Below are positions 1 to 64,000 of a stretch of DNA of 64,000 nt, one piece after another; the first letter of the stretch is position 1; each line of letters begins with the position of its first letter. Below the pieces are notes generated by a model that saw only the letters and a program-made list of their open reading frames with translations, searched no databases and was not told where the DNA came from. The position numbers and the translations under genes are program-made. This DNA comes from Modestobacter lapidis (lineage in GTDB: Bacteria; Actinomycetota; Actinomycetes; Mycobacteriales; Geodermatophilaceae): NCBI GenBank assembly GCA_019779905.1, contig JABAKE010000002.1, positions 372,001 through 436,000 on the forward strand. Direction: 5' to 3'.

Positions 1-58
1 ACGTCCCGGCCGCCGGGCCGGGTCACTGCCCACGCGGGCGCCGCAGGTGCGGCCGTGC

Positions 59-970
59 TCATCCCGGGACCGCGATCGTCCCCACGGCGACCGGGAGCAC
101 CCGGCCGCTGACCGTCGCGGCGGTGGCCACCCCGGCGGCCACGGTCACCGAGCAGGCGAGCACCGAGGGGCGGCCCATCGCCTCGCCCTGGTGGACCGTG
201 TACTCCGTCGTCCCGTCGGCGGCGACCAGGCCGGTGGCGGCCAGCCACACCCCGGTGCCCAGCGCGGCCGAGCCGGTGGCCGGGTCCTCGCCCCAGCGCA
301 GGTCGGCGGCGAAGACGCGGGCCCGCACGGTGCGGGAGGCGGCGTCCCAGGACAGCACCGACACGCCCTCCCCCACGCCCAGCCGGTTCAGGGCGGCGCG
401 GTCCGGCCGGGCCCGGTCCACCGCGTCGGGGTGGACGGCGAGGTGGGCGAACGGCAGCCCGCAGCCGGCGACGAGCACCGGCACCCCGGCCAGGTCCGCG
501 ACGGCCAGCCCGAAGGCGGTGGCCAGATCGGCGGGGTCGGGACCGGGCTCGACCGTGGCCGGACCGCCGCCGAGGGTGGCGCCGCCGTCGTCCACGGTCA
601 GGTCGACGACGCCGACGCCGCACTCCTGCCGGAGCCGGCCGGCGGGCAGCCGACCGGCGCGGACCAGGGTGTGCGCCGCTCCGACGCTGGGGTGCCCGGC
701 GAAGGGCAGCTCGGCGAACGGCGTGAAGATCCGGACCCGGTAGTCAGCGGTCGGATCGGTCGGGGCGCAGAGGAACGACGTCTCCGAGAGGTGGAACTCG
801 AAGGCGAGCGCCTGGCACTGCCCGGTGGTCAGGAAGTCGGCGTCGAAGACGACGGCGAGGGGATTGCCGGCGAACGGTCGCGGCGCGAACACGTCCACGA
901 CCTCGTAGGAGAGCCGGTCGGCTGCGGAGGACGCCACGGCGGCGACGGTAGCCGCAGCGCGCACCGCCAC
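59..970 (-). CDS. PhzF-family isomerase/epimerase-like protein
   Basis: A 303-residue protein of the PhzF (diaminopimelate-epimerase fold) family, which carries out proton-transfer isomerisations on small metabolites; the real substrate is unknown. Seen in the sequence: the family start block YEVVDVFAPRPFAGNPLAVV (about residues 22-41), the SET segment after FEFHLSE that carries the usual catalytic glutamate region, and FAGHPSVGAAHTL and GEDPATGSA glycine-rich ligand loops. The listed start is a GTG at 970, but the first 20 residues are Ala/Val-rich and family similarity only begins at LSYEVV, so a later start is possible. It runs divergently from the VapBC pair. No phenazine pathway genes are nearby, so the role need not be phenazine related. 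Confidence 0.88.
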   Translation of the reverse strand: MAVRAAATVAAVASSAADRLSYEVVDVFAPRPFAGNPLAVVFDADFLTTGQCQALAFEFHLSETSFLCAPTDPTADYRVRIFTPFAELPFAGHPSVGAAHTLVRAGRLPAGRLRQECGVGVVDLTVDDGGATLGGGPATVEPGPDPADLATAFGLAVADLAGVPVLVAGCGLPFAHLAVHPDAVDRARPDRAALNRLGVGEGVSVLSWDAASRTVRARVFAADLRWGEDPATGSAALGTGVWLAATGLVAADGTTEYTVHQGEAMGRPSVLACSVTVAAGVATAATVSGRVLPVAVGTIAVPG

Positions 971-999
971 GGGAACCGGACGGGACAGCGATCCTGCCG

Positions 1000-1029
1000 G
1001 TAGCGCTGTTTCAGCGCTTGCAGCGCTAC
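1000..1029. promoter_or_regulatory. Inverted-repeat operator ahead of vapBC
   Basis: GTAGCGCTG (1000-1008) and CAGCGCTAC (1021-1029) form a perfect 9-bp inverted repeat with a 12-bp spacer, and a third CAGCGCT half-site (1012-1018) sits between them. The right arm ends 9 bp before the antitoxin GTG at 1039. VapBC complexes typically bind such repeats to repress their own operon, so this is the likely autoregulatory operator; it also lies just upstream of the divergent phzF-like gene. Confidence 0.7.
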
Positions 1030-1038
1030 ACTGAATGC

Positions 1039-1281
1039 GTGGCCACTGTCCAGATCCGCGGAGTTCCCGACGATGTCCACCGGATCCTCCGCCGGCGGGC
1101 CGCTGGAGCCGGGTTGAGCCTGCAGGAGTTCCTGCTCGCTGAGGTCGTCGACGGTGCCCGTTCGCCGGCGCCGGCAGAACTGGTGGCCGAGATCGATCAG
1201 CAGCTCGCCCGGGGTGCCGGCCACGGTTTCAGCTCGGTGGCCTCCGCGGAGTTCGTCCGCGCCGACCGCGACCAGCGGTGA
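1039..1281 (+). CDS. VapB/FitA-type antitoxin
   Basis: An 80-residue antitoxin starting at GTG 1039. An earlier in-frame start at 1018 would put coding sequence into the operator repeat, so the later one is preferred. The N-terminus VATVQIRGVPDDVHRIL followed by RRRAAGAGLSLQEFLLAEV is the ribbon-helix-helix DNA-binding pattern of FitA-like antitoxins: a beta strand with alternating residues, then two helices. The C-terminal tail should wrap the toxin. The stop codon overlaps the toxin start (GTGA at 1278-1281), so the two are translationally coupled. It would neutralise the PIN ribonuclease and repress the operon as a complex. Confidence 0.85.
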   Translation: MATVQIRGVPDDVHRILRRRAAGAGLSLQEFLLAEVVDGARSPAPAELVAEIDQQLARGAGHGFSSVASAEFVRADRDQR

Positions 1282-1691
1282 GAGTTCTCGACGCGTCGGT
1301 GGTCACGGACGCCGTGGCCGTCTCCGGGATCGACGGCGAGCAGGCCCGCCGCCTGCTCGCCGCTGAGTCCTGGCTGCACGCCCCGGCGATGCTGACCGTC
1401 GAGGTGACGTCTGCCCTGCGCGCGATGGCGATCCGCGGTTTCCTCGACCAGGCGGACGCGCTGGAAGCTGCGAGTCGGGTCGCCCGGGTCCGCACCCGCC
1501 GCTACCCCTTTGAGCCGTTCCTCCCGCGGGCGTGGGAAATGAGAGACAACGTGACGCCCTACGACGCCTGGTACGTGGCGCTCGCCGAGGCGCTGGGCAC
1601 CACGCTGGTCACCAGCGACGCCCGGCTGCGCCGCGCCGACGGCCCCCGCTGCCCGATCCTCAGCCCGGCGGAGGCACTGGCGGCGGGCTGA
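1278..1691 (+). CDS. VapC-type PIN-domain ribonuclease toxin
   Basis: A 137-residue PIN-domain protein, the toxin of the pair. VapC proteins cleave tRNA or rRNA in a Mg2+-dependent way and arrest growth. The acidic catalytic set is complete: D5 (VLDASVV), E42 (TVEVTSAL), D96 (TPYDAWYVALAE) and D114 (TSDARLRR). Length and motif spacing are normal for VapC, so the gene looks intact. It overlaps the antitoxin gene by 4 bp and is followed 50 bp later by the unrelated MgtE_N/CBS gene. Its exact RNA target cannot be read from sequence. Confidence 0.9.
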   Translation: MRVLDASVVTDAVAVSGIDGEQARRLLAAESWLHAPAMLTVEVTSALRAMAIRGFLDQADALEAASRVARVRTRRYPFEPFLPRAWEMRDNVTPYDAWYVALAEALGTTLVTSDARLRRADGPRCPILSPAEALAAG

Positions 1692-1741
1692 CCAGCGCGG
1701 TCGACCGGATCACCCGACCGGCGGCGGTAGCCTTCCCAGTC

Positions 1742-2980
1742 GTGACGACGGTGACGAGGGCGTACGTCTCGCGGATCGCGGGGCTCCCCGTCTTCGACCC
1801 CAACGGCGACCGGGTCGGCAAGGTGCGCGACGTCGTCGTGGCGCTGCGGGTGGGCACCGCACCGCCCCGCGCCCTGGGCATGATCATCGAGGTCGTCGCC
1901 CGCCGCCGGATCTTCTGCCCCATCGGCCGGGTCACCGGGATGGACGCCAGCTCCGTGGTGCTGTCCTCGGGCACGCTCAACCTCAAGCGCTTCGAGCAGC
2001 GCGCCGGCGAGACGCTGGTGCTCGGCGAGCTGCTCGACCGCTCGGTGACGATCAGCGAGACCGGCCGGCCGGCCACCGTCGTCGACGCGGCGATCGAGCA
2101 GACCCGCACCGGCGACTGGGTGCTCTCCCGGCTCGCCGTCCAGGAGCCCGGCCGGCTGGGCCGGCGCGGGCAGCTGCACCAGTTCGCCTGGGACGAGATC
2201 AGCGGGCTCGCCCTGCCGCAGACCCGGCAGAGCGCCGAGACGCTCATCGCCACCTACCGGGAGCTGAACGCCGCCGACGCCGCGCACGCCCTGCAGGACC
2301 TGCCCATCAAGCGGCGGCACGAGGTCGCCGAGGCGATGGACGACCAGCGGCTGGCCGACGTGCTCGGCGAGCTGCCGGGGGGCGAGCAGATCGTCATCCT
2401 CGGCACCCTGGAGGAGGGCCGGGCGGCCGACGTCCTCGAGGTGATGGACCCCGACGACGCCGCCGACCTGCTGTCGGAGCTGTCGAACGTCGACCGCAAC
2501 CGGCTGCTGGAGCTCATGGAGCCCGACGAGGCGGAGCCCGTCCGCCAGCTGCTGAAGTACTCCGAGGACACCGCCGGCGGAATCATGACCAGCGAGCCGG
2601 TGATCCTCACCCCGGACGCGACGATCGCCGAGGCGCTGGCCCGGGTACGCGCCCCCGAGCTGACCCCCTCGCTGGCCAGCCAGGTCTACGTCTGCCGCCC
2701 GCCCTCGGGCACCCCCACCGGCCGCTACCTCGGGCTGGCGCACATCCAGCGACTGCTCCGGGAACCTCCGTCGACCCTGGTCAGTGGCGTGCTCGACGAC
2801 CTCGAGCCGCTGCACCCCGAGGCCCCGCTGGGCGAGGTGACCCGCTACTTCGCCACCTACAACCTGGTGGCCGCCCCGGTCGTCGACCCGCAGGGCCGGC
2901 TGGTGGGCGCGGTCAGCGTCGACGACGTCCTGGACCACCTGCTGCCCGACGACTGGCGCGAGCGGGCCCGCCGTGGCTGA
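1742..2980 (+). CDS. PRC-barrel/MgtE_N/CBS-domain cytosolic protein
   Basis: A 412-residue soluble protein with an N-terminal PRC-barrel-like region (about 8-150), an MgtE intracellular N domain of acidic helical repeats (about 160-280, with RRHEVAEAMDD and DPDDAADLLSEL) and a CBS pair (about 283-400). It matches the sensor half of MgtE magnesium channels but has no membrane segments, so it is not itself a transporter. GTG 1742 is chosen because the sequence upstream is vapC read in another frame. The stop overlaps the next start by 8 bp, making an operon with the DUF1003 membrane protein. The same order occurs in mycobacteria near mrp. Sensing of Mg2+ or nucleotides is inference from the domains. 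Confidence 0.88.
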   Translation: MTTVTRAYVSRIAGLPVFDPNGDRVGKVRDVVVALRVGTAPPRALGMIIEVVARRRIFCPIGRVTGMDASSVVLSSGTLNLKRFEQRAGETLVLGELLDRSVTISETGRPATVVDAAIEQTRTGDWVLSRLAVQEPGRLGRRGQLHQFAWDEISGLALPQTRQSAETLIATYRELNAADAAHALQDLPIKRRHEVAEAMDDQRLADVLGELPGGEQIVILGTLEEGRAADVLEVMDPDDAADLLSELSNVDRNRLLELMEPDEAEPVRQLLKYSEDTAGGIMTSEPVILTPDATIAEALARVRAPELTPSLASQVYVCRPPSGTPTGRYLGLAHIQRLLREPPSTLVSGVLDDLEPLHPEAPLGEVTRYFATYNLVAAPVVDPQGRLVGAVSVDDVLDHLLPDDWRERARRG

Positions 2981-3524
2981 CGCCGAGCGGCGTGCCGACC
3001 TGCGGCTGGACCAGCCCCGCGGGGCCCGTGGGGTGGGCAGCTTCCTGCGGCTGGACCCCGACGCGGTGGGGCGCTTCGCCGAGGGGATCGCCCGCTTCCT
3101 GGGCACCGGCCGGTTCCTCGCCGTCCAGACGCTGATCGTCATCATCTGGATCGTGTTGAACGTGGCCGCGGTCAACCTGCGCTGGGACCCCTACCCCTTC
3201 ATCCTGCTCAACCTGGCCTTCTCCACCCAGGCCGCCTACGCCGCGCCGCTGATCCTGCTGGCCCAGAACCGGCAGGCCGACCGCGACCGAGTGCAGTCCG
3301 AGGAGGACCGGGCGCGGTCGGCGAGCACCCGCGCCGACACCGAGTACCTCGCCCGCGAGCTGGCCTCGCTGCGGGTGTCGGTCGGTGAGCTGGCCACCCG
3401 CGACTTCATCCGCAGCGAGCTGAGCCGGCTGGTGCCCGAGGACCCGGAGGACGACGGCGCGGACCGCCGGAAGAAGGGCGGGAAGAAGCGCCGCGACGCC
3501 GCTCCCGACGGGGTTCCCGGATGA
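2973..3524 (+). CDS. DUF1003 membrane protein
   Basis: A 183-residue protein starting at GTG 2973 inside the end of the MgtE_N/CBS gene. Two hydrophobic segments (about 46-68 and 74-97, around FLAVQTLIVIIWIVLNV and PFILLNLAFSTQAAYAAPLI) carry the DUF1003 signature, including the WDPYPFILLN turn. A charged, probably coiled-coil region follows, with a Lys/Arg-rich tail. Its function is unknown; constant pairing with an MgtE_N/CBS protein in actinobacteria suggests a small membrane partner in ion homeostasis, which is inference. The stop overlaps the SDR start by 4 bp (ATGA). Confidence 0.88.
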   Translation: MADAERRADLRLDQPRGARGVGSFLRLDPDAVGRFAEGIARFLGTGRFLAVQTLIVIIWIVLNVAAVNLRWDPYPFILLNLAFSTQAAYAAPLILLAQNRQADRDRVQSEEDRARSASTRADTEYLARELASLRVSVGELATRDFIRSELSRLVPEDPEDDGADRRKKGGKKRRDAAPDGVPG

Positions 3525-4279
3525 GCGCCGCCGGCCGGCCGGTCACCGTCGTCACCGGCGCCAGCCGGGGCATCGGTGCAGCGACCGCCGTGCGGCTGGC
3601 CGCCGCCGGGCACGCCGTCGTGGTCAACCACCGGCGCTCCCCCGCCGACGCCGAGACCGTGGCCCGGCGGGTCCGCGCCGCCGGCGGGCGCTGTCTGGTG
3701 GTGGCCGCCGACGTGACCCGCGAGGACGACGTCGACCGGCTCTTCGCCGATGCCGCCGCGGAACTGGGCCCGGTCACCGGGCTGGTCAACAACGCGGGTG
3801 CGACGCTGCACGTCGGCGACCTGGCCGACACCCCGGTCGCGGTCGTCCGCTCGGTGATCGACGTCAACCTCGTGGGGCCGGTGCTGTGCGTGCGGGCCGC
3901 GGCCCGCGTGCTCTCCACCCGCCACGGTGGCCCCGGTGGCGCGATCGTCAACGTCTCCTCCTCGGCCGCCACCCTCGGCGCGCCGCACGAGTACGTGCAC
4001 TACGCCGCGGCGAAGGCCGGCGTGGATGCGCTCACGGTGGGGCTGGCCAAGGAACTCGCCGACGACGGCATCCGGGTCAACGCCGTGGCCCCCGGCCTGG
4101 TCCGCACCGGCATCCACGCCGACGCCGGCGATCCGGGCCGGCTCGGGCGCGTGGTCGCGCGCATCCCGGCCGGGCGGCCGGGCGAGCCGGAGGAGCCGGC
4201 CGCCGCGATCGCCTGGCTGCTGGGGCCCGAGGCGTCCTACGTCACCGGAGCGGTGCTCCGGGTGGCCGGCGGCCTGTAG
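3521..4279 (+). CDS. Short-chain dehydrogenase/reductase
   Basis: A 252-residue classical SDR that would oxidise or reduce a hydroxyl/keto group with NAD(P)(H). Visible motifs are the cofactor loop TGASRGIG (12-19), NNAG (90-93), the active-site Ser near 147-148, and Y161xxxK165 in YAAAKAG. The C-terminal VTGAVLRVAGGL is typical of FabG-like members. The basic pair HRR near residue 37 favours NADP(H). It is the last gene of a three-gene overlapping operon with the MgtE_N/CBS and DUF1003 genes, and its end overlaps the convergent kinase gene by 38 bp. The substrate is not predictable. Confidence 0.9.
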   Translation: MSAAGRPVTVVTGASRGIGAATAVRLAAAGHAVVVNHRRSPADAETVARRVRAAGGRCLVVAADVTREDDVDRLFADAAAELGPVTGLVNNAGATLHVGDLADTPVAVVRSVIDVNLVGPVLCVRAAARVLSTRHGGPGGAIVNVSSSAATLGAPHEYVHYAAAKAGVDALTVGLAKELADDGIRVNAVAPGLVRTGIHADAGDPGRLGRVVARIPAGRPGEPEEPAAAIAWLLGPEASYVTGAVLRVAGGL

Positions 4280-4829
4280 CCCCGACCGCGGCCAGCACGG
4301 CGGCCAGCGGGTCGCCGGTCACGGTGTCGACGATGGTGTGCCGCTCGTGCCACTGGTCGACGTCGCGGTGCTGCACCGCCGTCCAGTCCGGGACGACGTG
4401 CCCGGATAGGTCGGCCGCCCGCTGCTCCACCCGGCGCCGGTGCTCGACCGGGTCGGTGCAGATCAGCCGCACCCAGTGCACCGGTGCGTCGCGCCGGACC
4501 GCCAGGTCGCGGAACGGCCGACGAGAGGCGGCGACCGGGAACACCGCGTCGACGACCACGTCGGTGCCGGCGGCCAGGCAGGTGTCGGCGGCCGCCAGTG
4601 CGAGGACGTACCCGTGTGCCCCGACGTCCGCCGGCGTCGGGACGAGGCCCTGCCGGAGGAGCGCCGCCTCGAAGGCATCGATCCGCAGGTGGGCGGCGCC
4701 GAGCCGGCCGGCCAGGGCCCGGGCGACCGTCGTCTTGCCCACGCCGGGCAGCCCGCCGACCACGAAGAGGCTGCCCGCCGCCGCACCTGGGCGCTCCGGA
4801 TCAGCCGTCCGTGCCCGCGTGGTAGCCAT
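4242..4829 (-). CDS. P-loop (zeta/gluconate-kinase-like) nucleotide-binding kinase
   Basis: A 195-residue P-loop NTPase with Walker A GLPGVGKTT (26-34), a conserved Asp after the first strand (LRIDAFEAALL), a Walker B-like VVVDAVFPVA and an LID-like arginine stretch RRRVEQRAADL. It resembles the AAA_33/zeta-toxin/gluconokinase group of small-molecule kinases. ATG 4829 is chosen; frames further upstream run into the 32-bp palindrome. No antitoxin partner is adjacent, so a metabolic or antibiotic-modifying kinase is as likely as a toxin. It is convergent with the SDR gene and divergent from tetR, so it may share the palindromic operator at 4891-4922. Confidence 0.75.
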   Translation of the reverse strand: MATTRARTADPERPGAAAGSLFVVGGLPGVGKTTVARALAGRLGAAHLRIDAFEAALLRQGLVPTPADVGAHGYVLALAAADTCLAAGTDVVVDAVFPVAASRRPFRDLAVRRDAPVHWVRLICTDPVEHRRRVEQRAADLSGHVVPDWTAVQHRDVDQWHERHTIVDTVTGDPLAAVLAAVGATGRRPPGAPLR

Positions 4830-4890
4830 CGGTCGATGGTGCGACTGCTCCGGACCGCCGGTGGTGTGCCGCGCCGGCGCCGGTGATGAG

Positions 4891-4922
4891 CTGCACACTG
4901 TGCAAGCTTGCACAGTGTGCAG
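4891..4922. promoter_or_regulatory. Perfect 32-bp palindrome, probable TetR operator
   Basis: CTGCACACTGTGCAAG (4891-4906) is followed directly by its exact reverse complement (4907-4922). It lies 21 bp upstream of the tetR GTG and 61 bp from the divergent kinase start. Long dyads in this position are the usual operators of TetR-family repressors. The arms contain nested CACACTGTG half-palindromes, which suggests two overlapping dimer sites. Confidence 0.8.
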
Positions 4923-4943
4923 TGACGGTGGATTCTCCTTTCC

Positions 4944-5552
4944 GTGGCGGAACGGGGACTACGCGAGCGGAAGAAGGCGGACACCCGCTCCGCGCTGGCC
5001 GACGCCACCCTCCGGCTGGCGGCCGACCGCGGCTGGGAGCAGGTCACCGTCGAGGCGATCACCGACGCCGCCGGCGTCTCCTACCGGACGTTCTTCAACC
5101 ACTTCTCCGCCAAGGAGGAGGCGCTGCTGCTCCCCGGCGGGGACGACCAGCCGCGGCTGTCCGCCCGGCTGCGGGACCAGCCGGCGGACATCGCGGTGCT
5201 CGACGCCGTCCGGGCCGCGCTGCACGACGAGCTGGCCGACCTGGAGACCGACCCGGGCGCGCTGCGCAACCGGATGACCGTCGTGCTGGGCAACCCGTCG
5301 CTGCTCCCCCGGCTGGTCGAGATGGGCGCCACCGACGAGCGCGAGCTCGCCCAGGCCATCGCCGAGCGCACCGGCCAGGACGTCGAGGCCGATCTCCACC
5401 CCGCCCTGCTGGCCGCCGTCCTCTCCGCCACCGTGCGGGTGGTGCTGGGCCGCTGGCACCTCCAGGACGGCGCCACCCCGCTGACCACGCTGGCCGACGA
5501 GGCGCTGCGCGCCCTGGCCGGCGGCCTGCCGGCGCCTCCGCCGGCCGGCTGA
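4944..5552 (+). CDS. TetR-family transcriptional repressor
   Basis: A 202-residue regulator with the standard TetR N-terminal helix-turn-helix (about 10-56: RSALADATLRLAADRGWEQV, then EAITDAAGVSYRTFFNHFSAKEEAL). The C-terminal ligand domain is divergent, as is usual. The GTG start at 4944 follows a weak purine-rich stretch. It lies directly upstream of an MFS drug exporter in the same direction and has a perfect palindrome just before its start. The natural reading is a repressor that controls itself and the exporter and releases DNA on binding the exported compound; the ligand is unknown. Confidence 0.92.
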   Translation: MAERGLRERKKADTRSALADATLRLAADRGWEQVTVEAITDAAGVSYRTFFNHFSAKEEALLLPGGDDQPRLSARLRDQPADIAVLDAVRAALHDELADLETDPGALRNRMTVVLGNPSLLPRLVEMGATDERELAQAIAERTGQDVEADLHPALLAAVLSATVRVVLGRWHLQDGATPLTTLADEALRALAGGLPAPPPAG

Positions 5553-5562
5553 ACCGCCGTTC

Positions 5563-5616
5563 CCACCCGCACTGCCATCCCCACCCGCACTGCCATCCCC
5601 ACCCGCACGGCCATCC
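5563..5616. repeat. Three 18-bp tandem repeats in the MFS leader
   Basis: The unit CCACCCGCACTGCCATCC occurs at 5563-5580 and 5581-5598, and with one change at 5599-5616. The array fills the gap between tetR and the MFS gene and ends 17 bp before the exporter ATG at 5634. A Shine-Dalgarno-like AGGAG follows it. It could be a slippage-prone leader or a structured untranslated region. Confidence 0.85.
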
Positions 5617-5633
5617 CCACCGACAGGAGCACC

Positions 5634-7211
5634 ATGACCACGACCGCCGAGACCGGTACCGCCGGGGCGGCCAGCACCCAGGCCGCGATGAGCCGACGGG
5701 AGGTCCTGCAGGCGCTCTCCGGCCTGATGATGGGCATCTTCGTCGCCATCCTGGCCGCGACCGTCGTCTCCAACGCCCTGCCGGTGATCATCGCCGACCT
5801 GGGTGGCAGCCAGTCCATCTACACCTGGGTCGTCACCGCGGAGCTGCTGGCGATGACCGCGAGCGTGCCGCTGTGGGGCAAGCTCGCCGACCTGGTCAGC
5901 CAGAAGCTGCTGGTCCAGCTCTCCCTGGGGCTGTTCGTCGCCGGCTCGCTGCTGGCCGGGTTCGCCCAGGACACCGAGACGCTCATCGTCGCCCGCGTCA
6001 TCCAGGGCGTCGGCGCCGGTGGCCTCACCGCGCTCGTCCAGATCGTGATGGCGGCGATGATCCCGCCGCGCGAGCTGGGCCGCTACGCCGGCATCTTCGG
6101 CGCCGTGTTCGCCGTCGCCACCGTCGCCGGGCCGCTGATCGGCGGCGTCATCGTCGACACCTCGTGGCTGGGCTGGCGCTGGTGCTTCTTCATGGGCGTG
6201 CCGTTCGCGCTGCTCGCGATCGTGCTGCTGCAGAAGACGCTGAAGCTGAAGCAGGTCCGGCGCGGCGACGTGCAGATCGACTGGCTCGGCGCGCTGCTGA
6301 TCACCGCCGGGGTCAGCACCCTGCTCATCTGGGTGACCCTGGCCGGCAACGACTTCGACTGGCTGTCCGGAACGACCGCGCTGATGGTCGGCGCCTCCGT
6401 GGCGCTGCTGGCGCTGGCCGTGCTCGTCGAGTCCAAGGTGGCCGAGCCGGTCATCCCGCTGGACATCTTCCGCAACCGCACGGTCGCCCTCACCACGCTT
6501 GCCAGTGCCCTGGTCGGCATCGCGATGTTCGGCGGCACGGTGTTCCTGTCGCAGTACTTCCAGATCTCGCTGGGCTACTCCCCCACCGAGGCCGGGCTGC
6601 TCTCGCTGCCGATGATCGGCGGCCTGCTGGTCTCCTCGACGGTGGCCGGTGCGCTGATCACCAGGACCGGCACCTGGAAGCGGTTCCTCGTCGCGGGCGG
6701 GATCCTGATGACGCTCGGCTTCGGGCTGCTGGCCACGATCGACGCGCAGACCCCGATCTGGATGCTCGGCACCTTCATGGTCGTGCTCGGCGTCGGCGTC
6801 GGGCTGCTCATGCAGAACCTCGTCCTCGCGGCGCAGAACGACGTCCCGGCCCGTGAGCTGGGCTCGGCGACGTCCGTGCTGTCGTTCTTCCGCAGCCTCG
6901 GCGGCACCATCGGCGTCAGCGTGCTCGGCGCGGTGCTCGCCGGCCGGGTGGCCAGTGACCTCAGCGTGCTCGGTGGCGGCTCCGAGGGCGGCGAGACCGC
7001 GGTCCCCGACATCTCCACGCTCCCGCCGGAGGTCGCGGTCGTGGTGCAGGACGCCTACGGCAACGCCACCGCCGAGCTGTTCTTGATCGCCACCCCGCTG
7101 GCCGCGCTGGCCCTGCTGGTCGTGCTGTTCATCAAGGAGAAGCCGCTGAAGACCACGTCGGGTGCGGAGCGGCTGGCCGAGGAGCAGGCGCAGCTGCCGC
7201 TCGCGCACTGA
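5634..7211 (+). CDS. DHA2-family MFS multidrug exporter (EmrB/QacA type)
   Basis: A 525-residue integral membrane protein with about 14 predicted transmembrane segments, the usual number for DHA2 drug:proton antiporters. Typical features are the first helix with ILAATVVSNALPVIIADLGG, the motif A-like GKLADLVSQK, the motif C-like GPLIGGVIVD, and the late LGSATSVLSFFRSLGGTIGVSVLGAV. The ATG at 5634 is preceded by AGGAG. It lies downstream of tetR and is probably induced by the exported drug. A very strong hairpin follows the stop codon. The specific substrates are not predictable. Confidence 0.93.
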   Translation: MTTTAETGTAGAASTQAAMSRREVLQALSGLMMGIFVAILAATVVSNALPVIIADLGGSQSIYTWVVTAELLAMTASVPLWGKLADLVSQKLLVQLSLGLFVAGSLLAGFAQDTETLIVARVIQGVGAGGLTALVQIVMAAMIPPRELGRYAGIFGAVFAVATVAGPLIGGVIVDTSWLGWRWCFFMGVPFALLAIVLLQKTLKLKQVRRGDVQIDWLGALLITAGVSTLLIWVTLAGNDFDWLSGTTALMVGASVALLALAVLVESKVAEPVIPLDIFRNRTVALTTLASALVGIAMFGGTVFLSQYFQISLGYSPTEAGLLSLPMIGGLLVSSTVAGALITRTGTWKRFLVAGGILMTLGFGLLATIDAQTPIWMLGTFMVVLGVGVGLLMQNLVLAAQNDVPARELGSATSVLSFFRSLGGTIGVSVLGAVLAGRVASDLSVLGGGSEGGETAVPDISTLPPEVAVVVQDAYGNATAELFLIATPLAALALLVVLFIKEKPLKTTSGAERLAEEQAQLPLAH

Positions 7212-7229
7212 TCCAGCCCCTGATCGACC

Positions 7230-7265
7230 AGCTGCCGTGGCCCCGCCCCCGGGGCCACGGCAGCT
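7230..7265. terminator. Bidirectional hairpin between MFS gene and azlD
   Basis: AGCTGCCGTGGCCCC (7230-7244) pairs perfectly with 7251-7265 across a 6-nt loop. It sits between two converging genes (MFS ending at 7211, azlD ending at 7278), so it can stop transcription from both sides. Confidence 0.85.
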
Positions 7266-7277
7266 CGTCGTCCGGGA

Positions 7278-7595
7278 TCAGCCGCCGACGGCGTGCACCA
7301 GCGCACCGGCTCCGCCGGCCAGCACCAGGACGACGATGAACGGCGCCCGCAGCGCCAGTGCCAGCGCGGCAACCGCCAGCCCGACCAGCCGCCCGTCCAG
7401 CACGACCGCGCTGCCCGAGGTGGCCGCCTGCACCGCGACCAGCGCGGCCAGCAGCGCCGCGGGCACGAAGTCCACGACCCGGGACACCCACGGCTGTTCC
7501 ACCCAGGCCGCGGGTACCGACAATCCGGCCAGCTTCAGCAGGTAGCAGCCCAGCGAACCGGCGAGCACGACGGCCCACAGCGTCCCGTCGCTCAT
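7278..7595 (-). CDS. azlD: AzlD-family branched-chain amino acid exporter subunit
   Basis: A 105-residue hydrophobic protein with about four membrane segments, the small partner of AzlC in branched-chain amino acid (and azaleucine) export. The ATG at 7595 overlaps the azlC stop (ATGA at 7592-7595), so translation is coupled. Recognisable family segments are LLKLAGLSVP near the first helix, RVVDFVPAALLAALVAVQA in the middle and the alternating hydrophobic C-terminus ALRAPFIVVLVLAGGAGALV. Longer in-frame starts would run through azlC and are rejected. It is the last gene of the operon, closed by the hairpin at 7230-7265. Confidence 0.88.
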   Translation of the reverse strand: MSDGTLWAVVLAGSLGCYLLKLAGLSVPAAWVEQPWVSRVVDFVPAALLAALVAVQAATSGSAVVLDGRLVGLAVAALALALRAPFIVVLVLAGGAGALVHAVGG

Positions 7596-8290
7596 GCCGC
7601 ACCCGCCGCCGCCCGCCGGGGCCGGCCGGCCAACCCGACGGCGACCACCGCGAGCACCACCTGCACCCCGGCCGGTACGAACGGCGTCAGGACCAGCGCG
7701 ATCACCGCGCCACCGAGCGCGACCCGCCGCTGGGCGCCGGGCTCGGCGGCCGAGCGGCGCAGCCGCGGCCACAGCAGCGCCAGGAAGGCCGCCGGCACGA
7801 CGGAGTCCAGCGCGGCCTGCGCGGTCTCCCCCAGCGCGGCGGCACTGACCGCGCCGACCAGCGTCGTGGCGTTCCAGCCCAGGTAGATCGTCGCGCCGGT
7901 GACCCAGAACGCCAGCCGGCCCAGCTCCCGGTCGGGGGCGGCCACCGCCATCGCCGTCGTCTCGTCGATCACCCAGTGCGCAGCCCCCGCCCGGCGCAGC
8001 GCTCCGCGCGGCGCGAGCAGTGGCACCAGCCGGACGCCGTAGATGGTGTTACGGGTACCCAGCAGCAGCGCGCTGCCCAGCGCGGCGAACGGACCACCCC
8101 CGGCACCGAGGACGCCGACCAGGGCGAACTGCGAGGCGCCGGTGAACATCAGCGCCGAGAGCACGCCGGCCTGCCAGACGTCCAGACCGGCACCGACCGC
8201 GGCGGCCCCGAAGGCGACGCCGTACAGACCGACGGCCGCGCCCAGGCCCACGGCGTCGCGCAGCGTCGCCGAGCGCGCGGGATCAGGCAC
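7592..8290 (-). CDS. azlC: AzlC-family branched-chain amino acid exporter subunit
   Basis: A 232-residue polytopic membrane protein, the large subunit of the AzlCD/YgaZH-type amino acid exporter. Signature stretches are GVAFGAAAVGAGLDVWQAGVLS, MFTGASQFALVGVLGAGG and GTRNTIYGVRLVPLL (the AzlC core), followed by helix-rich C-terminal halves. The GTG at 8290 gives the family-like start VPDPARSATLRDAVGLGAA; earlier starts would overlap the divergent mrp leader. It overlaps azlD by 4 bp. The two proteins should form one inner-membrane complex that exports Leu, Ile, Val or analogues. Confidence 0.9.
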   Translation of the reverse strand: MPDPARSATLRDAVGLGAAVGLYGVAFGAAAVGAGLDVWQAGVLSALMFTGASQFALVGVLGAGGGPFAALGSALLLGTRNTIYGVRLVPLLAPRGALRRAGAAHWVIDETTAMAVAAPDRELGRLAFWVTGATIYLGWNATTLVGAVSAAALGETAQAALDSVVPAAFLALLWPRLRRSAAEPGAQRRVALGGAVIALVLTPFVPAGVQVVLAVVAVGLAGRPRRAAAGAA

Positions 8291-8483
8291 CTGACGGACC
8301 CTAGGGCTCGGGCAGCGGATCCCTGTCCACCGGTACCGGCCGAGAACCCGGGTTGCCCGGGTCACACCGCTGGCCCGGAGGCCCCGACGGGATCGGCCGT
8401 ACAGTGGGAGACGCTCGCGCGTGGGTTTCCGCTGGTCGGCGCCCGCCATCCGCAGGCATCCCGTCGAAGGAGACATCCCCCGC

Positions 8484-9644
8484 ATGCCCGACACGCTCAC
8501 CGGTTCCCCGGCGCTCGATGCCGTGAACGCGGCCCTGGCCACCGTCCAGGACCCCGAGATCAACCGTCCCCTGCCCGAGCTGGGCATGGTCAAGGACGTC
8601 CAGATCGGGGTCGGCGGCGACCCGGGCGCGGTGCGCATCGAGGTCTACCTGACGGTCGCCGGCTGCCCGATGCGCGAGACGATCACCAACCGCGTCACCC
8701 AGGCCGTCGGTGCCGTCCCCGGCGTGACGTCGGTGCAGGTCGGCCTGGACGTGATGAGCGACGAGCAGCGCACCGAGCTGCGCAAGACCGTCCGCGGCAC
8801 CGACGCCGCCGACCCGGTGATCCCCTTCGCCCAGCCCGGCTCGCTGACCCGCGTCTACGCCGTCGCCTCGGGCAAGGGCGGGGTCGGCAAGTCCAGCGTC
8901 ACGGTGAACCTGGCCGCCGCGATGGCCAGGAAGGGCCTGTCGGTCGGCGTGGTCGACGCCGACATCTACGGCCACTCGGTGCCGCGGATGCTGGGCGTGG
9001 ACGACAAACCGACCCAGGTCGACAACATGATCATGCCGCCGCAGTCGTACGGCGTGAAGGTCATCTCGATCGGGATGTTCACCCCCGGCAACACCCCGGT
9101 GGTGTGGCGTGGGCCGATGCTGCACCGCGCGCTGCAGCAGTTCCTCGCCGACGTGTGGTGGGGCGACCTGGACGTGTTGCTGCTCGACCTCCCGCCGGGC
9201 ACCGGTGACGTGGCGATCTCGGTGGCGCAGCTGGTGCCCAACGCCGAGATCCTGGTGGTGACGACGCCGCAGCTGGCCGCCGCCGAGGTGGCCGAGCGGG
9301 CCGGCGCGATCGCCACCCAGACCCACCAGCAGGTGGTCGGCGTCATCGAGAACATGTCCTGGCTGGAGCTGCCCGACGGCTCCCGGATGGAGCTGTTCGG
9401 CGCTGGTGGTGGCGAGGCCGTCTCCGACGCGCTGACCAAGACCCTGGGCGCCCGGGTGCCGCTGCTGGGCCAGATTCCGCTGGACACCCGGCTGCGCGAG
9501 GCCGGCGACTCCGGTGCGCCGATCGTGCTCGCCCAGCCCGACGCCCCGGCCGCGCAGGCGCTGGAGAAGATCGCGGACGGCCTCGCCGTCCGCTCGCGCG
9601 GCCTGTCCGGCATGTCCCTGGGCCTGACCCCGGTGAGCAAGTAG
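8484..9644 (+). CDS. mrp: Mrp/ApbC (NBP35-type) iron-sulfur cluster carrier ATPase
   Basis: A 386-residue P-loop ATPase of the Mrp/Nbp35 family, which carries or inserts Fe-S clusters. An N-terminal MIP18/DUF59 domain (about 9-95) precedes the ATPase with deviant Walker A GKGGVGKS (about 130-137), a switch DADIYGHSVPRMLG and LLLDLPPGTGD. The CxxC cluster ligand pair usual after ENMS is absent here (ENMSWLELPDGSRMELFG), as I recall for mycobacterial Mrp as well. ATG 8484 is preceded by GAAGGAG. It stands alone between azlC (divergent) and tatB (convergent), in the position it also has in the mycobacterial sigE region. Confidence 0.92.
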   Translation: MPDTLTGSPALDAVNAALATVQDPEINRPLPELGMVKDVQIGVGGDPGAVRIEVYLTVAGCPMRETITNRVTQAVGAVPGVTSVQVGLDVMSDEQRTELRKTVRGTDAADPVIPFAQPGSLTRVYAVASGKGGVGKSSVTVNLAAAMARKGLSVGVVDADIYGHSVPRMLGVDDKPTQVDNMIMPPQSYGVKVISIGMFTPGNTPVVWRGPMLHRALQQFLADVWWGDLDVLLLDLPPGTGDVAISVAQLVPNAEILVVTTPQLAAAEVAERAGAIATQTHQQVVGVIENMSWLELPDGSRMELFGAGGGEAVSDALTKTLGARVPLLGQIPLDTRLREAGDSGAPIVLAQPDAPAAQALEKIADGLAVRSRGLSGMSLGLTPVSK

Positions 9645-9656
9645 CCCCACGCACGT

Positions 9657-9694
9657 CAGCGGCCGGTCACCCCACCCGGGGTGACCGGCCGCTG
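9657..9694. terminator. Strong hairpin after mrp
   Basis: A perfect 17-bp stem (9657-9673 with 9678-9694) closed by a 4-nt loop, starting 13 bp after the mrp stop. No T-tract follows, as is usual in high-GC actinobacteria. Confidence 0.85.
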
Positions 9695-9771
9695 CGCGTC
9701 TGTACCAGCCGGGAACGCCACCAGCGGTGGGGCGCAGCCCTCCGCTGACCCGGCGCGAGGCCCGGAGGGCT

Positions 9772-9887
9772 TCCGCCGGGGCCGCGGGCAACGGCTCAGC
9801 TCAGCGGGGGACGGCAGCTGATCGCGGTGTCGTCCGTCAGGACGACGAGGTGCACAGCTCTCCGCCGGGGACGCGGGCAACGGCTCA
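9772..9887. repeat. Direct 27-bp repeat in the mrp-tatB gap
   Basis: The segment at 9772-9798 recurs at 9861-9887 with one mismatch (89-bp spacing). Both copies contain GCGGGCAACGGCTCA. The gap of about 290 bp between mrp and tatB otherwise holds only the mrp terminator and a hairpin-forming GACGCGAC/GTCGCGTC pair (around 9920-9951) that overlaps the end of tatB. I see no gene in it. Confidence 0.7.
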
Positions 9888-9938
9888 ACGGCTGTCGGGA
9901 ACGGCCGTTGGCCGCGGTGCGACGCGACAGCGTCGCAA

Positions 9939-10334
9939 TTACGTCGCGTCGCTGTCGAACGGCGGCGGGGTGGCGCGGTCGCGGCTGCGGGCCACGTCCG
10001 CCCCGCGGACCCGGCCGGCGGGCCCGGCGGTCGCGGCCGCGGCGGCCGTCCCGCTGCCGCTGCCCCTGCGCACCGGCGGCGCCTCGTCGTCGAGCAGCTG
10101 CTGGCGGATGAACGTCCTGGGGTGGTACTGCCGGATGTCCAGGTCGCGCAGGTGGTCGAAGTCGTCGCCGAGGCTGTCGTGCAGCTGACCGCGCACGCCG
10201 GTGATCGCGGCCTTGGCCTTCTTCAGGCCGCCGGCGGCGTCCTTGGCGAGGCCCGGGAGCCGGTCGGGGCCGAAGATGAACAGCGCGGCGAGCCCCAGGA
10301 CGACGATCTCGCCCCAGCCGATCGAGTCGAACAC
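9939..10334 (-). CDS. tatB: Twin-arginine translocase subunit TatB
   Basis: A 131-residue TatA/B-family protein. GTG 10334, preceded by GGAGGA, gives the start VFDSIGWGEIVVLGLAALFIFGPDRLPGLA, in which the N-terminal helix, the FGP hinge and an amphipathic helix are clear. The conserved Glu in the first helix (GWGEI) and the length of the charged tail favour TatB over TatA. TatB binds TatC and recognises twin-arginine signal peptides of folded exported proteins. It lies downstream of sigE-rseA-htrA, the same order as mycobacterial Rv1221-Rv1224, with a hairpin between htrA and tatB that may reduce read-through. Confidence 0.9.
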   Translation of the reverse strand: MFDSIGWGEIVVLGLAALFIFGPDRLPGLAKDAAGGLKKAKAAITGVRGQLHDSLGDDFDHLRDLDIRQYHPRTFIRQQLLDDEAPPVRRGSGSGTAAAAATAGPAGRVRGADVARSRDRATPPPFDSDAT

Positions 10335-10442
10335 GCATCCTCCTCGCACGTCGCCGCGCTCCGCGGCCGTCGTCCAGCGTAGGTCGGCCAGGTGGACGGC
10401 AGGAGTCGGCGCTCCTCCGCCCGAGGCGGCCCCGTCCAGGGT

Positions 10443-10497
10443 GGCCTCTCTGCAGTAACCCGCCGCGAGCTTGCGAGCGGCGGGGGGCAGAGAGGTC
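10443..10497. terminator. Nested hairpin (repeat family) between htrA and tatB
   Basis: An outer stem GGCCTCTCTGC/GCAGAGAGGTC (10443-10453 with 10487-10497, one mismatch) encloses an inner stem CCCGCCGC/GCGGCGGG (10459-10466 with 10478-10485) with the loop GAGCTTGC. It is one member of an interspersed hairpin family in this window and would attenuate tatB expression downstream of htrA. Confidence 0.7.
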
Positions 10498-10502
10498 CTT
10501 TC

Positions 10503-11945
10503 TCAGGCCGCCTCGAGCACCGCCTGCACCTCGCGGGAACCGCCGCCGCGCACGACCTCGACGGTGACGGTGTCGCCCGGGGCGTGCGCGTCGACGGCGA
10601 CGGCCAGCTCCTCCGAGCTACCGACCTTCTCGCCGTCCACGGCGATGACCACGTCCTGCTCCTGGATGCCGGCCTCGGCAGCGGGGCTGCCCGGCTCCAC
10701 GTTGACCACCAGGGCGCCGTCGCGGGCGCCGTCGGTGACCGTGCGGGCGTTGACCCCGAGCGAGGCGTGCACCGCTTGGCCGGTGGAGATGAGCTGCTCG
10801 GCGATGTCGCGGACGGTGTCGATGGGGATCGCGAAACCGAGCCCCGACGAGCCACCGCTGACCGAGGCGATCGCGGTGTTGATGCCGATGAGCGCCCCGC
10901 TGCCGTCGACCAGCGCACCGCCGGAGTTGCCCGGGTTGATCGGGGCGTCGGTCTGGACGGCGTTGATCACCGCGTTGGTGTCGCTGCCCTGCCCGGACAG
11001 CCGCACCGGCCGGTCCAGGGCACTGACGATCCCGCTGGTGACGGTGCCCGCGAGCCCGAGGGGTGAGCCGATGGCCACCACCGGGTCGCCGACGACGAGG
11101 TCGTCGGCGGTACCCAGCGACGCGGCGATCAGCCCGGGCTTGTCGACCTTGAGCACGGCGATGTCGCTGGCCGGGTCACGGCCGACGATCCGGGCGCTGG
11201 ATCCGCTGCCGTCGCTGAAGACCGCCCGGATCTCGGCGCCCTCGACGCCGTCGGCACCCGAGACGACGTGGTTGTTGGTGACGATGTAGCCGCCCTCGGC
11301 GTCGATCACCACGCCGGAGCCGGTGGCCCCGGCGCTGGCCAGCCGGACCTCGACGGAGACCACCGTCGGGGTGACCCGCGCGGCGATGTCGGACACCGAC
11401 CCCGGTTCCCGGGACAGGCCGGGGGTCACTTCGGAGAGCTGGATGCCCGGCGCCAGCAACGGCTGCTCATCGGCCGTGCGGCCGAGGAACCAGCCCAGCG
11501 TGCCGCCGACAGCGGCGACGAACACCAGTGCCATCAGGACCAGGGCGCCCAGCCGGATGGAGACGTCGCGGACCCGCAGCCGCCCCCGACCGGGCTCGTC
11601 GACGACGACCGGTCCCGGCGCCGGGTCGGCCGGGTACTGCGCGGGGGCGCCCAGGCCGGCCGGTGCGTGCGGATCGCGCCACGGGTCGGCGGCTGCGTCG
11701 GCCTTCCACCACGGACCGGAGGCGGTCCGGCGGGAGGAACGGCGACCGCCGGGCGGCTCGCCCAGGCCGCGGGCACCGTCGCGGGGGGCGAACGCGCGGA
11801 GCACGGCCTCCGGCGGCGGCGGCGGCAGCGGGCGCGGGGCGGGCGCCGGCCGGTCGGTGGCGAAGGAACCGCCCACCGCGGCGGGCCGGCCGAAGGCGGC
11901 CTGCTCGCCGGGCGGCGGAGGCTGCGCGGTGGGTGGCCGCGGCAC
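10503..11945 (-). CDS. htrA: HtrA/DegP-type membrane-anchored serine protease
   Basis: A 480-residue trypsin-like protease of the cell envelope. After a long Pro-rich cytoplasmic region, one transmembrane helix spans about 130-154; the protease domain shows H226 (VTNNHVV), D261 (ASDIAVLKVD) and S341 (NPGNSGGALVD); a PDZ domain fills about 395-480. It degrades or refolds damaged exported proteins and, in mycobacteria, links to SigE control. GTG 11945 is the first usual start, but the frame stays open to a CTG at 12092 that overlaps the rseA stop (CTGA). Starting there would give 529 residues with a plausible beginning ([16 protein letters not shown]), so the true N-terminus may be longer. Confidence 0.93.
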   Translation of the reverse strand: MPRPPTAQPPPPGEQAAFGRPAAVGGSFATDRPAPAPRPLPPPPPEAVLRAFAPRDGARGLGEPPGGRRSSRRTASGPWWKADAAADPWRDPHAPAGLGAPAQYPADPAPGPVVVDEPGRGRLRVRDVSIRLGALVLMALVFVAAVGGTLGWFLGRTADEQPLLAPGIQLSEVTPGLSREPGSVSDIAARVTPTVVSVEVRLASAGATGSGVVIDAEGGYIVTNNHVVSGADGVEGAEIRAVFSDGSGSSARIVGRDPASDIAVLKVDKPGLIAASLGTADDLVVGDPVVAIGSPLGLAGTVTSGIVSALDRPVRLSGQGSDTNAVINAVQTDAPINPGNSGGALVDGSGALIGINTAIASVSGGSSGLGFAIPIDTVRDIAEQLISTGQAVHASLGVNARTVTDGARDGALVVNVEPGSPAAEAGIQEQDVVIAVDGEKVGSSEELAVAVDAHAPGDTVTVEVVRGGGSREVQAVLEAA

Positions 11946-12088
11946 CGGACGCTCCGGCGGCAGGTCGAAGGTGCCCGTGGCGCCGGCCGGCCGGGCATAG
12001 GCGGCGTCGGGCTCGCTGGCCGGTGGCGCGCTACCGGCCCGCTCCGCAGCTGGGTCCGGGCGGGTCGGGTCGGTGCCGGTGGCCTCGC

Positions 12089-12691
12089 TCAGGGCGTCCC
12101 GCCGGAGGGCGACCCCGTGGTGGTGCCGACGGTGAGGGTGCGCACCACGGGGGGCACGATCTCGGTGCGCTCGTCGGGCGGGGGCTGGCGCACGGCACCG
12201 GCCAGCGAGCCGGGCGGCGGCACGTCGTCGGCCGGGCGGTCGCCGGCGGGCAGACCGACGGCGAGGACCGCCACCCCGATGCCGATACCGGCCAGCGCGC
12301 CCGTCATCCCGCGGCGCAGCCAGCGGTGGTGGGAGGCCGGCGCCGCCGGCCCGGTGGGCTCGGCGGCGAGCGGGATGGACCAGGCGCCACCGGAGTCGGT
12401 GCTGGTGAGACCGTCGCGGCCGGCGGTCAGCGTGCCGCCGAACGACCCGCCGGAGGGCATCTCCGCGGTGAACGGGATGGCCCGGAGGCGGGACATCAGG
12501 TCACCGGGGACAGCGACGTCCTCGGGCCCCTGCAGCGCGGCCTTCGCCTCGCGCTGGGCACTCACGGCCAGCCGGCACTGGAGGCAGCCGGTGAGGTGGC
12601 GGCCCGCGCGGCCGGCGGCGCCGCCGGAGAGCTCACCGTCGACGAGTGCGGCGATGGCCTCCTGGGCCAGGTGGCTCTCCGGGATGCTCAC
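12089..12691 (-). CDS. rseA: Zinc-type anti-sigma factor RseA (SigE antagonist)
   Basis: A 200-residue anti-sigma factor. The N-terminal ZAS motif is intact: H32xxxC36xxC39 in [10 protein letters not shown] hydrophobic segment near residues 117-137 ([20 protein letters not shown]) suggests membrane anchoring, and a Pro-rich tail follows. Its ATG overlaps the sigE stop (ATGA at 12688-12691), so the two are made together. RseA should hold SigE inactive until redox or envelope stress, phosphorylation or proteolysis releases it. Gene order and motif match mycobacterial Rv1222. Confidence 0.92.
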
Positions 12692-13311
12692 GACGCGGAC
12701 ACCTCGACGGGGCCCCGGTTGGGCGCCAGGTGGGCGAGGGCCTCGCGGAGCTGCACCCGACCGCGGTGGATGCGGCTGCGGACCGTGCCGAGCTTGATGC
12801 CCAGGGTCGCGGCGATCTCCTCGTACGTGAGGCCCTCGATGTCACAGAGGACAACGGCAACCCGGAACTCCGGCGAGAGCGCATCGAGCGCGGCCTGCAC
12901 CTGCGGGTCGAGGTGCGTGTCGGCGTAGACCTGCTCGGGGGACGGCGCCGCGCCGGGCAGCCGCTCGGTGTCCTCGGGGAGGGCGTCGAAGCGGATCCGC
13001 TGCCGGCGCCGGACCATGTCGAGGAACAGGTTGGTGGTGATCCGGTGCAGCCAGCCCTCGAAGGTGCCCGGCGAGAAGTCGGCCAGCGAGCGGAACACCC
13101 GGACGAAGGTGTCCTGGGTGAGGTCCTCGGCGTCCTGCTGGTTGCCCGAGAGCCGGTAGGCCAGCCGGTAGACGCGCGCCGAGTGGTCGCGCACCACCTG
13201 TTCCCACGTGGGGGCGACCCAGCTGTCGGCGGCGCCGGTGGGCGGCGTGGCGGGGGCGGGCGACGCAGGGGTCAGCGGCGGCTGACCGGTCGCGGCGCTC
13301 GGGGAGGACAC
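12688..13311 (-). CDS. sigE: ECF RNA polymerase sigma factor SigE
   Basis: A 207-residue ECF sigma factor with region 2 ([20 protein letters not shown], then [13 protein letters not shown] and [19 protein letters not shown]) and region 4 ([41 protein letters not shown]). These blocks are very close to mycobacterial SigE. It directs transcription of envelope-stress genes, probably including its own operon with rseA, htrA and tatB. GTG 13311 is preferred because the residues before it look non-coding; a longer in-frame GTG at 13398 would add 29 residues. The intergenic region to the divergent methyltransferase (13312-13514) should carry both promoters. Confidence 0.93.
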
Positions 13312-13514
13312 GACATCAGGATCGCAGACGGCAGCCCGCTTCTCCTCCCCACCTGGGGTGGCGGTGGAACCGGGGCGAGTGGCACGCGAGAGACGCACGT
13401 CCTGATCAACGGGCGGTGGGCGGGCCGGTGTTCCCGGGCCCCGCCGTCCACAGGGAGTTGACAGGCTGGCCCCGCGCGGAGGACGCCGCCCGGGTGGCCC
13501 ACTACCCTCGTCGG

Positions 13515-14192
13515 GTGACCAGCGCCGCCGGACCGCCGCCCCCCGGTGGATCCCGGCAGGACGCGGCCGGCTACGCCGACGGGTTCGCCGCGGAGTCCCC
13601 CGCCCAGGCCGCGGCCCGGCACCGGGCGGTCACGTCGGCAGAGACGTCCGGCACCGCGGAACCGGTCGAGCCCGCGGTCGGTGCGGTGCTGGCCGTGCTC
13701 GCCGCCAGCGTCGACGCCCGCGCCGTCGTGTCGCTGGGCAGCGGCAGCGGGGTCACCGGGCTGTGGCTGCTGCGCGGCATGCGATCCGACGGCGTCCTCA
13801 CCGTCCTGGACGGCGACCCGGCCGAGCTGCGTGCCGCACGGCGGGCGTTCGGCGACGCCGGGATCGCCCGCTCCCGCACCCGGCTGATCTTCGGCACCGC
13901 GGCGGAGGTGCTGCCCCGGCTGTCGTCGGAGGCCTACGACCTGGTCACCTGCTCCGGTCCGCCCGCCGACTGGTCCGAGCACCTCGCCGTGCTGCTCGGG
14001 CTGGTGCGGGCCGGCGGCTCACTGGTGTGCTGCGGCGTGCTCGAGGACGGCAAGATCGCCGACCGCTCCGCCCGCGATCCGCAGTCGATGGCCTGGCGGG
14101 AGGTCGCGCGCACCGTCCGCGAGGACGAGACGCTCATCTCTGCGGTGCTGCCGATCGGCACCGGCCTGCTGGTCGCCTCCAAGCGCCGCTGA
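13515..14192 (+). CDS. O-methyltransferase (Rv1220c-like)
   Basis: A 225-residue SAM-dependent methyltransferase of the O-methyltransferase group. The SAM-binding loop [16 protein letters not shown] (about 73-88), the acidic strand end [13 protein letters not shown] and [13 protein letters not shown] are recognisable. GTG 13515 fits the divergent arrangement with sigE; the same divergent pair occurs in mycobacteria (Rv1220c/Rv1221), so the gene may belong to the SigE stress response. The final motif DG.. of catechol-type enzymes is altered, and the substrate is unknown. A hairpin (14198-14250) separates it from convergent glgC. Confidence 0.85.
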
Positions 14193-14197
14193 CGACG

Positions 14198-14250
14198 GGC
14201 CCCGTCCCGCTCACCCCTCGCCAGCTCGGGGCGAGCCTCTGGACGGGGCC
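14198..14250. terminator. Bidirectional nested hairpin between methyltransferase gene and glgC
   Basis: GGCCCCGTCC (14198-14207) pairs perfectly with GGACGGGGCC (14241-14250), enclosing a CTCGCCAGCTCGGGGCGAG apex. It fills the 59-bp gap between two converging genes and is a member of the window's interspersed hairpin family. Confidence 0.82.
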
Positions 14251-14251
14251 T

Positions 14252-15472
14252 TTAGACGATCGCGCGGGTGCCCTTGCCGAGCACCGTCACGCCGCCGGCG
14301 CTCACGTGGTACCGCTCGCGGTCGGCGTCGAGGTCGACCCCGATCCGGGCCCACGGCGGGACGATGACGTTCTTGTCCAGGATCGCCCGCCGGACGACGG
14401 CGCCCTCACCGATGTGCACGCCGTCCATCAGCACGCTGTCCTCGACCCGGGAGCCGCTCTCCATCCGGACGCCGGGCGAGACGACCGACCCGAGCACCGC
14501 CCCGCCACCGATGATGACCCCGGCGCTGACCATCGACTCCTCGGCCCGGCCGCCGAGCACGAACTTGGCCGGGGGGAACTGCGGCGGCAGGGTGTAGATC
14601 GGCCAGCGGTCGTTGTAGAGGTTGAAGATCGGGGTCACCGACCGCAGGTCCATGTGCGCGTCGTAGTAGGAGTCCATCGTCCCGACATCGCGCCAGTAGC
14701 CGTGGTCGCGCTCGGTGGCCCCGGGGACGACGTTGGTGCTGAAGTCGTAGACGTAGGCGCTGCCGGCGTCGGCCATCATCGGCATGATCGACCCGCCCAT
14801 GTCGTGGGCCGAGTCATCGTCCTCGGCGTCGGCGCGCAGCGCCTCCAGCAGCGCGTCGGTGCTGAAGACGTAGTTGCCCATCGAGGCGAAGCTCTCGTCC
14901 GGTGAGCCGGGCAGACCCGGCGGGTCGGCCGGCTTCTCCAGGAACCCGCGCACCCTGCCGTCGGCATCGGCGTCGATGACGCCGAACTCGGTGGCCTCCT
15001 TGCGGCGCACCCGGAGCCCGGCGACGGTGACGGCGGCACCGGTCTGCAGGTGCTGGTCGATCATCTGCGCCGGGTCCATCCGGTACACGTGATCGGCACC
15101 GAAGACGACGACGATCTCGGGGCGGTCGTCGTAGATCAGGTTGAGGCTCTGGAAGATCGCGTCGGCGCTGCCGGTGTACCACCGCGGGCCCAACCGCTGC
15201 TGCGCCGGGACGGGGGTGATGTAGCTGCCGAGCAGGGTGGACATCCGCCAGACCGTGGTGATGTGCCGGTCCAGCGAGTGGCTCTTGTACTGGGTGAGCA
15301 CCGCGATCCGCCGAATGTCGGCGTTCACCAGGTTGGAGAGCACGAAGTCGATGAGCCGGTAGTTGCCGCCGAAGGGCACGGCCGGCTTCGCCCTGTCCTG
15401 GGTCAGGGGCGCCAGACGCTTCCCCTCGCCGCCGGCGAGCACGATGCCAAGAACTCGAGGACCGCCACGCAT
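14252..15472 (-). CDS. glgC: Glucose-1-phosphate adenylyltransferase
   Basis: A 406-residue ADP-glucose pyrophosphorylase that makes ADP-glucose from ATP and glucose-1-phosphate for alpha-glucan synthesis. Family motifs are [28 protein letters not shown] near the start, [20 protein letters not shown] (metal/nucleotide site) and the left-handed beta-helix C-terminus with [27 protein letters not shown] 15472 is chosen because it gives the conserved [15 protein letters not shown] start. It is divergent from glgA across 70 bp, so both genes of the pathway share one regulatory region. Confidence 0.95.
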
Positions 15473-15542
15473 GGACGCAACGTAACCGGTATTCCCGCCC
15501 GACGCGCCATCTGCGGCCCCGCCCACCACCTAGGGTGATGCC

Positions 15543-16715
15543 GTGCGCGTCGGAGTCGTGACCCGGGAATGGCCGCCAGACGTCTACGGCGGGGCAGGTG
15601 TGCACGTCGAACACCTCGTGGCGGCCCTGCGCGGGCTGCCCGACGCGCCCGACCTCGACGTCCACTGCTTCGGCGCGCCCCGCGCGGACGCGACCGGACA
15701 CGGGGTGCCTCCCGGCCTGCAGTCGGCCAACGGCGCGCTGCAGGCGGTGGGCACCGACGTGGAGATCGCCGCCGCCCTCGCCGACGCCGACCTGGTCCAC
15801 TCGCACACCTGGTACGCCAACCACGCGGGGCACCTGGCCGCCCTGGTGCACGGCAGCGGGCACGTGGTCACCGCGCACTCCCTCGAGCCGCGCCGGCCGT
15901 GGAAGGCCGACCAGCTGGGCGGGGGCTACCGGTTGTCCTCGTGGGTCGAGCGCACGGCGTACGCCTCCGCCGACGCGGTGATCGCGGTGAGCCGTGGCAT
16001 GCGCGCCGACGTGCTGGAGGTCTACCCCGACCTGGACCCGGCGAAGGTCGTCGTCGTCGGCAACGGGGTGGACGCCCAGGCCTACCGCCCGGTCGAGGCG
16101 CCGGACGTCGTCCGCTCCCTGGGCGTGGACCCCGACCGGCCCTACGCGTTGTTCGTCGGCCGGATCACCCGGCAGAAGGGGTTGATGCATCTGCTGGCCG
16201 CCGCCGAGCAGCTGCCGGCCGAGGCCGGGCTGGTGCTGTGCGCCGGTGCCGCGGACACCCCGACCGAGCGCGCGCAGGTCGCCGACGCCGTGGCCGAGCT
16301 GCAGACCCGCCGATCGGGGATCGTCTGGATCGAGCAGATGCTGCCCCGCCAGCAACTGGTGCCGCTCATCACCGGCGCGACGGTGTTCGTCGTCCCGTCG
16401 GTGTACGAGCCGCTGGGCATCGTGAACCTCGAGGCGGCCGCGTGCGGGACGGCCGTCGTCGCCAGCGCCGTCGGCGGCATCCCGGAGGTCGTCGACGACG
16501 GCCGCACCGGGCTGTTGGTGCCCTACGCCCCCTCCGACCCGGCCGCGTTCGCCGCGGGGCTGGCCGCGCGGACCAGCGAGCTGCTCGCCGACCCGGCGCG
16601 GGCCGCGGCGATGGGGGTGGCCGGTCGGGAGCGGGTGCTGGCCGAGTTCGGCTGGCCGGCGATCGCCGCGCAGACGGTGGAGGTCTACCGCTCGGTGCTG
16701 GCCGCCCGCGCCTGA
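15543..16715 (+). CDS. glgA: GT4 glycogen synthase / maltose-1-phosphate synthase (GlgA/GlgM)
   Basis: A 390-residue GT-B glycosyltransferase of family GT4. The start VGVVTREWPPDVYGGAGVHV, the central VGRITRQKGLMHLLAAAEQL, and the E-x7-E block PSVYEPLGIVNLEAAACGTAVV are diagnostic of the actinobacterial GlgA type. In mycobacteria the orthologue (Rv1212c, GlgM) mainly joins ADP-glucose and glucose-1-phosphate into maltose-1-phosphate for the GlgE pathway, so that activity is as likely as classical glycogen elongation. It is divergently paired with glgC, which supplies ADP-glucose. A strong hairpin follows the gene. Confidence 0.92.
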   Translation: MRVGVVTREWPPDVYGGAGVHVEHLVAALRGLPDAPDLDVHCFGAPRADATGHGVPPGLQSANGALQAVGTDVEIAAALADADLVHSHTWYANHAGHLAALVHGSGHVVTAHSLEPRRPWKADQLGGGYRLSSWVERTAYASADAVIAVSRGMRADVLEVYPDLDPAKVVVVGNGVDAQAYRPVEAPDVVRSLGVDPDRPYALFVGRITRQKGLMHLLAAAEQLPAEAGLVLCAGAADTPTERAQVADAVAELQTRRSGIVWIEQMLPRQQLVPLITGATVFVVPSVYEPLGIVNLEAAACGTAVVASAVGGIPEVVDDGRTGLLVPYAPSDPAAFAAGLAARTSELLADPARAAAMGVAGRERVLAEFGWPAIAAQTVEVYRSVLAARA

Positions 16716-16745
16716 GCCACCCGCGGACCACCGTCCTCACGGTGC

Positions 16746-16783
16746 GGTCGCCGTCCTCCTGCTGTGGGGTGAGGACGGCGACC
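16746..16783. terminator. Bidirectional hairpin between glgA and nitrile hydratase operon
   Basis: GGTCGCCGTCCTC (16746-16758) pairs perfectly with GAGGACGGCGACC (16771-16783) around a 12-nt loop. It lies in the 86-bp gap between two converging transcription units. Confidence 0.82.
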
Positions 16784-16801
16784 ACCCGGTGCGGTCGGCG
16801 G

Positions 16802-17386
16802 TCAGACCGCGGCGGTGCCGATCAGCCCCTTGCGGGTGACCAGGGCGGCGAGCTCGTCCTCGGCCAGCCCCTCCGTGCCCTCGGGACGGCGCGGCAGCAC
16901 CAGGTAGCGCGACTCCGCGCTGGCGTCCCAGACCGACACCTGCGTGCCGGCGGGCAGCTCCACGCCGAACTCCCGCAGCACCCCGCGGGGGTCGCGGACC
17001 ACCCGGGAGCGGTAGGCCTCGCTCTTGTACCAGCCGGGCGAGGGCCCCAGTAGCGCGATCGGGTAGCAGGAGCACAGCGTGCACACGACGACGTTGTGCT
17101 CGCCGTCGGTGTTGGCGACGACCTTCAGCCGCTGCTCCTGCAGGCCACCGGCCATCGAGAGCCCGATCTCGCGGATCGCCCCGTTGGCGTCGGCCAGCAA
17201 CCGGGACGCGAAGCCGGGGTCCACCCAGGCCCGGGCGACGATCCGTGCGCCGTTGGCCGGCGTGCCGCCGGCGAGGAACTCGTCGATGCGGGTGTCGATC
17301 TCCCCGGCGTCCAGCAGGCCGCGCTGCTCCAGCAGCGCCTCGACGTGCCGCACCTGCGCCGAGATCAGCGAACTGTCGTGGCTCAC
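16802..17386 (-). CDS. Cobalt-type nitrile hydratase alpha (thiocyanate hydrolase gamma-like) subunit
   Basis: A 194-residue catalytic metal subunit. The metal claw C102-T-L-C105-S-C107 has Thr in the second position, which marks the low-spin Co(III) type; C105 and C107 would be oxidised to sulfinic/sulfenic acids. The surrounding WVDPGFASRLLADANGAIRE, GWYKSEAYRSRVVRDPR and RYLVLPRRPEGTEG are family blocks. Start GTG 17386 overlaps the upstream gene by 4 bp (GTGA). It is the last of three genes whose first two encode the two halves of the beta subunit, an arrangement known from thiocyanate hydrolase and the three-subunit toyocamycin nitrile hydratase. It hydrates a nitrile or thiocyanate; which one is open. 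Confidence 0.88.
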   Translation of the reverse strand: MSHDSSLISAQVRHVEALLEQRGLLDAGEIDTRIDEFLAGGTPANGARIVARAWVDPGFASRLLADANGAIREIGLSMAGGLQEQRLKVVANTDGEHNVVVCTLCSCYPIALLGPSPGWYKSEAYRSRVVRDPRGVLREFGVELPAGTQVSVWDASAESRYLVLPRRPEGTEGLAEDELAALVTRKGLIGTAAV

Positions 17387-17670
17387 GGGCCCTCCACCGG
17401 TGTCAGGTAGTCGTTCCACAGCTCCACGGTCACCGTGTGGTCGCCGGCGCCGAAGAGGTCGGCAGCGGCGAACCGCACGTGGTAGACGGTCTGCGGCGGG
17501 CCGGACACCCCGCGGGCCCGGTCGTCGGCCAGCGGGTGCACTCCGGCCGGTTGCACCACCACGCCCACCGCGCCGCGCGCGTAGCGAGGCAGCCGGGTGT
17601 GCCCGTCGACGTCCACGGTCCGGGTGCGCACCCGGTCGCCGACGGCGAACCGGTCAGTGCGCGGAGTCAT
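17383..17670 (-). CDS. Nitrile hydratase beta subunit, C-terminal half (separate polypeptide)
   Basis: A 95-residue protein equal to the C-terminal SH3-like barrel of nitrile hydratase beta chains. Recognisable are FAVGDRVRTR, HTRLPRYARGAVGVVV, VYHVRFAAADLFG and VTVELWNDYLTP, in the order found at the end of fused beta subunits. The ATG at 17670 lies 17 bp inside the end of the upstream half-gene, in another frame, so this is a true gene split and not a simple frameshift: both halves have their own start and stop. It should associate with the alpha subunit and the N-terminal half in one heteromer. Confidence 0.85.
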   Translation of the reverse strand: MTPRTDRFAVGDRVRTRTVDVDGHTRLPRYARGAVGVVVQPAGVHPLADDRARGVSGPPQTVYHVRFAAADLFGAGDHTVTVELWNDYLTPVEGP

Positions 17671-17953
17671 CGCCCACCGCCAGGTCGTCCGCCGACGCGA
17701 CGCCCTTCTCGGCCAGCAGGGTCGTGATCGCGGCGAACCAGCGCTCGTAGTACGAGGCGGCCAGGTACTGCTCGACGGGCAGCCGCTCCTGCGCGTCGCG
17801 GAACTCGTCGAGGTTGTAGACGCCCCGCTTGATCAGCGCGCCGTTGAGAGCGAAGACGTGCGCTTCCCAGTCGGCGTGGAACCGTGGTTCGTCGGCCTCC
17901 TCGACGATCGCCGGGAACCCGGCCATCCCACCGACGTCGTTGATCCGGCTCAT
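17654..17953 (-). CDS. Nitrile hydratase beta subunit, N-terminal half / activator-like
   Basis: A 99-residue protein matching the helical N-terminal half of nitrile hydratase beta chains (and related accessory proteins): MSRINDVGGMAGF opening, HADWEAHVFALNGALIKRGVYNLDEFRDAQERL and YYERWFAAITTLLAEKGV. ATG 17953 gives the conserved INDVGGM start. It is first in a three-gene operon (beta-N, beta-C, alpha) with overlaps of 17 and 4 bp. I see no separate activator gene, so this protein may also deliver cobalt, as P14K-type homologues do; that is inference. Confidence 0.83.
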   Translation of the reverse strand: MSRINDVGGMAGFPAIVEEADEPRFHADWEAHVFALNGALIKRGVYNLDEFRDAQERLPVEQYLAASYYERWFAAITTLLAEKGVASADDLAVGDDSAH

Positions 17954-17981
17954 GGCAGCGATCCTGCCCTGCGCGGTCGGG

Positions 17982-18401
17982 TCAGGGCCAGATCGAGGCC
18001 ACGATGATCGCCGCGACGGCCAGCTGCGAGGCCGCAGTCACCAGGCTGGCCGGGTGGAAGGGCACCTGCATCAGCATCTCGCCGAGCTTGCCGGGGGTGA
18101 GCAGGTCCAGGATCAGGAAGGCAACCGCCTGCAGGAGCACGCCGAGCAGACCGAACACCACGGTGTAGAGCAGCGCCCGGCCGAAGCCGCTGGTCGCATT
18201 CGTCCAGATGGTCGTGAACGCGATCGCGCCCTGGCCGAGGAAGCCGGCCGCCAGCGCGATGCCGGCGTTGACCGAGCGTTCCTCGTAGATGTGCCGCGCC
18301 AGGTGGCCGGGGGTCAGCAGGTCGAGGGCGAGGGCACCCACCACCAGCAGCAGGAGGCCGACGCCGGTGTAGGCGACGGCGTAACCGATGTTGGCCAGCA
18401 C
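17982..18401 (-). CDS. DUF350 membrane protein
   Basis: A 139-residue protein with four predicted membrane helices in two internally similar halves (AYTGVGLLLLVVGALALDLLTPG and LYTVVFGLLGVLLQAVAFLILDLLTPG), the DUF350 pattern; both halves carry the LDLLTPG turn. GTG 18401 is preceded by a good GGAGGT ribosome site. DUF350 proteins often accompany polyamine- or spermidine-synthase-like genes, but none is adjacent here. Function unknown. It lies 28 bp upstream of the nitrile hydratase operon on the same strand, so it may be co-transcribed with it. Confidence 0.85.
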   Translation of the reverse strand: MLANIGYAVAYTGVGLLLLVVGALALDLLTPGHLARHIYEERSVNAGIALAAGFLGQGAIAFTTIWTNATSGFGRALLYTVVFGLLGVLLQAVAFLILDLLTPGKLGEMLMQVPFHPASLVTAASQLAVAAIIVASIWP

Positions 18402-18498
18402 GGGGAGACCTCCGGTCGCAGACGGGAACGCGGGAAGCCTAGGGCCACGCCACCGCGGGTTCCGGAATGACGGCCCACTGCGCGGTGCTGCACCCGGC

Positions 18499-19629
18499 GT
18501 GACCGCTGTGGACACGCCGCTCACCCTCTTCGACGACGTCGACGGGGTGGCGCCGGCCGAGACACCGGTGGCCAACCGGCTCTTCGACGTCGCCCGCATC
18601 TACGCCGAGCCGGCCGCCGCCACCTCGCCCCGCGGCCGGCAGGTGCTGGCCCGCTTCCCCGCCGCCGAGGTGGTCGAGGTGCCCTCGCACTGGCAGGTCC
18701 CCGACCTGCACGGCAACGCCGGCAACATCGACCGGTGGGTGCGGGTGAAGTCCGAGACGCTGGTGCTGGGCGTGAAGAAGTCCCTCGCCGCCCGCCCCAA
18801 CGGCCGCTCGGCCGACTTCATCGCCCCCTCGACGGCCAACGGCTGCGCCATGGCCTGCGCCTACTGCTACGTGCCGCGGCGCAAGGGCTACGCCAACCCG
18901 ATCACCGTGTTCACCAACATCGAGCAGATCACCGGGTACCTGCGCCGGCACGTGGCCCGGCAGGGACGCAAGGCCGAGCCGGACCAGGTCGACCGCGACT
19001 CCTGGGTCTACGACATCGGCGAGAACGGCGACTGCTCGGTCGACGCGCTGGTCAGCGACAACGTGGCCGACCTGGTGGCCACCTTCCGCGACCTGCCGAC
19101 CGCGAAGGCCTCGTTCGCCACCAAGTACGTCAACCGCGAGCTGCTCGACCTCGAGCCGGCCGGTCGCACCCGCGTCCGGTTCTCGGTGCTGCCCGAGCGC
19201 GACGCCCACCTGCTGGACGTGCGCACCAGCCGGGTGGCCGAGCGGATCGCCGCCGTCGACGACTTCGTCGCCGCCGGGTACGAGGTGCACCTCAACCTCT
19301 CGCCGGTGGTGCTCCGCGAGGGCTGGGAGGCCGACTGGGCGGAATTGCTGCGGCAGCTGGACGACGTCCTCTCCCCCGCGGCCAAGGAGCAGGCCGCCGC
19401 CGAGGTGATCCTGCTGACCCACAACGCCGGGCTGCACGAGGTGAACCTCGGCTGGCACCCGCGCGCCGAGGAGGTGCTCTGGCGACCGGAGCTGCAGGAA
19501 CCCAAGCGCTCGCAGAACGGGCAGGACAACGTGCGCTACCGGGCCGGCGTCAAGCGGGCCGGGGTCGCGCGGCTGCGCGAGCTGATCGGCACCCACGCGC
19601 CGTGGCTGACCGTCCGGTACGCGTTCTGA
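18499..19629 (+). CDS. SPL-family (spore photoproduct lyase-like) radical SAM protein
   Basis: A 376-residue radical SAM enzyme. The cluster motif CAMACAYC (CxxxCxxC, within GCAMACAYCYVPRRKGYANP) and the following TVFTNIEQI segment resemble spore photoproduct lyases and the mycobacterial Rv2578c group. Further SPL-like blocks are SWVYDIGENGDCSVDAL, FATKYVN and RFSVLPERDAHLLD. GTG 18499 is chosen; GTG 18508 is an alternative. The next gene starts 6 bp after its stop. Whether it repairs DNA photoproducts or does other chemistry cannot be told; the organism need not form endospores. Confidence 0.85.
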   Translation: MTAVDTPLTLFDDVDGVAPAETPVANRLFDVARIYAEPAAATSPRGRQVLARFPAAEVVEVPSHWQVPDLHGNAGNIDRWVRVKSETLVLGVKKSLAARPNGRSADFIAPSTANGCAMACAYCYVPRRKGYANPITVFTNIEQITGYLRRHVARQGRKAEPDQVDRDSWVYDIGENGDCSVDALVSDNVADLVATFRDLPTAKASFATKYVNRELLDLEPAGRTRVRFSVLPERDAHLLDVRTSRVAERIAAVDDFVAAGYEVHLNLSPVVLREGWEADWAELLRQLDDVLSPAAKEQAAAEVILLTHNAGLHEVNLGWHPRAEEVLWRPELQEPKRSQNGQDNVRYRAGVKRAGVARLRELIGTHAPWLTVRYAF

Positions 19630-19634
19630 GCACC

Positions 19635-20681
19635 GTGCTGAGCGCCGGGCTGTCCCTGCTCGACCGCTCGCGCACCCGCGCGGGTTCCGATGACGCCACC
19701 GCGCTGCGGGCCACCGCCGACCGGGCCCGGCAGGCCGAGCGGCTGGGCTACGACCGGTTCTGGGTCGCCGAGCACCACGGCGTGCCCGGGGTGGCCGGAG
19801 CGAGCCCGGCGGTGCTGCTGGCCGCCGTCGCCGCCCGGACGACGTCGATCCGGATCGGCTCGGCCGGCGTGATGCTGCCGCACCACCAGCCGCTGGTGGT
19901 CGCCGAGCAGTTCGCCACGCTCACCGCGTTCGCCCCCGACCGGGTCGACCTGGGGGTCGGCCGCTCCCCCGGCTTCACCGCGCCGGTGCGGCGGGCGCTG
20001 CGCTCCGACCGCATCCGCGACTTCGGTGCCGACCTGGCAGAGTTGCGCGACCACCTGGCCGGCACCGCCGCGATCACCGCCCACCCCCGGCCGGACGGCG
20101 ACGTCCCGCTGTACGTGCTGGCCACCGCCCGCGGCCTGACCGTGGCCGCCGAGCTGGGCCTGCCGGTCGTCGTCGGCGGGCCGCTGCTCGGCGTGGCCGA
20201 CGACCCGGCGCCGGGCCTGGCGGCGCTGGCCGCCTACCGCGACACCTACCGGCCCTCCGCAGCCGCCCCGGAGCCGGAGGTGGCGGTGAGCCTCGACGTG
20301 CTGATCGCCGACACGCCGGCCCGGGCCGAGGAGCTGCTGCTGCCCGAGGCCTGGGCGATGGCGCAGGCCCGCACCACCGGGGTCTTCCCGCCGCTGGAGC
20401 CGGTGGCCGCCATCCGGTCCCGCGCGATGACGGCCGCCCAGCGGCGCTATGTCGAGGAGACGGCCTCGGCGGGCATCGCCGGCACCACCGAGCAGGTCGG
20501 TGCCCGGCTGGCCGAGTTGCTGGAACGGACCGGCGCGGCGGAGCTGGTCACGTCCAGCAGCACCTTCGACCGGTCGGCGCTGGCCGACTCCGACGCGGCG
20601 CTGGCCGCGCTGTTCGGGCGCCGGCCGGATCAGTCCAGCTCGGCGAGCGCTGCGGCCAGGCTCGCGCCGTCGGGGGCGTAG
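19635..20681 (+). CDS. LLM-class flavin-dependent oxidoreductase
   Basis: A 348-residue luciferase-like protein of the bacterial monooxygenase-related family (LuxA-like, MsnO8/YhbW type). It shows LSLLDRSRTRAG at the start, YDRFWVAEHHGVPGVAGASPAVLLA, TTSIRIGSAGVMLPHHQPLVVAEQFATL and DLGVGRSPG, the usual FMN/F420-binding order. GTG 19635 is 6 bp after the radical SAM stop, so the two are co-transcribed. Its last 52 bp overlap the convergent App1-type gene. Substrate and cofactor (FMN or F420) are not determined. Confidence 0.9.
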   Translation: MLSAGLSLLDRSRTRAGSDDATALRATADRARQAERLGYDRFWVAEHHGVPGVAGASPAVLLAAVAARTTSIRIGSAGVMLPHHQPLVVAEQFATLTAFAPDRVDLGVGRSPGFTAPVRRALRSDRIRDFGADLAELRDHLAGTAAITAHPRPDGDVPLYVLATARGLTVAAELGLPVVVGGPLLGVADDPAPGLAALAAYRDTYRPSAAAPEPEVAVSLDVLIADTPARAEELLLPEAWAMAQARTTGVFPPLEPVAAIRSRAMTAAQRRYVEETASAGIAGTTEQVGARLAELLERTGAAELVTSSSTFDRSALADSDAALAALFGRRPDQSSSASAAARLAPSGA

Positions 20682-21853
20682 ACGACCGGCACGGCCCCGA
20701 CCCGCTCCACCCGCGCCGCCCCGTCCGGAGCGGGAACACCGGTCGCCTCCGCGGTCGCTCCGCTCCTCGCTCGCTGGCGCTCGCTGCGATGCTCACTTCC
20801 TGTCGGCGAGGCGGGAACACCGGTCGCCTCCGCGGTCGCTCCGCTCCTCGCTCGCTGGCGCTCGCTGCGATGCTCACTTCCTGTCGGCGAGGCGGGAACA
20901 CCGGTCGCCTCCGCGGTCGCTCCGCTCCTCGCTCGCTGGCGCTCGCTGCGATGCTCACTTCCTATCGGCGACTGGACGTCGCGCAGCAGCACCGCCCGCA
21001 CCCGGTCGGGCCGGGCGGCGACGAAGGCCCGGTAGAGGGCCGGGTCGTGCTCGGAGGTGTCGCCCACCAGCGTCCAGCCCACACCGGGCAGGTCGTCGGC
21101 GAGCCGGTGCAGCGCGGACCGCTTGTGCGCCCGGCCGTCCCGGAACCAGCGGGTCGGCCGGGGGCCCCAGTCGGTGAGCAGCAGGGCGCCGGCCGGGAAG
21201 CCGGCCCGCTCGAGGAAGCCGGCCAGCGGGCCGGCCAGGTTCCACGGCCCGTTGCTCAGGTACACGACCGGCACGTGCGGGGCACCGGCGGTGAGCTGCC
21301 GGAGCAGTGCGGCCATGCCGGGGACGGCCCGCCGGGTGGCCATCGGCTGGACGAACGTGCGCCAGGCCGCCCGCAGCGGGGTGGCGATGCCGGTGACCAG
21401 CACGGTGTCGTCGATGTCGCAGACGATGCCGCGGGCGGCGCCGGGTGAGGACAGGTGGACCGGCGCGGTGGCCGACCGGCTGCCGGCCGACAACACGGCG
21501 GGCACCTGCCCGCGGTCGCCCAGCAGGCCGGCCGGCACCTCGAGGGTGACGTCGACGAGCCCGTCGGCGTCGCTGCGGACCGTGCGGACGACGCCGGCCA
21601 CCTCGACGGTGACCTCGGCGTGCGGCGCCTCCAGGGTGAGGAACCGCTGCCACCCGGGCAACGCGCGCCGGTCCTGCGGAGAGGCACCGGGCGGGGCCAG
21701 CAGCACCCGGCCGAGCACCCGGATCCGCCCGCCGCTGCCGTAGCCGGGGTAGGCCAGCACCGCCGGCGTCCAGCCGCGGCGGCGGGCCGCCCGGGACAGC
21801 ACCTCCCGCAGCGCGGAGTCCCCGCGTCGGGCCAGTCCGGACAGCGAGCGCAC
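20630..21853 (-). CDS. App1-type (DUF2183) phosphatidate phosphatase-like protein with 3x27-residue repeat
   Basis: A 407-residue protein of the App1/DUF2183 family (HAD-related phosphatidate phosphatases). Catalytic blocks are present: CDIDDTVLVTG (DxDxT), VVYLSNGPWNLAG and LVGDTSEHDPALY. Near the C-terminus a 27-residue unit (around GSEHRSERQRARSGATAEA) is repeated three times in tandem by an 81-bp DNA repeat (20731-20973), then the family sequence resumes (VERVGAVPVVYAPDGASLAAAL). The insert is Arg-rich, polar and probably disordered. GTG 21853 is chosen as the start. The gene overlaps the convergent oxidoreductase by 52 bp. Activity despite the insert is plausible since the catalytic blocks precede it. 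Confidence 0.85.
   Translation of the reverse strand: MRSLSGLARRGDSALREVLSRAARRRGWTPAVLAYPGYGSGGRIRVLGRVLLAPPGASPQDRRALPGWQRFLTLEAPHAEVTVEVAGVVRTVRSDADGLVDVTLEVPAGLLGDRGQVPAVLSAGSRSATAPVHLSSPGAARGIVCDIDDTVLVTGIATPLRAAWRTFVQPMATRRAVPGMAALLRQLTAGAPHVPVVYLSNGPWNLAGPLAGFLERAGFPAGALLLTDWGPRPTRWFRDGRAHKRSALHRLADDLPGVGWTLVGDTSEHDPALYRAFVAARPDRVRAVLLRDVQSPIGSEHRSERQRARSGATAEATGVPASPTGSEHRSERQRARSGATAEATGVPASPTGSEHRSERQRARSGATAEATGVPAPDGAARVERVGAVPVVYAPDGASLAAALAELD
20731..20973. repeat. Three tandem 81-bp repeats inside the App1-type gene
   Basis: Copies start at 20731, 20812 and 20893 and are almost identical; the third diverges at its last few bases. The unit length is a multiple of three, so the reading frame is kept. 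The unit is rich in short inverted motifs (GCTCCGCTCCTCGCTCGCTGGC), which suggests a REP-like dispersed element that amplified within the gene. Confidence 0.93.
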
Positions 21854-21955
21854 CGGGGCAGCCTGCCACTGCGACGACGCGCGGCGCAGGTGGTGTCCCC
21901 CGGTCTGGCGTTGTGCCACCGTCGTTTCCCGTCCCCGCCCGACCGAGGAGGACCC

Positions 21956-22870
21956 GTGCCCGCGGTGGAACTGCACGCGGTGACCAAGACCTACACCCGC
22001 CTGGGCCGTCCCCCGCGGCGGGCGCTGGACGACCTCCACCTGGTCGTCGGAACCGGTGGTGTACACGGCTTCCTGGGGCCCAACGGCTCGGGCAAGACGA
22101 CGACGATCCGGGTGCTGCTGGGGCTGGTCCGGCCCGACGCCGGCGAGGTGCGGCTGCTCGACCGTCCGGTGCCGGCCGAGCTGCCGCAGGTGATCGGGAG
22201 CGTGGGGGCCCTGGTGGAGACGCCGCTGTTCTTCCCCGGCTTCTCCGGCCGGCAGAACCTCCAGCTGCTCGCCGCGACCGCGGGGATCCCCCGCAGCCGG
22301 GTCGAGGAGGTGCTGAAGACCGTCGACCTGCGGAACCGGGCGACCGACCGGTTCCGGGGCTACTCGCTCGGGATGAAGCAGCGGCTGGGCATCGCCGCCG
22401 CGCTGCTGAAGTCGCCGCGGCTGCTGCTCCTCGACGAGCCCAGCAACGGCCTGGACCCGGCCGGCATCCGCGACGTCCGCGAGCTGATCCGCCGGCTGGG
22501 CTCCGACGGGTCGACGACGGTGCTGCTCTCCTCCCACCTGCTGGCCGAGATCGAGCAGGTCGCCGACTCCGTCTCGATCATGGCGCAGGGCCGGTGCATC
22601 GCCTCCGGACCCGTCGCCGAAGTGCTGGCCGGCCGCTCGACGGGCGACGTGCGGATCCGGGTGCCGGCGCTCGCCGAGGCCACCGCGGTGCTGACCGCAG
22701 CCGGGTTCGCGGTGACCCCTGCCCCCGACGGGTTGCTGGTGCACGGCGTCGCCGACCCGGGCGCGGTCACCCGGCTCCTCGCCGAGCACGGGCACTACCT
22801 GGAGGAGCTGACACCGGTGTCCGCGGACCTGGAGAGCACCTTCCTCGCACTGACCGCGCCGCCGGCATGA
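21956..22870 (+). CDS. ABC transporter ATP-binding protein (ABC-2 exporter)
   Basis: A 304-residue ABC ATPase of the drug/lantibiotic-export class. It has Walker A GPNGSGKTTT (about 40-49), signature YSLGMKQRL, Walker B LLLLDEPSNGLD and the H-loop LLSSHLLAEIEQV, followed by a C-terminal accessory domain. GTG 21956 follows a strong GAGGAGG ribosome site. The stop overlaps the permease start (ATGA), so the two form one exporter. Divergent from the App1-type gene. What it exports is unknown. Confidence 0.92.
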   Translation: MPAVELHAVTKTYTRLGRPPRRALDDLHLVVGTGGVHGFLGPNGSGKTTTIRVLLGLVRPDAGEVRLLDRPVPAELPQVIGSVGALVETPLFFPGFSGRQNLQLLAATAGIPRSRVEEVLKTVDLRNRATDRFRGYSLGMKQRLGIAAALLKSPRLLLLDEPSNGLDPAGIRDVRELIRRLGSDGSTTVLLSSHLLAEIEQVADSVSIMAQGRCIASGPVAEVLAGRSTGDVRIRVPALAEATAVLTAAGFAVTPAPDGLLVHGVADPGAVTRLLAEHGHYLEELTPVSADLESTFLALTAPPA

Positions 22871-23922
22871 GCACCGCCGTCGACACCGCGTCGCCGACCG
22901 CACCGGAGCCGCCGACCCGGCCGGCCGGCCGGTTCAGCGAGCTGCTGCGCGCCGAGGTGCACCGGCTGCTGGCCCGCAGCTTCATCCGGGTGGTGCTGGC
23001 GCTGGCCGTGCTCGGCTGGCTGGGCGCCGTCGTCCTCGCGCTGACCCAGTTCTCCTCCCCCACGCCCGAGCGGCTGGCCGAGGCCCGGACGGCGATGCAG
23101 CAGTCCGTCGCGCTCAGCGAGCGGTTCCGGCAGGACTGCCTGGACGACCCGGCCCGGCCGGCCGAGATCTCCGGCGACGACTGGTGCGGGCCCGCGCAGA
23201 CGGTCGCGGACCTCCGGGCCGCGGACTTCCTCGACCCGCCGGCCTTCTCGCTGGCGGCGGCCGGGGTGGAGGGGGCGATCGCCGTGGGTGTGCTGTCGGC
23301 GATGCTCGCCTTCCTGCTCGGCGCCACCTTCGTCGGCGCGGAGTGGTCGAGCCGGTCGATCGTCGCGCAGCTGTTCTGGGAGCCGCGCCGCGCCCGGGTG
23401 ATGGGCGCCAAGCTGCTGGTGGCCGCCGCGGCGAGCGTCGTCCTCGGGGTGCTGGCCCAGCTGGCCTGGCCGGCGACCGCCGGGCTGCTGCAGGCCCTGG
23501 TCGGCGACGGCGCCCCGCTGCCGGACGACTTCTGGCCCGAGCTCGCCGCGGCCGCCGGTCGCGGAGTCCTGCTGACCCTGCTGGCCGGGCTGCTGGGCCT
23601 GGGGCTGACCAATCTGGTGCGCAACACCGGGGCCGCGCTGGGCATCGGCTTCGTGTACTTCGCCGTGCTGGAGACGGCGGTGAACGTGCTCCGCCCGGCG
23701 TGGCAGCCGTGGCTGCTCACGAACAACGCCGCGGCGCTCGCGCTCCCCGGTGGGCTGGAGCTCTCCCGCCCGGTCGAGACCGTCGACGCCGCGGGCCGGC
23801 CGGTGCTCGAGTCCGCGGTCTACGTGCTGGGCAGCGTGCAGGCCGGGGTCTACCTGGGCCTGGTCACCGCCGCGATCACCGGGCTGGGCGTCGTCCTGTT
23901 CGCCCGGCGGGACGTGCACTGA
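22867..23922 (+). CDS. ABC-2 type permease
   Basis: A 351-residue membrane protein with about six transmembrane segments. A first helix (VVLALAVLGWLGAVVLALTQF) is followed by a large loop of about 80 residues (75-150) containing two cysteines, then five helices; GATFVGAEWSSRSIVAQLFWEPRRARVMGAK is the typical cytoplasmic loop of ABC-2 permeases. The ATG overlaps the ATPase stop. It forms the membrane part of the exporter with the preceding ATPase. Confidence 0.88.
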   Translation: MSTAVDTASPTAPEPPTRPAGRFSELLRAEVHRLLARSFIRVVLALAVLGWLGAVVLALTQFSSPTPERLAEARTAMQQSVALSERFRQDCLDDPARPAEISGDDWCGPAQTVADLRAADFLDPPAFSLAAAGVEGAIAVGVLSAMLAFLLGATFVGAEWSSRSIVAQLFWEPRRARVMGAKLLVAAAASVVLGVLAQLAWPATAGLLQALVGDGAPLPDDFWPELAAAAGRGVLLTLLAGLLGLGLTNLVRNTGAALGIGFVYFAVLETAVNVLRPAWQPWLLTNNAAALALPGGLELSRPVETVDAAGRPVLESAVYVLGSVQAGVYLGLVTAAITGLGVVLFARRDVH

Positions 23923-24011
23923 GCCGACGCGCACCGCCGGCCGGGAATGTGACGATTGGTCGACGCCTCGCGCCGGGTGGTGCTCCGGCCGCGGCCCGCG
24001 GGTAGCGCGGG

Positions 24012-25553
24012 ATGATGGAGAACGTCACCTCGCTCGAGACCGCAACCCGCCCCGCCCTGCTGCGCCACGCCCGGGAGCAGGAGATCCCCGGTGCGGCCGG
24101 CATGACCAAGCGGCAGCTGGTCGCCCGGCTGCGGGAGGAGTCGACCGGGTCGGGCAGTTCGGACGGAGGTGCGGGCTCCCGCCACGGGGACGGGCGGCAG
24201 GTCGGCTCCCGGGTGGACGCCTTCCGGGAGCTGGCCGAGGCGCGGGCCAGGGGTTCCATGGTGGCCATCCCCCGGATGCTGCGCGGCAACGACCGCCGGC
24301 TGCACGTGCGCGAGACCGTGCGGGAGGACCACGAGACCCGCATCGCCAGCCACGACCTGGAGGCACGGGCCAAGTTCGACAAGCTGGCGGGGTCGGTCTT
24401 CCACTTCTTCCGCGGCACCAACCTGCTGTTCTACCGGGACCTCGTCGGGGAGGACGCCCGGATGCCCACCGTCCTGGCTCTCGGTGACGTGCACCCGGGC
24501 AACTTCGGGGTGATGCCCAGCGCCGACAACGTGCCGACCTTCGGGGTCAACGACTTCGACGACGCGTACTACGCACCCTTCACGTGGGACCTCAAGCGCG
24601 GCGCCGTCGGCTTCCTCCTCGGCGCCGCGGAGAAGGGCGGGTACGGCGCCACGAAGCAGCGGGCCATCGCCCGCCGCTTCGTGCAGGGGTACATCGCGGG
24701 CATCGCGTCCTACGCCGCCGACGGGACGGAGCAGGACGAGCAGCTCCGGCTGGACAACGCCCCGCCCCTGATCGCCGATCTCATCGCCAGCAGCCTGGCG
24801 CGCAGCCGCGCCGACTGGCTGGCCGGTCTGCTCGACGAGTCGCGCAGCGGTTTCCGGGCCGACGAGGAACTGGTGCCGGTCAGCAGCCGGCGGTCGGAGT
24901 TCCAGGAGATCGTCGACCGGTTCGTCGCCGAGAACGAGATCCCGGTGCCCGAACGGGCCGGCCGGATGCAGGTCAGGGACGTCGCGGAACGCAAGGGCGC
25001 CGGGACGGCGTCGCTGGGGCTGACCCGGTACTTCGTGCTGATCGCCGGCCCCTCCGCCGACGGGACCGACGACCTGCTCCTGGAGTTCAAGCGGGCCCGC
25101 CGGTCGGCCCTGGCCGGGCTGGTGCCGCCCTCGGACTACGAGGTCGACGGCCAGGCCGACCGGATCCGGCACGCGCAGCGGGTGCACCTGGTCAACGGGG
25201 ACGTGTTCTACGGCAGCGTCGACATCGACGGACACAGCTTCCTGGTGCGGGAACGGGCCCCGTTCCGCGACGACATCAGCCTCGGCTCCCTGTCGGGGAG
25301 CCAGTGGAAGGACTACGCCGAGATCTGCGGGCGGGTGCTGGCGCACACCCACGCCATGTCCGACGACACCGGGAACGTCGACTACGACGTCGAGCCGGCC
25401 ATCCTGGAGGCCATCGGCGGACGGGAGCTGTTCGTCGACGATGTGCTGCGGTTCGCCGGGGAGGCCGCCGACCGGGTACGGCAGGACCACGGGTACTTCG
25501 TCGCCGACCACGAGCTGGGCGCCTTCCGCACCGTCGACGTCGTCTTCCGCTGA
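24012..25553 (+). CDS. DUF2252 protein (kinase-like fold)
   Basis: A 513-residue DUF2252 protein. Its core has the aminoglycoside-phosphotransferase-like motifs LALGDVHPGNFGVMP and VNDFDDAYYAPFTWDLKR, the equivalents of the catalytic and metal-binding loops of kinase-fold enzymes. Other conserved pieces are SVFHFFRGTNLLFYRDL and LTRYFVLIAGPSADGTDDLLLEFKRAR. An N-terminal extension of about 70 residues contains a SAP-like helix pair (LRHAREQEIPGAAGMTKRQLVARL) and a flexible Gly/Ser linker. The biochemical role of the family is not established. It is followed 31 bp later by a CrtI-like gene on the same strand. Confidence 0.87.
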   Translation: MMENVTSLETATRPALLRHAREQEIPGAAGMTKRQLVARLREESTGSGSSDGGAGSRHGDGRQVGSRVDAFRELAEARARGSMVAIPRMLRGNDRRLHVRETVREDHETRIASHDLEARAKFDKLAGSVFHFFRGTNLLFYRDLVGEDARMPTVLALGDVHPGNFGVMPSADNVPTFGVNDFDDAYYAPFTWDLKRGAVGFLLGAAEKGGYGATKQRAIARRFVQGYIAGIASYAADGTEQDEQLRLDNAPPLIADLIASSLARSRADWLAGLLDESRSGFRADEELVPVSSRRSEFQEIVDRFVAENEIPVPERAGRMQVRDVAERKGAGTASLGLTRYFVLIAGPSADGTDDLLLEFKRARRSALAGLVPPSDYEVDGQADRIRHAQRVHLVNGDVFYGSVDIDGHSFLVRERAPFRDDISLGSLSGSQWKDYAEICGRVLAHTHAMSDDTGNVDYDVEPAILEAIGGRELFVDDVLRFAGEAADRVRQDHGYFVADHELGAFRTVDVVFR

Positions 25554-25584
25554 GTGCCGGCGGCGCCCCGGCTACCGTGGCGGC

Positions 25585-27081
25585 GTGGCCCGGGTCGTCG
25601 TCATCGGCGCCGGGCTCGGTGGCCTGGCAGCCGCTGCCCGGCTGGGCGCCGCCGGCCACGCCGTCACCGTGCTGGAGCAGGCGCCGCAGGTCGGCGGGAA
25701 GCTCGGCTGGTACGCCCGCGACGGGCACGGCTTCGACACCGGCCCGAGCCTGGTCACGCTGCCGCAGGTGCTCGAGGAGCTCTTCGCCGCCACCGGCGCA
25801 CCCCTGTCCGACGTGCTCGACCTGCAGCGGCTGGACCCAGCGGTCGGCTACCGGTTCGCCGACGGCACGCCGCTGGCCATGCCCGGCCGGCTCGACGCCG
25901 TTCCCGCCGCGCTGGACGAGGCCCTCGGGGCGGGCACCGGCGCCCAGTGGTCGGCCTTCCTCGACCGGGCAGCCGCCATGTGGGCGGTGACCGAGCAGCC
26001 GTTCCTCCGTTCCCCGCTCGCCGGGCCGGCCACGCTGCTGCGGCTCGCCCGGCGCACCGGCGACCTGGCCACCATCGCGCCGTGGCGGTCGCTGCGCGGG
26101 CTGGGCGGGCAGTACCTCACCGACCCGCGGCTGCGGGCGCTGCTGGACCGGTACGCCACCTACTCCGGCTCCGACCCCCGGCGCGCGCCGGCCGCGCTGG
26201 CCACCGTGCCGTGGGCCGAGCAGGCGTACGGCTCCTGGTACGTGCGCGGCGGGCTGCGCCGGCTGGTCGAGGCGGTGGCCCTCCGGGCGGCGGACCACCG
26301 CGTCATCGTCCGCACCGGGACGCCGGTGGCCGAGGTGCTGGTCGACGGCGGGCGCGCGGCCGGGGTCCGGCTGGCCGACGGCGAGCGGGTGCCGGCCGAC
26401 GTCGTCGTCTGCAACGCCGACGCCACCGCGCTCTACCGGGATCTGCTGCCCGCGCAGGCCCCCGCGCGGCGCGCCCAGGCGGCGCTGCGCCGGGTGACCC
26501 CGTCGTCCTCGGGATTCGTGCTGCTGCTGGCGCTGCGCGGCCGCACCCCGGGCCTGGCCCACCACACGGTGCTGTTCCCCGCCGATTACGACGCCGAGTT
26601 CGACGCCCTCTTCGGCGTGCAGGGCCCGAAGCGGCCGGTCGAGGACCCCACCGTCTACGTCAGCGCACCCGACGACCCGGCCACCCGGCCCGACGCCGCC
26701 AGCGAGTCGTGGTTCGTGCTGGTCAACGCCCCGCGGCACGAACCCGGGGACGGCGTCGACTGGGACGCCCCCGGCCTGGCCGACTCCTACGCCGACCGGG
26801 TGCTCGCCACGATGGCCCGCCGGGGCCTGGACGTGCGCGACCGGGTCCGGTGGCGGGTGGTGCGCACCCCGGCGGACCTGGCCCGGGAGACCGGCAGCGT
26901 CGGCGGCTCGATCTACGGGACGTCCAGCAACGGCGCCCGGGCGGCGTTCCTTCGCCCGGGCAACGCCGCGGCGCTGCCCGGGCTGTTCCTGGTCGGCGGC
27001 TCGGCGCATCCCGGCGGCGGGCTGCCGCTGGTCACCCTGTCGGCCGAGATCGTGGCCAGCCTGGTGGGGCCGGCCTGCTGA
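25585..27081 (+). CDS. CrtI-family FAD-dependent desaturase/oxidoreductase
   Basis: A 498-residue flavoprotein of the phytoene desaturase/carotenoid oxidoreductase superfamily. The N-terminal dinucleotide fold [22 protein letters not shown] is followed by VLEQAPQVGGKLGWY and FDTGPSLVTLP; the C-terminal FAD-binding block LFLVGGSAHPGGGLPLVTLSAEI is complete. GTG 25585 gives the conserved start. No crtB or crtE is in the window, so a role in carotenoid synthesis is not proved; related enzymes act on other polyenes or lipids. A nested hairpin follows the gene. Confidence 0.88.
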   Translation: MARVVVIGAGLGGLAAAARLGAAGHAVTVLEQAPQVGGKLGWYARDGHGFDTGPSLVTLPQVLEELFAATGAPLSDVLDLQRLDPAVGYRFADGTPLAMPGRLDAVPAALDEALGAGTGAQWSAFLDRAAAMWAVTEQPFLRSPLAGPATLLRLARRTGDLATIAPWRSLRGLGGQYLTDPRLRALLDRYATYSGSDPRRAPAALATVPWAEQAYGSWYVRGGLRRLVEAVALRAADHRVIVRTGTPVAEVLVDGGRAAGVRLADGERVPADVVVCNADATALYRDLLPAQAPARRAQAALRRVTPSSSGFVLLLALRGRTPGLAHHTVLFPADYDAEFDALFGVQGPKRPVEDPTVYVSAPDDPATRPDAASESWFVLVNAPRHEPGDGVDWDAPGLADSYADRVLATMARRGLDVRDRVRWRVVRTPADLARETGSVGGSIYGTSSNGARAAFLRPGNAAALPGLFLVGGSAHPGGGLPLVTLSAEIVASLVGPAC

Positions 27082-27082
27082 A

Positions 27083-27139
27083 GGACCCCGCTGCCCCCCC
27101 CCATCACTCGCAAGCTCGCGCCGGGCCCCTGCAGCGGGG
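27083..27139. terminator. Nested hairpin after the CrtI-like gene
   Basis: CCCCGCTGC (27086-27094) pairs with GCAGCGGGG (27131-27139) around an apex containing CTCGCAAGCTCG, the same family core as at 10443 and 46464. A second member of opposite orientation, with core CGAGCTTGCGAG, ends the convergent ABC operon at about 27211-27259. Confidence 0.72.
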
Positions 27140-27158
27140 CCGCCTTGCACGCGCCGAG

Positions 27159-27194
27159 GTCGCGTTGCACGCGGGGCAGGGCGTGCAACGCGAC
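27159..27194. repeat. 14-bp inverted repeat between two terminator hairpins
   Basis: GTCGCGTTGCACGC (27159-27172) and its exact reverse complement (27181-27194) flank the 8-nt loop GGGGCAGG. Further copies of the TTGCACGCG and GCGTGCA core lie at 27145-27153 and 27201-27207. It sits in the middle of a 185-bp convergent intergenic region with no gene. Confidence 0.75.
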
Positions 27195-27266
27195 GGATGG
27201 GCGTGCATGGCCCCCTTCAGGGTCCCGCCCCGAGCTTGCGAGGGGTGGGGGGAAGGAGGTCCTTCT

Positions 27267-28091
27267 TCAGGCGTCGCGCCGCTGGAAGACCAGCCATCCG
27301 ACCAGCAGCAGCGCCGCCACCTCGGCGGAGAACACCGCGAAGCCGATCCACGGGTCCAGCAGGAGCGGGTTGAACGGAACCGGGGTGGCAACCGGCGAGC
27401 CCGCGTTGCCGGGCAGCAGCTTCGCCGTCCACTCGCCCCAGCTGCCCGGCAGCAGGAAGGCCATGTTGCCGACGACGAACACCAGCGCCAGCACCAGCGA
27501 CAGGGCGGCGGCGGTGTGCCGGAGCAGCAACCCGGCCGCGGCGGCGAACAGGCCCAGCCCGGCCATGTACAGCCCGCTACCGACCAGTGAGCGCAGCACT
27601 CCCTCGTCACCGAGGTCGACGCCGATCCCGGCGGCGGCCAGGAACGCGTTGCCGCCGAGGTAGCCGGCCACGGCGGTGACGACGCCGGCCACGAAGAGGG
27701 TGCCCGTGAGCACCAGCGCCTTGGTGGCGAGCACGGCTCCGCGCCGCGGGGTGGCGGCCAGCGTGGCCCGGATCATCCCGGTGCCGTACTCGCTGGTCAC
27801 CGTCAGGGCGCCGAGCACCACGGCGGCGATCTGGGCGAACATCATCCCGAAGGTGACGAACGACCCCGGCGACTCGCCCTCCCGGCCGCTGGCGAGCCCG
27901 TCGGCGCTGGTGGCGCAGACCAGCACGGTCAGGCCGGCGCCGAGCACGAACATCGCGCCGAACGACCAGGTCGTCGACCGGACGGTCCAGAACTTCACCC
28001 ACTCGGCATGCAGCGTCGACCCGAAGCCAGGGGTGGCGGCACGGTGCTCCGCGGGTCGGGAGGTGGCCCGGTCGGTGGTCACGGCGGTCAT
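27267..28091 (-). CDS. ABC-2 family membrane permease
   Basis: A 274-residue protein with six predicted transmembrane helices. After a short polar N-terminus comes HAEWVKFWTVRSTTWSFGAMFVLG, the usual first helix of ABC-2 subfamily permeases, then TVTSEYGTGMIRATLAATPRRGAVLATKAL, the cytoplasmic coupling segment. ATG 28091 overlaps the upstream ATPase stop (ATGA). With that ATPase it makes a second exporter, of the bacitracin/lantibiotic-resistance-like type. Substrate unknown. Confidence 0.9.
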   Translation of the reverse strand: MTAVTTDRATSRPAEHRAATPGFGSTLHAEWVKFWTVRSTTWSFGAMFVLGAGLTVLVCATSADGLASGREGESPGSFVTFGMMFAQIAAVVLGALTVTSEYGTGMIRATLAATPRRGAVLATKALVLTGTLFVAGVVTAVAGYLGGNAFLAAAGIGVDLGDEGVLRSLVGSGLYMAGLGLFAAAAGLLLRHTAAALSLVLALVFVVGNMAFLLPGSWGEWTAKLLPGNAGSPVATPVPFNPLLLDPWIGFAVFSAEVAALLLVGWLVFQRRDA

Positions 28092-29005
28092 CGGGAGGCT
28101 CCTGCGGTGTGCGCCGCGAACTCCACGCTGTCGGCGGTCAGGGTCATGAAGGCGTCCTCCAGGGAGGACCGCACCAGGGTCAGCTCGTGCAGCACCAGGC
28201 CGCGGGCGCCGACCAGGTCGCCGATGCCGGCGGCGTCCAGGCCCTGCACGTGCAGCTCCTCGCCGGCGGCGGTGACCTCCAGGCCGTGCCCCCGCAGCAG
28301 GTCGGCGACCTGGCCGCGGTGCGGGCTGCGCACCCGCACGAAGGAGGCGGCGTGCCGGCCGATGAAGTCCGCCGTCGAGCAGTCGGCCAGCACCTTGCCG
28401 CGGCCGATGACGACGAGGTGCTCGGCGGTCAGCGCCATCTCCGACATCAGGTGGCTGGAGACGAACACCGTGCGGCCCTGCCGGGCCAGGTCCTGGGCCA
28501 GCGTGCGCACCCAGCGGATGCCCTCGGGGTCCAGGCCGTTGACCGGCTCGTCGAGGACGACGACCGGCGGGTCGCCGATCAGCGCCGCGGCGATGCCCAG
28601 CCGCTGTCCCATGCCGAGGGAGAAGCGGCCGACCCGCTGGTCGGCCACCGAGGTGAGGCCGACCAGGTCGAGCACCTCGTCGACCCGCGCCCTCGGGATG
28701 CCATTGCTGGCGGCCATCCAGCGGAGGTGGTCGCGCGCCGACCGGCCGGGGTGGACGGCCCGGGCCTCGAGCAGCGCGCCGACCTCGCGCAGGGGTGCCG
28801 GGAAGTCGCCGTAGCGGTGGCCGTTGACGGTCACGCTGCCGGCGGTGGGCCGGTCCAGGCCCAGGATCATCCGCATGGTGGTGGACTTGCCGGCCCCGTT
28901 GGGGCCGAGGAAGCCGGTGACCCGGCCGGGCTCGACGGTGAAGCTGATCCCATCGACCGCGGTCCGGCCGGCATAGGTCTTGGTGAGCTGCTGCGCGACG
29001 ATCAC
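28088..29005 (-). CDS. ABC transporter ATP-binding protein
   Basis: A 305-residue ABC ATPase with Walker A GPNGAGKSTTM, signature FSLGMGQRLG, Walker B VVVLDEPVNGLDPEG and H-loop VSSHLMSEMAL, of the BcrA/CcmA-like exporter class. GTG 29005 is chosen because VIVAQQLTKTYAGRTAVDG aligns with the family start. It is coupled to the permease by a 4-bp overlap. Upstream (29090-29130) four CCCTGA hexamers are spaced by 11-12 bp, a possible regulator binding region. No two-component system or regulator gene is adjacent. Confidence 0.92.
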   Translation of the reverse strand: MIVAQQLTKTYAGRTAVDGISFTVEPGRVTGFLGPNGAGKSTTMRMILGLDRPTAGSVTVNGHRYGDFPAPLREVGALLEARAVHPGRSARDHLRWMAASNGIPRARVDEVLDLVGLTSVADQRVGRFSLGMGQRLGIAAALIGDPPVVVLDEPVNGLDPEGIRWVRTLAQDLARQGRTVFVSSHLMSEMALTAEHLVVIGRGKVLADCSTADFIGRHAASFVRVRSPHRGQVADLLRGHGLEVTAAGEELHVQGLDAAGIGDLVGARGLVLHELTLVRSSLEDAFMTLTADSVEFAAHTAGASR

Positions 29006-29089
29006 GTGGTCGCCCCGGGGCAGGAGGTGGGGTGGGGAGTCATGGCAGGAAGCCTCGCCGCCACCGGCCTCCCGCCGCATCGGGGAGAG

Positions 29090-29130
29090 CCCTGAACCCG
29101 TCCCTGACGCGACCCTGACCTCGACCCTGA
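29090..29130. promoter_or_regulatory. Four phased CCCTGA hexamers upstream of the ABC operon
   Basis: CCCTGA begins at 29090, 29102, 29113 and 29125, spacings of 12, 11 and 12 bp (about one helical turn). The array is 85 bp upstream of the ABC ATPase start, on the side expected for its promoter. Regularly phased direct repeats are typical for response-regulator or activator sites; the binding protein is unknown. Confidence 0.5.
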
Positions 29131-29170
29131 GCCGGGTAGCCGAAACCGGCGTCCTCCCGCACCGTGGCGC

Positions 29171-29202
29171 CTCCTACCTCGTGGCGCGCCGTGAGGTAGG
29201 AG
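29171..29202. terminator. Hairpin after the 491-residue unknown gene
   Basis: CTCCTACCTC (29171-29180) pairs perfectly with GAGGTAGGAG (29193-29202) around a 12-nt loop, 33 bp beyond the stop codon of the gene at 29235-30710 (same strand). Confidence 0.75.
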
Positions 29203-29234
29203 CCCGGGGACCAGGCGGCCTGGCCCCAGGGAGC

Positions 29235-30710
29235 TCAGCCGCGGGCCGCACCGAGGCCGAGGGCCGCGGCCAGCCCCAGCACGCTGCGCGGGGCGTAGGG
29301 CGTACGCCAGAGGCCACCGTGGGCGGCGGCGTACGCCTCGTCCTGCCAGGGGTGCTCGTGCGCCGGACCGCCCCCGGTGTGCAGATCGTGCACCAGCAAC
29401 GCGGCCATCAGCACGTTGGACGTCGCGGGTTCGAACACCTCCACCCCGAACCGGTGCGCGCCGGCGTAGGCAGCGGCGAGCGCCCGGTTCTTGACCACCG
29501 AGCGCGTCCGGGTCGGCGGAGCGACGTTCATCGACACCGTGCGCCCCTCCGCCCGGGCGACCGAGGCCCGCCACCGCTGCAGCCGTTTGGCCAGCGCGTA
29601 GTTGGGGCCCTGCTGCGGCACCAGGCTGTCGGCGATCCCGGGGTCGGCGCCGGGCAGGTAGGCGCGCCGGAGCAGCCGGCCGGCCGACAGCGTGCGCAGC
29701 GGCCGGGCCAGCAGCTTGGCGGACCGGGAGCGCTGCGCGTAGCCGGTCACCGATGCCTGCACCGCCTCGGCGGGAACGGCGAACACGTCGGTGGGGGTGG
29801 CCAGGAAGGCCAGCGTGGTCTCGGGGCGCCACCCGGCCACCCGCTCGGTGAGCGCATCGACGGCCACCGACACCCGGACGTTGGTGGCACCGTCGGCGTA
29901 GACGTAGTTGCCCAGCACGGGGGCGCCGGGCAGCCCGGCCACCCAGTCGGCGACCGCCGGCACCTCGCCGATCAGGTCGGCTCCGGCGCGCGCGGTCAGG
30001 TCCCGGCCGCCGTCGCCGACGGGGATCAGCAGCGTGCCCGCGCCGCGCCGGGCGGTGTCCAGCACCCGCGACCACAGCTCCGGCCGGGGCAGGTCGACCG
30101 CGGCGACCGTGGCCCCCCAGCGCAGCAGCGCGGGCAGCGGCCCCATTTCCGCGCCGGCGCCCAGCACGGTCACCGTGCTGCCGGGCAGCGACAGCCACTC
30201 GGGGTGGGCCGCCACCGTGCGCACCGCCTCGGCGCAGGAGGGCTCCACGACGCCGCCGTCGACCCAGGCGTCCAGCCGGCGGAACAGGTCGTCCCCACGC
30301 AGCCGCTGCCCCCGGTAGGGCAGGGAGAACTCCTCCTCCGGGGCCGCGGTGCCGGGAATCGCCTCGGTGGCCAGCGACCGCCCCGCCGGCGCGCTGCGCA
30401 GCACAGCGAGCTCCTGCTCGCCGTCGGGGCCGGCCACCCGCATGCGGTCGGACAGCGACTGCAGTCCGGCACCGGCGATCGACAACGCCGCCTCCCGGGA
30501 TGCCAGCCCGGCCTCGACGGTGCGGCGGACGTGGCCGAGGTAGCCCGCCCGCCAGTTGGTCTCCTGCTCCGCGGCGCGGGCCCCGGGCCGGTCGGCCGGA
30601 CGCAGCGCGTCGGCCACCACCGCCCGGCCCAGCGCGGCGGTGCTCCGCCGGCCGTCGGGGCCGGCCGGGAACACGACCCCACTGGTGTGGTCGTCGTAGG
30701 AGTCAGCCAT
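29235..30710 (-). CDS. Conserved protein of unknown function with Rossmann-like core
   Basis: A 491-residue soluble protein that I cannot assign to a named family. A Rossmann-like nucleotide-binding segment is visible in the middle (STVTVLGAGAEMGPLPALLRWGATVAAVDLP, around residue 190), which looks like a methyltransferase or dehydrogenase GxG loop followed by an acidic strand end. Other blocks are TNVRVSVAVDALTERVAGWRP and MNVAPPTRTRSVVKNRALAAAYAG. The last 25 residues are hydrophobic and Ala/Leu-rich. ATG 30710 is chosen; upstream in-frame sequence looks non-coding. It stands as a single gene with its own terminator. Confidence 0.75.
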   Translation of the reverse strand: MADSYDDHTSGVVFPAGPDGRRSTAALGRAVVADALRPADRPGARAAEQETNWRAGYLGHVRRTVEAGLASREAALSIAGAGLQSLSDRMRVAGPDGEQELAVLRSAPAGRSLATEAIPGTAAPEEEFSLPYRGQRLRGDDLFRRLDAWVDGGVVEPSCAEAVRTVAAHPEWLSLPGSTVTVLGAGAEMGPLPALLRWGATVAAVDLPRPELWSRVLDTARRGAGTLLIPVGDGGRDLTARAGADLIGEVPAVADWVAGLPGAPVLGNYVYADGATNVRVSVAVDALTERVAGWRPETTLAFLATPTDVFAVPAEAVQASVTGYAQRSRSAKLLARPLRTLSAGRLLRRAYLPGADPGIADSLVPQQGPNYALAKRLQRWRASVARAEGRTVSMNVAPPTRTRSVVKNRALAAAYAGAHRFGVEVFEPATSNVLMAALLVHDLHTGGGPAHEHPWQDEAYAAAHGGLWRTPYAPRSVLGLAAALGLGAARG

Positions 30711-30783
30711 CGGGTGGATCCTGCCCGATGCGGCCGCCCGACGGCGGCTGAGGTCGGCCGACCCCAGCCGCCGGCGCGGTCGG

Positions 30784-30951
30784 CTACTGGTTGCCGAGCT
30801 TGCCGTCGGCCAGACCGCGGCCCTTGTCGACCTGCGCGTCGTGCGTGCCGCCGGTCTTCTTGTCGGCCAGCTGCTCGCCCTTGTCCAGGCCCTTGTCGCT
30901 GACCTGCTCACCCTTGTCGCTGTTCAGGGCGTCCTTGGCCTTGTCCGCCAT
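30784..30951 (-). CDS. Small MT0933-like antitoxin-family protein
   Basis: A 55-residue Lys/Asp/Gly-rich hydrophilic protein (ATG 30951) made of repeated DKG.. units: MADKAKDALNSDKGEQVSDK, then LDKGEQLADKK and DKGRGLADGKLG. This is the pattern of the MT0933-like (Rv0909-type) antitoxin family and of related stress proteins. No toxin gene is adjacent, so toxin neutralisation is doubtful and a general stress role is possible. A GTG 9 bp upstream is an alternative start. Confidence 0.75.
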   Translation of the reverse strand: MADKAKDALNSDKGEQVSDKGLDKGEQLADKKTGGTHDAQVDKGRGLADGKLGNQ

Positions 30952-31009
30952 CCCCACGGTGTGTCCCCCTCGGGTCGTGTCGCGCCGGGCGGCGCGGCTC
31001 ACCTGGCTC

Positions 31010-32521
31010 TCATGCCCACGACAGGCCGACGGGACACCCTCGGTCGAGATCGACGTCGCCGGGCCGCTCCACCGGCGCCCCGGCTTCCAGCCAGCGCAGC
31101 AGGGTGCGGGCGGCGAAGCCCGTGCCGCCCTTGACGACCTCGGCGTCGTCGCTGCCGGCCCGGGCGGGACCGGCGACGTCCAGGTGCGCCCACGGCAGGT
31201 CGCCGGCGAACGGCTGGAGGAACAGCGCGGCGGTCGTGGCGCCGGGGTTGCCCGGGGCGTTGTTGGCGTCGGCCACCGGGGAGTCCAGCAACGGGCGCAG
31301 GTGCCCGACGTGCTCCTCGGTCAGCGGCATCCGCCAGAACCGCTCACCGGTGTGCGCCCCGGCGGTCAGCAGCGCGTCGGCCAGCCCGTCGGCGGTGGCG
31401 TAGAGCCCCGCGGTCCGCGCCCCCAGCGCGGTCCGCATCGCGCCGGTGAGGGTGGCGACGTCGACCAGCACGGTGGCGCCCAGCCGCAGGCGCGCGTGTG
31501 CCAGTGCGTCGGCGAGCACCAGCCGGCCCTCGGCGTCGGTGTTGCGCACCTCCGTCGTCCGGCCGCCGACGTGCCGCACGATGTCGGCGGGCCGGTAGCC
31601 GGCCCCGGAGACGGCGTTCTCCGCGGCGGCGACCACGGCGGTCACGGCGCCGGGCAGCCCCAGCCGCGCGGCGGCGTCGACCGCGGCCAGCACGGCGGCG
31701 CCGCCGGCCATGTCGGTCTTCATCTTGCGCATACCGGCGTTGGTCTTGATCGACAGGCCACCGGTGTCGAAGGTGATGCCCTTGCCGACGAGGACCGGGT
31801 GCGCGGAACCGGCGGCCGGCGGCCGGTAGGTGGCGACGACGACCCGCGGCGGGGACGCCGATGCCGCACCGACGGCCAGCACGCCGCCGAAGCCGCCGGC
31901 GCGCAGCTCGTCGGCGCCCAGCACGGTGACCGTGACGTGCGGGAGACCGCCGAGCCGGTCGACGGCCTGGTCGGCCAGCCAGGCCGGGTTCTTGGTGCTG
32001 CTCGGGGTGTTGACCAGGTCGCGGGCCCAGGCGACCGATCCGGCGGTGACCCGGCCGGCCTCGGCGGCGGCGGCCACGGCCGGGTCGTCGGCGTCGACCG
32101 CGACGACCGTGACCCCGGTCAGCCGCGGCGGGTGGGCGGTGGAGGTGTGGCGGAAGCGGTAGCCGGCGAGCAGCGCGGTCTCGACGGCGGCCCGCACCTC
32201 GTCGGCGCCGGCCGGGGCGGCCGCGGTGTCGAGCGGCAGCACCAGGCGGCGGGCGCCGTGCTCGGCGAGCGTCTGTGCCCGGCGGACGGCGACGGCGGCG
32301 TAGGAGCGCAGCTCGGGCAGGGTGGCGTCACCCACGCCGACCGCGACGACGCTGCGCGGCCGACGGCCGGCGACCGGCACGTCGGTGAGGCCGCCGGGCT
32401 TGCCGCCGTTGCCGGTGTCGGTGAGCGCACCGGCGAGGAACCCGGCGTTCACCGCTGGCCGGGTGCCCGGCGCCGGGTCGGTCAGCCAGGCGGGCAGGGC
32501 GCCCGAGGCGCCGACCGGCAC
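31010..32521 (-). CDS. pepA: Leucyl aminopeptidase (M17, PepA/PepB)
   Basis: A zinc/manganese aminopeptidase of family M17 that releases N-terminal residues from peptides in the cytosol. The catalytic half is complete: VGKGITFDTGGLSIKTNAGMRKMKTDMAGGAAV, NTDAEGRLVLADAL and ATLTGAMRTALG. From GTG 32521 it has 503 residues. The frame stays open to a CTG at 32674 that overlaps the stop of the upstream DUF3117 gene (CTGA) and would add a plausible N-terminal segment (NTAASLPPGSPAHDD...VEVSAALPPLAEDDVLAV), of which the VEVSAALPPL part looks like the normal M17 N-domain. The true start is therefore probably upstream of the listed one. Confidence 0.9.
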   Translation of the reverse strand: MPVGASGALPAWLTDPAPGTRPAVNAGFLAGALTDTGNGGKPGGLTDVPVAGRRPRSVVAVGVGDATLPELRSYAAVAVRRAQTLAEHGARRLVLPLDTAAAPAGADEVRAAVETALLAGYRFRHTSTAHPPRLTGVTVVAVDADDPAVAAAAEAGRVTAGSVAWARDLVNTPSSTKNPAWLADQAVDRLGGLPHVTVTVLGADELRAGGFGGVLAVGAASASPPRVVVATYRPPAAGSAHPVLVGKGITFDTGGLSIKTNAGMRKMKTDMAGGAAVLAAVDAAARLGLPGAVTAVVAAAENAVSGAGYRPADIVRHVGGRTTEVRNTDAEGRLVLADALAHARLRLGATVLVDVATLTGAMRTALGARTAGLYATADGLADALLTAGAHTGERFWRMPLTEEHVGHLRPLLDSPVADANNAPGNPGATTAALFLQPFAGDLPWAHLDVAGPARAGSDDAEVVKGGTGFAARTLLRWLEAGAPVERPGDVDLDRGCPVGLSWA

Positions 32522-32670
32522 GGCGAGGACGTCGTCCTCGGCCAGCGGCGGCAGCGCGGCGCTGACCTCGACCCGCGGAGACGGCGCGGCCCCGGTCGCC
32601 GGCGGGTTGCCGGCGGCCGGGGCCGTGTCGTCGTGCGCGGGGCTGCCCGGAGGCAGGCTCGCCGCGGTGT

Positions 32671-32838
32671 TCAGCTGGTCGCGCCCTTCAGGGCTTCGGA
32701 GAGGGCGGTCGCCTCGTCGGGGGACAGCTCGACGACCAGCCGCCCGCCACCTTCCAGGGGGACGCGCATGACCAGGCCGCGGCCCTCCTTGGTGACCTCG
32801 AGGGGACCTTCACCCGTGCGCGGCTTCATGGCCGCCAT
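32671..32838 (-). CDS. DUF3117 small conserved actinobacterial protein
   Basis: A 55-residue protein starting at ATG 32838 behind a strong AGGAGG site. MAAMKPRTGEGPLEVTKEGR, then GLVMRVPLEGGGRLVVELSPDEA is nearly identical to the Rv1211 protein as I recall it. The role is unknown; it is among the most conserved short proteins of actinobacteria and lies next to tagA in both genomes. Its stop overlaps a possible CTG start of pepA. Confidence 0.93.
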   Translation of the reverse strand: MAAMKPRTGEGPLEVTKEGRGLVMRVPLEGGGRLVVELSPDEATALSEALKGATS

Positions 32839-32964
32839 GCGTGCCTCCTTCACCGGCCACCCACGCGCCTGCTGGCCCGTGGTGTGGCGACTGTTCGTGC
32901 AGAGCTCGCACCAATGATCCCGTATCGCGCAGCGTTCGACCAACCTGACCCCCCGCCGAACCCG

Positions 32965-33552
32965 TTAGAGGTGCTCAGCAGAACTCGCGCGGAAGCAGCC
33001 GGCCACGTGGTCGTCGACCATGCCGGTGGCCTGCATGAGGGCATAGGCGGTGGTCGGACCCACGAACGCGAAGCCCCGCCGCTTGAGCTCCCTGGCCATC
33101 GCGACCGACTCCGGAGTGGTCGCCGGCACCTCGGCCAGGGTCCGCGGACGCGGCGGCCGCGCCGCCGGCGCGAACGACCACAGCAGGTCCGACAGGCCCT
33201 CGGGCAGCTGCTGCGCGGCGCGCGCGTTGCCGATCGCCGCGCGGATCTTGGCCCGGTTGCGGACGATGGCGGCGTCGGCCATCAGCCGCTCGACGTCGGG
33301 TGGCGTGAATGCGGCGACCGCGTCGATCTCGAAACCGGCGAACGCGGCGCGGAAGGCCGGCCGCTTGCGCAGGATGGTGATCCAGGACAGCCCGGACTGG
33401 AACGCCTCCAGGCAGACCCGCTCGAACAGGGCGTCGTCGCCGGTGAGCGGTCTCCCCCACTCCTCGTCGTGGTAGCGGACGTACTCGGGTGCGCTGTTCG
33501 CCCACGCGCACCGCTCGACGTGCCCTGCTCCGTCGTCCACCGGGTCGGCCAC
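32965..33552 (-). CDS. tagA: DNA-3-methyladenine glycosylase I
   Basis: A 195-residue base-excision repair enzyme of the Tag family that removes 3-methyladenine from DNA. Characteristic blocks are RCAWANSAPEYVRYHDEEWG near the N-terminus, LFERVCLEAFQSGLSWITIL (helix-hairpin-helix region with the catalytic Glu), RNRAKIRAAIGNA and GFAFVGPTTAYALMQATGMVDDH. The zinc ligands expected are C15-like near the start and His/Cys in the tail (DDHVAGC), which are present. GTG 33552 starts 26 bp from the divergent epimerase gene. Same neighbour order as Rv1210-Rv1211. Confidence 0.94.
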   Translation of the reverse strand: MADPVDDGAGHVERCAWANSAPEYVRYHDEEWGRPLTGDDALFERVCLEAFQSGLSWITILRKRPAFRAAFAGFEIDAVAAFTPPDVERLMADAAIVRNRAKIRAAIGNARAAQQLPEGLSDLLWSFAPAARPPRPRTLAEVPATTPESVAMARELKRRGFAFVGPTTAYALMQATGMVDDHVAGCFRASSAEHL

Positions 33553-33578
33553 GGCCGACGAGGCTAGCGTCCTTCCTC

Positions 33579-34637
33579 GTGCGCGTGCTGATCACCGGAG
33601 GGGCGGGCTTCATCGGCTCGCACGTCGTCGCTGCCTGCGCCACCGCCGGGCACGAGGTGCGCGTGCTCGACGCGCTGCTGCCCGCCGTCCACCCGGCGTA
33701 CCCCGGCGGGGTCCCGAACCTGACCGGCGTGGATCTGCTGGTGGGCGACGTCCGCGACCGGGACGCCGTCGACCGGGCGCTGGACGGGGTGGAGGCGGTC
33801 TGCCACCAGGCGGCGATGGTCGGCCTGGGGGTGGATGTCCAGGACATGCCCGACTACGCCGGCATCAACGACCTCGGGACGGCGGTGCTGCTGGCCGCGA
33901 TGGCCCGCGCGGACGTCGGCCGGCTGGTGCTGGCCAGCTCGATGGTCGTCTACGGCGAGAGCCGTTACGAGTGCGCCGAGCACGGCGTCGTTCCCGCCGC
34001 GCCGCGCCGCCGCGCCGACCTCGACGACGGCCGCTTCGAGCCGCCCTGCCCGGTCTGCGGCCGGCAGCTCAGCTGGGGCGCGGTCGGCGAGGACACCCCG
34101 CCCGACCCGCGTAACACCTATGCCGCCACCAAGCTCGCCCAGGAGCACCTGGCCGCATCCTGGGCACGGTCGACCGGTGGCGGCGCGGTCGCGCTGAGAT
34201 ACCACAACGTCTACGGCCCGCACATGCCGCGTGACACGCCCTACGCCGGGGTGGCCTCGATCTTCCGCAGTGCCCTGGAGAGCGGCCGGGCTCCGCGGGT
34301 GTTCGAGGACGGCGGCCAGCAGCGGGACTTCGTGCACGTCACCGACGTCGCGCAGGCCAACCTGCGGGCGCTGGAGGCCGAGCCGCCCGACGGGGCGCTG
34401 CGGGCCTACAACGTCGCCTCCGGGGTGCCGCACACCGTCGGGGACATGGCGGCCGCGCTGGCCGAGGCGTTCGGTGGGCCCGCGCCGGTGGTCACCGGGG
34501 AGTACCGGATCGGCGACGTCCGGCACGTGGTGGCCGCTCCGGCGCGGGCGCAGGACGAGCTCGGCTACGCGGCCCGGGTGACCTTCGCCGACGGCATGCG
34601 CCAGTTCGCCACCGCTCCGCTGCGCCCCGCCCCCTGA
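33579..34637 (+). CDS. NAD-dependent sugar epimerase/dehydratase with CxxC insert
   Basis: A 352-residue extended SDR. GGAGFIG (7-13) binds NAD, Y181xxxK185 (NTYAATKLAQEH) is catalytic and S120/S121 precede it. Between strand and Tyr there is an insert with C132, H136, C157 and C160 (YECAEHG ... PCPVCGRQL) that looks like a small metal site; the same kind of insert is found, as far as I recall, in dTDP-L-rhamnose 4-epimerase-like members. GTG 33579 gives the conserved VRVLITGGAGF start. It precedes a membrane glycosyltransferase, so the activated sugar may feed cell-envelope glycosylation. Confidence 0.87.
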   Translation: MRVLITGGAGFIGSHVVAACATAGHEVRVLDALLPAVHPAYPGGVPNLTGVDLLVGDVRDRDAVDRALDGVEAVCHQAAMVGLGVDVQDMPDYAGINDLGTAVLLAAMARADVGRLVLASSMVVYGESRYECAEHGVVPAAPRRRADLDDGRFEPPCPVCGRQLSWGAVGEDTPPDPRNTYAATKLAQEHLAASWARSTGGGAVALRYHNVYGPHMPRDTPYAGVASIFRSALESGRAPRVFEDGGQQRDFVHVTDVAQANLRALEAEPPDGALRAYNVASGVPHTVGDMAAALAEAFGGPAPVVTGEYRIGDVRHVVAAPARAQDELGYAARVTFADGMRQFATAPLRPAP

Positions 34638-34645
34638 CCCCTCGA

Positions 34646-34679
34646 CGGCAGGAATGGCCATCTCTGCCCGATCCTGCCG
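34646..34679. terminator. Short hairpin between epimerase and GT39-like genes
   Basis: CGGCAGGA (34646-34653) pairs with TCCTGCCG (34672-34679) around an 18-nt loop in the 55-bp gap. It is weak compared with the other hairpins and could be an attenuator. Confidence 0.45.
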
Positions 34680-34692
34680 CTAGGTTCCCGGC

Positions 34693-36198
34693 GTGCTCGG
34701 CATCGCGCCCTCTCCGGCCACCGTCGTCCGCCGTCCGGACGTCGCCTGGCGGGGGCTGCTCGCGGTGGCCGGTGCGCTCGTCGCGCTGCTGCTGGCCACC
34801 GCCGGCCGCTACGGGTACCACCGGGACGAGCTGTACTTCCTGCGGGCGGGCCGGGAGCTGGCCTGGGGGTTCGTCGACCAGCCGCCGCTGACCCCCTTCC
34901 TGGCCCGGGTGATGGACACCGTCGCGCCCGGGTCGCTGGTCGGCCTCCGGCTGCCCTCGGCGCTGGCCGCCGGGCTGGTCGTGCTGCTGGCCGGGCTGCT
35001 GGCCCGGGAGTTCGGCAGCGGCCGGGCCGGCCAGCTGCTGGCCGCCGCATCGACGGCCGGCGCCGCCGTGCTGCTCGCCGTCGGCCACCTGCTGTCGACG
35101 TCGACGCCGGACCTGCTCGGCTGGACGGCGCTGAGCTGGCTGCTGGTCCGGGCGCTGCGCGACGGCGGCCGGGTGTGGCTGGCGGTCGGCGCGGTCGCCG
35201 GGCTGGCGCTGCTGAACAAGACGCTGCCGGCGTTCCTGCTCGCCGCGGTCGCGGTCGGGGTGCTCGCCGTCGGCCCCCGGCCGGCGCTGCGGTCGCCGTG
35301 GCCGTGGCTGGGCGCGCTGCTGGGCGCGGCACTGTGGGCTCCGCACGTCATCTGGCAGCTGGCCAACGGGCTGCCCCAGCTGGAGCTGTCCCGGGCCATC
35401 GCGGCCGGCAGCTCGGGCACCAGCGAGCCCTGGTACCTCTTCCTGCCCTACCAGCTCGTGCTGGTCAGCCCGGTGCTGCTGCCGGTGTGGGTGGCCGGCT
35501 GGCTGCGGCTGCTGCGCGACCCGGCGCTGGCGACCTGGCGGGCCTTCGCCGTCGCCTACCCGCTGCTCGCCGCCGCGTTCGTGGCCACCGGAGGCAAGCC
35601 CTACTACCTGGCCGGGCTCTACCCGCTGCTGCTGGCGGCCGGCGCCGAGCCCGCGATGGCGTGGGCGCGGCGGGGCGCGGCCCGGCTGCGCGGTGGCCTG
35701 CTGGCCGCCGCGCCGGTACTCAGCCTCGGGATCGCGGCGGTGCTCTTCCTGCCGGTCGTCCCGGTGGCCCGGCTGGCCGGCACCCCGGTCCCCGACGTCA
35801 ACTACGACGCCGGGGAGACGGTCGGCTGGCCGGCGTTCGCGGCCGTCCTGGCCCGGGTGCGCGCGGGGCTGCCCGACGGCGAGCGGGTCGCCGTCCTGAC
35901 CGGGAACTACGGCGAGGCCGGCGCCGTCGACCGGTACCTGCCCGAGCTGGCCCCGGCGTACAGCCGGCACAACTCCTACTGGACGTGGGGCCCGCCGCCG
36001 GAGGAGGCCACCACCCTCATCTCCGTCGGCATCGCCGAGGTGGAGCTGCGCCGGTGGTTCGGCCGGGTCGAGCAGGTGGCGCGGATCGACAACGGCGTGG
36101 GGCTGGACAACGACGAGCAGGGCCGGCCGGTCTGGGTGCTGCGCGACCGGCGGGCCGGCTGGCCGGAGATCTGGCCGGAGCTGCGCCGGCTGGCCTGA
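34693..36198 (+). CDS. Polytopic GT39/PMT-type membrane glycosyltransferase
   Basis: A 501-residue membrane protein with about ten to eleven helices and a soluble C-terminal domain of about 110 residues. The first extracytoplasmic loop holds YGYHRDELYFLRAGRELAWGFVDQPPLTPFLAR, with the acidic DE pair that binds metal and polyprenyl-phosphate sugar in PMT/ArnT-like enzymes. These use lipid-linked sugars as donors outside the membrane. GTG 34693 begins the frame. It is downstream of the epimerase gene and convergent (7-bp gap) with an EAL remnant. Acceptor and sugar are unknown. Confidence 0.85.
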   Translation: MLGIAPSPATVVRRPDVAWRGLLAVAGALVALLLATAGRYGYHRDELYFLRAGRELAWGFVDQPPLTPFLARVMDTVAPGSLVGLRLPSALAAGLVVLLAGLLAREFGSGRAGQLLAAASTAGAAVLLAVGHLLSTSTPDLLGWTALSWLLVRALRDGGRVWLAVGAVAGLALLNKTLPAFLLAAVAVGVLAVGPRPALRSPWPWLGALLGAALWAPHVIWQLANGLPQLELSRAIAAGSSGTSEPWYLFLPYQLVLVSPVLLPVWVAGWLRLLRDPALATWRAFAVAYPLLAAAFVATGGKPYYLAGLYPLLLAAGAEPAMAWARRGAARLRGGLLAAAPVLSLGIAAVLFLPVVPVARLAGTPVPDVNYDAGETVGWPAFAAVLARVRAGLPDGERVAVLTGNYGEAGAVDRYLPELAPAYSRHNSYWTWGPPPEEATTLISVGIAEVELRRWFGRVEQVARIDNGVGLDNDEQGRPVWVLRDRRAGWPEIWPELRRLA

Positions 36199-36205
36199 GG
36201 CCCGC

Positions 36206-36598
36206 TCAGGCGGACCGCGCCGGCGCTGCCGGCGCCCGGGCGTCGAGCCAGCGCTCCAGCTCCGTGGCCGGCAGCGGGCGGGTGAGGTGATAGCCCTGCA
36301 CCAGGTCGCAGCCGAGGACGGCGAGCGCGTCGAGCGTCGCCTGGTCCTCCACCCCCTCGGCGACCAGCACCAGCCCCAGCGCGTGGGCGAGCTGCAGCGT
36401 CGAGGTGACGATGGCGGCGTTGCGGGGACTCTCGGTCAGCGAGCCGACGAAGGCCCGGTCCAGCTTGAGCTCGGTGACCGGCAGCTCGGCCAGGTACGCC
36501 AGGCTGGAGTAGCCGGTCCCGTAGTCGTCGATGGCGATGCCCACGCCCATGGCCCGCAGCCGGGTGAGCACGCCGGCGGCGCGCTCGCGGTCCTCCAT
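36206..36598 (-). pseudogene. Remnant of an EAL-domain (c-di-GMP phosphodiesterase) gene
   Basis: About 130 residues matching only the C-terminal half of an EAL domain: GVGIAIDDYGTGYSSLAYL, ELKLDRAFVGSL, VLVAEGVEDQATLDAL and CDLVQGYHLTRPLPATELERWL. A full EAL domain has about 240 residues; the N-terminal half with the ExLxR substrate/metal motif and any GGDEF or sensor part is missing. The frame upstream of 36598 becomes unrelated sequence. An ATG at 36598 could give a short product, but it would lack catalytic metal ligands, so decay by deletion is the best reading. Confidence 0.85.
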
Positions 36599-36656
36599 CC
36601 GTCCGGCGGCCTCAGGTCCATGGACAGGTGATCGGTTCCCGGGACCTGCGGATTGA

Positions 36657-36684
36657 CCCGTCTCCCACCGGAGGGGGAGACGGG
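36657..36684. terminator. Hairpin downstream of the EamA gene
   Basis: CCCGTCTCCC (36657-36666) pairs perfectly with GGGAGACGGG (36675-36684) around an 8-nt loop, about 70 bp beyond the stop of the EamA gene. A second, weaker GCCCGTG/CACGGGT pair overlaps it. Confidence 0.75.
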
Positions 36685-36753
36685 CCCGTGCTGCCCGCCA
36701 CGGACGGCACCGGCACGGGTCGGGCATTCCCCGGCTGCGCTCGCCAGGACGGG

Positions 36754-37659
36754 TCAGGGGACGGCGCTGTCGACGTCGCTGAGCTCGGACGGTGCGGTGC
36801 GCACCGGGTTGCGCCGGGTGGCCAGCATGCAGCCGACCAGGATCAGCGGCAGCCCGACGGCCAGGCCAAGGGTGAACGGCTCGTCGAGGAGCAGGACGCC
36901 GAGCAGCACGGCGACGGCCGGGTTGACGAAGGTGAACACCAGCGCCCGCTGCGGGCCGGCCTCGCGGATCAGGGCGAAGAACAGTGCGAGCGCCAGCGCG
37001 GTGCAGACCACCCCGAGCACGAGCAGCGAGACCAGCGCGTCGACCGAGGCGTCGGCCGCCCGGCCCAGCTGGGGCACCGCGAAGGGCGCGTAGACCAGCG
37101 CGGTGACCACCAGCGCGAAGGCGCTCGCGGTCACCCCCGAGACGTCGGGCAGCGACCGGCTGACCACCAGCGGCGCGGTGGCGTACCCCAGGATGACCAG
37201 CGCGATCGCACCGATGGCGGCCAGCTGCGCACCGGCCACGTCGAGGCCCAGCAGAACCGCGATGCCGACGACGCCCAGCAGCATGCCGCCGATTCGCACC
37301 GGGGAGAGCCGCTCCTCCTCCCCGGCCAGCCGGGCCGCCAGCGCGGCGACGAACGGCACGCCGGCGACGAGCAGCCCGGTGAGCGAGGACGACAGCGACT
37401 GCTCGGCCCAGGACAGCAGGAACCAGGGCCCGGTCATCTCCAGCACGGTGAACAGCAGCAGCGCCCGCCAGTGCCGCAGCGCCCGCCGGAACCGCCCCCG
37501 GGCGAGCGCCCAGGGCAGCAGCAGGAGGGCGCCGACGAGACAGCGCAGGAAGACCACGACCACCGGGGAGAGCTCCTCGACGGCGACCTTGATCAGCAGG
37601 TACGGAAGGCCCCAGATCAGCGACATGGCGGCGAACAGCAGCCACCCCCGCCGGCTCAC
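36754..37659 (-). CDS. EamA/DMT-superfamily transporter
   Basis: A 301-residue membrane protein with ten predicted helices in two EamA repeats (about 10-135 and 150-285). FAAMSLIWGLPYLLIKVAVEELSP, FLRCLVGALLLLPWAL and the second-repeat ALVFTFVNPAVAVLLGVLLLDEPFTLGLAVGLPLILVG are the usual marks. Such proteins export metabolites or amino acids. GTG 37659 is the listed start; ATG 37626 inside is an alternative that would cut the first helix. A threefold 77-bp repeat begins 5 bp upstream, so its leader and promoter must lie in or beyond that array. Confidence 0.9.
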   Translation of the reverse strand: MSRRGWLLFAAMSLIWGLPYLLIKVAVEELSPVVVVFLRCLVGALLLLPWALARGRFRRALRHWRALLLFTVLEMTGPWFLLSWAEQSLSSSLTGLLVAGVPFVAALAARLAGEEERLSPVRIGGMLLGVVGIAVLLGLDVAGAQLAAIGAIALVILGYATAPLVVSRSLPDVSGVTASAFALVVTALVYAPFAVPQLGRAADASVDALVSLLVLGVVCTALALALFFALIREAGPQRALVFTFVNPAVAVLLGVLLLDEPFTLGLAVGLPLILVGCMLATRRNPVRTAPSELSDVDSAVP

Positions 37660-37663
37660 GAAT

Positions 37664-37890
37664 CCTCCTCGCCGGCGCTCGTCAGCCGCGTTCGCGGAGC
37701 TGCTGTGCCCATGCGTGAGCTCGCGAGCTCGCTCACGAGTCCTCCTCGCCGGCGCTCGTCAGCCGCGTTCGCGGAGCTGCTGTGCCCATGCGTGAGCTCG
37801 CGAGCTCGCTCACGAGTCCTCCTCGCCGGCGCTCGTCAGCCGCGTTCGCGGAGCTGCTGTGCCCATGCGTGAGCTCGCGAGCTCGCTCAC
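37664..37890. repeat. Three tandem 77-bp repeats upstream of the EamA gene
   Basis: Copies start at 37664, 37741 and 37818 (period 77 bp). Each contains the near-palindrome GTGAGCTCGCGAGCTCGCTC, which can fold. The array fills most of the 337-bp gap between the EamA gene and the next gene on the same strand; the rest (37891-37996) shows no gene. The length is not a multiple of three and it does not form part of a real coding frame. Confidence 0.93.
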
Positions 37891-37996
37891 GTGGGCACCC
37901 CGGACCTCGTCGTCACCGGGCCATCATGGCCGAGCCCACCGACATCCCCGCCCGGGGCTTCCGGCAGCGAAACCCCAGGGCCCGGAGCCCGTGAGG

Positions 37997-39346
37997 TCAC
38001 CACTCGGTGCGGACGCCGACCTCGATACCGACCGCGAGGGCGGCCGACGCCGCCAGCCACCCGCGCCGTCCCCGCGCGGGCAGGAACGCCGTGGCCACCA
38101 GGACCCACACGTAGAAGGGCAGCCAGATCCGCTCGGTCTCCCCACGCACCAGGCCGGTGAGGTCGCTGACCGCGATCCCGGCGAGCGCGGCCAGCGGCAG
38201 CAGCGCCGGCGGCTGCCGCCGCAGCGAGGCCAGCCCGGCCACCGCCGCCGGGCCGAGGGCGAGGGCCGCCGCGGCGAGGTTGGCGACCAGGAAGAAGGCC
38301 AGCGGCCGGTTGGCGTAGGACGGGCCCGAGCGCACCCGGTCCCCGGCCGCGGCGAAGCCCTCCACCCACCAGTAGCCGCCGACCGCGAACAGGACGACGA
38401 CGGCCAGCACTCCGGCCGCCCCGACGGCGAGCACCCGGATGACGCCGCCGCGGCCGAGCCGTTCCCGGTGCACCCCCACCACGGCGAGGGCGACCAGCCC
38501 GAGGGCGGTGAGGCCGAAGGACAGGAACAGCGCGGCGCCCAGCAGCAGTCCGCCGGCGACGGCACGCAGGTCCGACGCCGGCCCCGGGGCGCGTGCGGCG
38601 GCCGTCGCCAGCAGCGCGACGCCCCAGGCCGCCACGCCGGCGAAGAACGCGTCCGCGCTGGTGGCGACCCACAGCGCGACCGGGGCGAACACCAGGAAGG
38701 GCGCCGCGCGCCGGGCCGGCTGCTCTCCCCCCACCGCCCGCACGGCCACCAGGACGGCGGGCACCGCGAGCGCGCCCCCGGCGATGCACAACGCCGCGGC
38801 CCAGCCCAGGCCGCCCAGGCCCAGCCGGTCCAGCAGCACGAAGGCCAGCAGGGCGCCCGGCGGGTGACCGGCCACGTGCGTCGTCCAGGGATCGGCCGCG
38901 TCGGCCGGCACGGAGTCCACGAAGGTGGCCAGGAACGTGCCGAGGTCACCGACCCGGGGCACGTCGTAGGGGTACTCGTACCGGACGGAGAGCGGCTCGG
39001 GCAGCCGGGACCACCCGGAGGACAGCGCCAGGGCCACCGCCCAGCCGGCGGCCGCGACGGCGGACCCCGGCAACAGCACCCCCCACCGCAGCCGGGCGGC
39101 CAGCGCCGGGCCCCAGAGCACCCCGGCCAGGCCGACCGCGACCGGCAGCAGCACCCGCGGGGTGAGGACGACGTCGAACCTGCCGCGCAGCACGTACCCG
39201 CCGGCCAGGTGCAGCACCGTGCCGTCCTGGGTGAGCCGGCGGCCGACCTCCGCGACGGCGAGCACGACGGCGGCCACGGCGAGCACCGCGATCCAGCCGC
39301 GCCGGCCCACCCCGGCCGCCGGTGTCTCGGCCGGGATGGGGGTCAC
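37997..39346 (-). CDS. Polytopic membrane protein, glycosyltransferase-like
   Basis: A 449-residue protein with about eleven to twelve predicted helices. After the first helices, a large extracytoplasmic loop (about 110-160) contains YEYPYDVPRVGDLGTFLATFVDSVP and DPWTTHVAGHPPGALLAFVLLDRLG, which resembles the donor-binding loop of GT-C-type enzymes; no motif fixes the exact family. GTG 39346 gives VTPIPAETPAAG ahead of the first helix. It is divergent from a GT2 gene with which it may act in envelope glycan or glycolipid assembly; this is inference from neighbourhood only. Confidence 0.7.
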   Translation of the reverse strand: MTPIPAETPAAGVGRRGWIAVLAVAAVVLAVAEVGRRLTQDGTVLHLAGGYVLRGRFDVVLTPRVLLPVAVGLAGVLWGPALAARLRWGVLLPGSAVAAAGWAVALALSSGWSRLPEPLSVRYEYPYDVPRVGDLGTFLATFVDSVPADAADPWTTHVAGHPPGALLAFVLLDRLGLGGLGWAAALCIAGGALAVPAVLVAVRAVGGEQPARRAAPFLVFAPVALWVATSADAFFAGVAAWGVALLATAAARAPGPASDLRAVAGGLLLGAALFLSFGLTALGLVALAVVGVHRERLGRGGVIRVLAVGAAGVLAVVVLFAVGGYWWVEGFAAAGDRVRSGPSYANRPLAFFLVANLAAAALALGPAAVAGLASLRRQPPALLPLAALAGIAVSDLTGLVRGETERIWLPFYVWVLVATAFLPARGRRGWLAASAALAVGIEVGVRTEW

Positions 39347-39451
39347 GGTGTCGGAGCGTAGGTCGGCCCGCCGGGCGGCGCTGGTACACCCGGCCCGGGC
39401 CGGCGGTGCGGACACCGGGCGATGACCAGGTCCGCTGGGTACGGTCCGCGC

Positions 39452-40105
39452 GTGCCGGATGTCGTCTTCCCCTGTCTCGACGAGGCGGGGGCCCTGCCCT
39501 GGCTGCTCCCCCGGCTGCCCGCCGGCTACCGCGCCATCGTCGCGGACAACGGGTCCACCGACGGCTCCGCGCAGATCGCCGCCGAGCACGGCGCGACGGT
39601 CGTGCACGTGCCGCAGCGCGGCTTCGGCGCCGCCGCGCACGCGGGGCTGGTGGCGGCGACCGCCGACGTCGTCTGCTTCTGCGACGCCGACGGGTCGATG
39701 GACCCCGCGCAGCTGCCGCGGGTCGCCGAACCGGTGCTCGCCGGGAACGCCGACCTGGTGCTCGGCCGCCGCCGGCCCACCCAGCGGGGTGCCTGGCCGG
39801 TGCACGCCCGGGTGGCCAACACCGCGCTGGGCGTGCTGCTGCGCCGGCGCACCGGGCTGGCGTTGCACGACCTGGGCCCGATGCGCGCCGGACGGCGGCA
39901 GGCCCTGCTGGACCTCGGCATCACCGACCGGCGCTTCGGCTACCCGCTGGAGATGGTCACCAGGGCGGCCGACGCCGGCTGGCGGATCACCGAGGTCGAC
40001 GTCGGCTACGCACCCCGGGCGGAGGGGACGACGTCCAAGGTCACCGGCACGGTGCTCGGAACGGTCCGCACCATCCGCGACATGCGCGAGGTGCTGTCCC
40101 GGTGA
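39452..40105 (+). CDS. Family 2 glycosyltransferase
   Basis: A 217-residue GT-A enzyme of family GT2. VVFPCLDEAGALPWLLPRLP opens the fold; DNGSTDGSAQIAAEHGA and VCFCDADGSMDPAQLPRV contain the nucleotide and DxD metal sites; GRRRPTQRGAWP follows. No membrane helices. GTG 39452 is chosen because the ten residues added by the ATG at 39422 do not resemble the family. It is first of four genes joined by 4-bp overlaps (GTGA, ATGA, ATGA). A polyprenyl-phosphate sugar synthase role is possible. Confidence 0.88.
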   Translation: MPDVVFPCLDEAGALPWLLPRLPAGYRAIVADNGSTDGSAQIAAEHGATVVHVPQRGFGAAAHAGLVAATADVVCFCDADGSMDPAQLPRVAEPVLAGNADLVLGRRRPTQRGAWPVHARVANTALGVLLRRRTGLALHDLGPMRAGRRQALLDLGITDRRFGYPLEMVTRAADAGWRITEVDVGYAPRAEGTTSKVTGTVLGTVRTIRDMREVLSR

Positions 40106-40767
40106 CCGCGCTGCTGGTGATCACCAAGGCGCCCGTGCCCGGCCGGAGCAAGACCCGGCTCAGCCCGCCGTGCACGCCCGGGCAGGCCGCGGAGATCGCC
40201 GCCGCGGCCATCGGCGACACGCTGGACGTCGTGCGGGCCACGCCGGTGCAGCGCCGGGTGGTCGCCCTCGACGGCGCGCCGGGCGCGCTGGACCTGTCCG
40301 GGTGCGTCGTCGTCCGACAGGTCGACGGCGACCTCGGCACCCGGTTGGCACAGGCCTTCACCGACGCGATGGCCGGCCCCGAGGGCGACCTGCCCACCCT
40401 GCTGATCGGCATGGACACCCCGCAGGTCTTCCCCGACCTGCTCGCCGCGTCACTGGCCACGCTGGTCGCCGCCGGGCCGGGCACGGCGGTGCTGGGCGTC
40501 GCCCCGGACGGCGGCTGGTGGGCGCTGGGCGTGCACTCCCCCGACGGCGCGGCGGTCCTCCGCGACGTGCCGATGTCCCGGGCGGACACCGCCGTGCTCA
40601 CCCGGGCGGCCCTCGAGGGTGCCGGGCTGACCGTGCTCGACCTGCCCCAGCTGACCGACATCGACCACTTCGCCGACGCGGTGACGGTCGCCGCGCTCTG
40701 CCCGCCGGGCAGCCGCACCCGCCGGGCGGTCGACGGGGTCGTCGCGGGGCCGGCGGGAACGGCATGA
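40102..40767 (+). CDS. DUF2064 nucleotidyl/glycosyltransferase-like protein
   Basis: A 221-residue DUF2064 protein (the group also named TIGR04282-type glycosyltransferase, related to CofC/MobA-like nucleotidyltransferases). It has VITKAPVPGRSKTRLSPPC at the N-terminus, GDLGTRLAQAFTDAM, LLIGMDTPQV and GVAPDGGWWALG. It starts at a GTG that overlaps the GT2 stop (GTGA at 40102-40105) and ends inside the next start. Pairing with a GT2 gene is common for the family. The transferred group is unknown. Confidence 0.87.
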   Translation: MTALLVITKAPVPGRSKTRLSPPCTPGQAAEIAAAAIGDTLDVVRATPVQRRVVALDGAPGALDLSGCVVVRQVDGDLGTRLAQAFTDAMAGPEGDLPTLLIGMDTPQVFPDLLAASLATLVAAGPGTAVLGVAPDGGWWALGVHSPDGAAVLRDVPMSRADTAVLTRAALEGAGLTVLDLPQLTDIDHFADAVTVAALCPPGSRTRRAVDGVVAGPAGTA

Positions 40768-42002
40768 CATCCGCCCTGGACCGGGCGCTGGGCGCCCGGC
40801 TGCCGGCGCCACCCGACGCCCTCCGCCGCGGGCCGTTCCGGCCGGGCGCCTTCCGCAGCCCGCTGCACTCCGAGCGGCGGTCGGCCCGGGTGGGCGGATT
40901 CCTCGGGGCCGCCTTCCTCGTCTGCTTCCTCACCGGGCTGCTCAGCCACCTGATCCAGCACGCCCCGGGCTGGTTCGTCTGGCCGGCGTCGCCGGTCTGG
41001 CTGTACGGGGTCACCCAGGGCCTGCACGTCACGACCGGCCTGACCGCGATCCCGTTGCTGCTCGTCAAGCTGTGGACCGTCTACCCGAAGCTGTTCGAGT
41101 GGCCGCCGGCCGGGTCGCCGTCGCGGGTGGTCGGCCGGCTGTCGATCCTGGTGCTGGTCGGCGCCTGCGCCATGCAGCTGGTCACCGGCCTGCTCAATAC
41201 CGCGCAGTGGTACCCGTGGGGGTTCTTCTTCCCCGACGCGCACTTCTGGACCGGCTGGATCGCCATCGGCGCCGTCGCGGTGCACGTGGGCGCCAAGGCG
41301 CCGGAGATCCGCCGCGGGCTGGCCCGCCGGGGATCACCCGGCGCGGTGGCCGGGCTGACCCCGGAGCAGGCCGACGAGCGGACCGCGGTGGACGGTGCTG
41401 CCGAGCAGCAGCCGGTGTCCCGCCGGGCCTTCGTCGTGGCCGCCGGGCTGGGTGCCGGCGCGGTCACCGTCACCATGGTCGGGCAGACCTTCTCGCCGCT
41501 GGCCGACGTCTCGGTGCTCGCTCCGCGCCACCCGGGCGTGGGGCCGCAGGACCTGCCCGTGCGGCAGACCGCCGAACGGGCCGGGGTCACCGGGACCGCC
41601 CTCGACCCGGCCTACCGGCTGACCGTGGAGGGCCCCGACCGGCTCGATCTCACCCTGGCCGACCTGCGGGCCTTCCCGCAGCACACCGAGCAGCTGCCGA
41701 TCACCTGCGTGGAGGGCTGGAGCGCCGGGGGAACGTGGACCGGGGTACGGCTGGCCGACCTGCTGGCCGCGGCGGGGCTGCCGCGGGGCACCGCCGTGAC
41801 CGTCGAGTCACTGCAGCCCGGCGGGCTGTACCGGGCCTCGACGGTGGCCCCGCCGCATGCCCGCAGCCCGCGCACCCTGCTGGCCCTGCAGCTGGAGGGC
41901 GAGCCGCTGCACCTCGACCACGGCTACCCGGTGCGGCTGATCGCCCCGAACCGGCCCGGGGTCATGCAGACCAAGTGGGTCACGCGGGTGGCGCCGGCAT
42001 GA
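40764..42002 (+). CDS. Membrane-anchored molybdopterin-dependent oxidoreductase
   Basis: A 412-residue two-part protein. Residues about 43-178 form four helices with histidines placed for b-type haem (H62, H88, H160, H174), like a small cytochrome b561-type module. A twin-arginine-like SRRAFVVAAGLGAG (219-232) joins it to a sulfite-oxidase/YedY-type molybdopterin domain, in which C315 (LPITCVEGWS) is the expected Mo ligand; GGTWTGVRLADLL and KWVTRV follow. It should pass electrons between an extracytoplasmic substrate and the membrane. ATG 40764 overlaps the DUF2064 stop. Confidence 0.88.
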   Translation: MTSALDRALGARLPAPPDALRRGPFRPGAFRSPLHSERRSARVGGFLGAAFLVCFLTGLLSHLIQHAPGWFVWPASPVWLYGVTQGLHVTTGLTAIPLLLVKLWTVYPKLFEWPPAGSPSRVVGRLSILVLVGACAMQLVTGLLNTAQWYPWGFFFPDAHFWTGWIAIGAVAVHVGAKAPEIRRGLARRGSPGAVAGLTPEQADERTAVDGAAEQQPVSRRAFVVAAGLGAGAVTVTMVGQTFSPLADVSVLAPRHPGVGPQDLPVRQTAERAGVTGTALDPAYRLTVEGPDRLDLTLADLRAFPQHTEQLPITCVEGWSAGGTWTGVRLADLLAAAGLPRGTAVTVESLQPGGLYRASTVAPPHARSPRTLLALQLEGEPLHLDHGYPVRLIAPNRPGVMQTKWVTRVAPA

Positions 42003-42475
42003 GCCCGTCCGCCGACCCGTACGCCGGCGACCCGGCCCGGCCGGTCACCTCGGGGCTCCGGCCGTGGTGGCGGTGGCTGTTCCTGCTGCCCGGCCTGGCC
42101 GCGGTGCTCTACGGCGGGTACGGCCTGCTCACCGCCGGCAGCCGGATCCCGCTCTCCTCCTGGGCGACCTGGTTCCTCGGCAGCGCGCTGCTGCACGACC
42201 TGGTGATCGCCCCGCTGTGGATCGGGCTCGGCTGGCTGGCCGCCCGGTTCCTGCCGGGCCCGGCCCGGGCCCCCGTGGTGGTGGCCGCGGCGGTCAGCGG
42301 GGTGCTCACGCTGGTGACGCTGCCGTTCCTGCTCACCCCCGGCAACAGCCCGGCGAACCCGTCGTTCCTGCCCCGCGAGTACGGCCGCAACCTGCTGCTG
42401 GTGGTCCTCGCCGTCTGGGTGGTGGCCGCGGCCTGGTCGGTGGTCGCCGTCCGCCGCGCCCGCACCGCCCCCTGA
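41999..42475 (+). CDS. Small membrane protein of the molybdopterin cassette
   Basis: A 158-residue protein with four predicted helices (WWRWLFLLPGLAAVLYGGYGLL, ATWFLGSALLHDLVIAPLWIGLGWLA, VVVAAAVSGVLTLVTLPFLL and LLLVVLAVWVVAAAWSVVAV). I do not recognise the family. It starts inside the stop of the oxidoreductase gene (ATGA) and ends the four-gene unit, so it may assist the haem-molybdenum enzyme, for instance as an assembly or quinone-side partner; that is inference. A nested hairpin follows. Confidence 0.75.
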   Translation: MSPSADPYAGDPARPVTSGLRPWWRWLFLLPGLAAVLYGGYGLLTAGSRIPLSSWATWFLGSALLHDLVIAPLWIGLGWLAARFLPGPARAPVVVAAAVSGVLTLVTLPFLLTPGNSPANPSFLPREYGRNLLLVVLAVWVVAAAWSVVAVRRARTAP

Positions 42476-42520
42476 CCCCCATCCGGACTGCCGGCCGACC
42501 TGCCGGGGCCCGCCGCGAGT

Positions 42521-42599
42521 GGAAGGACCCGCTCCTCCCCGACCCTCGCAAGCTCGGGCCGGGCCCCTGGAGCGGGCCGGGGGCCGGTCGGTCCTCCTT
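42521..42599. terminator. Bidirectional nested hairpin after the four-gene cassette
   Basis: CCCGCTCC (42528-42535) pairs with GGAGCGGG (42569-42576), enclosing the family core CTCGCAAGCTCG; AAGGAC (42523-42528) and GTCCTCCTT near 42590 extend it outward. It separates the cassette from the convergent SRPBCC gene. Confidence 0.72.
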
Positions 42600-43075
42600 C
42601 AGGCGGGGTGGGCGGCGGCGTAGGCGGCGAAGCGCCTCAGCGAGTACCGGACACCCGCCACCATCGCCGGCCGCACCAGCGGCCAGCCGAGCTGCCCGAG
42701 CCGGCCGAGCGGCAGGTCGAGGGACTCGGTCCACACGAACGTGGACGTCGACTCCCCGCGGGGCACCACCTCGAACGTGCCGGTGCCCCGGACCACGCGC
42801 CCGAGGTGCCGGACGTCGACCCGGCGCGGGGCCTCCCAGCTGGTGATCAGCATCGGGTCGAGAACGCCCAGCCGCCGCCCGCCGGGCAGCGGGACGCCGG
42901 TGCGGGCGACGAGCCGGCCACCGACGCCCTGCGCGCCGGGCACCCGACCGTCGCCGTCCTCGGTGCGCACGTCGGTGAGCAGCATCCACCGCCCCTGCGT
43001 CTCCCAGTCGACCAGCGCGGCCCACACCTGCTCGGCCGGTGCGGCCACGTCCACGGACAGGTTCACTTCAGGCAT
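42599..43075 (-). CDS. SRPBCC-family lipid/ligand-binding protein
   Basis: A 158-residue START/polyketide-cyclase-like protein. EVNLSVDVAAPAEQVWAALVDWETQGRWM is the standard opening, then alternating strands and a C-terminal long helix (VAGVRYSLRRFAAYAAAH). ATG 43075 overlaps the DivIVA-like stop by 8 bp, so the two are co-transcribed. The family binds hydrophobic ligands; the ligand is unknown. It lies at the end of a dapE-LOG-DivIVA-SRPBCC operon. Confidence 0.87.
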   Translation of the reverse strand: MPEVNLSVDVAAPAEQVWAALVDWETQGRWMLLTDVRTEDGDGRVPGAQGVGGRLVARTGVPLPGGRRLGVLDPMLITSWEAPRRVDVRHLGRVVRGTGTFEVVPRGESTSTFVWTESLDLPLGRLGQLGWPLVRPAMVAGVRYSLRRFAAYAAAHPA

Positions 43076-43457
43076 CGGCGTGCTCCTCGTCGTCGTCGAC
43101 GGTCGCCGCGGGGACGCCCTCGGGGTCGGTGTCGTCTCGAGCGCGGGCCGCGGTGCCGACCCGGGCCGCCGTTGCGGCGCGGAGCGCCGCGATCGCGGCG
43201 TCCCGCTCGTCGAGGGTGCGCGCCAGCTGGTCGAGCAGCCAGTCGACCTCGGCCATCCGGTAGCCCCGGAAGGCCGGCGAGATGCGCAGCGCCCGGACGT
43301 CGTCGCCGGCGACCGGGCGGTCGTCGGGCAGCTCGACCGGTGAGCGGTCCAGGTCCGCCGGCGGCTGCGTCTCGCCGCGGCCCAGCAGCAGCGAGGCCCC
43401 GAGGAACAGCAGCCCGCCGACCACGAGCAGACCGAGGACGAAGACGACGGCGGACAC
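43068..43457 (-). CDS. DivIVA-domain membrane-anchored protein (Rv1209-like)
   Basis: A 129-residue protein with one N-terminal helix (VVFVLGLLVVGGLLFLGASLLLG) and a short DivIVA-type motif (ALRISPAFRGYRMAEVDWLLDQLARTLDERDAAIAAL), followed by an acidic tail. The FRGYRMAEVDWLLD block is the repeat found in DivIVA and related cell-pole or envelope-growth proteins. GTG 43457 starts 6 bp after the LOG stop. Same relative neighbourhood as mycobacterial Rv1209, next to tagA there. Confidence 0.86.
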   Translation of the reverse strand: MSAVVFVLGLLVVGGLLFLGASLLLGRGETQPPADLDRSPVELPDDRPVAGDDVRALRISPAFRGYRMAEVDWLLDQLARTLDERDAAIAALRAATAARVGTAARARDDTDPEGVPAATVDDDEEHADA

Positions 43458-43463
43458 CGGCGG

Positions 43464-44288
43464 TCAGTCGTCGAGGGGAGCGGGCCGGGCGACCGTGCCG
43501 TCGACCCCGCGGGCGGCGGCCTCCCGCTCCACCTCGGCCGCCTCGATGACCGCAACCACCTCGGCCACGTCGTCGGTGACGTGCAGCAGGTCGAGGTCGC
43601 CGGGCGACACCGTGCCGGCCTCGATCATCGTGTCGCGGATCCAGTCGACCAGGCCGCTCCAGTAGGCGCTGCCGAACAGGATCACCGGGAACCGGGTGAC
43701 CTTCCGGGTCTGGACGAGGGTGAGGGCCTCGAAGAGCTCGTCGAGGGTGCCGAAGCCGCCGGGGAGGATCACGAAGGCCTGCGCGTACTTCACGAACATC
43801 GTCTTGCGCACGAAGAAGTAGCGGAACAGCACGCCGACGTCGACCCACTCGTTGAGCTCCTGCTCGAACGGCAGCTCGATGCCCAGCCCGACCGACATGC
43901 CACCGGCGTCGCAGGCGCCCTTGTTGGCTGCCTCCATCGCGCCCGGCCCGCCGCCGGTGATCACCGCGTACCCGGCCTTCGCCAGCTCGCCGCCGACCTG
44001 CTCGGCGGCCGCGTAGTACGGGGAGTCGGGCTTGGTACGGGCACTGCCGAACACGCTGACCGCGCGCGGCAGCTCGGCCAGCAGGCCGAACCCCTCGACG
44101 AACTCGGCCTGGATCCGCAGGACCCGCCACGGGTCGGCGTGCACCCAGTCGCTGCCGCCGCGGCGGTCCAGCAGCCGCTGGTCGGTCGTCGTCCCGGCGG
44201 TCTGCGGGTCGGGCTCGCCGCCCCGCAACGTGATCGGGCCGCGGTGCCGCGCCGGGCGCCGCCGCCGGCCGTCTGCTGTCTCGCTCAT
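43464..44288 (-). CDS. LOG-family cytokinin riboside 5'-monophosphate phosphoribohydrolase
   Basis: A 274-residue LOG protein (Rv1205-like). The family motifs are [32 protein letters not shown] and [20 protein letters not shown] (PGGxGTxxE). LOG enzymes split nucleoside monophosphates such as cytokinin ribotides into free base and ribose phosphate. An N-terminal extension of about 60 residues with Arg-rich start is specific to this actinobacterial subgroup. ATG 44288 overlaps the dapE stop (ATGA). Confidence 0.92.
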
Positions 44289-45418
44289 GTCCCACTCCCC
44301 CGAGGGTCGGTCAGATAGGCGACGAGGGCGTCCTCGGCCGGCTGCAGCCGGTCGATCCGGACGTGCTCGTCGACGGTGTGCGCCTGCTGCGGGTCGCCGG
44401 GCCCGTAGTTGAGCGCCGGGATGCCGAACGCGGCGAACCGGGCGACGTCGGTCCAGCCCAGCTTGGCCCGGGCCGGCCGCCCCACGGCCGCGACGAAGGC
44501 AGCGGCCGCGGGCTCGGACAGGCCGGGCAGCGCGCCGCCGGCGGAGTCGGTGACCTCGAGGGTCACCCCGGCGGCCAGCGCCTCCGCGAAGACCTCCCGG
44601 ACGTGCGCCAGGGCCTGGTCCTCGTCGCGGTCGGGCGCGAACCGGAAGTTGACGGTCACCCGGCAGGAGTCGGGGACGACGTTGCCGGCGACCCCGCCCT
44701 CGATCCGCACGGCGTTGAGGCCCTCCCGGTACTGCAGGCCGTCGATCTCCACCTCGCGCGCCGGGTAGGCCGCCAGCGCGGCGAGGATCCCGGCCGCCCC
44801 GTGGACGGCGTTGACCCCGAGCCACGAGCGGGCGCTGTGCGCCCGCCGGCCCGGGACGTCGAGGACCACCCGCAGCGTGCCCTGGCAGCCGCCCTCGACG
44901 GCACCGTCGGTCGGCTCGAGCAGGATCGCCAGATCGCCGTAGAGCCAGCCACGCAGCTCCCGGGCGACCCGGCCGAGGCCGTTGCGGGTGGCCTCGACCT
45001 CCTCGTTGTCGTAGAAGACGAAGGTGAGGTCGTGCGCGGGGGCGGCGCCCGGAACGCCGAAGCGCCCGGCCAGCCGGAGCATCACCGCGTCGCCGGCCTT
45101 CATGTCGCTGGTGCCGCAGCCGTACAGCAACCCGGCTGCCCCGTCGACCCGGCTGGGTACGTTGCCGGCGACCGGAACGGTGTCCAGGTGGCCGGCGAGC
45201 ACCACCCGGGAGGGCCGGTCGAGGTTCGTCCGGGCCAGCACGGTGTCGCCGACCCGGACCACCTCCAGGCCACCGAGTGCCCGGAGCGCGGCCTCGACCG
45301 CGTCGGCGAGCACCCGCTCGGAGCCCGAGGCCGACGGGACGTCGACCAGCGCGCGGGTCAGGGCCAGCACGTCGGCGGACAGGTCGAGCACGGGGGGCGG
45401 ACCGGCAGGGGCTGTCAC
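44285..45418 (-). CDS. dapE: Succinyl-diaminopimelate desuccinylase
   Basis: A 377-residue M20 di-zinc hydrolase that removes succinate from N-succinyl-LL-diaminopimelate in lysine and peptidoglycan precursor synthesis. Metal sites are visible in [14 protein letters not shown] (H, D), [25 protein letters not shown] (catalytic and metal Glu) and near the end [20 protein letters not shown] 45418 is chosen; a GTG 6 bp upstream is possible. It is divergent from dapD across 57 bp, so two steps of the same pathway share a control region, and it overlaps the LOG gene. Confidence 0.94.
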
Positions 45419-45475
45419 GGGCACTGAGCCTAGGGGCCGCCCGCGGTGCGGGCCGCCTCGGTAGCGTGGCCCACC

Positions 45476-46456
45476 GTGACCACAGCCACCGCCTCCCCGT
45501 CCGGCGCGACCGCCGTCGGCATCGCCACGGTGACCACCGCCGGCACCGTGCTGGACACCTGGTACCCCGCGCCCCGGCTCGGTGCGCCGCAGGGCCTGCC
45601 CACCGGCACCCGGCAGATCGGGATCCTGGAGGCCGAGGGCGAGCTGGGCCCGGACTACGGGGGTCTGGTGCGCACCGACGACGCCCGGGGCGTGCAGGTC
45701 TTCGCCGTCCGCACGGCGATCGCCGACCTGGCCGCCCCGCCGGTCGACGCGCACGACGTCTACCTGCGGCTGCAGCTGCTGTCGCACCGGCTGGTGCGCC
45801 CGCACGGGATGAACATGGACGGCGTGTTCGGGTTGCTCACCAACGTGGCGTGGACCAGCGCGGGGCCGGTCGAGGCGGCCGGGTTCTCCGCCGTCCGGAT
45901 GCGGGCCGCGCTGGGCAACCTGACGGTCTTCTCCGTCGACAAGTTCCCGCGGATGGTCGACTACGTCGTTCCCTCCGGCGTGCGGATCGCCGACGCCGAC
46001 CGGGTGCGCCTGGGCGCCCACCTGGCCGAGGGCACCACCGTCATGCACGAGGGGTTCGTGAACTTCAACGCCGGGACGCTCGGCCCCTCGATGGTGGAGG
46101 GCCGGATCAGCGCCGGGGTCGTCGTCGGCCCCGACTCCGACATCGGCGGCGGCGCCTCGATCATGGGCACCCTGTCCGGCGGCGGCAAGCAGGTCGTCTC
46201 GATCGGCGCGGGCTGCCTGCTCGGCGCCAACGCCGGCATCGGCATCTCCCTGGGCAACCGGTGCGTCGTCGAGGCCGGCTGCTACGTGACGGCCGGTTCG
46301 CGGGTGACGCTGCCCGACGGTTCGGTGGTCAAGGCCGCCGACCTCTCCGGCCGCGACGGGCTGCTCTTCCGCCGGAACTCGGTGTCCGGCGCGCTCGAGG
46401 CCATCCCGCGGGACGGCGACTGGGGGGCGCTCAACGCCGCCCTGCACGCCAACTGA
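45476..46456 (+). CDS. dapD: 2,3,4,5-tetrahydropyridine-2,6-dicarboxylate N-succinyltransferase
   Basis: A 326-residue DapD of the actinobacterial (Mycobacterium-like) type. The N-terminal half has [27 protein letters not shown]; the C-terminal left-handed beta-helix has hexapeptide repeats ([33 protein letters not shown]-like [15 protein letters not shown] and [13 protein letters not shown]). It adds succinyl from succinyl-CoA before transamination and DapE. GTG 45476 is used. It faces dapE divergently; the aminotransferase step (dapC) is encoded 3-5 kb downstream. Confidence 0.95.
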
Positions 46457-46463
46457 GAAAGGA

Positions 46464-46512
46464 GCCCCTGCCCCCCACCGCTCGCACGCTCGCGGCGGGA
46501 CCCTGCAGGGGC
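46464..46512. terminator. Nested hairpin after dapD
   Basis: GCCCCTGC (46464-46471) pairs with GCAGGGGC (46505-46512), enclosing CCCACCGCTCGCACGCTCGCGGCGGGA. Same design as the hairpins at 10443 and 27083. It starts 8 bp after the dapD stop. Confidence 0.78.
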
Positions 46513-46581
46513 CCGGCCCGGCGCGGCGCGCGGCGCCGGCTCACCGGGTCCGCACAGCTGACGCACCTACCATCGGCGACG

Positions 46582-47517
46582 ATGACCAGCGCCCCGGTGA
46601 CGCCCCGTCGGCCACCGGCCCGGAGTGGCTCCACCGCGGTGCGGCCCCGGCAGCCGGCCCGCCGCGGGGGCCGACGTCCGGCCCGGCGGTCGCGCCGAGC
46701 TCGGCGTGCCGCCGTTGGCCGCGGGCTCGGCTGGCTGGCCGCCGTCGCCGCGCTCACCCTGGTGGCCGTGCTCGCCGTGCACCGGGATGCCCCCGGGACC
46801 ACCCCGATCGCCGGCCGCTGCACCGTGGCCGGCTCCGACCTGACCCTCACCACCGCGCAGGCGGCCAACGCCGCCACGATCGCGGCAGTGGCCCGCAGCC
46901 GCGGGCTGCCGCAGCGGGCGACGGTGATCGCCCTGGCGACGGCGCAGCAGGAGTCGCGGATCCGCAACCTCGACTACGGCGACCGCGACTCCCTGGGCCT
47001 GTTCCAGCAGCGCCCCTCGCAGGGCTGGGGCAGCGAGGCGCAGGTGCAGGACCCGGTCTACGCCACCGGCAAGTTCCTCGACGGGCTGGTGAAGGTGCCC
47101 GGCTGGGAGACCGGTGACCTGACGACTACCGCGGACGCGGTGCAGCGCAGCGCGTTCCCGCTGGCCTACCGACAGTGGACCGGCATGGCCCAGACGCTGG
47201 CCGGCGCGCTGCTGTCGGACTCACCCGCGCAGCTGTCGTGCACCTTCAGCCCGCCTCAGGCGAGCGGCCCGGTCGAAGACCGCGCGGCCGCCGTCGCCGA
47301 CGTCGTCCGCCGCGAGGCCGGTACCCCGACCGTCCTGCCCGGCGGTCTCGTCTCGGTGGCCGCGGCCGGGTGGCCGGAGGCGAGCTGGGCCGTGGCGCAC
47401 GCCGAGCGGCTGCAGCTGGCCGGGGTGCGCTTCGCCGACTGGTCGTGGAGCCCGGGCGGCGGCTGGGTCCAGACCGGCGAGGTCGTCGGTGATCTACAGC
47501 TACAGCTGGCCAACTGA
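46582..47517 (+). CDS. Membrane-anchored lysozyme-like (transglycosylase-type) protein
   Basis: A 311-residue protein with a very Arg-rich cytoplasmic start (about 50 residues), one helix (GLGWLAAVAALTLVAVLAVH) and an exported domain. In that domain, TVIALATAQQESRIRNLDYGDRDSLGLFQQRPSQGWG is the actinobacterial lysozyme-like/SLT-type pattern with a catalytic Glu in QQES. The C-terminal 80 residues hold the family tail (SWAVAHAERLQLAGVRFADWSW). It probably acts on peptidoglycan; in databases such proteins are sometimes misnamed heavy-metal transporters. ATG 46582 is used; the function is inferred from the motif. Confidence 0.75.
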   Translation: MTSAPVTPRRPPARSGSTAVRPRQPARRGGRRPARRSRRARRAAVGRGLGWLAAVAALTLVAVLAVHRDAPGTTPIAGRCTVAGSDLTLTTAQAANAATIAAVARSRGLPQRATVIALATAQQESRIRNLDYGDRDSLGLFQQRPSQGWGSEAQVQDPVYATGKFLDGLVKVPGWETGDLTTTADAVQRSAFPLAYRQWTGMAQTLAGALLSDSPAQLSCTFSPPQASGPVEDRAAAVADVVRREAGTPTVLPGGLVSVAAAGWPEASWAVAHAERLQLAGVRFADWSWSPGGGWVQTGEVVGDLQLQLAN

Positions 47518-47556
47518 GAGATCGGAACTGTCGTAGCCGCTGGACAGACTCGGCTC

Positions 47557-49170
47557 GTGATCGATCCGAGGGAAGCCAGACCCCAGCGATGGGACGACAT
47601 GACCCGGGACGCACTGGAAGAACTCCTCGCAGGCGGGCTGACGCCCGACCGGATCGGCGAGCTCTACGCCCGCAGCGGCTCCCTCGTCCGGCTGGTCGCA
47701 CGCCGCTGGGGACTCGATTGCCGAGCGCTGCGTGCCCGGTCGCTCGGTCTGAGCATCACCGATCCGGACATCGCGGCGCAGTTCGTGCGTGTGGTCGACG
47801 GGGCACCGTTGAGCCACCTGCCGGCTGACTTGATGTCCGGGAGCGGGGCCCGGTGTCGATGGCGGTGCCCTGACTGTGCCGAGGAGTGGGTCACCTCCGT
47901 GGCGAACCGCACCAAGCGGAAGTCTGGTTGCCCAGCATGTGCACGGGAGCGCGGGCTCGCACTGGCGCGATCCCGGGTCGCAAAGTCATCGCCGCTGTCC
48001 GTGGCCAGACCAGGACTCGTCGCTGAGTTCGTGACGAACCTCAGCCGGCCGGACCGAGGCCTCGAGAGCACGCCCAGCGGGTCACATGACCGCGTGCGCT
48101 GGCGCTGCCGCCGAGGACACGAGTGGGAAACCACGGCACGTCAGCGCGTGCGGCACGCTACGCAATGCCCCACGTGCCTGGCCGGCCTCTGGACGAGCCG
48201 CCTGGAGTTCCAGGTCGCCGAACTCGTGCAGGCCAGCACGGGTGTCACCGTGAGCGTCGGCGCTCGCGTGCGTCGAACCGACCGCGCGGCGGACGAGCAC
48301 ATCGACCTGCTGATCGACTCCCTCGACCTGCTCATCGACCTCGACCCCAGTCGCTGGCACTCGTCTCACGAGTCGGTGGAACGAGACACTCGCAAGCTCG
48401 AACGGCTCGCGGGACGCCAGTACGTCCGGGTGCGGCCGAGGACTCTCGGGTTGCTGCGTTCAGGGCGGGCAACCGTCGAGCAGCAGATCTTCCTGTCAAC
48501 GGACGACGAACACGACCCGTGGTCGTGGTCCCTGGCCGTGCTGCAGGTCGTGGCGGCGATCTCGCCATCGACACGGATCCAGGACCTCACGCCCCTCGCG
48601 GAGGATGCGGCGCTGGCTCGTGCTGACCGCCGGTGGCGGGCCCTTCGAACAGACCCACGGCGACGGAGTCTGCGCTCGGAGCACCCCCTCGTGGCCGACC
48701 AACTCGTCGAGGTGGTCGGACGTCCAGGTCTCACTGCAGCCGACCTCACGCCCGCAGGCGAGGACCGGGTCCTGTGGATGTGCCCGGAGTGCGGACACCG
48801 ATGGGAGGCGCGCGTGGCGAATCGCACGCTGCTCGGAACCGGCTGCCCACCCTGCTCCTACCGCCGAGGCGCCGCTCGATCTGCGAGGCCACGACCGGGG
48901 CGCAGCTTCGCTGATCGCCACCCACTGTTGGCCGGGTACTTCGTCGACAACGTGACCCACCCCGGCGTGGGGCCGGGCCAGCTCAAGCCCAACAGCATCG
49001 ACCGCTGCTCGTGGACCTGCCCGCACTGCAAGGGCCCATGGATCGCGACGCCGCACGCGCTCAACCAGCGACCACGAGGCGGTTGTCGCGGTTGTTCGTC
49101 CACGCGGATGGCATCCAGCCGCCGACAACGCCCATCGGGCTCCGGCGCGGTCCAGCCGACGATCGGCTGA
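47557..49170 (+). CDS. Treble-clef zinc-finger protein with PD-(D/E)xK/Vsr-like domain
   Basis: A 537-residue protein with four copies of a treble-clef (DUF4379-like) module. Their metal residues are C104/C107/C125/C128, C184/H188/C204/C207, C409/C412/C430/C433 and C488/C491/C510/C513; each has W.C, then GC..C, and copies 2-4 follow a P.L...F/LV.....P lead-in. Between modules 2 and 3 (about 215-297) lies a Vsr-like nuclease pattern: D250, IDLDPSRWH (D261/D263, W267, H268), ERDTRKLERLAG (D277, K280) and YVRVR. Codon choice is visibly less GC-biased than in the neighbours, a sign of transfer. GTG 47557 is used. A DNA-targeting defence or repair nuclease is a reasonable guess, not proved. Confidence 0.8.
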   Translation: MIDPREARPQRWDDMTRDALEELLAGGLTPDRIGELYARSGSLVRLVARRWGLDCRALRARSLGLSITDPDIAAQFVRVVDGAPLSHLPADLMSGSGARCRWRCPDCAEEWVTSVANRTKRKSGCPACARERGLALARSRVAKSSPLSVARPGLVAEFVTNLSRPDRGLESTPSGSHDRVRWRCRRGHEWETTARQRVRHATQCPTCLAGLWTSRLEFQVAELVQASTGVTVSVGARVRRTDRAADEHIDLLIDSLDLLIDLDPSRWHSSHESVERDTRKLERLAGRQYVRVRPRTLGLLRSGRATVEQQIFLSTDDEHDPWSWSLAVLQVVAAISPSTRIQDLTPLAEDAALARADRRWRALRTDPRRRSLRSEHPLVADQLVEVVGRPGLTAADLTPAGEDRVLWMCPECGHRWEARVANRTLLGTGCPPCSYRRGAARSARPRPGRSFADRHPLLAGYFVDNVTHPGVGPGQLKPNSIDRCSWTCPHCKGPWIATPHALNQRPRGGCRGCSSTRMASSRRQRPSGSGAVQPTIG

Positions 49171-49303
49171 GCACGACGCGGCAGCGAACGCGGTTTCGGC
49201 CGCGCTCGACGGTCACGCCCATCGCCGGTTGGACGAGCTGCGGGCGGCCCTCCAGCAGCACGCTCGCCCGGGCCGGCTGAGCGGCCGTCGCGGCCGGAAG
49301 CGC

Positions 49304-50428
49304 TCAGCCCGCCAGGCGCGCGACCGCCGCCTCGATCCGCTCGTCGGAGGCGGTCAGCGCCATCCGCACGTGCCGCGAACCGGCCGGGCCGTAGAAGCTG
49401 CCCGGTGCGGCGATGACGCCGAGCCCGGCCAGCCAGTCGATCGTCGTCCAGCAGTCCTCGTCCCGGGTGACCCACAGGTAGAGGCCGGCCTCGGAATGGT
49501 CGATCCGCGCGCCGGCGGCGCGCACCGCCGCGGTCAGCTTCGCGCGGCGGCGGCCGTACCGGGCCCGCTGCGCCTCGACGTGCTCGTCGTCGGACAGTGC
49601 GGCCACCATCGCAGCCTGCACCGGCGTGGGCACCAGCAGCCCGAGGTGGCGGCGGGCCTCCCAGACCCGCCGCACCAGCGCCGGGTCACCGGACAGCAGC
49701 CCGCCGCGGTAGCCGGCAGCCGTGGATTGCTTGGACAGCGAGTGCACGGCGAGCAGGCCGGTGTGGTCGGGACCGGCCACGGCCGGGTGCAGCACGGAGC
49801 GCGGCGCGACGTCCCAGCCCAGCTCGACGTAGCACTCGTCGGCGACGACCGGGACGCCTTGCTCGCGGCCCCAGCGCACCCAACGGGCGAGCTCGTCGTC
49901 GGAGAGCACCCGGCCGTGCGGGTTCCCCGGCGAGTTCAGCCAGGCCAGCACGACGTCGGCGGCGTCGTCCGGTGGGGTGTCGGTGCGCAGCACCTGCAGC
50001 CCGGCGACGATCGCGCCGACCTCGTAGGTGGGGTAGGCGACCTCGGGGACGACGACGGTGCCACGGCCGGACAGTCCGAGCATGGTCGGCAGGAACGCGA
50101 CCAGCTCCTTGGAACCGATCGTGGGGATCACCGAGGGGTCGGCGCCGAACGGATCGGCCAGCGTGACGCCCAGCCGCCGCTGCAGCCAGCCCGCGGCGGC
50201 GCGGCGCACGTCGGCGGTGCCCAACGCGGTCGGGTAGCCCGGCGCGTTGCCGGCCGCCGCCAGCGCCTCGACCAGCACCTGCGGTGTGGGGTCGACCGGC
50301 GTGCCGATCGACAGGTCGACGACGCCGCCGGGATGCTCGGCCGCACGGGACCGGGCCGGCGCCAGGGAGTCCCAGGGGAAATCCGGCAACCGGTGGGCGG
50401 CCCCCGCCCGAGGTGCCGCCGCGGTCAC
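49304..50428 (-). CDS. dapC: Succinyldiaminopimelate transaminase (class I/II aminotransferase)
   Basis: A 374-residue PLP enzyme that would transaminate N-succinyl-2-amino-6-ketopimelate. PLP-site blocks are LAWLNSPGNPHGRVLSDDEL, VPVVADECYVELGW and LLAVHSLSKQSTAAGYRGG, where the Lys of SLSK binds PLP. The C-terminal RHVRMALTASDERIEAA carries the substrate Arg. GTG 50428 overlaps the ferredoxin stop (GTGA). The ferredoxin-aminotransferase pair matches mycobacterial Rv1177-Rv1178. With dapD and dapE nearby, three steps of the succinylase branch lie within 6 kb. Confidence 0.92.
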   Translation of the reverse strand: MTAAAPRAGAAHRLPDFPWDSLAPARSRAAEHPGGVVDLSIGTPVDPTPQVLVEALAAAGNAPGYPTALGTADVRRAAAGWLQRRLGVTLADPFGADPSVIPTIGSKELVAFLPTMLGLSGRGTVVVPEVAYPTYEVGAIVAGLQVLRTDTPPDDAADVVLAWLNSPGNPHGRVLSDDELARWVRWGREQGVPVVADECYVELGWDVAPRSVLHPAVAGPDHTGLLAVHSLSKQSTAAGYRGGLLSGDPALVRRVWEARRHLGLLVPTPVQAAMVAALSDDEHVEAQRARYGRRRAKLTAAVRAAGARIDHSEAGLYLWVTRDEDCWTTIDWLAGLGVIAAPGSFYGPAGSRHVRMALTASDERIEAAVARLAG

Positions 50429-50745
50429 TCCGCCTGCGGCGGAAGGGCGGCCACCAGCGGGTGGTCCTTGGGGATCTTGCCCGTCTTGGCGGCACCACCG
50501 GGGCTGCCCAGGTCGGAGAAGAACTCCACGTTGGCGTTGTAGTAGTCCTTCCACTTGTCCGGGACATCGTCCTCGTAGTAGATGGCCTCCACCGGGCAGA
50601 CCGGCTCGCAGGCACCACAGTCGACGCACTCGTCGGGGTGGATGTAGAGCATCCGTTCGCCCTCGTAGATGCAGTCCACCGGACACTCGTCGATGCACGC
50701 CTTGTCGAGAACGTCGACACAGGCCTGGGTGATGACGTAGGTCAC
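50425..50745 (-). CDS. fdxA: 7Fe ferredoxin
   Basis: A 106-residue ferredoxin with one [3Fe-4S] and one [4Fe-4S] cluster. Cluster cysteines are C9, C17, C21 and C25, and C40, C43, C46 and C50; the pattern CIDECPVDCIYEG and CVDCGACEPVCPVEAIYYEDD is the actinobacterial FdxA/FdxC type. The rest is a tail with LGSPGGAAKTGKIPKDHPLV, as in mycobacterial FdxC. GTG 50745 has a GGAGGAA site upstream. It is coupled to dapC. Electron partners are unknown. Confidence 0.95.
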   Translation of the reverse strand: MTYVITQACVDVLDKACIDECPVDCIYEGERMLYIHPDECVDCGACEPVCPVEAIYYEDDVPDKWKDYYNANVEFFSDLGSPGGAAKTGKIPKDHPLVAALPPQAE

Positions 50746-50924
50746 GGGGTTCCTCCGGGGGCGCACGGGCGGCGACCCTGGCCACGGCCAGGGTCGGTTC
50801 GATCGTGCCAAGTATCCCCTGCCCCTGGTCGGCCTGCGAAAGGGGTGCCCGGACCCGCCGACCGGCTCCGCGCGGCCGCCGACGGAAGGTCACCCCCAGG
50901 GGAGGGCGAAGATCGCCGCTCGGC

Positions 50925-51269
50925 GTGGTCGACCTCGAACTGCTGGCCGGGCGCCGACGGCCGGGCCTGGAGGGCGACCGGCTCGGCGAGTGGCTGCTGC
51001 GCGCCGGCGGTGGCTCCACTGCGGGCCAACTCCGCCCTGGTGGCGGGCGCGCCCCCGGACGACGCCTGGCTGACCGGCTACCGCGACGGGGCCTGGCCAC
51101 CGAGGTGATGGCGGGGCTATAGCGGGCTGCAGCACTGGGGGCCGGACGCGGCGCCTGCTCGGTGCACCTGCGGGTCGTCGCGGCCAACCGGGCCGCCCTC
51201 GCCCGCTACCGGCGGTCGGCCTTCATCGGGCACCATCGCTGCCGCTACCGGCGCCGCCGCCCCGGCTGA
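50925..51269 (+). pseudogene. Decayed GNAT acetyltransferase gene
   Basis: The start VVDLELLAGRRRPGLEGDRLGEWLLRAGGG reads in one frame from GTG 50925, then the frame shifts near 51015 to RANSALVAGAPPDDAWLTGYRDGAW. A stop follows, and after a gap the C-terminal GNAT piece [26 protein letters not shown] appears in another frame, ending at a TGA at 51267-51269. The normal protein has about 250-300 residues, so most of the acetyl-CoA-binding middle is deleted. Several lesions make this a clear pseudogene. It overlaps the end of the convergent membrane-protein gene. Confidence 0.82.
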
Positions 51270-51672
51270 CGGCCTGCGCCGCGCCCGCGGGCGGGCGCGG
51301 CGGCGCGCCCAGCATCCGGCCGACGGCGAGCGACGCCGCGACCACGCCGAGCAGCAGGAACGCCAGGTTGACCAGTTGCGTGGCGCCGTCCCCACCGGTG
51401 ATCAGGAGATCCCCCTCGGGCCGGCGGACCGAACCGCCGACGGCGATGACCAGCCACACCACCGCCGGCAGGGCGCCGACCAGCCGGGAGCCCGACAGCC
51501 GGTGCGCGGCCCGCACGAGCACCAGGTTGCCGGCCACCGCGGCGAGCACCGACACCGGCACCGGGACGCCACCCACCCGCCACGGCAGCCAGAAGACCTC
51601 CACCAGAGCCAGCCAGCCGGCCACCAGGACGGCCAGCAGCGCCCAGCCGAGCCGCCGCAGCGACCGGCTCAC
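51223..51672 (-). CDS. Small membrane protein downstream of mshB (Rv1171-like)
   Basis: A 149-residue protein with four predicted helices ([60 protein letters not shown] and [24 protein letters not shown]) and a Gly/Pro-rich tail. The start overlaps the mshB stop (GTGA). Mycobacteria have a similar protein gene next to mshB. Function unknown; possible link to mycothiol metabolism only by position. Its last 47 bp overlap the GNAT pseudogene, which suggests the pseudogene deletion brought the two together. Confidence 0.82.
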
Positions 51673-52568
51673 GGCAGGCCGGCGAAGAGGTCGTCCTCCC
51701 AGCCGGCCGCGCCGGCGCCGGCCGGGCCACGCTGCCCGCGGACCAGCCGGTAGTACTCGGTGGCCATCACTTCCAGGCCGAGGTTGTTCGACAACGCGAA
51801 GAACGGGCCGTCCACGGTGATCTGGGTGGGGTGGGAACGCATCGCGGCGTCCTTGTCCGCCGCGTGCGCGCTGCCGTCGACGGCGGCGGTCACCAGCTCG
51901 TCGGGCACCGCGAAGGGCACCTCGTCGATGTCACCGAGCCCCTCGAACGGGGAGGCCTCGCCGAGCGCGGCCATGGCGGCGATGCCGTCGCGCAGCACCG
52001 AGCGGGGCATGCAGCACCAGTAGACCTTCGCGACCTCCCAGGCCTCGCCCAGCTCGGGCCGGTGGGTGGGGTCGGCGGCCAGTTCCACGGCGCGCATCGC
52101 GACCCGGTGGGCCTGGATGTGGTCGGGGTGGCCGTAGCCGCCGTTCTCGTCGTAGGTGACCAGCACCTGCGGGCGGACCTCCCGGACGACGGCCACCGCA
52201 TGGTCGGCCGCCTCGTCCAGGTCGGCGTTCCAGAAGGCGCGCGCGGCGCCGTTGGCCGGCGTCCCCATCATCCCGGAGTCGCGGTACCGCCCGGCGCCGC
52301 CCAGGAACCGCCAGTCGGTGACGCCGAGCGCGGCCATGGCCGCGGCGAGCTCGCTGATCCGGTAGCCGCCGAGCTGGTCGGCCCGGTCAGCGGCGAGCTG
52401 CCCGAGCTCGGGCACCAGGACCTCACCCTCCTCACCGAGCGTGCAGGTGAGCAGGGTGACGTGCGCCCCCTCCGCGACGTAGCGGGCCATGGTGGCCCCG
52501 TTGTTGATCGTCTCGTCGTCGGGATGGGCGTGCACGAACAGCATGCGGTGGTCTGTCACGCGAGCCAT
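51669..52568 (-). CDS. mshB: N-acetyl-1-D-myo-inositol-2-amino-2-deoxy-alpha-D-glucopyranoside deacetylase
   Basis: A 299-residue PIG-L-family zinc deacetylase, the second step of mycothiol synthesis (GlcNAc-Ins to GlcN-Ins). AHPDDE gives H15 and D18, and GHPDH gives H150, which match the zinc ligands of mycobacterial MshB; D17 is the general base. [15 protein letters not shown] and [16 protein letters not shown] are further MshB-type blocks. ATG 52568 is used. It marks the organism as a mycothiol producer. The ribosome-binding region lies in the 134-bp gap to the oligopeptide operon, which also holds a short CG-rich hairpin. Confidence 0.95.
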
Positions 52569-52702
52569 TACATCGCGACCCTTCGGGCCGCACCGCGGCC
52601 AGGTGCCGTTCCCCTGTCGCGGGGAGCCGTTGCGTCGAGCTCCGGCGGGACCCTCCGGGTCCGCGCCGGATCACGACTGGACTGCCCGTGGTCGTCGGTT
52701 CC

Positions 52703-53767
52703 CTACAACACCCTGGCCGGCTCGGCGTAGTGGCAGGCGTTGAGGTGGCCGGCCCCGCGGTCCTCGAGCGCGGGGTCGGCGGTGATGCACAGCTCGCGCT
52801 GACCGTCGGTGAGCACGTTGGCGAACTTCTGGCACCGCGTGCGGAAGCGGCAGCCCGACGGCGGGTTGGCCGGGCTCGGCACGTCGCCGGAGATGATGAT
52901 CCGCTGCCGGGCGCGCTCACGACGGGGGTCGGGCAGCGGGATCGCCGACAGCAGAGCCTGCGTGTACGGGTGCGCCGGCCGCTCGAATAGCTCGTCGCGA
53001 TCGGCGATCTCGATGATCCGGCCCAGGTACATGACGGCGACCCGGTCGGAGATGTGCTTGACCACCGACAGGTCGTGGGCGATGAACAGGTAGGACAGCC
53101 CCAGCTCGTTCTTCAGATCTTCGAGCAGGTTGATGACGCCGGCCTGGATGGAGACGTCCAGTGCCGACACCGGCTCGTCGAGCACCAGCACCTTGGGCTG
53201 CAGGGCCAGCGCGCGGGCGATGCCGATGCGCTGCCGCTGTCCACCGGAGAACTCCGAGGGGTACCGGTTGGTGTGCTCAGGGTTCAGCCCGACGGTCTCC
53301 ACCAACTCCCGGACGCGGGACCGCAACTCGGCGTCGTTCTTGGTCAGGCCGTGGATGATCAGCGGCTCGGCGACGATGTCGAACACCGGCAGCCGGGGGT
53401 TCAGCGACGCGTAGGGGTCCTGGAACACCAACTGGATGTCCCGCCGTAGCGGGCGCATGTCTCTGCGGGACAGCCCCACCAGCTCGCGTCCCTGGAACGT
53501 CACCGATCCGGCGGTCGCCGGCTGCAGGTTAAGGATCGCCCGGCCGGTGGTGGACTTGCCGCACCCTGACTCGCCGACCAGGCCGAGCACCTCGCCGGCA
53601 TACAGATCGAGGTCGATGCCGTCCACGGCGCGGACCGCGCCGACCGTGCGCTTGAGCAGGCCGCCGCCCTTGATCGGGAAGTGCTTCTCCAGCCCGCGGA
53701 CGCGCAGGATCGGTTGACCGGGCCGGGGGGCGGCGTCGCCGGTGCGCTGCGTGCCGGCGGCGGTCAT
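52703..53767 (-). CDS. Oligopeptide/dipeptide ABC transporter ATPase (OppF/DppF)
   Basis: A 354-residue ATPase with Walker [11 protein letters not shown]-loop [12 protein letters not shown], signature [15 protein letters not shown] and Walker [13 protein letters not shown]. The C-terminal oligopeptide-specific part has four cysteines ([10 protein letters not shown] ... LCITADPAL ... NACHY) typical of OppD/F proteins. ATG 53767 overlaps the oppD stop (ATGA at 53764-53767). It is the last gene of a five-gene peptide import operon (binding protein, two permeases, two ATPases). Confidence 0.94.
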
Positions 53768-54969
53768 GCCCGATCTCCGTTCCTGGTCCCGGTCGTGGCC
53801 CGCGCGTCCCCGGCCGGCTGCGCGTCCCCGGCGGTCTGGTTGAAGACCTCGCCGGCGCGGCCGTGCGCCTTGGCCACCTCCTGGGTGCGGATGCAGGCCG
53901 CGGTGTGCCCGGCGCCCACCTCGAACAGCGGCGGCTCGGCCTCGTCGCACTCGGTGACGTGCAGCGGGCAACGGGGCGCGAAGGGACACCCCGGCGGCAT
54001 GTTCAGCAGCGAGGGCGGCGATCCGAGGATCGGGGTGAGCCGCTCCTTGGTGGTGGAGTCCAGCCGCGGCAGGGACCCGAGCAATCCGAGGGTGTAGGGC
54101 ATCCGGGGCTCGTAGTAGATGTCCTCGACGCTGCCCACCTCCACCGGCCGCCCGGCGTACATGACCAGCACCCGGTCGGCGATCCCGGCGACCACACCCA
54201 GGTCGTGCGTGATGAGGACCATGGCCGCGCCGGTCTCCTGCAGCGCCGTCTGCAGCACCTCGAGGATCTGCGCCTGGACGGTGACGTCGAGCGCCGTCGT
54301 CGGCTCGTCGGCGATGATCACCTCCGGCTGGTTGGCCATGGCGATGGCGATGACCACCCGCTGGCGCATTCCGCCGGAGAACTCGTGCGGGTAGGACTTC
54401 ACCCGCTCCGCGGCGTTGGGGATGCCGACGAGTTCCAGAAGCTCGACCGCGCGCGCCCCGGCCGCCTTGGACGACAGCGACCGGTCGTGAGCGCGCAGCG
54501 TCTCCTCGATCTGGTAGCCGATCCGGTACACCGGGTCCAGCGAGGTCATCGGGTCCTGGAAGATCATCGAGACGCCCTTGCCACGAACCCGGGACATGCT
54601 GCGGTCCTTCTGCCCGAGCAGTTCCTGCCCGCGGTACCGGATCGAGCCGGCGACCCGGGCCGACGCGGGCAGCAGACCCATGACCGCCAGCGACGTCACC
54701 GACTTGCCGGAGCCGGACTCACCGACGATGCCCAGCACCTCACCGGATCGCAACGTGTAGTCGACACCGCGGACGGCGTGGACCAGCCCGTCCTCGCTCG
54801 GAAAGCGGACGTTGAGGTCGCTGACCTCCAGCAGCGGCGCCGAGGGATCGAAGCCGCCGAGGCTGGTGGTGCGGGAGCCGGCCTGGCTCAGGGTGCCGGT
54901 CGAGGTGGCGCCGGCAGCGGTGGCACCGGACGCGGACGCAGCGGGGCCCGGGGTCCCGAGGGTGGACAT
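53764..54969 (-). CDS. Oligopeptide/dipeptide ABC transporter ATPase (OppD/DppD)
   Basis: A 401-residue ATPase with Walker [22 protein letters not shown], signature [16 protein letters not shown] and Walker [21 protein letters not shown]. The C-terminal Fe-S/Zn-like cysteine set [20 protein letters not shown] is present. A low-complexity Ala/Ser/Gly/Thr leader of about 45 residues precedes the domain. ATG 54969 follows the permease stop by 11 bp. With OppF it powers uptake of peptides. Confidence 0.94.
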
Positions 54970-54980
54970 GGAACTCCTGT

Positions 54981-55937
54981 TCAGGCCCGCACGCGGCGGT
55001 TGCTCGGGTCGAAGGCGTCGCGGATGCCGTCGCCGATCAGGTTGATCGACAGCACGATGATGATCAACGTGAGGCCCGGGAAGTAGAACAGCCAGGGTCG
55101 GGTGCTCGCGGCCTGCACCCCGTCGGAGACGAGCCGGCCCAGGCTCGTCTGGTTGGCCCCGTTGACCCCGAAGCCCAGGTAGGTCAGCGACGCCTCGAGG
55201 ATGATGGCCACCGCCGCGGCGAGGGTCGTCCAGACGATCAGCGAGCCGAGCGCGTTGGGGATCAGGTGCTTGAAGATGATCCGCCGGCTGGAGGCGCCCA
55301 TTGCGTGCGCCGCCTCCACGTACTCCTTCTCGCGCAGCGAGAGGAACTGGCTGCGCACGATGCGGGCGAGGTCGAGCCAGCCGAACAGCCCCAGGATGAT
55401 CCCCACGCCCAGCGGCGTCCGCGACCCCGGGAAGTTGCTCGCGACGACGATCAGCACGACCAGGAGCGGCACGGTGAGGATCAGGTCGACGAGCCGCATG
55501 AGCACGCTGTCGACCCACCTGCCGAAGTAGCCCGCGAGCGCGCCCACGAGCAACCCGATCGGCAAGGCGATGACGACGAACAGCAGCACGATGAACAGGG
55601 ATCGCTGGACGCCCTGCATCAGCCCGGCCAGCAGGTCCCGGCCGATCTCGTCGCTGCCGAAGAGGTAGTCGGCGGTGCCCGGCGGGACCGACTGGGCACC
55701 GACATTCTGATCGGCGTAGTCGACCCCCTGGATGACCGGCCCCAGGAAGCCGAAGCCGAGCATCAGCACGAAGATCGCCAGCCCGGTCATGCCGACCTTG
55801 TCGTGCAGGAACCGCCGGACGATCTGCTGCCGCTGGCTGCGCGCCTTGACGGTGAACTCGCGCTCGACCCCGCCCCCCTCGGGACTGCTCGGTACGCCGG
55901 GGACGGCGGGGCCGGTGGACGTCTCGGTAGCCACCAT
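54981..55937 (-). CDS. Oligopeptide/dipeptide ABC transporter permease (OppC/DppC)
   Basis: A 318-residue permease with six predicted helices. The N-terminal helix VGMTGLAIFVLMLGFGFLGPVI is followed by DYLFGSDEIGRDLLAGLMQG, the hallmark of OppC, and by the EAA coupling loop EYVEAAHAMGASSRRIIFKHLIPNAL. ATG 55937 is used, 32 bp after the OppB stop. It forms the channel with OppB. Confidence 0.95.
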   Translation of the reverse strand: MVATETSTGPAVPGVPSSPEGGGVEREFTVKARSQRQQIVRRFLHDKVGMTGLAIFVLMLGFGFLGPVIQGVDYADQNVGAQSVPPGTADYLFGSDEIGRDLLAGLMQGVQRSLFIVLLFVVIALPIGLLVGALAGYFGRWVDSVLMRLVDLILTVPLLVVLIVVASNFPGSRTPLGVGIILGLFGWLDLARIVRSQFLSLREKEYVEAAHAMGASSRRIIFKHLIPNALGSLIVWTTLAAAVAIILEASLTYLGFGVNGANQTSLGRLVSDGVQAASTRPWLFYFPGLTLIIIVLSINLIGDGIRDAFDPSNRRVRA

Positions 55938-55969
55938 GTCTGCCTCTTCTCTCTGCGCCCGTACGCCGG

Positions 55970-56959
55970 TCAGGACAGTCGGATGCGGGGGTCGAGGACC
56001 GCGTAGAGGATGTCGGCGACCAGGTTGAACAGCACGACGAACACCGCGCTCACCAGGAGCCAGCCGAGCACGACGTTGATGTCGTTGTTCCCGATGCCGT
56101 TCTGGATGAGGTACTCACCCATGCCGTGCCAGACGAACACCTGCTCGGTGATGATCGCGCCGCCGAAGAGGGTGCCGACGTAGAGCGCCACCACGGTGGT
56201 CAGCGGGATGAGCGCGTTGCGCAGCCCGTGCCGGACGACCGTGCGCCGATAGGTGAGCCCCTTGGCCCGTGCCAGCCGCATGTAGTCCGATCCCAGGACG
56301 TCGAGCATGGCCGACCGCTGGAACCGGCTCCAGGCGGCGAAGGCCAGCAGCGCCAGGCTGACCGTGGGCAGCACCAGGTGCCCGAGCCGGTCCGACCACA
56401 GCTCCCAGCCATCGGCGTACAACGCCAGCCCGGGCGTCTCCTCGCCGATCGTGTAGAGGATCTGCTCACCGAACAGGTCGTTGACCCCTCCGGCGACGAA
56501 CTCCTTCAGCAGCGCAGCGAACCAGAAGGTCGGCAACGCGATCAGCAGGTACACGAGGAACGTCAGGACGTAGTCGGAGGCCTTGTACTGCCGGACCGCG
56601 CCGATGACGCCCACGATGATCGCCAGCACGATGGCGATCACCATGGCCAGCAGGATCATCCGGCCGGTGACCAACAGCCGGCTGCCCAGCTGCTCGGCCA
56701 CCGGGGTGCCGTTGACCGTCTCGCCGAAATCGCCGGTGAGGGCCCCGGTCAGCCAGTTCCAATAGCGCACGAAGAAGTTGTCGTCGAGCCCGAGCTCCTC
56801 CCGCAGGTTGGCGAAGAACGACTCCGGCGGGCGCGGCTGCAGCGTGTAGTAGCGGGCGAGCGGGTCGAAGCTGGCGGCGCAGAGCGCGAACACCAGGAAA
56901 GAGCTGGCGAGCAACACGAAGACGGACGCGATGATCCGCCGGATCGTGAAGAAGAACAT
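55970..56959 (-). CDS. Oligopeptide/dipeptide ABC transporter permease (OppB/DppB)
   Basis: A 329-residue permease. IRRIIASVFVLLASSFLVFAL is the first helix, followed by a large extracytoplasmic loop (PPESFFANLREELGLDDNFFVRYWNWLTGALTGDFGETV) and the EAA loop DYMRLARAKGLTYRRTVVRHGLRNALIPL. Six helices in total. ATG 56959 is used. A 238-bp gap with a strong hairpin separates it from the binding-protein gene, so it may be expressed at a lower level. Confidence 0.94.
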   Translation of the reverse strand: MFFFTIRRIIASVFVLLASSFLVFALCAASFDPLARYYTLQPRPPESFFANLREELGLDDNFFVRYWNWLTGALTGDFGETVNGTPVAEQLGSRLLVTGRMILLAMVIAIVLAIIVGVIGAVRQYKASDYVLTFLVYLLIALPTFWFAALLKEFVAGGVNDLFGEQILYTIGEETPGLALYADGWELWSDRLGHLVLPTVSLALLAFAAWSRFQRSAMLDVLGSDYMRLARAKGLTYRRTVVRHGLRNALIPLTTVVALYVGTLFGGAIITEQVFVWHGMGEYLIQNGIGNNDINVVLGWLLVSAVFVVLFNLVADILYAVLDPRIRLS

Positions 56960-57135
56960 GCGGTGACCTTACGCCGGGAGCGGAAGTCGTCCGGTCTGGA
57001 ACGACCAGTTCAGCGGCCCGCCGGGCGCGTACGCAGGTCGTGCGCACGACGCGGCGAGGAGCGGGCGACCCGGCCGGTCGGGGGCCACGGCGGCCACGTG
57101 GCGGGCGTGGCGTCGGAACCTCGACTCCGGACACA

Positions 57136-57170
57136 CCGCGGCCCCCGGGAGGTGCTCCCAGGGGCCGCGG
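57136..57170. terminator. Hairpin between the binding-protein gene and oppB
   Basis: CCGCGGCCCC (57136-57145) pairs perfectly with GGGGCCGCGG (57161-57170), and an inner GGGAG/CTCCC stem lengthens it. It lies 28-62 bp after the stop of the binding-protein gene. Partial termination here would give the usual excess of binding protein over permeases. Confidence 0.82.
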
Positions 57171-57197
57171 GCCGGGGTCAGGTGCTGACCGCAGCGG

Positions 57198-58937
57198 TCA
57201 CTGGAGGGTCCAGGTCTCCGAGTTCCACAACGGACCGGCCTGGGTGGAGTTGTCCTCCACGCCTTCGATCGCGCTCTGGTAGGCGATGAAGGTCGGCTTC
57301 TGGTAGAGCGGCACCGTGGCCATCTGCTCCCACAGCAGCGCGTCGATCTGGTTGCCCAGCTCGGCCTGCGCCTCGGGGTCCGGCTCGGTCACGAACTGCT
57401 GGAACAGCGCGTCGATCTCCGGCGTGCCCTGCCGCGAGTAGTTCTGCTGCACGTTGTCGCCCTGCGGGGAGCTGTAGATCGACTGGGTGGCGGCGCGCAG
57501 CGGCGAGCCCACCCAGGCGAACAGCGCCGCCTGGAAGCCACCGGCCGCGAGGGAGGTCGGCTTGTCGACGTTGGCGAAGATGTCCGGGTTGGCGTTGTAC
57601 GTGGCGTTGATGCCTGCCTCACGCAGCTGCGGGATCATCACCTCGATCGTCGTCTGGCGCAGCGGGTTGTTGGCCGTCGTGTCGATCTGGATGTTCAGCG
57701 GGCCGCGCTCGGGGTGGACGTAGATCCCGTCCGGGCCGGCGGTGTAGCCCGACTGCTCCAGCAGCTGGCGGGCCATCTCGACGTTCTGGGTCTGGTACTC
57801 ATCGGGCGCGGTCGCCTCGTACTGCGGCTGGTTGTTGAAGTAGATCCGGTTCTGCAGGACCTGCGCGTCGGAGGAGAACTGACCGACGGTCTGCTCGACG
57901 ATCTCCTCCCGGTCCAGCGCCATGGCGAACGCGCGCCGCACGTTGATGTCGGCCAGGTGCGGGTCCTGGGTGTTGAAGTCCAGGTGCTCGAACGACAGAC
58001 CGAAGGTGATCTCGCTCTCGACGTTGGGCTCCAAGCCCTGGACCTGCTCGACCAGGTCCAGCTGCGGCTGCGGGTAGATCACGCCGAGCTCGCCGCTCTG
58101 GATGCCCTGCACCGCCGTGGTCGGGTCGTTGCCGATGTTCTGGATGACCAGCTGCTCGAGGTTCGGCCCGTCGCCCCACCACTCGGGGTTCGGCGTGAGG
58201 ACGACGATCTGACCCCCGACGTCGATGTTCTCCGCCAGCAGCTGCCACGGCCCGCCCGAGATGTCGCTGGGGAGCCCTTCGCTGATCGGCCAGCCGGCGG
58301 TCAGCGACTCGCACAGCGCGACCGGGTCCTCGTCGTCCATCAGGTGCGCCGGCAGGATGCCGCCGCCGAAGTCGCCGCTGAACAACCCCTGCCAGTCGGC
58401 GTAGGGAGTTGCATAGGTGACCGTGACCGTCTTGCCGTCGTCGGAGCCCTCGACCGACTCGATCTGCTCGTAGCCCGTGGTCGACAGCACCGAGGCACAG
58501 CCGCCGGCAGCCGGGTCACCGCTGCGGCTGCTCCGCCAGGTGAACTCGAAGTCGTCGGCGGTGATCGGCGTGCCGTCGCTCCACACGGCCTCGTCCCGGA
58601 TCGTGTAGACGTTGACCTGGGTGCCCCCCTCGGTCTCGAGGGTGGGCTCCTCGGCCAGCAGGTTGTCGTTGTACTCGACGCTGAAGTCCGGGAGAGCGTT
58701 GAAAGTGCCCGGGAGGATGCCGTTCAGGATGTTCGCCGTCGAGACGGCGTTGCCCGCGGCGATGTTCGGGAAGAGGTTCTCCGGGAAGTCGGTCGCCTCA
58801 CCGAACACCACGCGGCCCGACTGGCCACCGGAGCCGTCCTCGCCTCCGCCGTCATCACTGCCGCCGCACGCCGACAGCACCAGGGCGCCGGCGACGCCGG
58901 TGGCGACGAGCGCCGCACTCCGCTTGCTGAACTTCAC
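57198..58937 (-). CDS. Peptide-binding lipoprotein (OppA/DppA-type SBP)
   Basis: A 579-residue extracellular solute-binding protein of family 5. A lipoprotein signal (basic start, hydrophobic stretch, lipobox LSAC with C24) is followed by a Gly/Asp linker. Typical SBP_bac_5 blocks are EAVWSDGTPITADDFEFTWR, LDFNTQDPHLADINVRRAFAMALDREEIV and the C-terminal LWEQMATVPLYQKPTFIAY. It delivers peptides to the OppBCDF importer. ATG 58937 is used. About 390 bp of gene-free DNA lie upstream and should hold the promoter. Confidence 0.95.
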   Translation of the reverse strand: MKFSKRSAALVATGVAGALVLSACGGSDDGGGEDGSGGQSGRVVFGEATDFPENLFPNIAAGNAVSTANILNGILPGTFNALPDFSVEYNDNLLAEEPTLETEGGTQVNVYTIRDEAVWSDGTPITADDFEFTWRSSRSGDPAAGGCASVLSTTGYEQIESVEGSDDGKTVTVTYATPYADWQGLFSGDFGGGILPAHLMDDEDPVALCESLTAGWPISEGLPSDISGGPWQLLAENIDVGGQIVVLTPNPEWWGDGPNLEQLVIQNIGNDPTTAVQGIQSGELGVIYPQPQLDLVEQVQGLEPNVESEITFGLSFEHLDFNTQDPHLADINVRRAFAMALDREEIVEQTVGQFSSDAQVLQNRIYFNNQPQYEATAPDEYQTQNVEMARQLLEQSGYTAGPDGIYVHPERGPLNIQIDTTANNPLRQTTIEVMIPQLREAGINATYNANPDIFANVDKPTSLAAGGFQAALFAWVGSPLRAATQSIYSSPQGDNVQQNYSRQGTPEIDALFQQFVTEPDPEAQAELGNQIDALLWEQMATVPLYQKPTFIAYQSAIEGVEDNSTQAGPLWNSETWTLQ

Positions 58938-59326
58938 GTTCGCTTGCCTCCTCGACCCGCATGCGCGGGCGGAATGATCAGGTCGACCGACCCGGGATCG
59001 GCCGGATGGGCCGGGGACGGACTCGTCACAGTGTGTCGTAGGGCTCGGCCGGCCCGAGTGAGCAGGCCGTGACTACTGGACAGTAGGCAGCGCCGGAGAA
59101 CGCCGTCCACGGCCGTCACCCATTTGTGATCTGGGCTCGCGAGCACCGCCCGGAGCCCGCAAGAAGTGCGTCGCCAACCGCACTTCGCCGGGCGATTTCC
59201 AGACGCAGGACCGTCCCGGTGCACGAATTGGGTGCCACCGGCACGCTCCGCCCCGCGCCGATGTGTCAGACCGGCCACCGGGGGTATCGATCCCGCTGAC
59301 TGGATCGCAGCACTCGAGGAGGAACC
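58938..59326. other. Intergenic region between the peptide-binding gene and csbD-like gene
   Basis: This 389-bp region separates two divergent genes. I see no coding frame or RNA gene. It holds the small inverted repeat CTACTG-GA-CAGTAG (59073-59086) and, close to the csbD-like gene, GGGGTATCGA (59281-59290), which resembles a sigma-B -10 element (GGGTAT). A purine-rich GAGGAGGAA precedes the csbD-like start. Confidence 0.5.
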
Positions 59327-59497
59327 GTGAGCGGCATGGACAAGATGAAGAACAAGGCCGAGGAGCTCGCGGGTCAGGGCAAGGAGGCCGCCGGCAAGGC
59401 GACCGACAACCGCGACCTCGAGGCGGAGGGCCACGCCGACCAGGCTTCCGGCAACGCCAAGCAGGCCGGCGAGAAGGTCAAGGACATCTTCAAGTGA
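59327..59497 (+). CDS. CsbD-family stress-response protein
   Basis: A 56-residue, highly charged helical protein (GTG 59327, with GAGGAGGAA before it). DKMKNKAEELAGQGKEAAGK, then ATDNRDLEAEGHADQASGNAKQAGEKVKD is the standard CsbD pattern of two similar halves. CsbD-like proteins are small hydrophilic general-stress proteins, under sigma-B in Bacillus; the GGGTAT upstream fits this. The biochemical role is unknown. It is too short for most gene finders' length cut-off but clearly real. Confidence 0.92.
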   Translation: MSGMDKMKNKAEELAGQGKEAAGKATDNRDLEAEGHADQASGNAKQAGEKVKDIFK

Positions 59498-59498
59498 C

Positions 59499-59954
59499 CT
59501 ACCGACTCATCCACTGAAGAAGCCGGGCGGCGGCGGCCGCCCGCGACAAGAGCGCCGTCCCCGGCCCGGTCAGGGACGGCGCTCCCCCGCATCCGCACCC
59601 CGCACCCGCGCCTTTTCGGCCGTCGACGAGGGCCACGACGCCGGCCGCCCGCTTGCTCCGCCACTGCCCTCGCCGACGCGCCACCTCGGCCACGAACGCC
59701 TGCTCGCTGAGCCGGCCGGCATGCAACATGCCATCGATGAAAGCGACCGCCGTCCCGGTCGTCTCCAAGGTCGCCAACTCCCACGCGCTGCGCTGTGCCG
59801 AGGTGACACGGACGCCGTCCTCTGCCATCCAGGTGTCCGCCGGCCCGAGGTCGGTCTTGTGCACCCGCACACCGCGGGGTCCGTCCCACGGACAGCCACG
59901 GGGCACGATCACCAGCACCGGGCCCGTCACGGAACTGAACGGGCGCCGAACCAC
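59499..59954 (-). pseudogene. Remnant of a DUF559/AbiEi-like endonuclease-family gene
   Basis: The piece PVLVIVPRGCPWDGPRGVRV, then HKTDLGPADTWMAEDGVRVTSAQRSAWELATLE and GMLHAGRLSEQAFVAEVARRRGQWRSKRAAGVV is the middle of actinobacterial proteins that carry a helical/winged N-terminal part and a C-terminal DUF559 (Vsr-like) nuclease. Here the N-terminal part and the whole nuclease are missing: after LVDGR (about residue 113) the frame runs into the csbD terminator and unrelated sequence. No catalytic residues remain, so it is read as a decayed gene. Confidence 0.72.
59551..59583. terminator. Bidirectional hairpin downstream of the csbD-like gene
   Basis: AGCGCCGTCCC (59551-59561) pairs perfectly with GGGACGGCGCT (59573-59583) around an 11-nt loop, 54 bp after the csbD-like stop. 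Confidence 0.8.
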
Positions 59955-59975
59955 CCGGCTGCCGACCGGCGGGGG

Positions 59976-60734
59976 TCAGCGGCGGGCGAGGAGGGCGCGG
60001 ACGGCGGGGAGCAGCGGCCGGTCGGCGGGGATCCAGTCCAGCGCCTCGAGGTCCGCGCCGGGCAGCCAGCGCAACTCGCTGTGCTCGGCGGCGGACAGCT
60101 CGCCTCCGGCGATCCGGCACCACCACACCCGCAGGGTCGAGGCGCCCGGGGCCCCGCCGGCGACGACGCCGTCCAGCGGGACCTCGCCGACGAACGCCCG
60201 CGGGACGACGACGACGCCCAGCTCCTCGCGACACTCCCGGACCAGGGCGGCCAGGTCGGTCTCGCCGCGCTCGACCTTGCCGCCGGGGAACTCCCACAGC
60301 CCGGCGAGGGAGCCGGTGCCGCGCTGGGCGACCAGCACCCGGCGCTGCTCGTCGACCACCGCCGCACCCACCACCTGGGTCACCGCCAGCGCACGGAGGG
60401 CGGCGGCCGCGGCGTAGGCGTCCAGGTGCGCCTGCATCGCCCGCAGCAGCCGGCGTCGCACCACCGTCCGGTCGACCAGCCCACCGAGCACCCCGGGGAG
60501 CCCCGTGCACCAGTCGACCTGCTCGACGACGAGCGTGCCGGCGCCGGTGGCGGCGAACGAGCGGGTGTGCGTCCGGGATCCCGGGCCCGGGGCCGCGGCG
60601 TAGACGTCCCGGTACGGGCGCAGCGACTCGACCTCGCGCAACGGGCGCGGCCAGGGCCGGCCGAGGGCGCGCGCGACATCGAACGCGACGGTCGACGGCG
60701 CCTCCACCAGAGTGGTGAACCGCAGCTGGGGCAC
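59976..60734 (-). CDS. START/SRPBCC-like domain fused to a Nudix (MutT) hydrolase
   Basis: A 252-residue protein of two domains. Residues 1-115 look like a polyketide-cyclase/START fold (QLRFTTLVEAPSTVAFDVARALG opening, long helix LLRAMQAHLDAYAAAAALRAL). Residues about 118-250 are a Nudix hydrolase: AAVVDEQRRVLVAQRGTGSLAGLWEFPGGKVERGETDLAALVRECREELG, with every position of the GX5EX7REUXEEXGU box filled. The Nudix half is close to MutT/8-oxo-dGTP-type enzymes. GTG 60734 starts it, 34 bp from the divergent Rrf2 gene. The fusion is unusual. Confidence 0.85.
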   Translation of the reverse strand: MPQLRFTTLVEAPSTVAFDVARALGRPWPRPLREVESLRPYRDVYAAAPGPGSRTHTRSFAATGAGTLVVEQVDWCTGLPGVLGGLVDRTVVRRRLLRAMQAHLDAYAAAAALRALAVTQVVGAAVVDEQRRVLVAQRGTGSLAGLWEFPGGKVERGETDLAALVRECREELGVVVVPRAFVGEVPLDGVVAGGAPGASTLRVWWCRIAGGELSAAEHSELRWLPGADLEALDWIPADRPLLPAVRALLARR

Positions 60735-60768
60735 CGCGGCAGCCTCTCAGACACGGCAGGATGGGGCC

Positions 60769-61287
60769 GTGCGCATCTCCGCCCGAGTCGACTACGCGGT
60801 ACGGGCGGCCATCGAACTGGCCGCCGTTGCGCCCGACGCCCTGACCTGTGACCGCATCGCCCAGGCACAGGGCATTCCCTCGCGGTTCCTCCAGTCGATC
60901 CTGGGCGACCTGCAGCACGCGCGGCTGGTCACCAGCCAGCGCGGCCGCGAGGGCGGTTACCGGCTGGCGCTGCCTGCCGAGCAGGTCTCGATCGCCCGGG
61001 TCATGCGGATCGAGCAGGGCTTCCTCGCCGAGGTGCACGGCCAGCGCCCCGAGGACGTCGAGTACCCCGGTGCCGCCACGGCCCTGGCCAGCGTGTGGGT
61101 GGCGGCCCGGGAGAGCTACCGCCAGGTCCTGGAGCGGGTGACCCTGGCCGACGTCGTCGCCGGCACGCTGCCGGCCAACGTCACCGAGCTGGTGGAACTG
61201 GAGGGCGCGTGGCGTTCCTTCGGCGCCACCGGCAGCCAGGACGACGGCGGGGCGGCCGGCGAGAAGCCGGCGACGGCAGCCGGCTGA
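60769..61287 (+). CDS. Rrf2-family transcriptional regulator
   Basis: A 172-residue Rrf2 protein. RISARVDYAVRAAIELAAVAPDALTCDRIAQAQGIPSRFLQSILGDLQHARLVTSQRGREGGYRLA is the winged-helix domain. The three clustered cysteines that hold the Fe-S cluster in IscR/NsrR are absent (only C28 is seen), so it is of the cluster-free kind like CymR. It sits upstream of the sulfite reductase cluster and may control sulfate or cysteine metabolism. The frame ends with a polar Gly/Ala tail. GTG 60769 is used. Confidence 0.9.
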   Translation: MRISARVDYAVRAAIELAAVAPDALTCDRIAQAQGIPSRFLQSILGDLQHARLVTSQRGREGGYRLALPAEQVSIARVMRIEQGFLAEVHGQRPEDVEYPGAATALASVWVAARESYRQVLERVTLADVVAGTLPANVTELVELEGAWRSFGATGSQDDGGAAGEKPATAAG

Positions 61288-61343
61288 CCGGCGACGCGCC
61301 GGGGCCACGGGCCCATCGCGGCAACATGTGGGACGATCAGGGT

Positions 61344-61430
61344 GTGACTGACTGCGGCTCGCTCCTCGTGGCGCGGCTGCACATCGATCTGGCGCGGGTC
61401 TCCAGCGCCGCGTGTCGCACCGCGCGCTGA
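61344..61430 (+). CDS. Leader peptide of the sulfate-assimilation operon
   Basis: A 28-residue reading frame (GTG 61344, TGA 61428-61430) located 99 bp before the sulfite reductase start. It holds LLVARLHIDLARVSSAAC, the conserved motif (R-x-H-x-D-L-x-R-V-x-S-x-x-C) of the actinobacterial putative leader peptides found before sulfur and cysteine-related operons. Two cysteines (positions 4 and 24) could let translation report cysteinyl-tRNA supply. No Shine-Dalgarno is visible, so the mRNA may be leaderless. Confidence 0.78.
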   Translation: MTDCGSLLVARLHIDLARVSSAACRTAR

Positions 61431-61529
61431 CCCGGTTCCGCCCGCAGCCACCGCTGCACACCCCCCCATCGGCAGCACCCCGGTAGCCCGCCCGTGCGGC
61501 GCGCGCCGGCGCAGAGGAGAAGTACTGAC

Positions 61530-63203
61530 GTGTCCTCCCCCACCCGCACCAGCAACCGCCCCGTCCGCGGGCAGGGCCAGTGGGCGCTCGGTTACCGGGA
61601 GCCGCTGAACCCCAACGAGCGGATGAAGAAGGACTCCGACGGCCTCGAGGTCCGCCAGCGGATCCTCGACCTGTACTCGAAGAGCGGGTTCGACGGCATC
61701 GACCCCGGCGACCTGCGCGGCCGCATGCGCTGGATGGGCCTCTACACGCAGCGGGCCCAGGGCATCCCCGGCGGCAAGACCGCCGTGCTGGAGCCCGAGG
61801 AGCTCGAGGATTCCTACTTCATGATGCGGGTGCGCACCGACGGCGGCGCCCTGAGCAGCGAGCAGCTCGGCGTCATCGGCGGGATCAGCACCGACTTCGG
61901 CCGGGACGTCGCCGACATCACCGACCGGCAGAACGTGCAGCTGCACTGGATCCGGATCGAGGACATCCCGGAGATCTGGCGGCGGCTGGAGGCCGTGGGC
62001 CTGACGACGACCGAGGCGTGCGGCGACACCCCGCGCGGGATGCTGAACTGCCCGCTGGCCGGCGTCCTGGCCGACGAGGTCCTCGACGCCAGCGGCGTGA
62101 TGGCCCAGACGGTCGAGCGGTACCTCGGCGACCCGGCCTTCAGCAACCTGCCCCGCAAGTGGAAGACGTCGATGTCCGGCTGCGTCGACCACTGCACCGA
62201 GCCCGAGCTGGACGACGTCTCCTTCGTCGGCGTCCGCAACGAGGCCGGCGAGGCCGGCTACGACCTGTGGATCGGCGGCGGCCTGTCGACGAACCCGAAG
62301 CTGGCCCAGCGGATCGGCGTCTTCGTCCGCCCCGACCAGGTCACCGACGTCTGGGCGGCCGCGACCTCGATCTTCCGGGACTACGGCTACCGCCGGCAGC
62401 GCAACCACGCCCGGATGAAGTTCCTGATGGCCGACTGGGGCCCGGAGAGGTTCCGTCAGGTCCTGCAGGACGAGTACCTGCACGCCGCCCTGCCCGATGG
62501 CCCGGCCCCGGCCCCGGCGGCGCACGACCAGCGCGACCACGTCGGCGTGCGCAAGCAGAAGGACGGCAGCAACGCCCTCGGCTTCGCGCTGCGCACCGGC
62601 CGCATCAGCGGCTCGTTGCTGACCCGGGTGGCCGACCTCGCCGCCGAGTACGGCAACGGCCGCATCCGAACGACGACCCAGCAGAAGCTGGTCATCCTGG
62701 ACGTGCCCGATGAGCGGGTCGAGGACCTGGTGGACACGCTGGCCCGGCACGACCTGCTCGTCCGCCCGAGCGCCTTCCGTCGCGGCACGATGGCCTGCAC
62801 CGGCCTCGAGTTCTGCAAGCTGGCGATCGTCGAGACCAAGCAGCACGCCCAGGATCTCTACTCCGAGCTGGAGAAGCGGCTGCCGGACTTCGACGAGCCG
62901 ATCGGGATCAACGTCAACGGCTGCCCGAACTCCTGCGCGCGCTTCCAGACCGCCGACATCGGCTTCAAGGGGTCGATGGTCAAGAACGACGAGGGTGAGA
63001 TGGTCGAGGGCTTCCAGGTCCACCTCGGTGGGCATCTGGGCGTCGAGGCCACTTTCGGCCGCAAGTTCCGCGGTCACAAGGTGACCAAGGACGAGTCGGC
63101 CGACTACTGCGAGCGGATCCTCCGCGGCTACCTGGAGCGCCGCGAGCCCGGCGAGCGGTTCGCCGCCTACGTCGCCCGGGCCGACGAGGCCTGGCTGCTC
63201 TGA
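61530..63203 (+). CDS. sir: Assimilatory sulfite (nitrite) reductase, ferredoxin dependent
   Basis: A 557-residue siroheme/[4Fe-4S] reductase that takes sulfite to sulfide with six electrons. Cluster/siroheme cysteines are C423 and C429 (ACTGLEFCK) and C465 and C469 (NGCPNSC). Y72 (GLYTQR) and C164 (TEACGD) match the Tyr-Cys pair that is crosslinked in the mycobacterial SirA/NirA enzyme, favouring sulfite as substrate. GTG 61530 follows AGAGGAGAA. It is followed at once by a zinc-ribbon gene and cysH, so it belongs to assimilatory sulfate reduction. Confidence 0.94.
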   Translation: MSSPTRTSNRPVRGQGQWALGYREPLNPNERMKKDSDGLEVRQRILDLYSKSGFDGIDPGDLRGRMRWMGLYTQRAQGIPGGKTAVLEPEELEDSYFMMRVRTDGGALSSEQLGVIGGISTDFGRDVADITDRQNVQLHWIRIEDIPEIWRRLEAVGLTTTEACGDTPRGMLNCPLAGVLADEVLDASGVMAQTVERYLGDPAFSNLPRKWKTSMSGCVDHCTEPELDDVSFVGVRNEAGEAGYDLWIGGGLSTNPKLAQRIGVFVRPDQVTDVWAAATSIFRDYGYRRQRNHARMKFLMADWGPERFRQVLQDEYLHAALPDGPAPAPAAHDQRDHVGVRKQKDGSNALGFALRTGRISGSLLTRVADLAAEYGNGRIRTTTQQKLVILDVPDERVEDLVDTLARHDLLVRPSAFRRGTMACTGLEFCKLAIVETKQHAQDLYSELEKRLPDFDEPIGINVNGCPNSCARFQTADIGFKGSMVKNDEGEMVEGFQVHLGGHLGVEATFGRKFRGHKVTKDESADYCERILRGYLERREPGERFAAYVARADEAWLL

Positions 63204-63208
63204 GCCCC

Positions 63209-63379
63209 GTGAGCGAGCCCACACCAGGAAGAGCGCGGCAACTGCCCCCGTTCCACTGCCCGTACTGCGGGGACGAGGACCTGACGCCGCACGGCGACGC
63301 CGGGGCCGAGTGGCACTGCGGCGCCTGCCTGCGCACGTTCATCATCCGACTGACCGGAACAGGGGTGTCCCACTCGTGA
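63209..63379 (+). CDS. Small zinc-ribbon protein between sir and cysH
   Basis: A 56-residue protein from GTG 63209, 5 bp after the sir stop. C17xxC20 (HCPYCGDEDL) and C37xxC40 (WHCGACLRTF) form one zinc ribbon. The stop overlaps the cysH start (GTGA at 63376-63379). Small proteins in the same place occur in other actinobacterial sulfate operons; the function is unknown, perhaps a partner of the reductases. It is too short for usual ORF cut-offs, but the cysteines and exact coupling on both sides support it. Confidence 0.85.
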   Translation: MSEPTPGRARQLPPFHCPYCGDEDLTPHGDAGAEWHCGACLRTFIIRLTGTGVSHS

Positions 63380-64000
63380 CCACCGCCGTCGTCCGCCCGA
63401 CCCCGGAACTCGCCGCCGGGGCCGACGCCCTGTTCGAGGGCATCACCGACCCGGTGCAGCAGGCGCTCGCCGTGCTGAAGTGGGCCGGCGACACGTTCGG
63501 CGACGACTTCGCGGTCACCTCCTCGATGGCCGACGGGCTGCTGGCCCACCTGGCCAGCACGGCGTTCCCGGGCGTCCGGGTGGTCTTCCTGAACACCGGC
63601 TACCACTTCGCCGAGACGATCGGCACCCGCGACTGGATCACCGGCGTCCTGCCGATCACGCTGGTCGACGTCCAGCCGTCGCGGACGGTGGCCGAGCAGG
63701 ACGCCGAGCACGGGGAGAAGCTCTACGAGCGCGACCCCGACCTGTGCTGCTCGCTGCGCAAGGTGGAGCCGCTGGCCCGGGCGCTGTCCGGTCTGCTGGC
63801 CTGGGGCTCGGGTGTGCGCCGCGACGAGGCCGCCACCCGGGCCGGCACGAAGCTGGTCGACTGGGACGCGAAGCGCGGGATGATCAAGGTCAACCCGCTG
63901 GCCGCCTGGACCCAGGACGACGTCGACGCCTACGTCGCCGAGCACCAGGTGCCGGTCAACCCCCTCGCCGAGCTCGGCTACGCCTCGATCGGCTGTGCGC
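63376..64000 (+). CDS. cysH: Adenylyl-sulfate (APS) reductase, partial at window end
   Basis: The first 208 residues of CysH; the gene continues beyond the window. It has the PP-loop-derived start DDFAVTSSMADGLLAHL, the FLNTGYHFAET motif, C124-C125 (DLCCSLRKVEPL) and C207 (SIGC), which begins the second Cys pair. The CC...CxxC set marks the [4Fe-4S] type that reduces APS (rather than PAPS). WGSGVRRDEAATRAG is the usual substrate-arginine block. It gives sulfite to the sulfite reductase upstream. Confidence 0.93.
   Translation, partial: MTTAVVRPTPELAAGADALFEGITDPVQQALAVLKWAGDTFGDDFAVTSSMADGLLAHLASTAFPGVRVVFLNTGYHFAETIGTRDWITGVLPITLVDVQPSRTVAEQDAEHGEKLYERDPDLCCSLRKVEPLARALSGLLAWGSGVRRDEAATRAGTKLVDWDAKRGMIKVNPLAAWTQDDVDAYVAEHQVPVNPLAELGYASIGCA

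Follow-up and report, generated by a model that had tools for sequence, protein, structure and literature searches.

A putative free-standing homing-type endonuclease with treble-clef modules on both sides and a predicted DNA-damage promoter in Modestobacter lapidis

When analyzing a 64,000-nucleotide stretch of the Modestobacter lapidis genome (the window), we found on the forward strand a gene (47557..49170, GTG start codon, 537 amino acids) for a predicted nuclease of the EDxHD/Vsr type, whose core is flanked on either side by treble-clef modules. We propose, as a reading with about an even chance of being correct, that the gene produces a free-standing homing-type DNA endonuclease under the control of a DNA-damage promoter. 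We infer the DNA cutting, the target, the damage induction and the homing of this protein from the evidence described below.

The sequence-only reading of the window had described four treble-clef modules around a Vsr-like core, and this arrangement was confirmed. The Pfam family DUF4379 (PF14311) matched four stretches of the protein (147.4 bits against a curated cut-off of 24.5, E = 1.4e-43), namely module 1 at 47818..47946 (E = 3.1e-13), module 2 at 48016..48177 (E = 1.5e-10), module 3 at 48727..48861 (E = 5.0e-14) and module 4 at 48940..49101 (E = 7.0e-7), all on the forward strand. Three of the modules have the C..C/C..C form, whereas module 2, which had been read in the same way, must be corrected to C184-x3-H188 / C204..C207, these four residues being its likely ligands. 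No other stretch was found with DUF4379 in the whole genome at E ≤ 0.001, and as regards this family the gene had rightly been called 'lone' in the genome. An HTH-like domain (47584..47742, forward strand, residues ~10–62) forms the N-terminus, and the nuclease core (48184..48567, forward strand, residues 210–337) contains the conserved residues E217, D250, D263, H268, D277 and K280. The pattern IDLDPSRWH ... RDTRK ... YVRVR lies between modules 2 and 3, and the earlier numbering of D261, D263 and K280 was correct.

The earlier proposal of a DNA-recognising nuclease with a PD-(D/E)xK core had been tied beforehand to a structure prediction, in which the absence of such a core would have spoken against it. 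AlphaFold2, run on the window protein together with three orthologues, gave a mean pLDDT of 78.3 and a pTM of 0.38, and the nuclease core was predicted with confidence (pLDDT 90.5). From the N- to the C-terminus, the model begins with an HTH-like part and two modules, continues with an alpha-beta-beta-beta-alpha-beta core and ends, after a helical linker, with the other two modules. A profile of the nuclease-domain family had I-Bth0305I as its sole PDB sequence match (E = 3.5e-6), with three window-clade sequences by themselves matching it at E = 0.37 only. In the fold comparison, Bax1 outscored I-Bth0305I, and many PD-(D/E)xK folds scored close to the latter. The core of the model and the I-Bth0305I match support the proposal as a prediction; a nuclease fold is almost certainly present, and the protein is probably an active DNA endonuclease.

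The residues D261, D263 and K280, whose retention had been the second check, were invariant in the six aligned orthologues, and the seventh has them as well. Across the wider family D263 was invariant (9/9), but K280 was not. The protein combines the nuclease fold with the conserved E, D, D, H and D residues of the EDxHD/Vsr-like enzymes, which we take to be the letters of the published EDxHD motif. The Pfam Vsr family (PF03852) was absent from the ten families matched by the window protein up to E = 10 and reached E = 0.072 for one of nine nuclease domains, and MTES_1575 (PF18741) remained below its curated cut-off (13.3 bits vs 38.2, E = 0.092).

The EDxHD homing endonuclease I-Bth0305I (PDB 3r3p) resembles the window protein in its nuclease-domain fold, in the order of its motifs and in the long multi-domain DNA binding that passages of PMC3943268 describe. 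It is described among intron-encoded, phage-derived enzymes, whereas the window gene is free-standing and chromosomal, with a central core and treble-clef modules on both sides. The window clade also has D261, P264 and P294 where most EYDG relatives carry E, G and E. According to passages of PMC12350094, proteins in which CapR/DUF4379 arrays are followed by an EDxHD/Vsr-like domain at the C-terminus make up a large set of homing endonucleases, most of them unannotated, and an unrecognised outgroup. The phage group II intron enzymes described there share the joining of module arrays to the nuclease, but have three to five modules before a C-terminal nuclease and lie inside introns, unlike the 2+2 modules around a central nuclease and the PafBC-type promoter of the window gene. 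One relative (G144) has, by pattern, 4+4 modules around the nuclease. The E. coli Vsr mismatch endonuclease (1vsr) differs in that the window protein has no Pfam Vsr match. Vsr works beside a cytosine methyltransferase and, to our knowledge, has no treble-clef arrays.

EDxHD/Vsr-like homing endonucleases are known from self-spreading introns and inteins of phages. The Rfam scan of the 64-kb window gave no match, and the ORF is free-standing. Since free-standing homing genes are common according to passages of PMC12350094, the missing intron or intein does not exclude membership in this homing family.

The search for relatives in viral contigs confirmed 30 of 115 candidate stretches as related to the nuclease core. 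Among the filtered ORFs of these 30, inspected by eye, five loci (three with identical ORFs) had the core within a phage head-type protein, enclosed by putative splicing blocks of an intein; at five other loci, two of which share an identical ORF, it stood behind DUF4379-like arrays. In the viral contigs of L158–L161 and L169, a head-protein-like ORF appears to contain an intein whose core is of EDxHD type. Fold matches to viral proteins included entries named homing endonuclease and group I intron protein, at low TM-scores over a multi-domain model and with many of the named rows being giant-virus 'restriction endonucleases'. The whole window protein had no match in the phage collection, and when the orthologue alignment was used on viral contigs, 168 stretches fitted a pattern and none was confirmed.

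The window protein falls into a sub-branch whose members carry the IDLDP motif and do not have the core at the C-terminus, together with H1 (Rhodococcus), H2 and H3 (Streptomyces plasmids), G144, G310, G486 and G126. With query A2, in a search where three candidates were scored per genome, five of 394 genomes of the class had a match, and two of these were orthologues. H2-like genes were found only in G486 itself among the 35 genomes of its family, and a scan of genome contigs gave at least three loci, all known orthologues among the matches listed. Relatives are mostly annotated as 'zinc-ribbon domain-containing protein', and one in Rhodococcus opacus (L252, 3925–5272) has no annotated gene.

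The region immediately before the gene (47529..47556, forward strand) contains TGTCG at 47529–47533 (-26-type), an 11-nt spacer, a -10-like CAGACT at 47545–47550 and 6 nt leading to a putatively leaderless GTG. All seven orthologues have TGTC, followed by R, exactly 24 nt before the start codon and an A...T pair at the -10-like position, giving the common pattern TGTCR-N11-nAnnnT-N6-start codon. The spacing of the elements is that of the PafBC/RecA-NDp consensus, given in passages of PMC5656591 as tTGTCRgtg-8 nt-TannnT, and PafB engages a PafBC-specific -26 motif according to passages of PMC11804915. The window copy lacks the gtg part of TGTCRGTG and the first T of the -10 element. From this sequence pattern, it is likely that a damage-type promoter precedes the gene.

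We then counted TGTCR-N11-nAnnnT with a start codon 5–9 nt further on in 28 treble-clef nuclease genes. It occurred in 11, namely the seven orthologues and four of 21 other actinobacterial relatives (L120, L140, L141 and L254, of which L140 and L141 are close relatives of each other); the remaining 17 had no such element in the region scanned. The comparison across spacings served as the control: each of 16 other spacings gave the pattern in none of the 28. For the 21 non-orthologues alone the Fisher test gave 9e-6, in a test that was not fully blind, as the pattern was first noticed in the orthologues and L120, L140 and L141 were viewed before the count. The strict consensus with at most one mismatch was found at the right spacing in four members and once at a spacing of 5. 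The 28 genes were chosen by a regular expression from the gathered loci, with viral and promoter loci left out, and loci that it did not match were dropped (14 of 20 in one batch; L253 and L255 of four in another). L011 starts at a contig edge and so lacks upstream DNA, and in L232 the expression struck a wrong motif, although the nuclease profile matches the L232 gene. A position weight matrix, trained on seven sites chosen for preceding identified repair-type genes (and one DUF222 gene), placed all orthologues but one at or below 6e-5 of a background that includes sites of four genomes carrying the gene; the exception, the G099 copy, was weak at 1e-3. The relatives L140 and L141, on Streptomyces linear plasmids, have the exact TGTCAGTG and lie ~12 and 14 kb from the plasmid end.

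The window genome itself has 31 sites with the exact spacing and a start codon, compared with 11 for the reversed pattern. Fifteen of the 31 were picked by eye and fetched; the other 16 include the site of the window gene. The fetched sites precede uvrB and radA (NCBIfam equivalogs above cut-off), an AlkZ-like glycosylase gene, a PDDEXK_1 nuclease gene and a DUF222 gene, as well as genes without an evident repair role. At the window gene the element reads TGTCGTAG, a variant similar to the ones before radA and the AlkZ-like gene (TGTCGTAC). With the full consensus and up to two mismatches, there were 192 sites in the genome vs 59 for the reversed pattern, and sbcD-like and recQ-like genes lie behind such sites. 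At five of 14 sites examined, a long ORF, as chosen by the script, starts 6–7 nt downstream. The genome contains pafA (TIGR03686) and, a few kb from it, two adjacent WYL proteins, one of which is PafC (HTH_PafC, E = 2.9e-39); the second gene is pafB-like by position.

The DUF222 gene (L264, E = 1.1e-12) has the same promoter spacing as the nuclease gene, and so has L260, which resembles L264 by eye and has no Pfam match. The DUF222/13E12-type nuclease is an HNH enzyme, i.e. of another nuclease type. The spacing at these two genes suggests that other homing-like nuclease genes may be wired to the damage response. The window genome has three further weak matches to the nuclease-core profile (E = 7.4e-10, 8.1e-9 and 8.8e-7). 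One of them, at C353:23858–24100 (L251 and L272, G000:C353), is separated by ~2 kb from a PafBC-like site that precedes an SNF2-type gene.

In the window, the nuclease gene follows a dapD-type succinyltransferase gene (45446..46456, forward strand; Pfam THDPS_M, E = 2.6e-15) and a gene without Pfam or NCBIfam match (46582..47517, forward strand), and is followed by a convergent dapC-type aminotransferase gene (49304..50386, reverse strand, 5' end provisional; Pfam Aminotran_1_2, E = 2.2e-32). The gene had been said to split a dapD-dapC neighbourhood; it does lie between the two, but the interval differs from genome to genome within the family in any case (between the BLAST hit ends of the upstream gene and dapC, 12 bp to 6.7 kb). 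Its GC3 of 0.795 agrees with the earlier observation of less GC-biased codon use than in the neighbours (dapD 0.979, upstream gene 0.926, dapC 0.944). The candidate explanation of this bias by recent gain was rejected: GC3 is 0.76–0.83 in all seven orthologues, and the low value is thus a family trait and no sign of recent arrival.

Among 112 family genomes, 96 of them at least 90% complete, ten had a match at E = 1e-10 and seven carried an orthologue (48–63% identical). The carriers are the window genome, one Klenkia and five Blastococcus, i.e. three genera, and the nearest orthologue is 63% identical to the window protein. All seven orthologues lie directly downstream of the same upstream gene (gap 39–84 bp) and before dapC (gap 9 bp to 4.9 kb); in G064 a further ORF separates the orthologue from dapC. 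The copy in G102 is split into two frames; in this genome a UvrA-like ORF (by eye; L118, 8014–10395) and other DNA lie between the split gene and dapC. Gene-free genomes have short gaps or, in several genomes, unrelated genes at the slot (loci L048–L103; 47518–49303 in the window). When mapped on a dapD tree of 52 genomes, the presence of the gene changes at least five times. No conserved target flanks were found in the slot, which is intergenic and variable.

In quick trees of the flanking genes, the window genome grouped with a congeneric species (dapC 93, dapD 90, upstream gene 43). In the gene tree with five outgroups, a split with 100/99 support set the copy of the Blastococcus genome G099 apart from the remaining six. 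A clade of all Blastococcus copies was rejected with this tree (p-AU 0.031), which had not been the case in an earlier tree with one long, poorer outgroup (p-AU 0.324). None of the scores of the G099 copy against the five outgroups fell below the range spanned by the other six copies, so that it does not look fast-evolving. The G099 dapC and dapD are 79–91% and 77–92% identical to the others' and closest to Blastococcus. Given this lineage mismatch together with Blastococcus-like flanks, at least one lateral replacement at the slot is likely, and the G099 copy probably represents a separate, older lineage. The gene looks like a long-standing but sporadic occupant of a single chromosomal slot.

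The main alternative is that the protein is an accessory repair nuclease of the host, belonging to the PafBC regulon, inherited vertically in Geodermatophilaceae and often lost, with treble clefs that recognise damaged or branched DNA. The regulon and the purifying selection favour this possibility: the damage-type promoter is present in all seven orthologues and shares its spacing with uvrB, radA, the AlkZ-like gene and the PDDEXK_1 nuclease gene of the same genome, and dN is 0.22–0.40 vs dS values, near saturation, of 1.1–1.6 in five pairs. The fold of the core is also near Bax1, XPF and FANCM, and in the best gene tree the window copy groups with that of Klenkia, without support (42/43). 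Vertical inheritance fits poorly with the seven carriers among 112 genomes, the repeated presence changes and the mismatched G099 lineage, and no remnant was detected in any of 48 gene-free intervals (hmmsearch E ≤ 1, tblastn E ≤ 0.1). Moreover, homing endonucleases are the nearest sequence relatives of known function. We regard the repair role as possible but rather unlikely.

It is still less likely that the gene acts as a defence system by itself, with a nuclease that recognises and cuts the DNA of phages or plasmids and is possibly damage-induced. A nuclease with DNA-reading modules, a patchy distribution and relatives on actinobacterial plasmids would fit such a role, and WYL regulators also control some defence systems according to PMC9122588. 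The positive evidence for the window gene is nevertheless little. The PADLOC defence models gave no family up to E = 10 for the window protein, the only neighbours that all seven orthologues share, the upstream gene and dapC, are no defence genes, no self-protection partner gene was seen, and relatives are common in viral collections; the defence context suggested earlier was thus not borne out. A recently acquired lone gene, as proposed in the sequence-only reading and compatible with the lack of an orthologue in the 22 other genomes of the genus searched and with a GC3 below that of the neighbours, is very improbable and largely refuted by the same slot in three genera, the nearest copy being only 63% identical, the low GC3 in all seven copies and dN well below dS.

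The homing and repair readings use the same enzyme and promoter. We rank homing first, because of the nearest relatives, the patchiness in one slot and the lineage mismatch, and consider a homing-type role somewhat short of an even chance. According to the proposed homing mechanism, the HTH-like N-terminus and the 2+2 treble-clef modules would bind a long DNA site, and the central core (E217, D250, D263, H268, D277) would hydrolyse DNA with a metal ion. The leaderless promoter, with its PafBC-type -26 element, would place the transcription start at the GTG or close to it, and production of the enzyme would follow the activation of PafBC by damage or single-stranded DNA, i.e. when recombination is active. 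The gene may persist by cutting and copying into the slot downstream of its constant neighbour, combined with frequent loss.

In the literature searched, three papers mention DUF4379, but we found no paper with both 'PafBC' and 'homing endonuclease', and nothing useful on damage-inducible homing endonucleases or on 13E12 genes with damage promoters. The findings would link homing-type nucleases with the actinobacterial damage response. Tentatively, they may point to a class of damage-inducible actinobacterial endonucleases in which bilateral treble-clef arrays read a long site and PafBC times the cutting. If such a class exists, homing or genome policing would be coupled to the host's single-strand-DNA alarm, and the number of modules would set the target length. 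The bilateral arrays, 2+2 in the window protein and 4+4 in G144, also lend themselves as a model of how DNA may be recognised module by module. Should the promoter function as predicted, it would give at least part of the treble-clef nuclease gene family a simple trigger and could explain when such genes move.
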